Source: a virus. From it: DNA of 36,664 nt. Below, piece by piece: positions 1-36,664 of this stretch; position 1 is the first letter of the stretch; each line of letters opens with the position of its first letter. A program made the position numbers and the translations under genes. A model generated the notes under the pieces. That model was not told the DNA's origin. It searched no databases and saw only the letters and a program-made list of their open reading frames with translations. The stretch lies in the IMG/VR virus record IMGVR_UViG_3300034167_000571, positions 1-36,664 of that record; one strand, given 5' to 3'.

Positions 1-166
1 ATTGGGTTGGGTACTTATTTCCTTTATACGGATGCGTTCCTATACTCAACGCAATCGGCGGTTGCTTTAATTCTTCTTCTATATTGATAAATGTGCTATC
101 AAACATTTTTAGGAAATCCATTCCTAACGGCTCGGCATCTAATTTAAACTGTGGTATCTCTATCAT
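1..166 (-). CDS. RepA-like replicative helicase, N-terminal 55 residues (same gene as the one at the right end)
   Basis: This is the 5' end of the helicase gene that is complete at 35716-36600, cut here only because the circle was opened inside it. The start codon at 166-164 overlaps the stop of the upstream gene as ATGA. Compared with the right-hand copy, residue 19 is Leu here and Arg there, and codon 9 differs silently (TTA here, TTG there). It is not a separate gene or a true truncation. Confidence 0.9.
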   Translation of the reverse strand, partial: MIEIPQFKLDAEPLGMDFLKMFDSTFINIEEELKQPPIALSIGTHPYKGNKYPTQ

Positions 167-230
167 GGTAAATTCTTATAATGGTTTATTGCTTCTGTTA
201 TTTGATTATTCAATCCTTTTTCGACTTGTT
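1..230. repeat. Terminal direct repeat / circle-closing overlap, left copy
   Basis: Bases 1-230 repeat bases 36435-36664 over the full length with only two differences: A at 111 versus C at 36545, and T at 140 versus C at 36574. The repeat runs through the start of the helicase gene and into the next gene without interrupting either. This is what is expected when a circular or circularly permuted genome is assembled with overlapping ends. A true packaged direct terminal repeat is possible but less likely, because such repeats usually lie between genes. Confidence 0.9.
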
Positions 231-666
231 CGTATTCCCAAATTCCTTTAAAATATTTCGTGAAATCGGCTTGGTTTTGCTTTAACAATTCATTGTCCTT
301 TTGTTCTTCGGCATCGGTTCTAAATGCGGGATGCTTTTCTGTCAAACCAATTTTTCTTGAAAACCTATTCATTTCGTAATCATTAAGTGCTTTGTGGAAT
401 ATCTCGTAATGGTTGGCTATTGGCAATTTAAGGTACTCATGTATTTTGCGTTGGGCAAATTTAGTGTCTTTGTAATATTCGATTTCTTGAATGAAAACAT
501 GACAATACAACTTCGCAAATAAATACTGTTCATGAATTGATTGTTGCTTTTGTCTATTTATCCATTCCACAATTTCAGTCATTGCTTTAAAATCATTCTG
601 ATTTGGATTGAAACTTCCGTTTTGTAATCTCCAAAACATTCTCTCGACGTTCTTTTCTAATGTCAT
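163..666 (-). CDS. Unknown protein between DUF6291-like protein and helicase (167 aa)
   Basis: I do not recognise this 167-residue protein. It is predicted mostly alpha-helical and charged, without a signal peptide, membrane segment or clear motif. It sits between the DUF6291-like gene (4-base overlap) and the RepA-like helicase gene (ATGA overlap), so translation is probably coupled along this leftward replication operon. From position alone it may be a replication accessory factor such as a helicase loader; that is inference only. Confidence 0.75.
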   Translation of the reverse strand: MTLEKNVERMFWRLQNGSFNPNQNDFKAMTEIVEWINRQKQQSIHEQYLFAKLYCHVFIQEIEYYKDTKFAQRKIHEYLKLPIANHYEIFHKALNDYEMNRFSRKIGLTEKHPAFRTDAEEQKDNELLKQNQADFTKYFKGIWEYEQVEKGLNNQITEAINHYKNLP

Positions 667-1340
667 AATCTTCCCGTATTGTTTTTCTGTTTGACTGTTG
701 CACCCGCATCTTTCATGGTTGTAAACATCTCCATTTTATCGGCTCGTGTAATAAACTCCAACGTCAAATACTTCAACCCCGTTTCTATATGGTATTTGTC
801 ATTTGAGCATTTCTTAATTGCATCGATAATGTCTGATTTTGAATATCCCTCGGATAACCTCGCCCGAACTTGTCGCTTACATTTGTCATTGACAACCCGC
901 ACCTTTTTTCCTGTAATGGAATTGAACTTTGACAAAAATAAATCCCAATTAACCGTTAGGTTAATTTTATTAATGTCATTATCATTATCATTATCATTAT
1001 CATTATCGGCTTGTTTTGGGTTTTCTTCACTTTCCAAAATAACCGACTGGGTTTCGTTGGGTATTTCTTCTATATTGGATTTTACTAACGGACGTCCGCC
1101 TTTCAAACCGTTAAGTCGGTTACGTTCCACTATACGGGTATATTTTGCCAAATCTCGTTTCAACGCCTGTTTAATAGGCTCGAATACCAATTCGACAATT
1201 AACTCGTCGGATACGGGTTCTAAATCGTTCACATATTGAAGTATGTGCTTTAATAACTTTCCCGCCGTTTCATTCGGTAACTTTTCTACCGTATTGATTA
1301 AATCGGCATACAATAAAAAACCTCTTTTATTCTCCGCCAT
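663..1340 (-). CDS. Putative replication protein with DUF6291-like N-terminus and Asp-Asn repeat linker
   Basis: This 225-residue protein has three parts. Residues 5-60 (GFLLYADLINTVEKLP and following) resemble the DUF6291 family found in phages. Residues 112-122 are an alternating Asp-Asn linker encoded by five tandem copies of a hexamer. Residues 128-225 form a helical C-terminal domain of the kind found in phage replication initiators and DnaD-like proteins. Lys/Arg-rich stretches at 61-86 and 145-160 suit DNA binding. It is the second gene of the leftward replication operon, overlapping its upstream neighbour by 14 bases and its downstream one by 4. A role in initiation is inferred from fold type and neighbours; no catalytic motif is visible. 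Confidence 0.7.
   Translation of the reverse strand: MAENKRGFLLYADLINTVEKLPNETAGKLLKHILQYVNDLEPVSDELIVELVFEPIKQALKRDLAKYTRIVERNRLNGLKGGRPLVKSNIEEIPNETQSVILESEENPKQADNDNDNDNDNDINKINLTVNWDLFLSKFNSITGKKVRVVNDKCKRQVRARLSEGYSKSDIIDAIKKCSNDKYHIETGLKYLTLEFITRADKMEMFTTMKDAGATVKQKNNTGRL
977..1006. repeat. Tandem hexanucleotide repeat CATTAT x5
   Basis: Five perfect copies of CATTAT lie inside the DUF6291-like gene and encode its Asp-Asn linker on the minus strand. A six-base unit changes copy number without shifting the frame, so it can alter linker length but not switch the gene off. Confidence 0.95.
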
Positions 1341-1536
1341 TTTGCTTCGATTTGATTTTTGATTGTATGCGTAATAAACCGCCTATCAACTCAAATAATT
1401 GATCTTCGGATAACTCAACCATAATCGATTGAAATTCGGAAGCCGTTTGGATGCCAACTGTATTGTGGTTTGTTTGATAAAACTCGACCGTATCGGTCTG
1501 CCGTATTTTGCTACGGAATTTGTAAACTGTACTCAT
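1327..1536 (-). CDS. Small unknown protein, first gene of the leftward replication operon (69 aa)
   Basis: This 69-residue protein has no recognised motif. A basic N-terminus (residues 1-12) is followed by a helix-forming, partly hydrophobic C-terminal half (ELSEDQLFELIGGLLRIQSK). It is the first leftward gene after the divergent promoter region and overlaps the DUF6291-like gene by 14 bases, so it is probably co-transcribed with the replication genes. Confidence 0.65.
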   Translation of the reverse strand: MSTVYKFRSKIRQTDTVEFYQTNHNTVGIQTASEFQSIMVELSEDQLFELIGGLLRIQSKIKSKQNGGE

Positions 1537-1612
1537 AATATAAATGTATTGATTAATGTAAACCGCACCTGTAAATGCTTGATATAAAATTACATAAGTA
1601 TTTCGGCTATTC

Positions 1613-1644
1613 CAAATATTAAATATAATTTAAAATCGTTACAA
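1613..1644 (-). promoter_or_regulatory. Candidate leftward promoter for the replication operon
   Basis: On the minus strand a TTTG (TTG at 1644-1642) lies 21 bp upstream of AATATTTG (1620-1613), one base off the TAnnTTTG consensus. It would give a leader of roughly 70 bases to the start at 1536. The match is imperfect, so this is tentative. Confidence 0.35.
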
Positions 1645-1679
1645 ATAAGGTTACGCAATGAAATTTCTTTGCAATTTAC

Positions 1680-1710
1680 TTGCGTATAGTAATATGTCTT
1701 CGTATATTTG
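1680..1710 (+). promoter_or_regulatory. Strong Bacteroidota-type promoter for the rightward operon
   Basis: TTG (1680-1682) and TATATTTG (1703-1710) are separated by 20 bp, matching the -33/-7 promoter of Bacteroidota. Transcription should begin near 1714, 24 bases before the first start codon at 1738. The -33 extension (TTGCGTA), the -7 box with its flanks and the 27-base stretch to the start codon are closely repeated at the leftward promoter at 33617-33647. Confidence 0.8.
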
Positions 1711-1737
1711 AATATAGAAATTTAAAAAACATCAAAA

Positions 1738-1851
1738 ATGAATAATTCAAAAGACAAAATAACAGTAAGAGTACAAAGATTTGGAAAGTTAATTGTTACC
1801 CAATATATCCAAAACAAGAAAATAATTGAAACAGTAACCGAATACAAATAA
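1738..1851 (+). CDS. Small basic leader-operon peptide (37 aa)
   Basis: The 37-residue frame begins MNNSKDKITVRVQRFG and ends TAA at 1849-1851. It starts exactly 27 bases after the -7 box, the same distance as the first gene behind the twin promoter at 33617, which supports it being translated. It is Lys/Arg-rich with alternating hydrophobic residues (probable beta strands). No function is recognised. Confidence 0.6.
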   Translation: MNNSKDKITVRVQRFGKLIVTQYIQNKKIIETVTEYK

Positions 1852-1862
1852 AAATAGAAATC

Positions 1863-2093
1863 ATGATATTATTAGAAACATCCGTAAGAGAAACCACATT
1901 AGCACAGAACATTTTATCCGACGTTAGATTGGAAAGAATTTTTGATTTGAGTATAGAGCAACAAGCATCAAATGTTTGGGTATTAGTTCCCGAGTTCGCA
2001 TTTGATGACGAAATGTTAGAATTGACAGAAGATATTAGAAACGTATTGACACAGTCGGGTTTGAGAGAATTTGAGTTAAACATCCAAAATTAA
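1863..2093 (+). CDS. Unknown acidic small protein (76 aa)
   Basis: A 76-residue acidic protein that is mostly helical, with no membrane segment and no recognised family. It is followed after 4 bases by the next gene in the rightward early operon. Small acidic early phage proteins often bind host proteins or mimic DNA, but nothing here proves this. Confidence 0.65.
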   Translation: MILLETSVRETTLAQNILSDVRLERIFDLSIEQQASNVWVLVPEFAFDDEMLELTEDIRNVLTQSGLREFELNIQN

Positions 2094-2097
2094 GAAC

Positions 2098-2304
2098 ATG
2101 AGAACATTTGAAGAATTAAACCGCATCGAAAAAGTATTATTCAATTCAGCCAAAAATTTCGCATTGAAATTGGGCAAAACAGAAGAAGAAGCAAACCAAA
2201 AAGGTTTTGCAGAAGTCGAAAGAATTCACAGAATTTCAAACGAGGAAGCCAATACCGTTTGGGTAGATATTACAACAGGCAAAAAACACATAGCAAATTA
2301 TTAA
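2098..2304 (+). CDS. Unknown small protein (68 aa)
   Basis: A 68-residue charged protein: a helical N-terminal part (residues 5-36) followed by a short segment ending in WVDITTGKKHIANY, probably a beta hairpin. No family is recognised. It is co-oriented and closely spaced within the rightward early operon, just before the RadC-like gene. Confidence 0.65.
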   Translation: MRTFEELNRIEKVLFNSAKNFALKLGKTEEEANQKGFAEVERIHRISNEEANTVWVDITTGKKHIANY

Positions 2305-2322
2305 TCAATCAATCAGTAAACC

Positions 2323-2757
2323 ATGAAGAACCAAGCATTATTTGAAATTAAGAAAACGCAGACAGATTTTCCAAGAGTTAAAATCACGTCAAGCAAATTA
2401 GCGTATGATGTCATCCGCAAGTATTATTCCGATGACATAGAAATTTACGAAAGTTTTTTCATTTTGTTAGTCGATAGATCAAACACGACAGTAGGGTATG
2501 CCAAGATAAGTCAAGGCGGAATTGTAGGGACGGTAGTCGATATTAAATTGATAGCAAAGTATTGTTTGGATAGTTTGTGTTCGGGCGTCATTTTAGCACA
2601 TAACCACCCAAGCGGGAATTTAGCACCGAGCGATGCCGACAAACAGATTACATCCAAAATCAAAAGTGCATTAGGGCTTATCGAAGTGAACGTGTTAGAT
2701 CATTTGATTTTGACGGTAGACAATTTTTATTCATTTAATGACGAGGGAAATTTATAA
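2323..2757 (+). CDS. RadC-like JAB-domain protein
   Basis: At 144 residues this is the JAB (MPN+) domain alone, without the N-terminal helix-hairpin-helix part of full-length RadC (usually above 220 residues). The metal-binding signature is clear: Glu43, then His93-x-His95 in HNHPSG, Asp106 in PSDAD, followed by VLDHLIL (124-130), a typical RadC segment. JAB domains are zinc-dependent hydrolases in other families; the activity of RadC itself is not settled. Short RadC proteins are common on phages and mobile elements of Bacteroidota. It sits with nuclease and strand-annealing genes, so a role in DNA metabolism or anti-defence is plausible. Confidence 0.9.
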   Translation: MKNQALFEIKKTQTDFPRVKITSSKLAYDVIRKYYSDDIEIYESFFILLVDRSNTTVGYAKISQGGIVGTVVDIKLIAKYCLDSLCSGVILAHNHPSGNLAPSDADKQITSKIKSALGLIEVNVLDHLILTVDNFYSFNDEGNL

Positions 2758-2921
2758 TGAGAAATTTAGTATCGTTTTTAGTATCGACAGTAGCAATGTT
2801 AACAGATAGTTTTACAGTCATTTTTTGGTGCGTTATGTTATTAGCATACATTCACCGCAATTTTATTTTTTCAATCATTAAATCAGAAATCAATGAAGCA
2901 ATTAAAAGGAATGTTAGGTAG
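2757..2921 (+). CDS. Small single-span membrane protein (54 aa)
   Basis: The ATG at 2757 shares its A with the RadC stop codon (TAATG), which suggests translational coupling. The 54-residue product has a hydrophobic stretch at about residues 18-41 (including TVIFWCVMLLAYIHR) and a basic C-terminus. Its end overlaps the longer possible start of the HNH gene by 29 bases but not the shorter start at 2935. No function is recognised. Confidence is moderate because it is short. Confidence 0.5.
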   Translation: MRNLVSFLVSTVAMLTDSFTVIFWCVMLLAYIHRNFIFSIIKSEINEAIKRNVR

Positions 2922-2934
2922 GTTTATTCAAGGA

Positions 2935-3258
2935 ATGGTGCCTTGGAACAAGGGCAAAAAAGGAATACATTTAAGTCCCGAAACGGAATTTAAAAAAGGT
3001 CAATTTGTAGGCGAAACTCATCCGAGTTGGCAAGGTGGCGTTCAAAAAATGAAAAGCGATTGTGCGTACATTTGGGACGGTGCTAACGAAAGGGTAAGAC
3101 GTCCGAAATTGATTTGGGAAGAACACTTCGGGAAGTTGCCAAAAGGGTATTTAATTTACCATAAAGACGGCGACAACAAAAACGACAGTATAGAGAATTT
3201 GGAAGCCATTACGAGAGCCGAATTATTGAAACGTAACAGAGCGAAAAATGGAAGATAA
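2935..3258 (+). CDS. HNH endonuclease
   Basis: With the start at 2935 the protein has 107 residues and begins MVPWNKGKKG, the N-terminal element common in phage HNH proteins. A longer start at 2893 adds 14 residues but overlaps the preceding membrane gene. AAGGA just before 2935 supports the shorter form. Residues 76-89 (H-K-D-G-D, then N and N-L) form the HNH motif with His76 and Asn residues 83/88, and GGVQ with a preceding THPSW is also typical. HNH proteins nick or cut DNA with a divalent metal. This one is free-standing, not in an intron, and could be a homing endonuclease or a processing nuclease of the recombination module. Confidence 0.85.
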   Translation: MVPWNKGKKGIHLSPETEFKKGQFVGETHPSWQGGVQKMKSDCAYIWDGANERVRRPKLIWEEHFGKLPKGYLIYHKDGDNKNDSIENLEAITRAELLKRNRAKNGR

Positions 3259-3826
3259 ATTATACCCAAGCGTAACGAGAATACTTCAAGCAACCGTTCC
3301 ACAATCCACACGAGAACGTTTGGAAAAGTGGAAGCAAAACATCGGGGAAGTTGAAGCACAACAGATACGGACTTCCGCAATGAAAAGGGGAGACGGTTAC
3401 GATGCAAAAGTAAAACGCTTTTATGAGGACGGAATTGATACAGGGCATCATTCGTTGAACGTACTCTTAAAACAGTACGAGTGTCATTCAATGGAAAAAG
3501 GCGTCGTTTCAAAAAAGCATGGATATTACGGGAGATACGATATTATTTTTAAAGTCAATGAAATGCACGTTTTAAATGACTTCAAGGGTGCATCCAAACC
3601 GAAGCGTGAAGAATGGTTGGGAGATTACCCGTTGCAAATTAGTGCGTACGTCATGGCATTGATTGAGAACGGTCAAAAAATAGATTATGCAATGATTACA
3701 GTAATACTCGAAAACGACGTTCAAAAGTTCGTTTTTAGCATCCAACAAATCGAGTATTATTTTAGGTTATTTTTAAAGAGATTAGAACAATTTAACACAC
3801 AAAATTTAGAACATGGAGAAAAGTAA
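3248..3826 (+). CDS. PD-(D/E)XK nuclease (RecB/Cas4-like exonuclease)
   Basis: This 192-residue protein carries the core of the PD-(D/E)XK fold: Asp98 in GRYD, Asp111-Phe-Lys113 as the D-x-K active site, and Gln130 with Tyr134 in LQISAY, the motif typical of RecB-type exonucleases. Such nucleases resect double-stranded ends to give single strands for annealing. It overlaps the HNH gene by 11 bases and lies upstream of a Sak4-like ATPase and an SSB-like protein, which fits a phage recombination set of exonuclease, annealing protein and SSB. Confidence 0.85.
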   Translation: MEDKLYPSVTRILQATVPQSTRERLEKWKQNIGEVEAQQIRTSAMKRGDGYDAKVKRFYEDGIDTGHHSLNVLLKQYECHSMEKGVVSKKHGYYGRYDIIFKVNEMHVLNDFKGASKPKREEWLGDYPLQISAYVMALIENGQKIDYAMITVILENDVQKFVFSIQQIEYYFRLFLKRLEQFNTQNLEHGEK

Positions 3827-3989
3827 TGCGGGACGCAAACCATTAGAAAACAGAAACGAAGTTAGAAACATGCGGTTTCATTTTGTATTCTCGGAAAAGG
3901 AAGTAGAAAACATTGGCGGGAAAAGTGCCGTTTATGAATTAGTCAAAAACACAATCAGAAAACATATTAAAGATGAAAGCAAACTTTAA
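3813..3989 (+). CDS. Small basic, possibly ribbon-helix-helix DNA-binding protein (58 aa)
   Basis: The ATG at 3813 overlaps the end of the nuclease gene by 14 bases. The 58-residue product begins MEKSNAGRKPLENR and continues with one strand-like segment (MRFHFVFSEKE) and two predicted helices, the layout of small phage ribbon-helix-helix repressors. It overlaps the next gene by 17 bases. The assignment rests on layout only; no diagnostic motif is present. Confidence 0.5.
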   Translation: MEKSNAGRKPLENRNEVRNMRFHFVFSEKEVENIGGKSAVYELVKNTIRKHIKDESKL

Positions 3990-4170
3990 AATCAAGAACG
4001 GTCGCATAACATTGAATGGTAAGCGATATTTAGAAATGAATGACACCGAAAGACGCTTATTTGAAACGTTTATAAATTACAAAAAACAACAATTTTTTGA
4101 AGCAAAATCATTGCGTAAGTTAATTGTATTTTGTATTTTTATAGTATCAATTTTTAAACCAATATTATGA
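3973..4170 (+). CDS. Small protein with C-terminal membrane anchor (65 aa)
   Basis: A 65-residue protein with a basic soluble N-terminal part (residues 1-45) and a hydrophobic C-terminal segment (about 48-65, LRKLIVFCIFIVSIFKPIL) that could anchor it to the inner membrane. The stop overlaps the next start as ATGA. The function is unknown; a superinfection-exclusion or takeover role would be typical of such proteins but is not shown. Confidence 0.55.
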   Translation: MKANFKIKNGRITLNGKRYLEMNDTERRLFETFINYKKQQFFEAKSLRKLIVFCIFIVSIFKPIL

Positions 4171-4487
4171 GTAATTACGACAGCGACGTTTTAGGCGTAG
4201 GCAACCCGATGCACCCAGCAAACCAAGAGGATTGCCAAGAAGAAGCAATGACAGTAGTCCAAGCGATTGACGAAGTCCGAGATCATTTCAATCCCGAAGT
4301 GGCTCAAACAATTGAAGATTATATCGACATTTTAGAACGTCGATTGAAACGCTCCCGAGAGCAACAAATTTCATTAAAAGCACATTTAAAGAGATTGTCA
4401 GAATTTGACGAAGCATTGTCGATATTCGGAACAATTACGTTTGATGAGCAAACCGAACGAACTCAAATTTTAAACAGTTACAAATAA
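4167..4487 (+). CDS. Unknown acidic coiled-coil protein (106 aa)
   Basis: A 106-residue acidic protein with a probable long helical or coiled-coil region at residues 28-90 (heptad-like Leu/Ile spacing around YIDILERRLKRSREQQISLK). No family is recognised. It is coupled to the previous gene and lies 17 bases upstream of the Sak4-like ATPase gene, so it may belong to the recombination module. Confidence 0.65.
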   Translation: MSNYDSDVLGVGNPMHPANQEDCQEEAMTVVQAIDEVRDHFNPEVAQTIEDYIDILERRLKRSREQQISLKAHLKRLSEFDEALSIFGTITFDEQTERTQILNSYK

Positions 4488-4504
4488 CCAAAAATCAGTA
4501 AATT

Positions 4505-5344
4505 ATGTTAAGACAAGCAAGTCGCAAAAAAGCGAAAATTAGATTGGGATTGTCAGCCATTAGTGGCGGTGGCAAAACGTATTCAGCGTTGTTAATCGCA
4601 AAAGGATTAGCACATGGAGATTTCACAAAAGTAGCCGTCATTGATACGGAGAATGGTAGTGCAGATTTATATTCGCATTTAGGAGCCTACAACGTGTTCA
4701 CGTTAAAAGCACCATTTACGCCCGAGAAATATCGGGAAGCAATATCCATTTGTGAGAACGCAAAAATGGAAGTAATAATCATTGATAGCATTACGCATGA
4801 GTGGGACGGCGAGGGCGGGATTTTAGATATATCCAATTCCATGACGGGAAATAGTTACACAAATTGGGCAAAGATTACGCCAAGACATAACGCATTTATT
4901 CAGTCGATTTTACAGTCAGATTGCCACGTCATCACAACCGTAAGACGTAAACAAGATTACGAAATGACAACCAATTCAAGCGGGAAATTAGTCCCTCAAA
5001 AAGTTGGATTGAAAGAGGTAACACGCGAGGGTTTTGAGTATGAATTGACGGTTAATTTAGAAATGGATACAAAGCACAATGCGGGTTGTTCAAAAGACCG
5101 TACAGGTTTATTTGTAGGCAAACCCGAGTTTGTACCGACGGAAGAAACGGGCAAAGCATTATTGGAATGGTGCGAAAGTGGAGTAGATGAAATTTCAAAC
5201 GAAGATATGTTGAAGTCATGTGCCACATTAGAGCAATTAGCCGAAATGTACGGACGTTTGAGTGCAACCGAAAAGGCACGTTTGCAAACCGTAAAAGACG
5301 AAATGAAAGAAACTTTAACACCAATAGAAAAAACCAAGAAATAA
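4505..5344 (+). CDS. Sak4-like RecA-fold ATPase (single-strand annealing protein)
   Basis: This 279-residue protein starts with a basic tail, then a Walker A at residues 18-25 (AISGGGKT), the strand VAVIDTENGS (43-52), and a Walker B at 90-94 (VIIID) followed by SITHEW. That arrangement matches the AAA_24/Sak4 group of phage ATPases, short RecA relatives that assist single-strand annealing and usually need a partner SSB. An SSB-like gene lies 450 bases downstream, and an exonuclease lies upstream. The last 60 residues are helical and charged, possibly for partner contacts. Its stop shares one base with the next start (TAATG). Confidence 0.85.
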   Translation: MLRQASRKKAKIRLGLSAISGGGKTYSALLIAKGLAHGDFTKVAVIDTENGSADLYSHLGAYNVFTLKAPFTPEKYREAISICENAKMEVIIIDSITHEWDGEGGILDISNSMTGNSYTNWAKITPRHNAFIQSILQSDCHVITTVRRKQDYEMTTNSSGKLVPQKVGLKEVTREGFEYELTVNLEMDTKHNAGCSKDRTGLFVGKPEFVPTEETGKALLEWCESGVDEISNEDMLKSCATLEQLAEMYGRLSATEKARLQTVKDEMKETLTPIEKTKK

Positions 5345-5790
5345 TGGGAGCATCAGCAAAAATGTTTTTAGCAACGTCGGAACAGTTGGCAACAGTTTAT
5401 GATGCCACGTTCACAAAAAAAGAAGCCATTGAAACAGGCAATAATATCATTGCAGATATTTTGGATAAAGGCAACGTCGATAAGGTTGACGTATTGACAA
5501 ACGTTACAAGGCTAATGGACGTGTTCGGCACAGTTCAATCAGCATTAAAAAAGGATTTACCGATTGAAAAATTCAGTAAAAATGGAATGGAGTTTAATTA
5601 CGTTCAAGGCGGAGATATTCCGCAATTGGACGAAGACCCAATTTATGCGGAATTAAAAAAGGATTTGAAAGATCGGGAGGAATTATTGAAATTAGCAATC
5701 AAACAAGACGGCATCATTGATAAGTACGGTAATGATGTCCCAAGAGTAAGTACAAAACCAAAAGCATCTTATCACACAATTAAATATTAA
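5344..5790 (+). CDS. Unknown helical protein between Sak4-like and SSB-like genes (148 aa)
   Basis: I chose the ATG at 5344, coupled to the Sak4 stop, over upstream in-frame starts that lie inside the ATPase gene. The 148-residue product is mostly helical, with a charged coiled-coil-like C-terminal half (residues 90-130). Proteins of this layout recur between Sak4-like and SSB-like genes in Bacteroidota phages as far as I know, but I cannot name a family. It may bind one of its neighbours. Confidence 0.7.
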   Translation: MGASAKMFLATSEQLATVYDATFTKKEAIETGNNIIADILDKGNVDKVDVLTNVTRLMDVFGTVQSALKKDLPIEKFSKNGMEFNYVQGGDIPQLDEDPIYAELKKDLKDREELLKLAIKQDGIIDKYGNDVPRVSTKPKASYHTIKY

Positions 5791-5793
5791 ATC

Positions 5794-6165
5794 ATGGAAG
5801 TATTAGGAAAAATCAAGGTTATCAATGGAACAGTAAATGTATCCGACAGTTTTCAAAAAAGAGAATTAGTAGTAACGACGGACGAGCAATATCCACAGCA
5901 TATTTTGGTTGAGTTCAATCAAGACAAATGTGCGGTTTTGGATAGTTATTCAATCGGTCAAAACGTTAAGGTAAGTATCAATTTGCGAGGACGTGAGTGG
6001 ATAAATCCCGAGGGGATTGCGAAGTATTTCAATTCGTTACAAGGTTGGAGAATTGAAGCGTTATCGGAAGCAACGGCATCCGTCAATAATACAAAAGTGC
6101 ATGATGCCGAAGTTTTAAGTCCATCAAATATTGGCGAAGAAGCCAAAGATGATTTGCCGTTTTAA
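5794..6165 (+). CDS. DUF3127-type OB-fold single-strand DNA-binding-like protein
   Basis: The 123-residue protein begins with beta strands of an OB fold (residues 3-85, including the segment RELVVTTDEQYPQHILVEF), which matches DUF3127, a Bacteroidota family. The C-terminus is acidic and ends DDLPF (119-123), the same type of tip by which SSB recruits repair and replication proteins. It is the last gene of the rightward operon and the expected partner of the Sak4-like ATPase: it would coat the single strands made by the exonuclease. Single-strand binding is inferred from fold and tail. Confidence 0.8.
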   Translation: MEVLGKIKVINGTVNVSDSFQKRELVVTTDEQYPQHILVEFNQDKCAVLDSYSIGQNVKVSINLRGREWINPEGIAKYFNSLQGWRIEALSEATASVNNTKVHDAEVLSPSNIGEEAKDDLPF

Positions 6166-6186
6166 TTCAAAAAAACAGTATATTTG
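6154..6186 (+). promoter_or_regulatory. Orphan promoter downstream of the SSB-like gene
   Basis: A TATATTTG box (6179-6186) lies 22 bp after a TTG (6154-6156) at the end of the SSB-like gene. The only thing downstream on this strand is the terminator at 6235-6264, so a transcript would be about 75 bases and non-coding. The box is a perfect consensus match, but the spacing is slightly long. Confidence 0.5.
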
Positions 6187-6189
6187 CAG

Positions 6190-6264
6190 AGTGAATTTTG
6201 GTTTATTCGCAGATTGTTTTAAATTTTGATAGAGAAAACCCGCATGTATTTGCGGGTTTTTTTT
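6190..6264 (+). ncRNA. Candidate small RNA between orphan promoter and terminator
   Basis: If the box at 6179-6186 is active, RNA of about 75 bases would run from near 6190 to the T-run at 6257-6264. It would hold a 6-bp hairpin (6191-6196 with 6205-6210, one G-U pair, 8-base loop), an A/U-rich single-stranded stretch, and the 10-bp terminator hairpin. This is the usual layout of a bacterial small RNA. No open reading frame of note lies in it. The call is prediction only. Confidence 0.35.
6235..6264 (+). terminator. Rho-independent terminator of the rightward operon
   Basis: A perfect 10-bp stem (AAAACCCGCA at 6235-6244, TGCGGGTTTT at 6251-6260) with loop TGTATT is followed by more T residues to 6264. 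It lies between convergent operons. On the other strand the stem ends in TTTT followed by CTCT, so it may also stop leftward transcription after the lysis genes. Confidence 0.9.
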
Positions 6265-6265
6265 G

Positions 6266-6742
6266 TTAGAAAACTTTGTATTGAGCGACTATTCCGTAAT
6301 TGACAAGACCATTGACTTGCAAAGTGGCATGACATCCAACGTCAATCTTTCGGGTGCAAAACAGTAAATTGCTATAAACAGTATTCGTAGTCAAATTGAA
6401 GTTATCGTTTCGCATCCCAACGTAAAGATGCAATTTAGGTGTCTTTAATTTGTCAATGATCTTCCGTTGGTTTTCAATAAGTAAATTTGATTGTTCTTTT
6501 TGGTATTCCAACTCATCAATAATTGACTTAAAAGACGTTAGTTTTTTGCTCTGCAATTCAATGACGTTATTTTGTTCTTTGGATATTTGACGGCATACGT
6601 CAAACCGAACAAGGTCTTTAACCACTTCCCGAGCCGTTTTTTCGGAAAGAACAACAATACTATCTTTCGTAACGGTCTGTGAAATACCGTTGGACGCCAC
6701 TAATAGGCAAACTATCAACCATTTTAACTTTGACATATTCAA
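6266..6742 (-). CDS. Exported spanin-like lysis protein with putative beta outer-membrane anchor
   Basis: The 158-residue protein has a signal peptide (residues 1-22, LKWLIVCLLVASNGISQ; cleavage probably before Gln), a long helical coiled-coil region (about 28-103) and a C-terminal part with four likely beta strands (104-158) that ends in Phe (YKVF), as outer-membrane beta-barrel proteins do. The gene overlaps the inner-membrane spanin gene by 83 bases in another frame, the usual spanin arrangement. A Cys at residue 12 is not in a good lipobox, so it does not look like a normal outer-membrane lipoprotein spanin. An alternative start at Met3 would change little. The spanin role is inferred. 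Confidence 0.6.
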   Translation of the reverse strand: MNMSKLKWLIVCLLVASNGISQTVTKDSIVVLSEKTAREVVKDLVRFDVCRQISKEQNNVIELQSKKLTSFKSIIDELEYQKEQSNLLIENQRKIIDKLKTPKLHLYVGMRNDNFNLTTNTVYSNLLFCTRKIDVGCHATLQVNGLVNYGIVAQYKVF

Positions 6743-6992
6743 TTTTTTTTAGGTATTTGATTTTCTCTACTTTCTTTTCGATTTCAATTGTTACAGTATC
6801 TACCGTTTTTTTAATCGTAGCGACCCTTTTTTCGCTTTCCAATATTCTTTGTTGTAATACTGCATTTTCACTCTGCAAACGGTCTATTTTAACGGCATAA
6901 GTAATACTACGTATTGCGAGAAACAATATCCCGAATACAACAATGGTTATTAAAGCACGTTCTTTCAATATTCTTGTTTCAAAACTATCCAT
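6660..6992 (-). CDS. Inner-membrane spanin-like protein (i-spanin)
   Basis: The 110-residue protein has one N-terminal transmembrane helix (about residues 14-34) after a short charged start, then a coiled coil (36-95) with heptads rich in Lys, Glu, Val and Ile. This is the layout of Rz-type i-spanins, which bridge the periplasm and help fuse the inner and outer membranes in the last step of lysis. It lies 3 bases after the endolysin gene and contains the start of the second spanin-like gene. Confidence 0.75.
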   Translation of the reverse strand: MDSFETRILKERALITIVVFGILFLAIRSITYAVKIDRLQSENAVLQQRILESEKRVATIKKTVDTVTIEIEKKVEKIKYLKKIEYVKVKMVDSLPISGVQRYFTDRYER

Positions 6993-6995
6993 GAT

Positions 6996-7460
6996 CTATA
7001 ATTTTACTTCAAAGTGCATCCAATCGTAATTCTTTTCCCGCCCAAGTGAAACAAAACCATGTTTGTAGAATATGTCTATCATAGGTTTGTATTCGGGACG
7101 GGCGAAACGAGCCGTTTTAGATGTTTCGTGAAGTTGGTTGCGTTCAGGGTCTAAATCAATTGCTATTCCCCATGAATGACGACTATAATCACTACCGCCA
7201 CGCATAGCACGAAAATTAAAACATCCGCCAAATAAATCTATTCCCAATTCGCAAAGTTTGGCATAGCCGTAATGAGCCAATAAATCATTGAAAACCCCAA
7301 GAAAATCTTCGGCAATTGATTTGTGGCATCTCATTTTAAGCACTTTTGTATCCTTATCCCAAGCCAATCTCATTGGGTAAGGTAATTTTATTGTCGTTAA
7401 GTAACTTCCCTGTTGGTTTGGAACGCCAAATTTAGCCGTTGCTTGTTTTGTTGTTATCAT
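6996..7460 (-). CDS. Endolysin, M15-family peptidase
   Basis: The 154-residue protein has the zinc ligands of the M15 (VanY / L-alanyl-D-glutamate peptidase) family: His95 and Asp102 in SRHSWGIAID, and His149 in DWMHFEV. These enzymes cut peptide cross-links or stems in peptidoglycan. There is no signal peptide, so release needs the holin, whose gene overlaps the start by 4 bases. Length and order (holin, endolysin, spanins) are normal for a lysis cassette. Confidence 0.92.
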   Translation of the reverse strand: MITTKQATAKFGVPNQQGSYLTTIKLPYPMRLAWDKDTKVLKMRCHKSIAEDFLGVFNDLLAHYGYAKLCELGIDLFGGCFNFRAMRGGSDYSRHSWGIAIDLDPERNQLHETSKTARFARPEYKPMIDIFYKHGFVSLGREKNYDWMHFEVKL

Positions 7461-7930
7461 GGTTCTATTTTATCGATTGTAGACTTAATTATATTTTGCA
7501 TCCATTTTCTAATTGAAGATAAAAGCAATGTTACGACGTCAAAATTCTTAACATCCTTGCCCGTTTTTACGACATAGAAATTAGTAATGATTGAAAGTCC
7601 CTCGGATACCACTAATATTTTTAAAACAGCATCCAATATTGACGTAAAATCGTATGTCTTTGAAATTCCTTTCCCAACAAGTGCTATAACCATTGGAATA
7701 AGCAAAATTAGTAATTTACTACAAATTCCAAAAAATAAGACCTTAAAATCAAATGTTTTACCAAGCACAAATGACTTAACTACACCCGAAAAAGTGTCTA
7801 TAAACATTAGCCAACAAAGAACTTGCACCACATCGGTATCTATATTTAAGAATATAAATGCTGAATATATTGCCGTTTTGATTTCGTTTACATGGGCGTT
7901 TGCTAATAAGAAAAAACCGTTTGATTTCAT
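7457..7930 (-). CDS. Holin, phage_holin_4-like
   Basis: The 157-residue protein has three to four hydrophobic segments (about 18-30, 34-52, 64-86, 95-118). The segment around FIDTFSGVVKSFVLGKTF (43-60), followed by a Lys in a hydrophobic helix, matches the phage_holin_4 / toxin-secretion holin family. It would form the inner-membrane lesions that release the endolysin. The stop overlaps the endolysin start by 4 bases. Confidence 0.85.
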   Translation of the reverse strand: MKSNGFFLLANAHVNEIKTAIYSAFIFLNIDTDVVQVLCWLMFIDTFSGVVKSFVLGKTFDFKVLFFGICSKLLILLIPMVIALVGKGISKTYDFTSILDAVLKILVVSEGLSIITNFYVVKTGKDVKNFDVVTLLLSSIRKWMQNIIKSTIDKIEP

Positions 7931-7948
7931 GACTATATTTGATTTTTT

Positions 7949-8128
7949 TTAAATTACAGTTTCTTCTACGTTGTAAAACGTGTTTTGGTCAAAATTATAA
8001 TAAGGATTGATAAATTCGTCTGTTACGACTTCGTAAATTATCACTTCATTTTCCATTAAATCTATTTCAATTTCGTCTATAATTGAATACAGAACTTTTC
8101 CCGATGTTTGGTCTATTATTGTTCTCAT
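7949..8128 (-). CDS. Small acidic protein between receptor-binding protein and holin (59 aa)
   Basis: The 59-residue frame begins MRTIIDQTSGKVLYS and is coupled to the end of the large tail gene (start 2 bases after its stop). It is acidic, beta-rich and lacks cysteines or membrane segments. A position right after the receptor-binding protein is often taken by a tail-fibre chaperone or a small virion part, but there is no motif to decide. Confidence 0.65.
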   Translation of the reverse strand: MRTIIDQTSGKVLYSIIDEIEIDLMENEVIIYEVVTDEFINPYYNFDQNTFYNVEETVI

Positions 8129-8130
8129 TT

Positions 8131-9765
8131 TTATTCTGCTATTAAAGATATTGTGTGCAATTGCATTGAGCCAAGTGAAGTACCTAATTGAAACGCAACG
8201 ATTAAATAATTGTCTACTGTTTTGTTAAAAGGAGTGTCTTGAAATGGAGGTGATGCTGGTGTCTGTGGTAATACATCAGTATATGTTGGATACGTACTAT
8301 TTATTCCGCTTATGGTAGTTGTTTTGACGTTGAAAGTTCTTTCAAATGGAACAAAATTATTTCCGCTTGACGGAGCTGCTTTTCCCAATAATGTAGCGTT
8401 TGTTAATGAATTAATAGTGTTTGTATAAACAAATGGAAAGACCGAAGATCCCGTATTTAAACTTGAAAAAAAAAGTCTTAATTTTAATAGGTCATTTGCT
8501 ACTAAATAGTTTGCAGGAATTAAAATGCTTGCCATTCCTGTTAGCGTAGTTACTCCCGACAATGAAAGTACATTTGTGCTTTGATATATCTTACGAATTC
8601 CACTGCCACCACCACTAATAGTTAAATTTCCCGCCCCTAAAATGCTATTACCATTGATAGTTTTAATATTGGTAGCGGATACTAACGTATTTTGTTTTGA
8701 AGTTGCTAACCCGCTATATTGTGTATTTGTGGCGTTGTCGCCCGTATTAGAACCCGACAAAGTCGTTATTCCTAATTTAGTTCTTATCCATGTAGCGGTT
8801 AATTGGATGTTCTTCCAAAGAGCAGTTGATGACTGATACTGTAAAAAATCTTCGTTTGCTAACGTTCCATTGATTGCGACATTGTGAAGTTCTTCTAATT
8901 CGTATCCGTTTTGAATTCTATAAACAATAGTACCTAAATTCGGAGTAGTCCTTACAACAGTGCCTATAAAAACCATGTGGTTTGGTGCGGATGGCTTTGT
9001 TTTAGTAACAAATCCCGCATTGATAGGGTCAAGATATAGTTTATCCCCGTCAAGTAATACGTCTGTCGTAAACGGGTTTGGATTGCCATTTGCAGCGTTT
9101 TTTGTATTTAAGTTTCCTATAGCCCCAATCGTAACGGCTTTACCGTCCGCATTGTTTAGAATATCTGAAACAATTACTCCAAAAGTTCCCGCAGAAGTAA
9201 GTTCAATATCTGCTCTTGCCTTAACGTAATTAGGTCTATTTCCCGTACTATTTTGAATATATACTACTGTTCCCGCATACAAAGTTACTCCCGTCGAATT
9301 TCTACCAATTGTAACCATTCGTGAAGCTTCGTCGACAATTCCGTCTCCGTCAGTATCAAAATTAACATAACCGTCAAGTTTTAATTTGTCTGCGGGAGAC
9401 ATCAAACCCGCATAAGTAGTATCCGCCAAAGTCAAACTTGCGTCTTGACCTGTATCGCTATTTACTGTCCCCCCGTTTGTTAATTTAGTATAAGATAAAT
9501 TACATGGCAAAGAAGAACCATAACCAAGAGTATCTCTATTAAAAATAATCGGCAATAATGCTTGTTGTAATAAAGCAACACTCGAATATGTAGTTCCATT
9601 CAAAACTACGTCCGAAAACAATTCGTTTGAAACCAATTCGTCTCTACTATCGTAAGCGTTGTAAATAGTAATTCTATTGGAATATACTCTTGACAAAAAG
9701 TTTTTAAAGTATTCAATTCCGTTTAAAGAAAACCTCTGAATATTGACGGTATTTATCGTTGTCAT
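8131..9765 (-). CDS. Tail fibre / receptor-binding protein
   Basis: The 544-residue protein has features of phage fibres: ADTTYAGLMSPADKLKLDG (114-132), a fibre motif known from many phages; a Ca-binding-like DTDGDGIVDEA (137-147, thrombospondin type 3-like); a Gly/Thr/Asn-rich beta middle; SGSNTGDN and TINGNSILGAGNLTI segments typical of fibre shafts; and a C-terminal domain of about 150 residues likely to bind the host surface. It is the last large virion gene before lysis. It is low in Cys and has no enzyme motif. Confidence 0.8.
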   Translation of the reverse strand: MTTINTVNIQRFSLNGIEYFKNFLSRVYSNRITIYNAYDSRDELVSNELFSDVVLNGTTYSSVALLQQALLPIIFNRDTLGYGSSLPCNLSYTKLTNGGTVNSDTGQDASLTLADTTYAGLMSPADKLKLDGYVNFDTDGDGIVDEASRMVTIGRNSTGVTLYAGTVVYIQNSTGNRPNYVKARADIELTSAGTFGVIVSDILNNADGKAVTIGAIGNLNTKNAANGNPNPFTTDVLLDGDKLYLDPINAGFVTKTKPSAPNHMVFIGTVVRTTPNLGTIVYRIQNGYELEELHNVAINGTLANEDFLQYQSSTALWKNIQLTATWIRTKLGITTLSGSNTGDNATNTQYSGLATSKQNTLVSATNIKTINGNSILGAGNLTISGGGSGIRKIYQSTNVLSLSGVTTLTGMASILIPANYLVANDLLKLRLFFSSLNTGSSVFPFVYTNTINSLTNATLLGKAAPSSGNNFVPFERTFNVKTTTISGINSTYPTYTDVLPQTPASPPFQDTPFNKTVDNYLIVAFQLGTSLGSMQLHTISLIAE

Positions 9766-9767
9766 TT

Positions 9768-10295
9768 TTATTCGATTTTAGAAATTGTCATGTTAATCTG
9801 TGAAGATTTTTGATTGTAAGGATACGTTTTCAAATACAAAGTCTGTGCGGGAGTTTCCATTCGCAAAAGGTAATTTTGTACTGATTGCCAAATTTTGAAA
9901 CCACTATCTCTATTCATTTGATATAAGTCCTTTTTGGTTTTATCAGAAATTGGACGGCTATCAGCACCCTCTAATTTTTCAATTGTTGAGAATGGAGTGT
10001 CAATTGCACCCCCGTACATTTTTAGTCTTGCATAAACGTAAAAAGAAATTACAGTTTTAAGGCCGTAATTTTGAAAAGTCATATCAGAATATGTATAAGC
10101 ATTTCCGTCTAATAAATCTTCAAAATCAATAGGTGTAGTCATTACCGCATTAAAAAGAAACTCCCCAAGTAATGGCTGAATATCTTGTATTTGCGTTTCA
10201 ATGATTATAGCGTCTAAAACGTCGTCGTAAATAGTTTCACTTATTTGACGTACCGCAGAAATATCTGCTCTTGTAACTAATTTAGTCAGTAACAT
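9768..10295 (-). CDS. Head-tail connector-like protein
   Basis: The 175-residue protein is helical in its N-terminal half, and its position directly after the portal gene (14-base overlap) and its size fit the gp6-like connector that extends the portal. It resembles Bacteroidota phage proteins grouped as DUF6712, as far as I can tell by eye. There is no catalytic motif. Confidence 0.55.
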   Translation of the reverse strand: MLLTKLVTRADISAVRQISETIYDDVLDAIIIETQIQDIQPLLGEFLFNAVMTTPIDFEDLLDGNAYTYSDMTFQNYGLKTVISFYVYARLKMYGGAIDTPFSTIEKLEGADSRPISDKTKKDLYQMNRDSGFKIWQSVQNYLLRMETPAQTLYLKTYPYNQKSSQINMTISKIE

Positions 10296-11451
10296 TTTGC
10301 TCTATTTTTGGAGTTAATAATGGTTGTACCGTCAATGCTTTTCCGTTAAAAGAACTGCATAATTTCCAAAGATCATTCAATAAATTTTCTACCAACTCGC
10401 GTTCTTTTGTTGTATTTTCCCAATACGTCTCTTTTGCCACACGCAAAGCGTCTCCACTATTACCAAGCAATGAACTGTCGGGAGATTTTACCAACGCAAT
10501 TGGTAAATTATTGAAAGCCATTAGTATTTTGGTTACGGCACTATCCTCTGTAAATCGGAATAATTCGGGATTGATTGTGCTTTCAATATTTTTGAAAAGG
10601 ATTGCTTGTTCCAAATTCTCTCCCGCAAAATCAACTTCCATGTGCATAACACCGCCCGCTTCCCCAACGCCTATAAATTTTTTAATACCCTCTTTGAATG
10701 TATCTCTTTCACTTTCAAGACGTTTCAAACGAGCAATTCCCTCTAATGACCTATCCTCATATAATTGAGCGTCAATTAATGGACGTGTAACGACAAGTGT
10801 CTTTCCAAAAAATCCACGTCGAAGCAATTCATTTTTATAAAGCGATGCTTGATATTCGTTGTCGCACTCAAAAGATACTGCGTCAATTCGACTTAACGGA
10901 TAGAAATATTGACTATCCATATTGTAGTACATTATCTGTCCTTTGTAATTGTCGATGCCACCCGCTTTTTCAACTTGGTATGCAACTACTGTTTTGTCAT
11001 TGTTGAAAACGTCAATAATAGAAACTTTATTCTTGTCGATTTTTGCACTCCAATCATGGTAGGTCAAAATCTTTCCGTTGTAAAGTTTGCTGTCTTTTAA
11101 GCCAATTCTACATTGGTTAAATGGAATTACTGAAAAATCAGAAACGTCAAAATTAGCGTCGTAATTAACATGGATAAAAACCCCTCTGTTATCCACAATA
11201 TCTCGGGCAACGTCGTCTGCAATATCAATTAGTTTTAAATTGCCTATTTTGATGTTATTTGCTTCTCCAAAACCCTTACCCAAAAGGTACTGTATCATTG
11301 TGTTTGACGACATTGAAGCAGTAACGCTATTATTACGGAAGCGTTCCATTCGTTCGGGATAAGCATTGTCCTCACCATTTTTGTAGACTTCTAACTTTTT
11401 ATCCCACTCTACTACTTTTTTGTAAATCGATAAAAGCGTTGTCTTAATCAT
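10282..11451 (-). CDS. Portal protein
   Basis: The 389-residue protein is short for a portal (commonly 400-550) but shows its features: an N-terminal helical part, a central segment DFSVIPFNQCRIG (104-116) and YFYPLSRIDAV, then a long helical stem and clip region (240-300), and a C-terminal crown-like helix with AKETYWENTTKERELVENLL. It would form the dodecameric DNA channel. It is encoded far from the terminase and after the capsid gene, which is unusual. Confidence 0.75.
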   Translation of the reverse strand: MIKTTLLSIYKKVVEWDKKLEVYKNGEDNAYPERMERFRNNSVTASMSSNTMIQYLLGKGFGEANNIKIGNLKLIDIADDVARDIVDNRGVFIHVNYDANFDVSDFSVIPFNQCRIGLKDSKLYNGKILTYHDWSAKIDKNKVSIIDVFNNDKTVVAYQVEKAGGIDNYKGQIMYYNMDSQYFYPLSRIDAVSFECDNEYQASLYKNELLRRGFFGKTLVVTRPLIDAQLYEDRSLEGIARLKRLESERDTFKEGIKKFIGVGEAGGVMHMEVDFAGENLEQAILFKNIESTINPELFRFTEDSAVTKILMAFNNLPIALVKSPDSSLLGNSGDALRVAKETYWENTTKERELVENLLNDLWKLCSSFNGKALTVQPLLTPKIEQNVTD

Positions 11452-11453
11452 GG

Positions 11454-11930
11454 TTATAGATTTTCAGATTTTTCTTCCGTTTGTATAGTTTCGATTTCTT
11501 TGGTTGGAATTTCAACAACCGCATCGATAATAGCTTCTTTTTTTACAGTTTTTTTACGCACTACTTTTGGCTTATCAATTGGATATGCTTCAAAAATTTG
11601 TTCTTTTTCAAAAACTTCCAAGAGTTTTTTAGCGTATTTATCGGTCAAATTTTGATTGTTTACAAAGATATTTGAGCCGAATTCTAAAGGAATATTATTG
11701 TATTTTTCTTTTAGAACGTATTGTGTTTTATTGGTATTTTTCATCTTGAACTTTATGGTTTTAAAAGTCGTTAAATAATTAGCGATACACCGTTTGCATC
11801 CCGCATTTAGTTCTTTTTCGCCTGTTAATTCTTCGTATTCATTTAAGAATATCTCCAAGTAGCGAACGCCGTTAGGAGTAACATTACTCAAAACGGCGTC
11901 AGCATCAAGGAATTCAAATTGAATTGACAT
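11454..11930 (-). CDS. Unknown virion-module protein (158 aa)
   Basis: The 158-residue protein has a globular N-terminal part with a Cys pair (CKRC, 44-47), a basic middle and an extended charged tail rich in Val, Lys and Glu (121-158). It lies 2 bases upstream of the portal gene and 5 bases after the 195-residue structural gene. A capsid-associated or head-completion role is inferred only from position. Confidence 0.6.
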   Translation of the reverse strand: MSIQFEFLDADAVLSNVTPNGVRYLEIFLNEYEELTGEKELNAGCKRCIANYLTTFKTIKFKMKNTNKTQYVLKEKYNNIPLEFGSNIFVNNQNLTDKYAKKLLEVFEKEQIFEAYPIDKPKVVRKKTVKKEAIIDAVVEIPTKEIETIQTEEKSENL

Positions 11931-11935
11931 TTATT

Positions 11936-12523
11936 CTATGTCAAGAACTTATTAGCGAATGCAGTAGAAGTCAATGCATAAGACGTTTCAAAAACAGAAA
12001 CGATAGGCGTTGTTTCTTCGTAACCCTCTTTTGAAGCCAATTCGATTGAAACGTTACCGTCATTGTCATTAGAACCCCAAGTGCTAACCATAAGTTCTAA
12101 CCCGCTATCGTAACCCGCCAATTGAAATGCATCCGCACTTGCAGAACCTTTCCATTTTAATTCAACCATAACGGCATAAAGACCGCCTGTTGACATTTCT
12201 AACAAACGAAGTTTATTTGCAGCAGTAAGATTTAAAATCATACCCGCAAAAGTGTGCTTATATTTATCAGGCCCTAATTCTTTTTTAACAAGTTCAAATT
12301 TTAGGGCGTTTACTTGTTTTATTCCTTGCAAAAGAAATCCTTTTTTGGTGGCTTTCATTGCAAAATTTGTCATTTTTGTTCTATTTGTAGGGTCAAATGT
12401 AGTAGCCGTTTTGTCAATATCCTTGTGGTTAAATAACAAAACATTTACTTCCATTCCGCCTGTCATTGCATTGTCGCAATCAAATAGAATGTCTGACGTC
12501 AAAAGTCCGTCGCATGCTGGCAT
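11936..12523 (-). CDS. Structural protein, possibly the tail tube protein
   Basis: The 195-residue beta-rich protein begins with CDGLLTSDILFDCDNAMTGG, like N-termini seen in Bacteroidota phage structural proteins. Its size suits a tail tube or a capsid decoration protein. It directly follows the major capsid gene, separated by a terminator-like hairpin. No tail tube gene is obvious elsewhere, which favours the tube, but this is uncertain. Confidence 0.5.
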   Translation of the reverse strand: MPACDGLLTSDILFDCDNAMTGGMEVNVLLFNHKDIDKTATTFDPTNRTKMTNFAMKATKKGFLLQGIKQVNALKFELVKKELGPDKYKHTFAGMILNLTAANKLRLLEMSTGGLYAVMVELKWKGSASADAFQLAGYDSGLELMVSTWGSNDNDGNVSIELASKEGYEETTPIVSVFETSYALTSTAFANKFLT

Positions 12524-12556
12524 AATTTCTCTTTTTTAAATGTTAGTGAAAAAACA

Positions 12557-12582
12557 TCAATTGCTTATTAATAAGCAATTGA
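12557..12582 (-). terminator. Terminator-like palindrome overlapping the capsid stop codon
   Basis: A perfect 26-bp palindrome (11-bp stem TCAATTGCTTA, loop TTAA) is followed on the minus strand by TGTTTTTTC. It covers the capsid stop codon (12570-12568). The stem is AT-rich, so it may stop transcription only partly and leave more capsid mRNA than downstream mRNA. Confidence 0.7.
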
Positions 12583-13626
12583 CGTCATGTATTTTTCTAA
12601 ATGTTTAGCGTCCAATGTGAAAGCAACATCAATGATGTTTGATTTCAAAGTTTGGTCGTAGAAACTATCAAGAGTGTTCAAGTCATCAGTTGACATAGTT
12701 CCAACAGGAATGTTTGAAGGAGTTGTCAATACGATACGGTGAGGTAAGTTCCATTTTGTACCGTTGTTTTGCAATGCTTGAATATCTCTATCCCAATCGT
12801 AGCGAATTTCAACAGGCACACCGTCAAACAAAAGTTGAGGTACTCCGTTGCTAATTACTTCCAAAAATCCCGCACCCAAGTTTTTTGTTCTGATTGAATT
12901 ACGGTAGTTATCCGCAATTGAACGAGTTACTTGGAATTTTGCAGTAGGGTCTTGCAACAAACGACCGTCGGCATTATTCATTACACTTGCAAGGTAATTG
13001 AATGCAGCGTCCACAGGCAATGCTTGTGCCACATAAGAAGCTCCCGCATTTTGAGTGATTGCAGTATAATTTGTCGAAGAAGTTGGGATGTCAGTAAATA
13101 ACTGTTTCCACAATCCATTGAATGTATTATACAACGCTAAATCAGTTCCTGTTTTGAAAGAACCTGTCGGAGTGATTGCTGCAGCCGTATCTGAAAACCA
13201 AATTTTAGTCGGCAAAGTATCATTCAACATTTGATTAATCAAAGTGTAGATAATACCAAGTTCTTGACTATCGATTTTGTTGTAAAAATCGGGATTGATT
13301 TTTGATGCTCTTGTGAACAATTTTAACAGGATGTTTAAATCCGCTTGACAATGAGTATATCTCACGTCGAATAATACAGGATCCCAAAATTTCTCGGTCA
13401 TTACAAGACCTGTTCCGTTGTTAGGAGTACAACCTGTAGATTTTTTCAATCCGTCAGTTAATAGTCCCGCAAAAGGGATTTGTTGTTTATGGTCTATACC
13501 TAAAACAATTTCATGGTTTTTGGCTAAATCGCCATCCATAAGTCCTTTTTCAACAATAAGTTGAGCGACGTCTCTTGCTTCGTCGGCATTGATTGTTAGC
13601 GATGCTACGTTAATTAAAGTTGGCAT
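12568..13626 (-). CDS. Major capsid protein
   Basis: The 352-residue protein follows the protease-scaffold gene by 3 bases and has the size and makeup of a HK97-fold capsid subunit: a flexible N-terminus, an A-domain-like segment near 220-330 (DGVPVEIRYDWDRDI, then HRIVLTTPSNIPVG) and no enzyme motif. The phrase VPVEIRYDWD is typical of Bacteroidota phage capsid proteins. The dedicated promoter upstream of the protease and the hairpin after this gene suggest high expression. Confidence 0.8.
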   Translation of the reverse strand: MPTLINVASLTINADEARDVAQLIVEKGLMDGDLAKNHEIVLGIDHKQQIPFAGLLTDGLKKSTGCTPNNGTGLVMTEKFWDPVLFDVRYTHCQADLNILLKLFTRASKINPDFYNKIDSQELGIIYTLINQMLNDTLPTKIWFSDTAAAITPTGSFKTGTDLALYNTFNGLWKQLFTDIPTSSTNYTAITQNAGASYVAQALPVDAAFNYLASVMNNADGRLLQDPTAKFQVTRSIADNYRNSIRTKNLGAGFLEVISNGVPQLLFDGVPVEIRYDWDRDIQALQNNGTKWNLPHRIVLTTPSNIPVGTMSTDDLNTLDSFYDQTLKSNIIDVAFTLDAKHLEKYMTSIAY

Positions 13627-13629
13627 TTT

Positions 13630-14661
13630 TTAGTCTTTTAAAAGTTTACGTTTTTGTGTTTTGTTCTCATCGTTTGCCCCTGTGTTTGGCTCACGTTTGT
13701 TGCTTGGATTGAAGCGTGAAGTAATTCCTTTTTTAAGGTTTACAACTTCATTTTGCAACGCTGAAAAATTTGCAGTAGCAATACTTAATTGCTCTTTTAA
13801 TTCAGCATTTTCGGATTTCAACAAATCCATTTCTTCAGACGGTTCTTCAACCGCCACAATTTCTGTCAATACACCGCCTGTAAATACTAATGTATTCCCG
13901 TCGGGCATTAAGAATTCTCCCTCTGCGGGTACTCCGTCAACAGTTGCTACGTCATCAAGTTTCGGAATGTCTCCGTCGTTTAAATCTGTAAACTCAATTG
14001 TTACTCCCGTAGCGTCTTGCGTTTGCATAGATGCTTTTACATTGGCGTTTTTGCCAATTTTTAGGACTTTTGCAAATTGGGTTTCAATCCACGACTTGTC
14101 CTCTTTTGATAATTGTGTTTGCATTTTATTTAGATTAGTGTTAAAATACGCTTTTGCAGAAACGAACTTTTGAATTTCGGTTGCAAATCCCAACGAGATT
14201 GCTTGGTCGATATTCATAAATGTTTCTTGTTTTAATAGTGGCACAATAGCCTCTTTCGGATTTGATGTTTGGTCAATGTAAAACTTTACCAATTTATCTT
14301 CCGCTTGTTTTACAATTTCCGAATACACACTGATTTCTTCGGCAGTTCCCTGTGTCGTTCCCCAAGGTAAGTGTATCATAAACATTGTATTTTCCTTTAC
14401 AATTCTTTTGTCTCCCGACATGAAAATTACTGTTGCAATAGAGCAACAAGAATTCTCTGCAACGGTTGTTATAGGCAACCCTAATGAACGTAAATAGTTG
14501 TAAATATCAAAACCCGCATCGACTTCCCCGCCGTCGGAATTGATACTTACCAAATAAGAAGTGGCTTCGGGTTGGGATTTTACTTGTTGAATTACATTCA
14601 TTAAGTTTAACTCTCCGTTTCCATTTCCTATATCGCCATGAATATTTATTTTTGCTTCCAT
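13630..14661 (-). CDS. ClpP-like prohead protease fused to a scaffold domain
   Basis: Residues 1-140 have the S14 (ClpP-like) protease fold: the INSDGGEVDAGFDIYN turn (40-55), a probable nucleophile Ser74 in CCSIATVIFMSG, and His97 in MIHLPWG. Where ClpP has its third residue (before F-[LM]-[ST]) there is Glu-Thr-Phe, as in many phage proteases. Residues 190-290 are an acidic linker region and 285-315 a coiled coil, followed by a basic tail (KREPN, KRKLLKD): the usual signs of a fused scaffold that is cleaved during head maturation. The gene has its own promoter with almost no leader. Confidence 0.85.
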   Translation of the reverse strand: MEAKINIHGDIGNGNGELNLMNVIQQVKSQPEATSYLVSINSDGGEVDAGFDIYNYLRSLGLPITTVAENSCCSIATVIFMSGDKRIVKENTMFMIHLPWGTTQGTAEEISVYSEIVKQAEDKLVKFYIDQTSNPKEAIVPLLKQETFMNIDQAISLGFATEIQKFVSAKAYFNTNLNKMQTQLSKEDKSWIETQFAKVLKIGKNANVKASMQTQDATGVTIEFTDLNDGDIPKLDDVATVDGVPAEGEFLMPDGNTLVFTGGVLTEIVAVEEPSEEMDLLKSENAELKEQLSIATANFSALQNEVVNLKKGITSRFNPSNKREPNTGANDENKTQKRKLLKD

Positions 14662-14666
14662 AAGTA

Positions 14667-14690
14667 CAAATATAGTTAAATTATTATTGT
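14667..14690 (-). promoter_or_regulatory. Promoter for the head genes, lacking a TTG -33 box
   Basis: On the minus strand the stretch ACAATAAT, then TTAACTATATTTGTA, contains a TATATTTG box (14674-14667). No TTG is present 17-23 bp upstream; an A-run is there instead. The same extended sequence occurs at 30875-30895. Only 5 bases separate the box from the protease ATG, so mRNA would be nearly leaderless for that gene. Confidence 0.6.
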
Positions 14691-14746
14691 TTTTTTTGAC
14701 TATTTGTTGTCAGTGTTATTTTTTTTTCGTAAATTTAATATGTAGT

Positions 14747-14986
14747 TTACCTTTCCATGTAGTCAATTATCCTATAAACATTGCGTTCCGACACCTTAAA
14801 ATATTCTGCCGTCGCCAAAATTGAAGCCGATTTTTTGTTAGATTTCGTTTCAAAAAGATACCTTTCGTAAATGTCAAACCATGTAGCAATCGTAAAACTA
14901 ATTATTCCCGAGTACACTAATTGATTGAACACGTTTTTTTCTTTCGTTTCAGACAATAGTTCATACCTTTTTTTACCATTTTCCAT
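14747..14986 (-). CDS. Small helix-turn-helix protein in the virion operon (79 aa)
   Basis: With the start at 14986 (MENGKKRYEL; 14-base overlap with the previous gene) the protein has 79 residues; an earlier start at 15037 would overlap the zinc-ribbon gene far more. The C-terminal 30 residues (SASILATAEYFKVSERNVYRIIDYM) look like a helix-turn-helix. It lies just upstream of the head-gene promoter and may regulate it, which is inference from position. Confidence 0.6.
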   Translation of the reverse strand: MENGKKRYELLSETKEKNVFNQLVYSGIISFTIATWFDIYERYLFETKSNKKSASILATAEYFKVSERNVYRIIDYMER

Positions 14987-15218
14987 TGTCGCATTTTTCG
15001 TTTTCGCTTCGTACTTTTGGAGATAAAGGGCATCCACACAAATCGCAATAATTACCTTTTATATTTTCGAGTTTATCATTCAATCGAACGAGTAAATCTC
15101 CTTGTTTGTTTTCGGGACACCCAAAGCATATCTCTGCACGTTTATAAGCCAACGCTTCAATTTCTTCATTTGGAAAAATAAAGTTACTCCAACCGTTAAT
15201 GATATTTTTCACACTCAT
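14973..15218 (-). CDS. Small zinc-ribbon protein (81 aa)
   Basis: The 81-residue protein has Cys31-x2-Cys34 and Cys58-x2-Cys61 (then Cys63) with CGCPLSPKVRSENEKC and a GKW end. This pattern recurs in a family of Bacteroidota phage proteins of unknown role. It probably binds one zinc ion. A promoter-like sequence lies just upstream (15235-15265), so it and the following HTH gene may form a small unit between tail and head genes. Confidence 0.8.
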   Translation of the reverse strand: MSVKNIINGWSNFIFPNEEIEALAYKRAEICFGCPENKQGDLLVRLNDKLENIKGNYCDLCGCPLSPKVRSENEKCDNGKW

Positions 15219-15234
15219 AGCAAACTGTTTTTTA

Positions 15235-15265
15235 CAAAGTTACTAAAAATTTGAATTAACTTCAA
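15235..15265 (-). promoter_or_regulatory. Candidate promoter for the zinc-ribbon and HTH genes
   Basis: On the minus strand TTG (15265-15263) and TAACTTTG (15242-15235) are 20 bp apart, matching the Bacteroidota consensus. The site overlaps the end of the tape measure gene and would start RNA about 13 bases before the zinc-ribbon ATG at 15218. Confidence 0.45.
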
Positions 15266-18101
15266 TTTGATTTACTTCTGCAAATTTATAGTTAATATCT
15301 TCAACAGTAACTATTGTCGGTGGCATCGCTTTAATCGCCTGTATTGTATTATTAGTAATTACTTCTTCATTCATGAATGGTTGAGTAACTCCACGAGTTA
15401 TAATTCCGCCCCCCGCCATGAATGACGGAGACGATTTTCCGCCCCCATTATTAGAATTATTAAAGTTCATGAATGATCTAAATGCACTTCGATTTAAAAC
15501 CCCAATTCCCTCTCCCGCTTCTGCTTCAAAAGTAGTTCCGTCCTCGCCCCAAAACTTTGTCCCGCCTTGTGAATGACGTTTGCCACCAATAGGAACTATA
15601 CCCCCGTCCTCTAATTTTGTACTTGCAATTTTAGACATTTGTGCCGCAGTCGTAATACCCGCAGTAACTAACGCAGCACCCATAGCAAAACCCCCGTCAA
15701 ATTTTGGGTACTGTGCCAAGATAGAAGTTATTGCCTGTGCCCCGTTTAACATAGCCATTGCGTAAGCCAACCCTTTGCTCTCTCCAAACAATTCTTGCAT
15801 ACCGTTGCCCAACGCCTGTAAACCGCCCAAAGTCGCTTGGGTATTTTTAAGGTTGGCAACGTTCATCATTTGATTTTTTTTATCGTTTGCAATTACAGAT
15901 AACTTATCGAATTGCTCTTGCGTAAGCATTTTTTTAGTCAATTGTTCCCGCAACAAATCCATTTCTGTTTGGTAGTTTTGTTGTGCTTGTAGCATTTCTA
16001 ATTCAAATTGACCTTGTGTATTTGCTAACGCAATTTCATTGTCGGCTATTAATTGCGACGCTTTTTGCTCTTTAATTTGAGCGTCCAAAAGTTCTTTATT
16101 GACCTGTATTTGCTTATTTGTTTCGTCATCCAAAACAATTTTACTCGCCATATATTCTTTATCGGCATTAGTCAACGCTTCATTTTGAGCAATTTTAGTG
16201 TCGATAAGTTGTTGGTTAGTGCCAAGTTCCAACGCCAACATATTCTCTTTTTCTAACCGCATGTTTTCAAGCCGTATAGCTTCTTCATCTACCAACTGTT
16301 GAGTTAGTATTTTTACGCCGTCAAGTTTGCTTTGGTTTTGAGCCATGAATAAATCCAAATCCGCCTGTGCGTTTGCTTTAACGACTTCCAATTGTGAAGT
16401 CATCATTTCTTCATTCGCATCGTTTTTAGCCTTTAACATTGTAAGTTTGTCGGCTTCGGTTTTTTCGGATGCGTTGTATTCCGCTTGTGCAATAGCAATT
16501 TTTTTGTCGGATATGGTTTTTGCTAAAGTCAATTCTTCTTCGACGGTATCCGCTTTTTTGCTATTGACAGAAATGTATAAGTCCAATTCCGCTTTCAATG
16601 ACGAAGTAATATTGTCAAGTCTTTTTTGACGTAATTCCTCTGCTTTTTGCTGACGTTTCTCCTCGTCTTGTACAGCCTTTTCTGCCAAGGCATCGGATTT
16701 CATTTGTATTTTTTCTTGACGGTCAGTGTCTTTATTGACAATATCTATTTTGGCTTCCGTCGATTTTTGTATTAAGTCAACTTCATCCTGTGTGATTTTG
16801 CCTAAATTCATTAAATAAACCGCATACGCCAACCCTTTTTTATTTAGATTGTCTACTTCCTGTTTTGTCAAATCCCCTTTTAACCTCGCAGTTTCGATTG
16901 AATTAGCATAATCTTTTTCAGCCAATTTTGCGTTTTGTTCAAAGTTTGCTTTTTCCAACGCAGACGCTTGTTCCAAAATAGCAATACGTTGGGCTTCTGT
17001 TTTGGTACGGTCTCTCGATTGTAGCATTAACCTTTTGATTTGTGCTTCTTGTTTTAGGTTTTCGGTGTTTTGAACTAATTGTGCATCAGCCAAATCCTGT
17101 TGTGCTTCTTTTAATTTGGATGCAGCGTCGTATGCTTCCCCCATACTTTTGCCCAATTTCTTCATGCTTTCAATTGGGTTAGCCATGAACTGACCTAATT
17201 TTGAAAATAGATCACCGACGGATTTCAAATTAGAAATAAAAGAAACCATTGTGTTTTGAACGGCACGAACTACCGCACCAAGTCCCGCCATTGATTGTTC
17301 AATCTTATCTACCAAAGGGTCAAACGTTTTGAAATACCCAATCAATAAAGCCATTGCTATAATTATCAAACCTATTCCCGTTGCAGCGACGGCTGTTGCA
17401 AAAACTCTCATTGCACCCGTACCCACGTTTGTAGCAACCGCAAGTCCTTTTTGTGCAACAGACATTCCTTGTGTTTCTGCCCCCGCATTTTTAATTGACG
17501 AAGCACCTTGTTGAAACGATTTTCCAACCAAATCAGTAATCGGAGCAATCTTTGACATGCTCTCTTTTACTGTATTTATGCTACCCCCAAACAATCCCGT
17601 ACTATTTAAAGCGTCCGTTATTGCGGTTTTATAATCTCCAATGCTTATTTTTTGTTGCTCTAATTGGGATACGTTGTCCTTAATTATCTTGTTATTGGCA
17701 TCAATCTTTTCATTTACCAAAGCGATTGCTTTCGCCCCCTCGGGCGTTGCGACATTCAATTCATTTCTTAATTTAATAAGTTCAGAATTGTTCTGACGTG
17801 CTTCCCCGATTGTTTTGTTTTCTTTATCTACTGCAATAGACAAAGCTTCTTCGGACGTTTTTAATTGCCCATTTGACGTAATCAGTTGAGTAATAGTCGA
17901 TTGTTGGTTTCGGTATTCCGTACCTAAACGACGTAAAACGGCTTCGTTCTTTACGAATTCTTCCGAATTTTCTGCACCGCTTTTTTTCAATTTCGCTTGT
18001 TCATCCCGTAATGATGCAATATTGGCTTTTAATTCAGACGCACTTTTAACGAGAGCGTCTGTATTTATATCTAATTGAGCAATGGTTATTTTCTCTGCCA
18101 T
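15243..18101 (-). CDS. Tail tape measure protein
   Basis: At 952 residues this is the longest protein. It has long coiled coils (10-160 and 330-760, rich in Gln, Lys, Glu, Ala), a hydrophobic segment (about 235-260, ATGIGLIIIAMALLIGYF), a second Ala/Gly-rich hydrophobic part (790-850) and a Gly-rich C-terminus. This is the layout of siphovirus tape measures, which set tail length and are ejected with DNA. By the usual rule of about 0.15 nm per residue the tail would be near 140 nm. No lysozyme or peptidase motif is seen. Confidence 0.92.
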   Translation of the reverse strand: MAEKITIAQLDINTDALVKSASELKANIASLRDEQAKLKKSGAENSEEFVKNEAVLRRLGTEYRNQQSTITQLITSNGQLKTSEEALSIAVDKENKTIGEARQNNSELIKLRNELNVATPEGAKAIALVNEKIDANNKIIKDNVSQLEQQKISIGDYKTAITDALNSTGLFGGSINTVKESMSKIAPITDLVGKSFQQGASSIKNAGAETQGMSVAQKGLAVATNVGTGAMRVFATAVAATGIGLIIIAMALLIGYFKTFDPLVDKIEQSMAGLGAVVRAVQNTMVSFISNLKSVGDLFSKLGQFMANPIESMKKLGKSMGEAYDAASKLKEAQQDLADAQLVQNTENLKQEAQIKRLMLQSRDRTKTEAQRIAILEQASALEKANFEQNAKLAEKDYANSIETARLKGDLTKQEVDNLNKKGLAYAVYLMNLGKITQDEVDLIQKSTEAKIDIVNKDTDRQEKIQMKSDALAEKAVQDEEKRQQKAEELRQKRLDNITSSLKAELDLYISVNSKKADTVEEELTLAKTISDKKIAIAQAEYNASEKTEADKLTMLKAKNDANEEMMTSQLEVVKANAQADLDLFMAQNQSKLDGVKILTQQLVDEEAIRLENMRLEKENMLALELGTNQQLIDTKIAQNEALTNADKEYMASKIVLDDETNKQIQVNKELLDAQIKEQKASQLIADNEIALANTQGQFELEMLQAQQNYQTEMDLLREQLTKKMLTQEQFDKLSVIANDKKNQMMNVANLKNTQATLGGLQALGNGMQELFGESKGLAYAMAMLNGAQAITSILAQYPKFDGGFAMGAALVTAGITTAAQMSKIASTKLEDGGIVPIGGKRHSQGGTKFWGEDGTTFEAEAGEGIGVLNRSAFRSFMNFNNSNNGGGKSSPSFMAGGGIITRGVTQPFMNEEVITNNTIQAIKAMPPTIVTVEDINYKFAEVNQIEVNSNF

Positions 18102-18106
18102 TTTTT

Positions 18107-18388
18107 CTATCCGTTTATTGTTAGTGTATTACTATGTCTTTCAATGCTTTTATCTATTGTTGTTAGAAAAAGTCTTATTGTGTGTTTTTCTTCGTCGGTA
18201 ACAATGACGTCCCACACAAAATCTGTAATTTTATTTACTTCCAAATCAGTTTCTAAATTCAATATGTAATTGCTTGGATAAGCACTTGTTAATGACACCC
18301 GAATAATTTCTCCATTCGACGCCAATTTTTCTGTTTGCCCAAGTTCAAATTCCAATTTAGGATTTTCTTGTCTTGTTATTAATATCAT
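18107..18388 (-). CDS. Unknown small tail-module protein (93 aa)
   Basis: The 93-residue protein is predicted to be beta-rich and soluble. It lies between the 850-residue tail protein (4-base overlap) and the tape measure gene (5-base gap). No family is recognised. Its position suggests a tail-tip or tape-measure chaperone role, unproven. Confidence 0.65.
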   Translation of the reverse strand: MILITRQENPKLEFELGQTEKLASNGEIIRVSLTSAYPSNYILNLETDLEVNKITDFVWDVIVTDEEKHTIRLFLTTIDKSIERHSNTLTING

Positions 18389-20937
18389 TGATAAGAAGTT
18401 ATATGGTTACTACTAACTGTTGATTGCGACAAATAACAGTCCCAAACTAAAGGTATTGTTCCTCCGCCAAATATATTCAAATAGTCATGCTGAATGGAAA
18501 CTGTAAAAACATTTGATGTTACATAAATATCTTGATATTGAAGTCCCGCACTAAAATTGTCGTAATGAAACCTCATCATTTTAGGCAGTATTAAATCAGA
18601 AGCAAAAGTTATTTGTAGTTGCCTACTACTTATAAGAAGTTCGGGTGTTACATAAAGCGTTTGCAATGAAATTAAATTAATATAAGTACAGTTAGTAGGC
18701 ACTACGCACCCCGTTAAAGATATTTGCGAAAGAGAAGAACTCAATCCAATTCCAACAGTTCCAAGCCACAACCTAATTTGAGTGGATATTGTTAATGCAT
18801 TTACAATTCCTGTAAAAACAAAAACTGCTGTGTTTGTAGTAGCGGTTACTGAATAAGTGTCTACCGATAAAAGAGTATTGCTAAAAACACCAAACCCGTA
18901 TTGAGTTACCTCTAATGAAACAGGTATTGGTAAAATTGCGTCTGTTGAAAAAGTAACTGTAATTGTGCATCCATTAACGACTACGTTTGTTATATTGATA
19001 AAAGTAACAATTCCCGCCCCAATCGTTTCGCCTTCCGTATAGTAATCCACTTCAATTAATTCAACTTTTGTGTATTTGTCTTTAATGAAATTCACTATTT
19101 TATTTACGATGTAATATGAACTCCATTGTTCAATATAAATCATTCTTTTAAAGTCAAAATCAGAAACGTCTTTTGACGTCAAATATAAATTTGCTTCTAC
19201 TATTTTTGACGTGTTAAGTATTTGTGAAATTTGCTTGTAATTATCAACTAAAATAGCGTCCCAACTTAATCTCCAATTTGAAGCGTATGGAATATTTCCT
19301 GTATACGTTGTCGATTGTGATAGTGCCTTTGATTTTATATTTATGTTTTGAGCAACCATTGAATAACGCAAAGTATAAAACCTACCCGAAAGCTCTTTAT
19401 ATTCAATCGTGTTATTCTCTTTAATTTCTTTGTCCCAAATTTTGTAAACGTTTACAGAAGCAGCATTGATTTCAACAAAATTATTAGTCGGAGTGTAAAA
19501 CTTTGATTGAACTACAACGGTGCGTTCTTTTAAATTCTGATTGTCAATCTTTAACTGCCCATTGTTATACGTTAAAGTTTCTATGTCGTATTTGTAAGTG
19601 AACTCATTTGATTGTGCGTAACTCCCAACCACATAACTTTCATTCAATCTAACAGGGTATTTATTGCTCCAATCTAAAACATCATTTTCCTGTATGATTT
19701 CCTTTAAAGTTCTATATTCAATATGGTTTGAATATTTGTCTTTAAACGGCGTCAATGCAAAATGATTGACAACTTCTTTTACAAAATCCGTCGCCAAAAA
19801 ATCAACTAAAACGTCATCAAAATTTACTTGATAACCATTTAATTTGTCTACAAAAAGTTCGAAACTCCCCGTTAAAGATGAAGGCCCAAAAGAATTATCA
19901 GACGCTGCACTATTAGAAAAAGATATTTGATCTCCAACGTTTAAAGTCAATATTACATATCCCAACCCCGCTGTGCTAAAAGTACCTTGGTCAATAAATG
20001 TTCCCGCAGAATTATAAACATAGTACTGTATTTCTCTAAAATATGTAGTATTCGTTAAAACAAAAGTTGAAGTTACTGCATATTCACCCGTCGCTCTTAT
20101 TTTATAAATCCCCGCCTGTAAAAAAACATATCTATTGTTAGCAATGTTTACATAAGTGTTTGACGGATATGGAGAATTAGGAAAGAAATCGGGGATTTGT
20201 TGAATTCCTTGCCACAATATATTTCCTGAATAAAAACTATAAGAAGAAGTTCTAACTCCTGTTACATGCGTTTCCACATTTAGATAATTAGTGCCTGTAA
20301 CGGGTACGGGTTTTGGAAAAGTCATAAACCAATTAAGAAACTTTTGGGTTTGGAATATCGCACCCGAATAAGTAAAACCCGCAAACTGATGTATCCTATC
20401 CCAAATGTAACTCATTCGAGCAGACGGAACTTGATAGTCAATATTAAAAGTACCGCCGTCATAATTGTTTCCGTTAAAGTCAGCAAAAATATACATGTAT
20501 GGAAGATTGTTTAAAAAACTTGCAGTTACATTTGCAACGTTTTTTAAGTGACTTAACCCCGATATGTTTACGTCAGTCAATGTTTTGTTTTCTATTGCCT
20601 TGTAGAAATCAATGACGCCGTCATATAAAGTGACTTTAAAATCATTTGATGTTGAAGTAACAACCGCCCAACCATTATAAATTAGCCATTCTCCCGTAAT
20701 TGCGTCCTGTAAATTTGCTTTTAATTTCGTATAAGGACGTGTTGATTTATTACCTACAATCCCTAATAGTTGCATATGCTTAACATTGCCAGGCGTTTTT
20801 GGTATAGCAAAATTGTTAGTTGCGTTGGTTTGTCTTGTATGTAAATTAGTGATATTATTTCTTTGTTTGGTTTGTGCCAAACGATTAATATCTTTTAATT
20901 CCATTTCAAACCCCTCGATGTATAACTTGTAACTCAT
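18385..20937 (-). CDS. Large tail-tip (distal tail / tail-associated) protein
   Basis: The 850-residue beta-rich protein begins MSYKLYIEGFEMELKD, then has a part (50-640) with many Tyr, Asn and Thr residues typical of tail-tip or baseplate proteins of Bacteroidota siphophages. The last 210 residues hold two related beta domains: compare TVTFSTDAILPIPVSLEV and QITFASDLILPKMMRFHY. It probably forms the tail tip hub with the 380-residue neighbour. No enzyme motif is seen. Confidence 0.65.
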   Translation of the reverse strand: MSYKLYIEGFEMELKDINRLAQTKQRNNITNLHTRQTNATNNFAIPKTPGNVKHMQLLGIVGNKSTRPYTKLKANLQDAITGEWLIYNGWAVVTSTSNDFKVTLYDGVIDFYKAIENKTLTDVNISGLSHLKNVANVTASFLNNLPYMYIFADFNGNNYDGGTFNIDYQVPSARMSYIWDRIHQFAGFTYSGAIFQTQKFLNWFMTFPKPVPVTGTNYLNVETHVTGVRTSSYSFYSGNILWQGIQQIPDFFPNSPYPSNTYVNIANNRYVFLQAGIYKIRATGEYAVTSTFVLTNTTYFREIQYYVYNSAGTFIDQGTFSTAGLGYVILTLNVGDQISFSNSAASDNSFGPSSLTGSFELFVDKLNGYQVNFDDVLVDFLATDFVKEVVNHFALTPFKDKYSNHIEYRTLKEIIQENDVLDWSNKYPVRLNESYVVGSYAQSNEFTYKYDIETLTYNNGQLKIDNQNLKERTVVVQSKFYTPTNNFVEINAASVNVYKIWDKEIKENNTIEYKELSGRFYTLRYSMVAQNINIKSKALSQSTTYTGNIPYASNWRLSWDAILVDNYKQISQILNTSKIVEANLYLTSKDVSDFDFKRMIYIEQWSSYYIVNKIVNFIKDKYTKVELIEVDYYTEGETIGAGIVTFINITNVVVNGCTITVTFSTDAILPIPVSLEVTQYGFGVFSNTLLSVDTYSVTATTNTAVFVFTGIVNALTISTQIRLWLGTVGIGLSSSLSQISLTGCVVPTNCTYINLISLQTLYVTPELLISSRQLQITFASDLILPKMMRFHYDNFSAGLQYQDIYVTSNVFTVSIQHDYLNIFGGGTIPLVWDCYLSQSTVSSNHITSYQ

Positions 20938-20940
20938 TGT

Positions 20941-22083
20941 TTATAGTGTTATATTGTTCCTCAACGGTAAGTCAAATGCAAAATTAAATCTATTCAAATC
21001 CGTTTTAGCATTCTGTATTTTAAAATCGGTTGTTTTCAACGATACCTCTAACCAATCAAAATAAGTGTTTTGTGCGTACTGCATTCCTGTAAACATGTAT
21101 AATGTAGGACTTTCAATCATTTCAGAAATCAAAACCATGTCGTCTTCTGAAAGTACGTCTGTCGTTACAGTAATAGTGTCGTATGCTATACGTCCAATTT
21201 GCACCGTTGGAGACGTCGTATCCTCTATGTTTTCAAAGTCGTTTTCTAATTGACCAATATCTTTAACCGAGCGATTTCTTATTCCTCTTGGAAATAGCCA
21301 ATAATTCCAACCCCCAAATGAATTTCTCCATTTCATGTAAACACCGCAATTGTCTTTTTCCTTAACGACGTCAAAATAGAATGTACTATTTCCCGCATTG
21401 ATTTGCATTTCATTTCTGCCGTATTGCAAAGGCAAAACGCTTTCAATTGTCTCTGTTGTTTGACCGTCGCAAAACGCTAAACGATTAACAGAACCCGTTG
21501 AAGCAAAAGTGTAATTAGTTAAATTTGACTTATTTATCAATTGAATTGACGTGTTAGAAGCCTTGTTATAAATAGTAATGTCAAATGGATACCCGTCCCA
21601 ATATTTAACATAAGCCTTATTGTTATTTGCTTTCACAAAAGGACTTAACATAATGCAGTTGTCTTTATTCAAAAATAACGGGTATCGTCTTTTATATTCT
21701 TCCAATTGAAGAACACCCGCCAACCAAACATACGTTCTTGTTTGGCTAACATACGTTGAGTTTGAAAGGTAAATTCTATATTCAATCAATGTATTTAAAA
21801 GTATGTTATTTGACCAATAGTAAACGTATCCGTCATTTTGAATGTCTAAATTTAAGTCATCATTCAAATTGTGAACGCTAATTAAATTCTTGATAAAGTC
21901 GCTAAAATTAAAATAGAATTCTCCTTGTGGGTTTGGATACAATGTTAGCACATAAGCACCAAATCGCACTTCTGCATACCGAGTGTCTAATGATGTATTG
22001 TCAGAATAAAACCTTACCACGTTGTTATTATAAGCCATTAACAATGTGCTTGTTGAAATTTCTTTATTGAATACTATTGCCAT
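20941..22083 (-). CDS. Tail structural protein (380 aa)
   Basis: The 380-residue protein starts MAIVFNKEISTSTLLMAYNN and is mainly beta-strand, with many aromatic residues and a mid-part with a Trp-rich segment (YMKWRNSFGGWNYWLF). Order and make-up suit a distal tail or baseplate part acting with the 850-residue protein (3-base gap). The exact role cannot be told from the sequence. Confidence 0.6.
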   Translation of the reverse strand: MAIVFNKEISTSTLLMAYNNNVVRFYSDNTSLDTRYAEVRFGAYVLTLYPNPQGEFYFNFSDFIKNLISVHNLNDDLNLDIQNDGYVYYWSNNILLNTLIEYRIYLSNSTYVSQTRTYVWLAGVLQLEEYKRRYPLFLNKDNCIMLSPFVKANNNKAYVKYWDGYPFDITIYNKASNTSIQLINKSNLTNYTFASTGSVNRLAFCDGQTTETIESVLPLQYGRNEMQINAGNSTFYFDVVKEKDNCGVYMKWRNSFGGWNYWLFPRGIRNRSVKDIGQLENDFENIEDTTSPTVQIGRIAYDTITVTTDVLSEDDMVLISEMIESPTLYMFTGMQYAQNTYFDWLEVSLKTTDFKIQNAKTDLNRFNFAFDLPLRNNITL

Positions 22084-22093
22084 TTTCTATATT

Positions 22094-22555
22094 TTATGCT
22101 ACGCTTTTTAACATAGCGATTATTTCATTACTAAATTTTATTGTCTCAACCGCACCGACTTTGTCAATAATTTTTTGGATGCGTTCTTCTGTTATTACGG
22201 TGCTAATCAATTCGACACCGCCTTGTTCTTTACGTCCCCAACCGTCCTTTGCAATTTTACGAGCAATTAAGAACGCTAATGATGACAATTTGATTTCATT
22301 CAATACGGCAGTAAAAACGCCTTTATCCAATATCCACTGTTCAATCATTTTCATAGGCGGAAACTTTCCCGCTTTCCGTCCCGCTTCTAATTGTACGGCA
22401 TAATCATTACCTATTAATTTGACGCTATTCTCTGACGTTATGACTTCCAATGAATTTGCAAAGTCGCCACTCGCTCTCATTTTTTTTGCATCATGCAAAG
22501 CAATAATGTCTTTTTTTATTGCTTCAAATTCCGCTATTAAAATGTCATTAAGCAT
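22094..22555 (-). CDS. HK97 gp10-like tail completion / neck protein
   Basis: The 153-residue protein has the pattern of gp10-like proteins: an N-terminal helix, then a segment where YAVQLEAGRKAGKFPP (68-83) matches the usual Y-x-x-x-x-E-x-G-T/R-x-x-x-x-P-P motif, followed by helices with ARKIAKDG. These proteins sit at the head-tail joint. It overlaps the tail-terminator-like gene by 8 bases, the common gene pair. Confidence 0.7.
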   Translation of the reverse strand: MLNDILIAEFEAIKKDIIALHDAKKMRASGDFANSLEVITSENSVKLIGNDYAVQLEAGRKAGKFPPMKMIEQWILDKGVFTAVLNEIKLSSLAFLIARKIAKDGWGRKEQGGVELISTVITEERIQKIIDKVGAVETIKFSNEIIAMLKSVA

Positions 22556-22991
22556 CTGTTTTGATTGAATAAGTTACTAACAATCCGTCCTTGTTTGTAT
22601 CCAAAACATTCACTACGTCAATACAATCAAATGAAAGTATCTCCATATCAGTACACCCGAAACTATTAGCCATTGTCTCAAACACCGTAAGCAACGGCTC
22701 GATATTCAAAACGTATTTTGAACGTGCTTCGTCATTTCCTAATTCATCGAGGTACGGCATGTCCATTGTGGATTGCTTTACCAAAAAGAACATCCCATTA
22801 AAAATGTAGTTTGCTATTCGTGTGCCGTTGGTATTCATGATTGCTTTACGAGGGGACGGCTCATGCAAACAGTAAATATCTGAATTGCCCAATGTGGATT
22901 TCAAAAGGTTTAAATTCGCTTTCCGTCCGTAATGGTATTTTAAGCCATTGTCGTTGCAGTAGTCCTGTAATATTCTAACAAAATCTGTCAT
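22548..22991 (-). CDS. Tail terminator-like protein
   Basis: The 147-residue protein has a helical start followed by a beta-rich body ending in VTYSIKTDA. Length and the pairing with a gp10-like gene suggest the ring protein that closes the tail tube or joins the neck. There is no unique motif, so the call rests on size and order. Confidence 0.5.
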   Translation of the reverse strand: MTDFVRILQDYCNDNGLKYHYGRKANLNLLKSTLGNSDIYCLHEPSPRKAIMNTNGTRIANYIFNGMFFLVKQSTMDMPYLDELGNDEARSKYVLNIEPLLTVFETMANSFGCTDMEILSFDCIDVVNVLDTNKDGLLVTYSIKTDA

Positions 22992-22993
22992 GT

Positions 22994-23584
22994 CTATTTA
23001 TGTTTGGTACGCAATTTATCGTACTCGTAATTAACTTCGTTTTTTTCCTTGTGGCATACTAACAATGTTAGTATCTCATTGTACGCTTTATGCTGTAAAT
23101 CGTAAGGGTAAATATGGTATATTTCTCCCAATTGAACTAACGGCATAACGTTTGAGAATTTGTCTAAACGGTTGCCCCCCGCTTGTTCCCATAGTCCCGT
23201 ATTGATTGAAATTGATTGTAGCAATTTCTTTTCACGTTCCAATAAATCCTTAAATGCTTTGATTAGATAGTTTTGTGCCGAGAAAAATTCGTCAATTTCA
23301 CAGTTCCAAAACCCTTTAATTGTTTTGTCAAACATGACGTTGTGAGTTATTTTGGTATCTTCCTCACTTATTCCGTATGCTAAACAAAACAGGTCTTTTT
23401 GCTTCTCCCAACTATCCAAGTTTTTGATGAGTACCAAACACTTACGGACGTCCGAATACGAAAGCCTGTTAAAATCTATATTCCCGTTAGATAATTTGTT
23501 CTTTGGTTTTAAGAACGGTAACACCGCATCGTAATTGCCTGTGTCTTTGAGTAATGAATACTCTTTTATTGTTATTCTATCCAT
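22994..23584 (-). CDS. Unknown tail-module protein after TerL, possible assembly chaperone (196 aa)
   Basis: The 196-residue helical protein has a basic C-terminus (KLRTKHK). Proteins of this type sit near neck genes in Bacteroidota phages. I considered a tail assembly chaperone, but it is not next to the tape measure gene and there is no frameshift extension. A TATCTTTG at 23594-23587 lies only two bases before the start and lacks an upstream TTG. Confidence 0.5.
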   Translation of the reverse strand: MDRITIKEYSLLKDTGNYDAVLPFLKPKNKLSNGNIDFNRLSYSDVRKCLVLIKNLDSWEKQKDLFCLAYGISEEDTKITHNVMFDKTIKGFWNCEIDEFFSAQNYLIKAFKDLLEREKKLLQSISINTGLWEQAGGNRLDKFSNVMPLVQLGEIYHIYPYDLQHKAYNEILTLLVCHKEKNEVNYEYDKLRTKHK

Positions 23585-23602
23585 GACAAAGATATAAAAA
23601 AA

Positions 23603-24901
23603 TTAGATTGTTATTCTTGTTGTATAAGTTTTTTGAATATCGAAGTACATTCTCATCATAATACTATCCCACTCATCGGGCGAACGTCCAATGTTTTCTT
23701 TTACTTTATCCTTTGAAACGATACCCAACCGCCCGTCTTTATCAATGTCTTTGATTTTGACTTGTTCCATTTCTTCTGCCGTTATTTCACGAACGGTATC
23801 GTCTGCCACAATCTCCCCAACCTCTTTGCGTACTATTTTTGTAGCCATTTTTATAGAGCATTGTGATTTCAAATTGTCGTAGTTCTCTCCCAATAACGCA
23901 CTTGAATTATTGACAAATCCTTTGCATCGTAAGTAATCTACAACCCCGCCCCCGACACCGTCCTCATCGGCTATTGTATTCGACATAGTAATTGAATGTT
24001 TCAATGCTATTTCCTTTCCTTTTTGTACAACCTCATTGACAAGGCTCTTATTCATTACGTAGCGATGAGTGCATAACCAACCATGCCAAACCCTAAATAC
24101 CGTTTTGTCTTTTCCTTTACGGGCGACGTCAATTGTCAGATACTTATATCCCTCGGGTTTGATGTGAACAGGATTAAAATAGTCCCGAATACTGTCTTGG
24201 TCTATAAGTGTGGCAGGGTCGTCGTCGTATTCCCAATTGCCGTAGTACAATCTTTCGCGAGAATTCTTATCCAAACGTAACAATGATTGAAGATAACTCG
24301 GATGCAAAAACGGGTTGTCGGTAGGCAATGCTTGAATGAAACGTCTGAACGTTTTTAGATCGTTGGATTTTGCGGGTTGATAGAACTCTTTATAAGTCCA
24401 ATTCTTTGCGGGATTGCACGTTCCGAGCATCTTTGGTATTAAGTTGTATTCTCTTAATTTGTATCGGATACGGGATTTCACTATTTGCCACGCCTTATAG
24501 GTCAACTGATTACACTCATCAATGAACGCCCCCGTTATTTCGAGAGAACCCAAACTGTCAAAATTAGGGTCTGACGGATAATAGAATAAATCCTTTAAAA
24601 TTATTTCGGAGCCGTTTTTAAAATAGAACGTGTTATTGCCCCCGTTATATCTGTATTGATTAGTCAACTTTAATTCCCCCGCAATTTCAAAGAATGTCTT
24701 TAATGTGGTTGCTTTCAACGTGTGAAGTTTTGAACGTCCCATAAGCCAACGAGTATTCGGATACTTATTTGCTTGTTCCAAAACCCACATGCAACCAAAC
24801 GCACTTTTTCCTCCACCCGCAGCACCCCCGTACAGAACTTCTTCTGTAACATCGTCTTTCAAATAAAATGTGGCATGTTCTTGTTTACGGAGTAACTTCA
24901 T
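23603..24901 (-). CDS. terL: Terminase large subunit
   Basis: From the start at 24901 (MKLLRKQEHATFYL) the protein has 432 residues; an earlier in-frame ATG at 25000 would add 33 residues lying inside the TerS gene. Walker A is at 25-33 (GGAAGGGKS) and Walker B at 124-129 (GAFIDE). The nuclease domain has Asp258 in LTIDVARKGKDKT, Asp312/Asp314 in ADEDGVGG and Asp412 in DEWDSIMM. The enzyme cuts concatemeric DNA and pumps it into proheads. It overlaps terS by 17 bases. Confidence 0.95.
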   Translation of the reverse strand: MKLLRKQEHATFYLKDDVTEEVLYGGAAGGGKSAFGCMWVLEQANKYPNTRWLMGRSKLHTLKATTLKTFFEIAGELKLTNQYRYNGGNNTFYFKNGSEIILKDLFYYPSDPNFDSLGSLEITGAFIDECNQLTYKAWQIVKSRIRYKLREYNLIPKMLGTCNPAKNWTYKEFYQPAKSNDLKTFRRFIQALPTDNPFLHPSYLQSLLRLDKNSRERLYYGNWEYDDDPATLIDQDSIRDYFNPVHIKPEGYKYLTIDVARKGKDKTVFRVWHGWLCTHRYVMNKSLVNEVVQKGKEIALKHSITMSNTIADEDGVGGGVVDYLRCKGFVNNSSALLGENYDNLKSQCSIKMATKIVRKEVGEIVADDTVREITAEEMEQVKIKDIDKDGRLGIVSKDKVKENIGRSPDEWDSIMMRMYFDIQKTYTTRITI

Positions 24902-25289
24902 CGGTTTCGGTTTCGGGATTGATGCCACTACCCAAATTAAGGATAATGTTTTGAATAGGCTCTCCGCCCGACGTAACGTCCCCAACAAAACGACTTCCAT
25001 TCAATCGATGTGCTTCGTCGTCTGTTGCTATCATTTTCATTAAAGCAATTTGCAAAGACGGGTTGTCTGATTTGTACCATTTCGCTCTCATTGATACTTT
25101 TATTGACGTTTTGTTTTTTTCTAATGCGTCTTTTATAGTGTTCAATTCGTCTGAATTTAATGGAAAGAAATCATAAAAAGTTGCTTTTGCACAAGGCAAA
25201 TATGAAACCACGTCCTCAACAAAGAATAATTTGTTTTCTTCAATTGTATCTAATGCCTGTTTGTATATTTTTTCCTTATCGTATGCCAT
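24885..25289 (-). CDS. terS: Terminase small subunit
   Basis: The 134-residue protein lies just upstream of terL (17-base overlap) and has the small-subunit layout: an N-terminal DNA-binding helical part (ATFYDFFP), a middle with MRAKWYKSDNPSLQIALMKM (68-87), typical of Bacteroidota phage TerS proteins, and an acidic tail that probably contacts TerL. It would recognise the packaging site. It starts 4 bases after the IbrB-like gene. Confidence 0.8.
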   Translation of the reverse strand: MAYDKEKIYKQALDTIEENKLFFVEDVVSYLPCAKATFYDFFPLNSDELNTIKDALEKNKTSIKVSMRAKWYKSDNPSLQIALMKMIATDDEAHRLNGSRFVGDVTSGGEPIQNIILNLGSGINPETETDEVTP

Positions 25290-25293
25290 GATT

Positions 25294-25980
25294 TTATTCT
25301 TTTGATGCTTTTTGTTCGTCTTGATATTGTTTTCTTAATTTCAATTGGTTGGTTTCTTCCCAAGAACGTTTGTATTCCGTATCGCTGAATAGTTTGCTAA
25401 ACCCTGTAATATGTTTTAGCTTCAAAACTTCTTCGGGTTGCATCCCCAATTCGTTGCATATTTCTTCATCTTTCCAACCGTTCTGCAACATTTCAAAAAC
25501 CATTGAAGACATCCCTGTAATCGAGTGCTTTCCTCTTGCTCGATTGTGGCGTACCGTTGAAGCCATTCTATCGTTTATATCCTTTTCGATTACTACAATC
25601 GGTAGGTATCCATGATTGCGTTCTCGAATGTCTTGGTTTGTCAAACACGTAAAGTATCTGTGAAAACCGTCCACGATTACATACTTGTCATTTTCCTCGT
25701 CGTAAATCGTTACGATAGGTTGAGTATACCCATCATGCTTTATTGAAGTGTATAACAACCCCATTTCGATTTTGGCTACCGAATTAGGATTGTAGTCATT
25801 CGGGCAGACCTTTTCAATTGGTATCCAACGTACCCTATTAACGGGTTGAGATTTCAAAGGACTTTCGTTGTCGATTTGTTGTTTTATCTTTTCAATTGCT
25901 TCGATGTATTCGGCATCTGTTTCACTACTAATTCTGCAAGATATTAGTATTGCTTTAATCGTTTCCTCTATTTGTATCAT
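25294..25980 (-). CDS. IbrB-like ParB-domain protein (third ParB-like protein of the cassette)
   Basis: The 228-residue protein has a ParB/sulfiredoxin-type domain at about 48-155: NDYNPN (61-66), VIVDGFHRYF (101-110), HNRARGKHS (145-153). A helix-turn-helix-like part follows (163-190, DEEICNELGMQPEEVLKL) and a charged tail. It overlaps the IbrA-like gene by 26 bases. IbrA/IbrB pairs are known from an E. coli prophage, where they activate surface-protein genes; the biochemistry of the pair is not established. Its two-part motif is shared with the ParB-like protein at 28837-29253. Confidence 0.85.
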   Translation of the reverse strand: MIQIEETIKAILISCRISSETDAEYIEAIEKIKQQIDNESPLKSQPVNRVRWIPIEKVCPNDYNPNSVAKIEMGLLYTSIKHDGYTQPIVTIYDEENDKYVIVDGFHRYFTCLTNQDIRERNHGYLPIVVIEKDINDRMASTVRHNRARGKHSITGMSSMVFEMLQNGWKDEEICNELGMQPEEVLKLKHITGFSKLFSDTEYKRSWEETNQLKLRKQYQDEQKASKE

Positions 25981-27166
25981 TGATTTTATTTTGAAGTTGT
26001 TGTCTCATTTCGTTGGTAACATATTTTGATTTTGACATCATGTAGTCCTTAACGTTTCCTTTTTTAAATTCTCTGTAAATGTAGGCATCTTTATTGCCTT
26101 CCGTCCAATTCTTTAATTTAGTCAAATCCCAATCAGTGCTTAATACTGTTTTGATTATTACCTTGAAAAAATCCTCTTTGATTTCGGCATCAGTATAAAC
26201 CAATGTCAACTGCTCGATTTTCTTCAATATCATTTTCTTGTACTTATCCTCTTGAATGATATTCTCTATTAAATGCAAAGCGTATTCTTCCCAATCTTTA
26301 AACATAAACGGAAGTTCCTTTGGGCATTGAAAACTCTCCCGTTGAAGATGCTTTAATGTATTCACGCCGTCGTAACGTGAAGCAATCTTTTCCCACGTTT
26401 TCGGCTCAATCTCTTGAACAATCAGCATAGATTGTATTGCGGTTTCATGGTGCAAATTACTTATTCTCATTTCATTCAATGAAACTCCATGTCTATACAT
26501 TTCATTGTAAACGTTATTGTACTCCCAATTATGCTCATGGATTGACTTCCAAACGTCTGTGTAACTCCAATCGTAAATAGGGTAAAAAGTGTAATGTTCG
26601 TATTGAACATAAAGACGCTTACCCCATGTAATGTCTTTGTACGTTAAGTCTCTTGTCATTGCCAATTTTCGACGAGGACTTTCTTCTGCCCGTACACCCG
26701 CAATGTAGCACGTCTTTTCATTTGGATAATGATGCTTCAAAATGTTCTCGAACAATTCGTGAAACCCGAACTCTAAATACTTATTCTCTTTGATTGACAT
26801 AGGAGATTTTTCTCGTATCCATTGTTCCGGCTTATCTTCATCCCAAATTTTTATAAAGCTATCGTATGAAGAAACGTTGTTATACCATTTCATTGGCATC
26901 TGAAACCACAAAGGCTCTATATCGGGATTGTTGAATACTTCTTCGCAGTAATCAGCGGTGCCTTGCCATTCAGCTTCTTGGTCAATCCACATTACTTTTA
27001 AAGGTAATCGGTTACGTTCCCTCGCAACTTTAAGCGTTAAATTCAAACATACCGTACTATCCTTACCGCCCGAAAATCCGACTACAACATTCGGGAACTC
27101 GTCGAATAAATAGTTTATTCTTGTCAATGCTTCTTCTAATACATTCGTCTTTTTAAATATTTTCAT
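25955..27166 (-). CDS. IbrA-like PP-loop protein (PAPS reductase-type, DUF3440)
   Basis: From the start at 27166 (MKIFKKTNVL) the protein has 403 residues; ten more residues from an earlier ATG are less likely. The PP-loop SGGKDST is at 32-38, WIDQEAEW follows (60-67), and GVRAEES (157-163) completes an adenylating/PAPS-reductase-type fold. The C-terminal 170 residues match DUF3440, found in IbrA. PP-loop enzymes activate a substrate with ATP; relatives include DndC of DNA phosphorothioation. It overlaps the GNAT gene by 14 bases and the IbrB-like gene by 26. Substrate and role in this phage are unknown. Confidence 0.85.
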   Translation of the reverse strand: MKIFKKTNVLEEALTRINYLFDEFPNVVVGFSGGKDSTVCLNLTLKVARERNRLPLKVMWIDQEAEWQGTADYCEEVFNNPDIEPLWFQMPMKWYNNVSSYDSFIKIWDEDKPEQWIREKSPMSIKENKYLEFGFHELFENILKHHYPNEKTCYIAGVRAEESPRRKLAMTRDLTYKDITWGKRLYVQYEHYTFYPIYDWSYTDVWKSIHEHNWEYNNVYNEMYRHGVSLNEMRISNLHHETAIQSMLIVQEIEPKTWEKIASRYDGVNTLKHLQRESFQCPKELPFMFKDWEEYALHLIENIIQEDKYKKMILKKIEQLTLVYTDAEIKEDFFKVIIKTVLSTDWDLTKLKNWTEGNKDAYIYREFKKGNVKDYMMSKSKYVTNEMRQQLQNKINDTNRGND

Positions 27167-27551
27167 CTTGTTTTTTTTCGTAATAAACCATTGCACCGCC
27201 GTCTTTACACTTACGGATAATTTTTGCCCCTTGTGATAAATGTAAATTCAAACTTGTAGGCATACAACTTGAAGTTATTTTTTTGTCGGTTGTCATTCGA
27301 CAATAAGCAAGACGATGTTTCAATAACATAAGTCCGTACCCTTTTTTTCTGTGTTCGGGTTTTGTATATGAAAAAGTCAATAGCACATTCCTTTTCATTT
27401 CTTCAACCGTTGCAACCGAAACGATTTCTCCATTGACAAATAAGCCAAACATGACGCCCAAAGCATTGTAGTAAATTTTACAACGCAAAGCATCGTTTAC
27501 TATTTCCTGTTCATCATTCGGGTTTATTTGATGTATCTCTATTAATTTCAT
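27153..27551 (-). CDS. GNAT-fold N-acyltransferase
   Basis: With the start at 27551 (MKLIEIHQINPND) the protein has 132 residues. The acyl-CoA binding motif A is at 62-78 (YTKPEHRKKGYGLMLL, with Arg68-x-x-Gly71-x-Gly73). The end (LHLSQGAKIIRK, GGAMVYYEKK) is the usual last strand pair. It lies between a glycosyltransferase-like gene (38-base overlap) and the IbrA-like gene. It may acylate a small molecule, protein, sugar or base; Mom of phage Mu is a GNAT relative that modifies DNA, so a DNA target can be considered but is not shown. Confidence 0.8.
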   Translation of the reverse strand: MKLIEIHQINPNDEQEIVNDALRCKIYYNALGVMFGLFVNGEIVSVATVEEMKRNVLLTFSYTKPEHRKKGYGLMLLKHRLAYCRMTTDKKITSSCMPTSLNLHLSQGAKIIRKCKDGGAMVYYEKKQDENI

Positions 27552-28128
27552 TTTCGATATACTTTTTGTCAAACGTATTGCTTTGTCGGGTTTCGGATGC
27601 GGAATGACTTAATGTGCTTTTTATGTCTATTCTGTGTTGAACTAAATTAGGCAAATGAACAAACGCTTTTTGTTTTGTATCTCTCAAAAATTCCCTTATA
27701 AGAATGTCATCATGTTTTTTTTCTAAATGCTGGTCCGAGTATTCTAATAATTGCTTTGATATTTCGCGAGTAAATATTACGGCTTGCATCATTAAGAAAT
27801 TTGGATATTCCGATATGGTTATTCCTTTGCTAAATTGCTCGTCAAGAAATTTTCTTTTCAAAGAGAATAGACTTAAAACGTGTATGCCTTTTTCTTTCAT
27901 CATGCTTTCCAATACAGGTAAGTATTCTAAAAATCCATTCGGTATAACCACATCGTCTTGTAACCTTAAAGTATATTCTGTTTCGTTGTGAAGCGACAAA
28001 CTATCAATGAATGTTTTGTAATTGCCTTGCAATGTCTCATCCCAATATACAACCGCATTAGGCAATTTCTTTTTAATTATCTCAACATTTGAATTTCTTG
28101 AACGTACTGCTTGAATAATTACTTTCAT
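27514..28128 (-). CDS. Glycosyltransferase-like protein 2 (204 aa)
   Basis: The 204-residue protein has a GT-A-like layout: a strand with VIIQAVRSR (3-11), then LRLQDDVVIP (54-63), a DxD-like metal/nucleotide site, and later HDDILIREFL (139-148) and LPNLVQHRIDIKS (159-171). The same two landmarks (acidic DDV-x-x-P and P-x-L-x-QH) occur in the protein at 29250-30002. Such enzymes transfer a sugar from a nucleotide donor. It overlaps the FkbM methyltransferase gene by 4 bases. Confidence 0.7.
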   Translation of the reverse strand: MKVIIQAVRSRNSNVEIIKKKLPNAVVYWDETLQGNYKTFIDSLSLHNETEYTLRLQDDVVIPNGFLEYLPVLESMMKEKGIHVLSLFSLKRKFLDEQFSKGITISEYPNFLMMQAVIFTREISKQLLEYSDQHLEKKHDDILIREFLRDTKQKAFVHLPNLVQHRIDIKSTLSHSASETRQSNTFDKKYIENEINRDTSNKPE

Positions 28129-28826
28129 TTTCTTGAATAATGTACCATGAATGTATCGCTCATTGCTTTTGCTATTTCAATGTCGTTACCGAAAATATCA
28201 TAGCATTTTTGAATTAGAACAGACTTTTTTTCTTTCCAACAATGAACTTCAATGACTGCTGTTTTTGCGTTAAGTAAAAATCTTCTTCCCGCTTCTGAAT
28301 TTAAAAAAGCCATTTCGCCACCCTCACAATCTAATTTCACAAAGTAGTCTTTTACGTTTGGCAACCGTTCGATAAATTCCTCTATGCTTAATAGCAATGC
28401 TTTTTCATCCGATAATCGGTTTGTGTCTTTATGACTAAAACCTATGCACCAATCCCCTGTAAAACTATCCGTCCTTTTAAATACGTCGTACATTGCGGTC
28501 TTTTCCCCAACGCCGTATTTTTCTGCTTTGACTGACGGACAGTAATTTTTAATATTTTCCTGTAAATATCCAAACGTTTGAGGGGTTGGCTCAAACGCTA
28601 TGATAGGCGTGTTAGGAAAAATACTATTAGCATAAATACTAAATATCCCAATGTTTGCCCCTATATCAAAAATAGCGTCGTATTCATTGAATTGATTTGA
28701 TTTCATTCTATAACAATCGCTTTTAACTACTTCTGTTGTAATGTAATTAGCGTACCTTTTATTTGGCTTTATATTGCCAAAAACCCTTGTTTTAAATTCC
28801 TCTTGCGTTTCAATTAACTTTTTCAT
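28125..28826 (-). CDS. FkbM-family SAM-dependent methyltransferase
   Basis: The 233-residue protein has the SAM-binding motif I IFDIGANIGIF (52-62), motif II AFEPTPQTF (77-85) and VKLDCEGGE (163-171), all diagnostic for the FkbM family. These enzymes methylate hydroxyl groups, often on sugars or polyketides. It is flanked by glycosyltransferase-like genes, so methylation of a transferred sugar is a reasonable guess. It overlaps the downstream gene by 4 bases. Confidence 0.9.
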   Translation of the reverse strand: MKKLIETQEEFKTRVFGNIKPNKRYANYITTEVVKSDCYRMKSNQFNEYDAIFDIGANIGIFSIYANSIFPNTPIIAFEPTPQTFGYLQENIKNYCPSVKAEKYGVGEKTAMYDVFKRTDSFTGDWCIGFSHKDTNRLSDEKALLLSIEEFIERLPNVKDYFVKLDCEGGEMAFLNSEAGRRFLLNAKTAVIEVHCWKEKKSVLIQKCYDIFGNDIEIAKAMSDTFMVHYSRK

Positions 28827-28836
28827 TGATATTGGT

Positions 28837-29253
28837 TTAATGGTCTCTTAATAATTCTTTTTCCAAATTCACGCCTTTTTTTGAAAGGTAACTATTTATT
28901 TCTTCCATTGCTTGAACGGAATGTTTGCCACGAGCTTCATTGTGCATTATTGTAGCAAGACGCTTTTGTTCTTCTGTTAAGTCAATCAAACATATCGGCA
29001 CGAGTTCTAATTCCAATACGCATGATGCTCTCCAACGATGCTCCCCGTCAATGATCTCCATTGTGTTCTTATCAACTACAATCGGTTGAGTAAATCCAAA
29101 TATCGCTATGCTTTTACAAAGTAAATCAAATGTCTTTGTTTCGTGAGAATTCGGGTTGTACGAGTTCGGCATCAAATCCAACGGACTAATATAAGTTATC
29201 CTTAATTTCTTATCGTTAATGTCCTTTATTCCGTAGGCGTTTTTTCTTATCAT
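28837..29253 (-). CDS. ParB-like nuclease-domain protein (second of the cassette, 138 aa)
   Basis: The 138-residue protein is the ParB/sulfiredoxin-type domain alone: NSYNPNSH (30-37), EIIDGEHRWRA (66-76) and HNEARGKHS (104-112). The last motif is nearly the same as HNRARGKHS in the IbrB-like protein at 25294-25980, so the two belong to one subgroup. ParB-fold domains bind or use nucleotides such as CTP. No HTH follows. It overlaps the glycosyltransferase-like gene by 4 bases. Confidence 0.85.
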   Translation of the reverse strand: MIRKNAYGIKDINDKKLRITYISPLDLMPNSYNPNSHETKTFDLLCKSIAIFGFTQPIVVDKNTMEIIDGEHRWRASCVLELELVPICLIDLTEEQKRLATIMHNEARGKHSVQAMEEINSYLSKKGVNLEKELLRDH

Positions 29254-30002
29254 AATCTCATTCCGTTAAGTTTATTCCACTTGTCTAATTTGTCGTTTGG
29301 TTTCCAACCGTCAAATCCAATTAGTCCTTTTGGCGTTTTGTCTTTAAAAGGCGTTTCAAATTCCTTTTTCCAATCTACTGAATAGACATCAAAATTAGGG
29401 TCGTAACAAAACGATTGACGTACGTTTTCGCCTATTTTTCCTGCGTATCCCGCACTACTTCTCCACGTTCCTAAATGCTGAAACAAACTTGGCAATATTG
29501 TGAAAGCTTCTTTTTGATTTACTTCCATGTATTTTTTTGTTCTGCTATCTCCGCCTATGTTTTCGGGAGGCCAAATATCGTCTATCGTTTCAATAAAATG
29601 ATTTCGGCTTGTTTTCGGGATGCAAACACATTGCGACCAATAGTTGTATCTTGATTTGTTTACTTTTTTACCGCTATTAAAAGCTTCTTTCATTGCTTTA
29701 TTTGTCGGGACGTAAAAGAAAATCCAAGCGTCTTTTGGTGCAAAATCTAAAATGTAGTCCATTCGTTGTAACACGTCAACAGGAAAACTTACGTCATCTT
29801 CCAAAGCAATTAACCAATTGCCCTCGTCCTCTACGTTTATAGCGTTTTTGAAATTATGCCACATTCCTTTTCTATCGGCATCCAAAGAGATAGATACTTC
29901 AACGTTTTCACATTTGCGTTCTAATAGTTTTTTAAGGACTTTTCCCTCCATTTCTCTATCCCCCGCATTTACAATTCTAATTTTGCTAAAGTTATTTATC
30001 AT
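29250..30002 (-). CDS. Glycosyltransferase-like protein 1 (250 aa)
   Basis: The 250-residue protein has a GT-A-like fold pattern: IRIVNAGDRE (8-17), SLDADRKG (39-46), LIALEDDVSFP (64-74) as the acidic donor site, and LPSLFQHLGTW (170-180). It shares the DDV-x-x-P and QH landmarks with the shorter protein at 27514-28128, which suggests an old duplication. The sugar donor and acceptor are unknown. It shares one base with the upstream unknown gene. Confidence 0.7.
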   Translation of the reverse strand: MINNFSKIRIVNAGDREMEGKVLKKLLERKCENVEVSISLDADRKGMWHNFKNAINVEDEGNWLIALEDDVSFPVDVLQRMDYILDFAPKDAWIFFYVPTNKAMKEAFNSGKKVNKSRYNYWSQCVCIPKTSRNHFIETIDDIWPPENIGGDSRTKKYMEVNQKEAFTILPSLFQHLGTWRSSAGYAGKIGENVRQSFCYDPNFDVYSVDWKKEFETPFKDKTPKGLIGFDGWKPNDKLDKWNKLNGMRL

Positions 30003-30310
30003 TACAGATTATAGTTATGGTCTTTGATTAACGCCCTGTTTATTAGTTTACATTGATTTGGATTGTCGGATGCTTTATCCATAGTCCAATAATGGTACTC
30101 GTCGATTTCTAAATACATGATTGTCATTGAATAGAATTTTTTTGGCGTTCCGTAAACAACAATGGCTTTTGCCAAATACTCAAACCATTCCTTATTGGTA
30201 TTTCTTGCTTTTACATTATAACTATGCGGTTTGTCCCGCATGGTTTTTGCTTCCGACCATGTGAAATCTCCAACGATTTCTTTTAGTTTTAAATACGTAT
30301 CGAAGTCCAT
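30002..30310 (-). CDS. Unknown conserved-looking protein of the ParB cassette (102 aa)
   Basis: The 102-residue protein has an HSYN motif (29-32), an EWFEYLAKAIVVYG helix and a C-terminal YLEIDEYHYWTM with a following LINRALI. A similar HEY...YWTM...INRA pattern seems familiar from phage proteins near DNA-modification genes, but I cannot assign a function. It shares one base with each neighbour, the first ParB-like gene and the first glycosyltransferase-like gene. Confidence 0.75.
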   Translation of the reverse strand: MDFDTYLKLKEIVGDFTWSEAKTMRDKPHSYNVKARNTNKEWFEYLAKAIVVYGTPKKFYSMTIMYLEIDEYHYWTMDKASDNPNQCKLINRALIKDHNYNL

Positions 30311-30855
30311 TATTTTTGCTCTATTTCAAATTCCTCTAAACAATGCGGACAAACAACCGTTCTTAAATTCTGTTCGTTGTTAGAGTACTTTTCGTTTAAC
30401 TTACTATTTGTGTTGTCAATTTGTTGGGAAGTAACTTGTCCGTATTCGGTATTTGGCGTTACGTTTGGCTCAAATTGTGTAGGCGTAATATTCCAATTCT
30501 CAACGCCCCACTCATCCAATTGCAACGTTCCCCACTTTACTTTTAATTCGGCATAGTCCCAATCTCCACTGCTCGAATTATCCTTAATCATGAACTCCTT
30601 TTCTTGTGCGGGAGTAAAATCAGCAATCAATACAGGAACTTCTTTGATACCCGCTTCCAAACAAGCGTTGTATCTCATATTGCCCCCAATGATTACCATG
30701 TCTTTATTTACAACGATAGGACGTGCTTCCAACATTTCGGGAAAGTCCTTTACGGATTGAACGAGTTTCAAAAACTTCTCATGTCGAATTATTCTTGGAT
30801 TGTCCTCGTTTTCAATTAATTTGCTAATGTCAATTTTTTGTGCTTTTGAACTCAT
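30310..30855 (-). CDS. ParB-like nuclease-domain protein with C-terminal zinc-knuckle half-site (first of the cassette)
   Basis: The 181-residue protein has a ParB-type domain: NEDNPR (16-21), VIIGGNMRYNA (54-64) and KDNSSSGDWD (91-100). This last motif is typical of a ParB subgroup that often precedes DNA methyltransferase genes in phages. The C-terminus has VVCPHCLEEFEIE with one CxxC pair only; a second pair for a full zinc site is missing, so metal binding would need a dimer. It is the first gene behind the promoter at 30875. Confidence 0.85.
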   Translation of the reverse strand: MSSKAQKIDISKLIENEDNPRIIRHEKFLKLVQSVKDFPEMLEARPIVVNKDMVIIGGNMRYNACLEAGIKEVPVLIADFTPAQEKEFMIKDNSSSGDWDYAELKVKWGTLQLDEWGVENWNITPTQFEPNVTPNTEYGQVTSQQIDNTNSKLNEKYSNNEQNLRTVVCPHCLEEFEIEQK

Positions 30856-30874
30856 TTTGATTATTTTAGTTTTA

Positions 30875-30895
30875 CAAATATAGTTAATTATTGTT
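30875..30895 (-). promoter_or_regulatory. Promoter for the ParB cassette, same type as the head-gene promoter
   Basis: On the minus strand AACAATAATTAAC precedes TATATTTG (30882-30875). The nearest TTG upstream is 24 bp away, too far for a normal -33 box. The block from AAAACAATAAT to TATATTTGTA recurs at 14667-14690. RNA would start about 15-20 bases before the ParB-like ATG at 30855, right after the hairpin at 30911-30944. Confidence 0.65.
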
Positions 30896-30910
30896 TTTGT
30901 TTATAACAAG

Positions 30911-30944
30911 GAAACCATTTTGTCGCTATCAACAAAATGGTTTC
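30911..30944 (-). terminator. Hairpin closing the early region before the ParB cassette
   Basis: A perfect 13-bp stem (GAAACCATTTTGT at 30911-30923, its complement at 30932-30944) with an 8-base loop lies 6 bases after the stop of the small basic gene. On the minus strand it is followed by CTTGTTAT rather than a U-run, so it may be a weak terminator, a processing site or an RNA-stability element. Confidence 0.65.
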
Positions 30945-30950
30945 AATTGC

Positions 30951-31127
30951 TTATTTTCTTAATACTAATGTATTCGCATCAATGCGAACGTACTTACAAC
31001 CCGCTTTTATTTTGGCTAACTCTTGTTTTTTTGCCAACGCTAAAACTGTTTTTGCATGTACTTTTTCACGCTTTTTTTCCTCGTGGATTGTTTCTCCAAT
31101 TTCGGGTTTTGACTTTTTATCACTCAT
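30951..31127 (-). CDS. Small lysine-rich protein (58 aa)
   Basis: From the start at 31127 (MSDKKSKPEIGE; overlap of 8 bases with the HTH gene) the product has 58 residues, with a basic charged helix (KKREKVHAKTVLALAKKQELAK) and a short C-terminal strand pair. The longer frame from 31175 would overlap the HTH gene by 56 bases and is less likely. It could bind nucleic acid. No family is recognised. Confidence 0.6.
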   Translation of the reverse strand: MSDKKSKPEIGETIHEEKKREKVHAKTVLALAKKQELAKIKAGCKYVRIDANTLVLRK

Positions 31128-31338
31128 GATCTGCGAACTTAATACTGAAATGCAAATTGCCTTCCGTCGCATCAATTTCTGATATTTGTAATTCCGTCAT
31201 TGCTAATTGTATTTTTTCAATGAACGCTGAATTTCTATTCTTCAAATACGATAAATTGGCTTCGGTATAATCTAAACGCTTTGCAATTTCGGTTTGCGTT
31301 AAACTTGATTTTTTGATAATTTCTTTGAAAATTCCCAT
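31120..31338 (-). CDS. Cro/CI-like helix-turn-helix regulator (72 aa)
   Basis: The 72-residue protein has an XRE-type helix-turn-helix at 13-34 (LTQTEIAKRLDYTEANLSYLKN) with the typical Q-T-E-I-A-K and N-L-S-Y-L spacing. The part after it is too short for a cleavable CI domain, so it is Cro-like. Its own promoter lies at 31362-31391. It probably represses an early phage promoter; the target cannot be named. Confidence 0.85.
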   Translation of the reverse strand: MGIFKEIIKKSSLTQTEIAKRLDYTEANLSYLKNRNSAFIEKIQLAMTELQISEIDATEGNLHFSIKFADHE

Positions 31339-31361
31339 GATGTACTTTTGTTATTTCTTAA

Positions 31362-31391
31362 CAAATTTAATAACTTATTTGTACTTTGCAA
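31362..31391 (-). promoter_or_regulatory. Promoter of the Cro-like gene
   Basis: On the minus strand TTG (31391-31389) and TAAATTTG (31369-31362) are 19 bp apart. The upstream part lies in the last codons of the preceding gene. RNA would start about 20 bases before the ATG at 31338. Confidence 0.6.
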
Positions 31392-31800
31392 ATATTTTGT
31401 AAATTTCTTCAAAAACATGTGGCAAAACTCTCTGATTAATTCTGTTGGTTTCAACTTTATTCTTAATTAATTCTTGGCACGGGTTGGTTGTTAAATGACA
31501 ACCGCCTCTGCCCAATACTTCTGCCGTTTCTCTTAACTTATAAAACGTCTGAAACAATTCTGACAACGTCCAAATGTCATTTTTTTCTTTTACGATAAAT
31601 GTATCTCCAAAATGCTTTTCCCACGCTTCGTAAATCGGCGTCGCTTCTTCCATACCGCTAACGTGATAATGACAATCTTTGTTGCCTAAATATCCAAACC
31701 CCCAATACCACTCACAATCCCAACTTGGCGGACTTAAATATATTGGCTGACCGTCCACAATTCCTAATCTTATTCTCGTGTAATTGCTAATTGTTTTCAT
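31375..31800 (-). CDS. Unknown phage protein with SPPSWDCEWYWGFGYLGN motif (141 aa)
   Basis: From the start at 31800 (MKTISNYTRIRLG) it has 141 residues; a start at 31815 adds five. The segment SPPSWDCEWYWGFGYLGN followed by CHYH recurs in phages of several bacterial groups as far as I recall, without an assigned function. Trp, Tyr, Cys and His residues cluster there, suggesting a binding pocket or metal site. It overlaps the previous gene by 14 bases. Confidence 0.7.
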   Translation of the reverse strand: MKTISNYTRIRLGIVDGQPIYLSPPSWDCEWYWGFGYLGNKDCHYHVSGMEEATPIYEAWEKHFGDTFIVKEKNDIWTLSELFQTFYKLRETAEVLGRGGCHLTTNPCQELIKNKVETNRINQRVLPHVFEEIYKIFAKYK

Positions 31801-32011
31801 TGGTTTTTTCTTCAATTGTTTTTAATTGTTCCGATGCGGAATTGATTACTTCTCTGTAAGCTTCTTGGCACTCATCTATTCCTCTTTGATATGCCTTTTG
31901 CAAATTCTCTATTTCGAGTTTCTTTGCTAATTCAAACACGTTGTCTGATGCCGAAAAATTAAACTCTTTTTTTAACTTGTCCCTTAAAAATTCTATTGCT
32001 GATAACATCAT
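31787..32011 (-). CDS. Unknown helical protein (74 aa)
   Basis: The 74-residue product is helical and charged throughout with possible coiled coil (residues 30-70). No family is recognised. It overlaps the next gene upstream by 4 bases and is part of the leftward early array. Confidence 0.6.
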   Translation of the reverse strand: MMLSAIEFLRDKLKKEFNFSASDNVFELAKKLEIENLQKAYQRGIDECQEAYREVINSASEQLKTIEEKTNENN

Positions 32012-32190
32012 GGTTTGTCTATTTGGTTAACTGTAAAATTGTCTGTAATCATGTAATGGACTTCGTCCAAATTGTATCCTAAAAACACCAACGTATCTTC
32101 GGCTTCTTCTGATGTAATGCCTTTGGGAACGTCTGTAAATTCGACGCTCCCCGCATTATAATTCATTACTACTAATGTGCTATGTTCCAT
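32008..32190 (-). CDS. Unknown small acidic protein (60 aa)
   Basis: The 60-residue acidic protein mixes beta strands and a short helix (TSEEAEDTLVFLGY). No family is recognised. It is coupled by one base with the gene before it and 4 bases with the gene after it. Confidence 0.6.
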   Translation of the reverse strand: MEHSTLVVMNYNAGSVEFTDVPKGITSEEAEDTLVFLGYNLDEVHYMITDNFTVNQIDKP

Positions 32191-32462
32191 TACGTCAATG
32201 TTACTCTTACTGCACCATTTCCTAACTCAACGTAACCCATTGTGCTAATGCTTTGTTCGTATCCTTTTGCAATTAAATCTCTAACAATGTCGGATTTGAA
32301 ATTGCCTTGAAAATCAACTCCGCCACTTCTTAAAGTAATGCAATAATAATCGCTTACTTTTAATTCGGTTTGGACTAATGTTTCTAACATCAATTCCATT
32401 CCTGTTTTCTCAACAATAACTTCAACTACTTCTTGGTTTTCAACTTGATTTTCTGTTTGCAT
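32190..32462 (-). CDS. Unknown small protein (90 aa)
   Basis: From the start at 32462 (MQTENQVENQ) it has 90 residues; a longer frame from 32534 would overlap the next gene. The start context (CAAGATCATGCA) is nearly the same as that of the gene at 32911. The C-terminal part (residues 45-90) looks beta-rich and ends VRVTLT. No function is recognised. Confidence 0.6.
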   Translation of the reverse strand: MQTENQVENQEVVEVIVEKTGMELMLETLVQTELKVSDYYCITLRSGGVDFQGNFKSDIVRDLIAKGYEQSISTMGYVELGNGAVRVTLT

Positions 32463-32524
32463 GATCTTGGTTTTATTCTGTTTTAAACTTGGGGTTTTGT
32501 CGGATGCCCCTCCCCGTTTATTAT

Positions 32525-32911
32525 CTATCCCCAAAAAAATATGTCTTTGGAAAACTTGGTTTCTAATCTTAATATTTTTCTGTTGCTTTCGGTTTTTTCT
32601 ATTGAATGACCGTTTGAATACAATCTAAAATCTACCGCATCATTCTTAACGTATCCAACTTGCAAACCCGAACTCGATAACATACTACTGTATTCAATTG
32701 TCTGCATAAATCGGATGCCGTCGGCTACGTAAATTGCAAAATACTCATTTACTTTTTCATCAAAATAAAACTTGCATTCGGGATACGATGCGTACCTATC
32801 GATTTTCTTTTCCCACTCGTACGGGTTGTAACTACTTCTTTCTGACGCCTTAACAATTTCTTTTGAAACTTCAATCTTCTCGATTAACTTTACTGTGTTT
32901 GTTCCTTGCAT
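32525..32911 (-). CDS. Unknown early-region protein (128 aa)
   Basis: The 128-residue protein has a charged helical N-terminal third, then strands around KFYFDEKVNEYFAIYVADG (47-65). No family is recognised. The gap to the next gene downstream is 62 bases, without a clear promoter match. Confidence 0.65.
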   Translation of the reverse strand: MQGTNTVKLIEKIEVSKEIVKASERSSYNPYEWEKKIDRYASYPECKFYFDEKVNEYFAIYVADGIRFMQTIEYSSMLSSSGLQVGYVKNDAVDFRLYSNGHSIEKTESNRKILRLETKFSKDIFFWG

Positions 32912-32921
32912 GATCTTTGGT

Positions 32922-33209
32922 TTATTGGTTGTCTTTAAAATATGCCGTTGCTTTTTCCCAATCGGCTGTGTCTATTAAATCTGTAATGTAAACGTTCCCG
33001 CAAATTGCATCTTCCAACGAATAAATGAAATTATCTTCAATCCATTTGTCTGACGGGTCTTTATAATCTACAATCAAAACCTGATTGCATTTTGGACTGA
33101 TTGCGACACTATACTTAACGGTTTGACCTAACGACTTAACGCATGATTTCAAACACTTAATTTCGTACTCATTCCAAATGCCTGGGTATGCTAAATATAC
33201 TCTTTTCAT
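32922..33209 (-). CDS. Unknown early-region protein (95 aa)
   Basis: From the start at 33209 (MKRVYLAYPGIWNEY) it has 95 residues; ten more from 33239 would overlap the gene upstream. Short strands such as NQVLIVDYKD and NVYITDLID suggest a small alpha/beta fold. No motif gives a function. Confidence 0.6.
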   Translation of the reverse strand: MKRVYLAYPGIWNEYEIKCLKSCVKSLGQTVKYSVAISPKCNQVLIVDYKDPSDKWIEDNFIYSLEDAICGNVYITDLIDTADWEKATAYFKDNQ

Positions 33210-33213
33210 GATA

Positions 33214-33408
33214 CTAATTTTTAACTGCATTTTGTTCAATGTATGCCGACGTGAAGTCTATCGCCATTGAAATATAACTATTTTTTGTTTCTCCAAACGG
33301 TTTCATTAATACTACGTCGTACTGATTAATCGGATTGACTACAATCCACGTTTCTCCGTCTTTAAATGTAACTACGTTACCACTAAATAATTGCTTTGCT
33401 ATTGACAT
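33214..33408 (-). CDS. Unknown small protein (64 aa)
   Basis: The 64-residue protein looks beta-rich (VVTFKDGETWIVV and DVVLMKPFG), possibly a small barrel. It lies between two unknown genes of the leftward early array with gaps of 4 and 10 bases. Confidence 0.55.
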   Translation of the reverse strand: MSIAKQLFSGNVVTFKDGETWIVVNPINQYDVVLMKPFGETKNSYISMAIDFTSAYIEQNAVKN

Positions 33409-33418
33409 GGATTTACTA

Positions 33419-33589
33419 TTAAATTGATTGCTGATAAATTATTGCGTCGGACATTGTGAAAAACGCTTGTGATACTCTCCATGTTGGGTTGCTATCTAAA
33501 CACTTAATACCTGTATGGCTATTTTTTAAAATCCACACTTGAAACATTCCTGTTCTGTTATCTTTTGTAATCTTTGCTTTTGGTTGCAT
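33419..33589 (-). CDS. First gene behind the leftward early promoter (56 aa)
   Basis: The start at 33589 (MQPKAKITKDNRTG) is chosen because the promoter -7 box (33624-33617) would overlap the coding frame if the upstream ATG at 33619 were used. The start lies exactly 27 bases after the box, as at 1738. The 56-residue product is basic with WILKNSHTG and a C-terminal helix; no family is recognised. Confidence 0.65.
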   Translation of the reverse strand: MQPKAKITKDNRTGMFQVWILKNSHTGIKCLDSNPTWRVSQAFFTMSDAIIYQQSI

Positions 33590-33616
33590 TTTGTCGTTGT
33601 TTAAATTTCTAATATT

Positions 33617-33647
33617 CAAATATACGGCGAATGATTTACTTACGCAA
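33617..33647 (-). promoter_or_regulatory. Leftward early promoter, twin of the one at 1680-1710
   Basis: On the minus strand TTGCGTA (TTG at 33647-33645), 20 bp, then TATATTTG (33624-33617) and AATATTAGAAATTTAAAC. It matches 1680-1710 in -33 extension, spacing, -7 box and leader (AATATAGAAATTTAAA there). It should drive the small early genes down to 31375. Confidence 0.8.
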
Positions 33648-33657
33648 CAAAAAACGC

Positions 33658-33678
33658 AAAAAAATTATCGATTTTTTT
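33658..33678 (-). terminator. Weak A/T-stem hairpin upstream of the leftward early promoter
   Basis: An 8-bp stem of A/T pairs (AAAAAAAT / ATTTTTTT) with a 5-base loop lies 10 bases after the stop of the 97-residue gene and is followed on the minus strand by GCGTTTTTTG. It may end the replication operon before the new promoter. The stem has no G-C pair, so confidence is low. Confidence 0.3.
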
Positions 33679-33687
33679 AATTTATAT

Positions 33688-33981
33688 CTATTCAAAATAA
33701 GGGGCTAATCGGTCGTAAAGATTTGTGTAATACTTATCTGTATCCCGCATGAAGTAACATACTGTTGAAAACCAAACGCCCTCTTTTATAAACGTACCCG
33801 ACAAATAACATTCTTCCCCGTTTTTGTCTTTTGCCAATCTAACGTTTTGAGGTATCTCAAAACCTTTATACATGTGGTTTCCCGCCCTACATTTTTTAAA
33901 CGCTTTTATTGGCTCATCCACGTTAATATCTGTTTTAGTCCCGTCGGGATTTACTACATAAATTTTTCTACGTTTTATCAT
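33688..33981 (-). CDS. Unknown protein at the end of the replication operon (97 aa)
   Basis: The 97-residue protein starts with a basic segment (MIKRRKIYVVNPDGTKTDIN), then has an aromatic-rich C-terminal half (GVWFSTVCYFMRDTDKYY). No family is recognised. It is separated by 33 bases from the NinG-like gene. Confidence 0.6.
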   Translation of the reverse strand: MIKRRKIYVVNPDGTKTDINVDEPIKAFKKCRAGNHMYKGFEIPQNVRLAKDKNGEECYLSGTFIKEGVWFSTVCYFMRDTDKYYTNLYDRLAPYFE

Positions 33982-34014
33982 GATGTCATTTTTCTAACAT
34001 TAAATATAATTGAA

Positions 34015-34698
34015 TTAATCGTAAATTCCAAGCATCTTGTTGTATTTGTTTCTCAACAAAATTCTCTGCTCTGCATTGAATACCATGTCTGATTTTTCAA
34101 GTCCTTTAAGTATCGTTTTGGCTATTTGGATTTTGTCTAAATACTCATCAAATGTCATTTTTATAAGTGGGTACTTTTTAACCATTTCAAACTTTACATA
34201 CTCCCAATATTCCAACCCGTATCTTTCCCGAAGTCCTAAATCGTATTCATGTATGTTACCGCTTTTTTCACAGTTGCAATTGTAATCTTGTAAATGCAAA
34301 TTGTGAAGATTGAAACGAATACTTCCATTAGATTGTACAGTGTGATAATGTCCCGCTTGTGGCGTTGTTTTGCCCCCACATGATATGCAACCACTTCCTC
34401 TATCAATCGCTCGTGCTATGGCATTAATTTCTCTTTCCAACGCCTTTTTTTGTTTCGGGATGCCGTCCAATACTTTTCGCTTTTCGGCATCCTGTTTTTT
34501 GACTTGTGTCTTTACAATCAATTTTGCTTTTAAAGATACCTTTTGGAAGTGCAACTTTCCCGCATCCGTTTCAAATAAAAAATCATGTAAGCAATTACTA
34601 CACAATCCAAACGTCCTTTGTTTAGTTACTTTCCCGCATCCAATGACGCCGTTTGCTTTTCCGATGCCCTTACATGGCTTTGCTTTAATCTCTATCAT
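34015..34698 (-). CDS. ninG: NinG/Rap-like recombination protein
   Basis: The 227-residue protein matches the NinG (Rap) family: an N-terminal Cys cluster (CKGIG, GCGKV, CSNC), a coiled middle, then CISCGGKTTPQAGHY (101-115), RFNLHNLHLQ, NCNCEKSGN and GLRERYG. In lambda, Rap is a Holliday-junction endonuclease that acts in recombination. Here it sits in the leftward replication/recombination operon; the homologous motifs suggest a similar role. Confidence 0.88.
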   Translation of the reverse strand: MIEIKAKPCKGIGKANGVIGCGKVTKQRTFGLCSNCLHDFLFETDAGKLHFQKVSLKAKLIVKTQVKKQDAEKRKVLDGIPKQKKALEREINAIARAIDRGSGCISCGGKTTPQAGHYHTVQSNGSIRFNLHNLHLQDYNCNCEKSGNIHEYDLGLRERYGLEYWEYVKFEMVKKYPLIKMTFDEYLDKIQIAKTILKGLEKSDMVFNAEQRILLRNKYNKMLGIYD

Positions 34699-34909
34699 AG
34701 TTCATTTTGCTTTCTAATATTATGAATTTTTCTATTTTCGTTGGGTTTTCAAACGATGCTTTATTCTCAACGTATTGATCTATTATTTTGGATACTGACG
34801 TCATTGATATTCCGACTTGGTCTGCAATGATTTGTAGTCTTTTATCATAATCATTCACGAATAAAAATATGACTTTTTGCTTCTGTTCAATACTAATTGC
34901 TTGTTTCAT
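34685..34909 (-). CDS. Small helix-turn-helix protein (74 aa)
   Basis: The 74-residue protein has a homeodomain-like or resolvase-type helix-turn-helix at about 25-50 (RLQIIADQVGISMTSVSKII). It overlaps the NinG-like gene by 14 bases and shares one base with the NinB-like gene. It may regulate early genes or help a nuclease find DNA. Confidence 0.7.
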   Translation of the reverse strand: MKQAISIEQKQKVIFLFVNDYDKRLQIIADQVGISMTSVSKIIDQYVENKASFENPTKIEKFIILESKMNYDRD

Positions 34910-35346
34910 TATCGATTGAAATTTAAAGTTAATTCTTCGTTTGGCTCGGGTATTTCAACTCCAAAAAAATCTATTGCCCAAAACCTAATTTTGCTTACAA
35001 AATCCATGTGTTCAATCGTTGAAAGTTCTGTTGAAGATTTTATCCTCTCGCAAACCTCTCCCGTTTCTTCGTTTACCGATATAATTTCCTTTAAAAATTT
35101 TACTCGTAACATCAAATGAATATCGTCTATATCCATTGCGTTGCCTGTGTCAAGCATTGTGTTCTGCATAATTGGAATTACAACTCCCCAATAGTAATTG
35201 TTTTGGCGTTCCGAACGCTTTTTCATTACTTGCGAAATTACTATTTTTACTTCTTTGCCCTCTAATGATTTGACAACTTGTTGAATTCTATTTAAGTTCC
35301 TTTTGAATTTTCCATTTACGACGTCTGTAATAATCTCTATTTTCAT
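34909..35346 (-). CDS. NinB-like recombination protein
   Basis: The 145-residue protein has KKRSERQNNYYWGVV (42-56), a segment typical of NinB-like and related phage proteins, and a C-terminal part with STELSTIEHMDFVSKIRFWA and IPEPNEE. Lambda NinB (Orf) binds single strands and SSB and helps RecA-type proteins load. Similarity is by eye and partial. The gene overlaps its upstream neighbour by 4 bases. Confidence 0.6.
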   Translation of the reverse strand: MKIEIITDVVNGKFKRNLNRIQQVVKSLEGKEVKIVISQVMKKRSERQNNYYWGVVIPIMQNTMLDTGNAMDIDDIHLMLRVKFLKEIISVNEETGEVCERIKSSTELSTIEHMDFVSKIRFWAIDFFGVEIPEPNEELTLNFNR

Positions 35347-35705
35347 ACTATAAATTTTTCAAGACCCTTGGCACTTTTTAACATGCTATTCGCCCTTTGT
35401 TTTAAACTCTCGATTTGCTCTAAAATATCCGCATTGTCATTGCTCACGTAATACCCTTTGGAAGTCGCTATAATTGGTAAATCTCCAACACTTCTGATGT
35501 GGTTTACATACTTACGTAATCTTGGCTCTGTCATTTTTATTGCTATTTTCTTATATGCAAAAAAAACATTCATTGCCCCGACTATTTCGGGTGCTTTAAT
35601 TGGGTTGTCTTTGGTTTTGGTTTTAAGGCCATTTATCAAAAATGGAATTATGCTTAATTCTATTTCGGTCAATTCCTGTGTGTGTTCTTCAAAATTTTTT
35701 ATCAT
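35343..35705 (-). CDS. Winged-helix DNA-binding protein (120 aa)
   Basis: The 120-residue protein has a helical start and a winged-helix-like pattern at 60-92 (RLRKYVNHIRSVGDLPIIATSKGYYVS), well known from Bacteroidota phage proteins, then a helical tail. Between the helicase and NinB-like genes it could take part in origin binding or regulation. Confidence 0.7.
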   Translation of the reverse strand: MIKNFEEHTQELTEIELSIIPFLINGLKTKTKDNPIKAPEIVGAMNVFFAYKKIAIKMTEPRLRKYVNHIRSVGDLPIIATSKGYYVSNDNADILEQIESLKQRANSMLKSAKGLEKFIV

Positions 35706-35715
35706 GATATTTTAT

Positions 35716-36600
35716 TTAAAATGGAACGTTATCTTCTTGTTGCTTGTTTAATGGTTGGGTATAATCTTTTACTCGAATTTCGTCTGTAACAATGTACGGC
35801 AACCAATCTTCATCTATACTAAATTTAAAGTCATCAAACGGAATGTTTCTCGTGTATTCGGGAACGGCTAAAACATTCTCATCGTCTTTATCAATGAAAA
35901 CAACTGTTTCGGCTTTTTTCAAAACCGCACTTCCCAAATGTCCTGTCGGCTTGTTGGATGCGAAATTTCTATGCAAAACTGTAATGATGTGGCTATTTGA
36001 TTTCTCCGACCATTCTAATAACTTTTGTGCTACTGCATACGATTGTTCTTCGTCGTTTACATGCGTTACTAAATCGGCTACCCCGTCAATCGATGCCAAA
36101 CCTATTTTGCCTTTAAATTCACTTTCCAAAAATATGTATTCAATGAATTGCAACCGTTCCTTAACCGTCAATCCTCTCAACGAAAATGGCTTGTAATTGT
36201 CGGGATTTGTGCCAACGATTTCTGCAACCCGTCTAAACACTTTTTGACAATGATACTTCGATTGCTCGGTATCTATTTCAATGACGTATTTGTCTTTAAC
36301 ATCATGTCCTTTAATTGTGGGAGCGTATCTATTTGCGTTCCCGCCTAAATACGACGCAATCAATAACGACTTCAAAAATGTTTTCTTTGATTTTGACGCC
36401 CCAACGATGCAACTAAAATCTCCATAACTTCCATATTGGGTTGGGTACTTATTTCCTTTATACGGATGCGTTCCTATACTCAACGCAATCGGCGGTTGCT
36501 TTAATTCTTCTTCTATATTGATAAATGTGCTATCAAACATTTTTCGGAAATCCATTCCTAACGGCTCGGCATCCAATTTAAACTGTGGTATCTCTATCAT
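35716..36600 (-). CDS. RepA-like replicative helicase (RecA-fold ATPase)
   Basis: The 294-residue protein has a RecA-type ATPase core: Walker A GASKSKKT (67-74), with Lys where the last Gly normally stands; a strand with EIDTEQ (108-113); Walker B IGLASID (166-172); and HIITVLHRN followed by GHLGSAVLKKAETVVFI, the sensor region seen in RepA/Rep-type helicases of plasmids and phages. The changed Walker A is also typical of Bacteroidota members as far as I know. The C-terminus ends in an acidic tip (DNVPF) like SSB. It would unwind DNA at replication. Its start is duplicated at the window's left end. Confidence 0.8.
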   Translation of the reverse strand: MIEIPQFKLDAEPLGMDFRKMFDSTFINIEEELKQPPIALSIGTHPYKGNKYPTQYGSYGDFSCIVGASKSKKTFLKSLLIASYLGGNANRYAPTIKGHDVKDKYVIEIDTEQSKYHCQKVFRRVAEIVGTNPDNYKPFSLRGLTVKERLQFIEYIFLESEFKGKIGLASIDGVADLVTHVNDEEQSYAVAQKLLEWSEKSNSHIITVLHRNFASNKPTGHLGSAVLKKAETVVFIDKDDENVLAVPEYTRNIPFDDFKFSIDEDWLPYIVTDEIRVKDYTQPLNKQQEDNVPF

Positions 36601-36664
36601 GGTAAATTCTTATAATGGTTTATTGCTTCTGTTATTTGATTATTCAATCCTTTTTCGACTTGTT
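36435..36664. repeat. Terminal direct repeat / circle-closing overlap, right copy
   Basis: This is the right copy of the 230-base repeat described at 1-230, covering the helicase 5' end and the last 20-odd codons of the upstream unknown gene. It differs at 36545 and 36574. Base 36434 therefore precedes base 1 in the circle. Confidence 0.9.
36597..36664 (-). CDS. 3' end of the 167-residue unknown gene (same gene as 163-666)
   Basis: This stretch repeats 163-230 exactly and encodes the C-terminal residues of the unknown gene upstream of the helicase. It runs off the window end only because of the terminal overlap. It is not a second copy in the genome. Confidence 0.85.
   Translation of the reverse strand, partial: QVEKGLNNQITEAINHYKNLP

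Follow-up and report, generated by a model that had tools for sequence, protein, structure and literature searches.

Several described systems join enzyme classes like those of the locus considered here. The CmoA/CmoX/CmoY system of Synechococcus phage S-B43 reuses RNA-modification chemistry on DNA, with an AMP-forming ligase of the asparagine-synthetase family decorating a base handle: CmoY, homologous to asparagine synthetase, joins glycine to the 5-carboxymethylcytosine of phage DNA, and ParBc genes are present in many CmoY-type contigs (PMC12783734). In the Dpd 7-deazaguanine system, the ParB-like ATPase DpdB works with the base-modifying enzyme DpdA and assists DNA base insertion (PMC12839542). 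Dnd phosphorothioation combines a PP-loop enzyme (DndC) with a ParB-like protein (DndB), while T4/RB69 DNA glycosylation and Mu Mom place sugar or acyl-type decorations on phage DNA against restriction. The IbrA/IbrB pair, encoded by adjacent genes in an E. coli prophage and in bacterial islands, has been described as coactivators of prophage (eib) gene expression, not as DNA modifiers.

The window analysed here (36,664 nucleotides; IMG/VR record IMGVR_UViG_3300034167_000571) comes from a phage whose host, to judge by the phage's relatives, is likely a member of the Bacteroidota. Nine cassette open reading frames were confirmed at 25294-30855, all on the minus strand and running into the terminase genes in the order ParB1, u102, GT250, ParB2, FkbM, GT204, GNAT, PP-loop, IbrB, terS and terL:

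30911-30944, no strand assigned: 15-bp hairpin separating the cassette from upstream genes; probable transcript boundary
30310-30855, minus strand: ParB1, ParB/sulfiredoxin-superfamily protein of phrog_620 type; first cassette gene and recurrent core gene
30002-30310, minus strand: u102, small alpha+beta domain; core of decorated cassettes
27167-30007, minus strand: variable slot, replaced by unrelated DNA in the closest relative (L002)
29250-30002, minus strand: GT250, predicted GT-A-type glycosyltransferase of the GT204 family; slot gene
28837-29253, minus strand: ParB2, short ParB-like protein (ParB_N) with DGEHR and HNEARGKHS motifs; slot gene
28125-28826, minus strand: FkbM-family methyltransferase (TIGR01444, Methyltransf_21); slot gene
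27514-28128, minus strand: GT204, predicted GT-A-fold glycosyltransferase, from structure comparison; slot gene
27153-27551, minus strand: GNAT acyltransferase (Acetyltransf_1); slot gene
25955-27166, minus strand: PP-loop ATP-pyrophosphatase of IbrA/DUF3440 type (PAPS_reduct, DUF3440, phrog_2302); predicted core adenylating enzyme
25294-25980, minus strand: IbrB, ParB-superfamily partner of the PP-loop enzyme (phrog_2159) with DGFHR and RHNRARG motifs
24885-25289, minus strand: terS, directly after IbrB and followed by terL

Adjacent cassette genes overlap or nearly touch (-38 to +10 bases; the GNAT and PP-loop genes overlap by 14 when the latter starts at the ATG at 27166), and both coordinates and spacing agree with an earlier sequence-only reading of nine such genes leading up to terS. 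Its ParB-like, PP-loop, GNAT and FkbM assignments likewise hold in HMM and profile searches. The dedicated promoter that it proposed is doubtful: the hairpin and a Bacteroidota-like -7 element (TATATTTG) preceding ParB1 speak for it, but there is no matching -33 element and sigma-70 promoter counts equal the shuffled expectation. The GC content of the cassette (0.355) equals that of the window (0.354), and base composition thus gives no sign of foreign origin.

Like the Cmo genes, these form a phage cassette associated with ParB-type genes, but the PP-loop enzyme is of the IbrA/PAPS-reductase type, and sugars as well as acyl and methyl groups are among the predicted decorations. Neither a Cx-SAM synthase nor a C5-cytosine (carboxy)methyltransferase is found among the nine proteins, the rest of the genome having been scanned in part. 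Whereas DpdB serves DpdA, the partner enzyme here is a PP-loop protein, and neither DpdA (TGT family) nor DpdC occurs among the cassette proteins. The combination of a PAPS-reductase-family PP-loop gene with a ParB-superfamily gene is shared with Dnd; however, the cassette is without DndA/D/E and a conserved cysteine, and contains extra acyl-, glycosyl- and methyltransferases. Unlike T4/RB69, no hydroxymethyl-pyrimidine synthesis genes are present among the genes checked, and the analogy to Mu Mom drawn by the sequence-only reading finds no support, the GNAT protein matching generic Acetyltransf and phrog_1249-type families only (Acetyltransf_1, 23.9 bits against a cut-off of 20.7). Serratia phage eta was dropped as a precedent, being without modified bases. 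The two gene families of E. coli IbrA/IbrB recur here and lie side by side in phages and in chromosomes alike, but phages supplement them with u102, ParB1 and varying transferases. As the sequence-only reading had supposed, searches for IbrA/IbrB or PAPS reductase together with DNA modification, FkbM, GNAT and ParB found no described system of such composition in the literature covered, though subscription papers and preprints lay largely outside it and absence there is not proof.

The reading favoured here, with a probability of roughly 0.6, is that the locus is a modular hypermodification cassette in which IbrA and IbrB would install or activate a chemical handle, the nucleic acid bearing it probably being phage DNA, and slot enzymes would then decorate that handle. 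It keeps the core of the earlier proposal, a single system containing glycosyl-, methyl- and acyl-transfer enzymes, all of which are indeed present, but does not adopt its DndC-type sulfur chemistry or its Mom analogy.

In the neighbourhood of a related, IbrA-like PP-loop gene, genes resembling IbrB, ParB1 and u102 recur across at least 81 non-redundant viral loci. Within 5 kb of the PP-loop gene, among the 81 loci listed, u102 is found in 47, a glycosyltransferase in 28 and a GNAT gene in 22, whereas 47 relatives of the terL encoded here have none, none and one, respectively, in the region upstream of that gene. Co-occurrence with the PP-loop gene is beyond chance, though the near-versus-far counts are biased upward because loci retrieved with the PP-loop query supplied the sequences for the family profiles. 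Since 72% of terL pairs among the cassette loci listed are <30% identical, unrelated phages carry the cassette, and the neighbourhood survey called for in the sequence-only reading therefore finds linkage that is not confined to close relatives. PP-loop distances show correlations of similar size with those of terL (rho 0.51) and those of ParB1 (0.62), and in Mantel tests co-evolution of the module is not distinguishable from common phage descent. Where flanks were sufficient, IbrB is present in 49/49 phage loci, ParB1 in 37/49 and at least one decorating enzyme in 40/49, the latter in 17 different combinations. The core often adjoins terminase genes. About 50 bacterial contigs likewise have an IbrB gene next to the PP-loop gene, with few or no decorations. 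Flavobacterium phages FCL-2 and 1H have the PP-loop gene and an IbrB-like ParB gene but none of the recognised decorations.

The small protein u102, which the sequence-only reading did not name, goes together with decoration. Decorating enzymes occur in 34 of 35 loci with u102 versus 6 of 14 without it (p=5e-5), and a reciprocal search starting from u102 (alignment scan built from a six-sequence subset of 30 diverse u102 sequences) recovered a PP-loop gene in 29/30 loci. Eight loci, among them Microbacterium phage Rasputia, have it fused to a class-I methyltransferase, and two others (L071 and L076) to an AdoMet decarboxylase. Besides this fusion, Rasputia carries the PP-loop gene, an acetyltransferase and three glycosyltransferases. 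Family profile searches gave no match for u102, which has a conserved AK..PH...YW..NR motif and an AlphaFold model with pLDDT 91; fold searches yielded one viral protein and no solid PDB relative (best Z 4.3).

The interval between u102 and the PP-loop gene, where most of the exchangeable transferases lie, is a hypervariable slot that holds glycosyltransferases, GNAT proteins, methyltransferases and AdoMet-decarboxylase relatives. In the closest relative among the loci listed, L002, the slot alone is exchanged, with sharp borders: assuming correct assembly of L002, blastn finds 71% identity up to 30008, 74% from 27166 on and nothing between, the slot being 2.8 kb long here and 1.5 kb there. 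Gene overlap, recurrence, u102 fusions, reciprocal search and slot exchange between fixed flanks together argue for one unit, as the sequence-only reading had held. IbrA and IbrB alone make up the minimal unit; u102 marks the decorated form, and FkbM, ParB2 and GT250 are optional slot genes rather than core genes.

A nucleic-acid target is suggested by the relationship of the PP-loop protein to DndC and BrxP and by the kinship of ParB1 with the ParB portion of DNA methyltransferases (phrog_498 and PADLOC MTase_II), as well as by the N6_N4 DNA-methyltransferase family in the slot of some cassettes and by the position before terS. ParB1 itself matches Pfam ParB_N above cut-off (E=4e-7) and phrog_620 (E=6e-27), and carries a CPxC..EF element at its C-terminus. 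Modification of RNA (tRNA or phage mRNA), protecting tRNAs or transcripts, is an unlikely alternative. PP-loop chemistry is commonest in tRNA modification (TilS, ThiI, TiaS), and GNATs and class-I methyltransferases, both represented in the slot, are likewise typical of RNA modification; against this stand the ParB-superfamily partners with their DNA-methyltransferase relatives, the terminase-gene linkage and the DndC and BrxP kinship.

The slot genes of this phage raise a different alternative. GT204 (204 aa) has a confident AlphaFold model (pLDDT 93) with Foldseek matches down to E=2e-7 and best VIA-align Z of 16.1 to COLGALT1/GLT25D1 and mimivirus R655; the predicted GT25-like GT-A fold contains conserved D30, D58-D59, D141 and H165, as expected of the acidic metal- and sugar-nucleotide-binding motif. 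GT250 (250 aa) clusters with GT204, sharing conserved D, DD, D and H positions, and has a weak phrog_854 glucosyltransferase match. Sequence matches of both are weak in family profile searches, but the sequence-only assignment of the two DDV-x-x-P proteins as glycosyltransferase-like is borne out by predicted fold for GT204 and by clustering for GT250. Single-protein scans of viral contigs with either protein gave no relatives, and the annotated phage collection returned nothing for GT204 or for an approximate u102 consensus, so cultured close relatives of the three are rare. The FkbM protein (TIGR01444, E=4e-19, 69.5 bits against a cut-off of 37.7) probably O-methylates a sugar, judging by its family, and has a TylF-like counterpart (E=8e-10) in the slot of another locus (L042). 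ParB2 matches ParB_N above the Pfam cut-off (E=2e-11), and in a further locus (L067) a similar gene likewise adjoins a GT250-like gene.

Glycosyltransferases, FkbM and GNAT proteins are also common in surface-glycan pathways. The slot enzymes might accordingly glycosylate or methylate a virion protein or the host surface, with IbrA/IbrB regulating or merely adjoining them, and the fold of GT204, which most resembles glycosyltransferases acting on proteins and glycans (COLGALT1, POMGNT1), as well as the usual action of FkbM and TylF methyltransferases on sugars and other small molecules, would fit. This is nevertheless improbable, as u102 fusions and reciprocal linkage tie the slot enzymes to the PP-loop/IbrB core, and many cassettes contain a DNA-type N4/N6 methyltransferase or GNAT gene and no glycosyltransferase.

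IbrA/IbrB could also act as a transcriptional co-activator or a defence/counter-defence pair, with the other genes as accessory morons gathered at a hot spot upstream of terS. Consistent with this, the E. coli proteins were named as coactivators, and the region upstream of terL is cassette-free in relatives of this phage's own terL, indicating that the cassette is an optional insertion. However, these enzyme classes keep reappearing together with the core yet hardly occur upstream of terL in the 47 cassette-free relatives, which, along with the domain fusions and the association of u102 with decoration, leaves this explanation with a slim chance.

In the PP-loop enzyme a PAPS_reduct PP-loop domain (E=4e-17) is followed by DUF3440 (26.7 bits, just above the cut-off of 25), the architecture of IbrA; the enzyme also matches phrog_2302 (E=1e-85), and the neighbouring IbrB matches phrog_2159 (E=3e-74), with ParB_N slightly below the Pfam cut-off. 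The SGGKDST motif is invariant across 76 family sequences, but no cysteine is conserved (no cysteine column exceeds 47%), and the family profile best matches FAD synthase and CysD. Adenylation is therefore likelier than sulfur chemistry, on the basis of family profiles, and the CysH PAPS reductase model scores low (TIGR00434, 22 bits versus 165). Sulfur modification by a DndC-type enzyme, phosphorothioate-like or otherwise, initially the first choice from weak matches to DndC and BrxP models and also the analogy of the sequence-only reading, was dropped after the cysteine test and is highly improbable given a DndC equivalog score (TIGR03183) of 35.1 bits versus a cut-off of 290.4 and no cysteine desulfurase or DndD/DndE among cassette genes.

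From family chemistry, the target that IbrA would adenylate is an oxygen, either on a base or on a small molecule for attachment; IbrB (ParB/sulfiredoxin superfamily) would position DNA or give access, and together the two would install a reactive handle post-replicatively. ParB1 and u102 may then bring decorating enzymes to this handle; in this phage its acylation would fall to GNAT, the addition of one or two sugars to GT204 and GT250, and O-methylation of a sugar to FkbM. No nucleotide-sugar or handle-precursor gene is found among the genes checked. Other phages would add other decorations, for which an AdoMet-decarboxylase relative could supply an amine or aminopropyl donor. With the target presumed to be DNA, rather than RNA, protein or glycan, and the presumed effect evasion of defence, a mark present at packaging would render phage DNA resistant to host nucleases, and by exchanging the slot the phage would stay ahead of defences directed at a particular mark.

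A broader proposal, which falls somewhat short of even odds, is that IbrA/IbrB constitute an unrecognised DNA base-modifying pair, widespread among bacteria and phages, that forms a new kind of handle by adenylation. On this handle phages would assemble sugar, acyl, methyl and perhaps amine groups in a combinatorial code, u102 serving as the dedicated domain for recognising the handle, and regulation in E. coli would be a side effect of modified DNA. If the cassette acts as proposed, it would provide a biochemical role for IbrA/IbrB and DUF3440, for which existing annotations give only a regulator or a 'PAPS reductase'. Phages would then be expected to contain a large family of modified bases, hitherto unseen, whose decorations are interchangeable, and phage chemistry would diversify by cassette exchange. 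It would also bear on the resistance of some phages to restriction and CRISPR nucleases, and possibly provide new enzymes for DNA labelling. Some of the carriers, Microbacterium phages and, possessing the bare core, Flavobacterium phages, have been cultured.

All nine minus-strand reading frames of the cassette (25294-30855) are present in the window, spaced by -38 to +10 bases and followed directly by the terminase genes terS and terL. Family searches confirmed the three ParB-like proteins, the PP-loop enzyme (PP-loop/PAPS-reductase and DUF3440), the GNAT and the FkbM methyltransferase that the sequence-only reading had named. Neither DDV-x-x-P protein has a significant Pfam match. A model of the 204-residue one (GT204), built with 30 relatives, has a clear GT-A glycosyltransferase fold (pLDDT 93; Z 16.1 against both COLGALT1 and mimivirus R655), and the 250-residue one (GT250) belongs to the same family with acidic and histidine positions kept, bearing out their description as glycosyltransferase-like. 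The most telling gene of the cassette is u102, which the sequence-only reading left unnamed; it encodes a small protein without a match in the family searches. The C-terminus of ParB1 (30310-30855), CPHCLEEFEI, contains a CPxC..EF element that is kept in ParB1 relatives and looks like half a zinc ribbon. A perfect 15-bp inverted repeat (30911-30944) separates the upstream genes from the cassette.

With the PP-loop protein as query a scan yielded 24 viral contigs, and a ten-sequence alignment added more, leaving at least 81 loci with a PP-loop gene once near-duplicates were removed. Ordered maps repeat one plan: ParB1, u102, variable genes, PP-loop gene, IbrB, terS and terL. Among the loci with enough flank, IbrB is found in 49/49, ParB1 in 37/49 and u102 in 35/49. 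At least one decorating enzyme occurs in 40 of these 49, in 17 different combinations, mostly encoded in the variable segment (slot) between u102 and the PP-loop gene.

Gene families of the slot, with the loci or Pfam match for each
GT-A glycosyltransferases of the GT204/GT250 family: PP-loop loci
Second glycosyltransferase-like family: PP-loop loci
GNATs: PP-loop loci
DPPW methyltransferases: Pfam N6_N4_Mtase
Class-I methyltransferases: PP-loop loci
AdoMet-decarboxylase relatives: Pfam, E=4e-21
TylF: one phage
FkbM: the window phage

Between flanks that stay fixed, the whole slot is swapped in one piece. Locus L002, the closest relative among the matches listed (87% identity in the PP-loop enzyme, 86% in terL), matches the window at 71% DNA identity up to 30008, where u102 ends, and at 74% from the PP-loop start codon at 27166; the stretch between these two points does not align. 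The 2.8 kb slot of the window encodes GT250, ParB2, FkbM, GT204 and GNAT; that of L002, 1.5 kb long, encodes another glycosyltransferase, a DPPW methyltransferase and another GNAT. The proposed nine-gene unit stands as a grouping, with FkbM, ParB2 and GT250 as optional decorations. Its minimal unit is the bare IbrA/IbrB pair, with u102 the missing core piece.

Unrelated phages carry the cassette: the terL proteins encoded next to it vary widely, with 72% of pairs below 30% identity. As a control, 80 contigs with a relative of the window phage's terL were collected (one being L002 again); apart from L002, 47 had 3 kb or more of sequence upstream of terL and were counted. In that upstream region the PP-loop gene, u102 and glycosyltransferase each occur in 0/47 and GNAT in 1/47, against 47/81 for u102, 28/81 for glycosyltransferase and 22/81 for GNAT near the PP-loop gene among the matches listed (Fisher p = 3e-13, 4e-7 and 2e-4, optimistic values because the profiles were built from PP-loop loci). 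The reciprocal test is cleaner: with a u102 query itself derived from PP-loop loci, 29/30 contigs found by u102 alone and with room for the gene carry the PP-loop gene. Co-phylogeny tests gave nothing beyond shared descent.

Fusions also involve u102. Eight loci encode it as an in-frame fusion with a class-I methyltransferase. One of them belongs to Microbacterium phage Rasputia, a cultured phage in which an acetyltransferase and three annotated glycosyltransferases lie in the operon too. The u102 domain follows a Pfam AdoMet decarboxylase in L071 and L076, and apparently a GNAT-like segment, not confirmed by Pfam, in L067. Grouping the genes as one set proved better founded than its proposer could know. 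Decorating enzymes accompany 34/35 loci with u102 versus 6/14 without (p=5e-5). In bacterial contigs, which range from Enterobacteriaceae to Flavobacteriia, IbrA and IbrB occur together with few of the remaining cassette genes. From the fusions, this association and the bacterial pairs, we read a two-layer design in which IbrA/IbrB would make a basic product and u102 would mark its elaboration. L008 has a single 644-residue frame (2854-4788) that unites the PP-loop enzyme with a glycosyltransferase-like protein (GTA, LDDDMLL). The two are separate genes in L004, and the joined frame of L008 may be either genuine or the product of a sequencing error.

Testing leaves the general idea of a complex modification standing, with DndC-type sulfur chemistry replaced by probable adenylation. 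The SGGKDST loop and numerous W, R, E and D positions are more than 95% conserved across 76 PP-loop sequences, and no cysteine column exceeds 47%; PAPS reductase and DndC require cysteines. Among solved proteins, two adenylyl transferases, FAD synthase and CysD, give the best profile matches. Given these matches and the lack of a conserved cysteine, the enzyme most likely adenylates an oxygen and then attaches a nucleophile, as TilS and asparagine synthetase do. IbrB and ParB2 contain DG-x-HR and HN-x-ARG motifs, similar to the nucleotide-binding motifs of the ParB/sulfiredoxin superfamily. Phage AdoMet-decarboxylase relatives can decarboxylate ornithine or arginine in place of SAM (PMC10407285), which suggests an amine donor in cassettes that encode them.

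CmoY, a phage asparagine-synthetase homologue, attaches glycine to the carboxymethylcytosine of DNA, and many CmoY-type systems have ParBc genes close by (PMC12783734); DpdB is a ParB-like ATPase of a DNA base-modification system (PMC12839542). From the ParB partners, the relatives among DNA-modifying enzymes and the cassette's position, we infer that the target is DNA; RNA is a possible target, and protein or glycan a less probable one than RNA. IbrA/IbrB of Flavobacterium phages FCL-2 and 6H were noted only as possible virulence factors (PMC4541368), and no description of the cassette was found in the literature searched, mostly outside subscription papers and preprints.

The record, classed as lacking end repeats, carries a 230-base direct repeat at its ends (1-230 and 36435-36664, 99.1% identical) and is therefore probably a complete, circularly mapping genome; the L002 alignment joins both ends. 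The terL product (23603-24904) is 68% identical to that of Cellulophaga phage phi10:1 and 58% to that of Flavobacterium phage 11b, which suggests a Bacteroidota (flavobacterial) host. Phages of Streptococcus, Lactobacillus, Mycobacterium, Arthrobacter and Bacillus have more distant PP-loop relatives (H68-H100). Five Flavobacterium-phage-type loci (L027, L028, L091, L095 and L096) have a helicase-like gene of ~400 residues immediately before the IbrB-like and PP-loop genes and lack recognised decorating enzymes nearby. A ~250-residue family without a Pfam match (cluster 31), perhaps another partner, directly precedes the PP-loop gene in L094, L097, L098, L099 and L101. In L102, L103 and L105 the PP-loop gene is preceded by a cupin-like protein of ~267 residues, and in seven other loci by a ~173-residue family (cluster 21) whose cupin signal is marginal at best.
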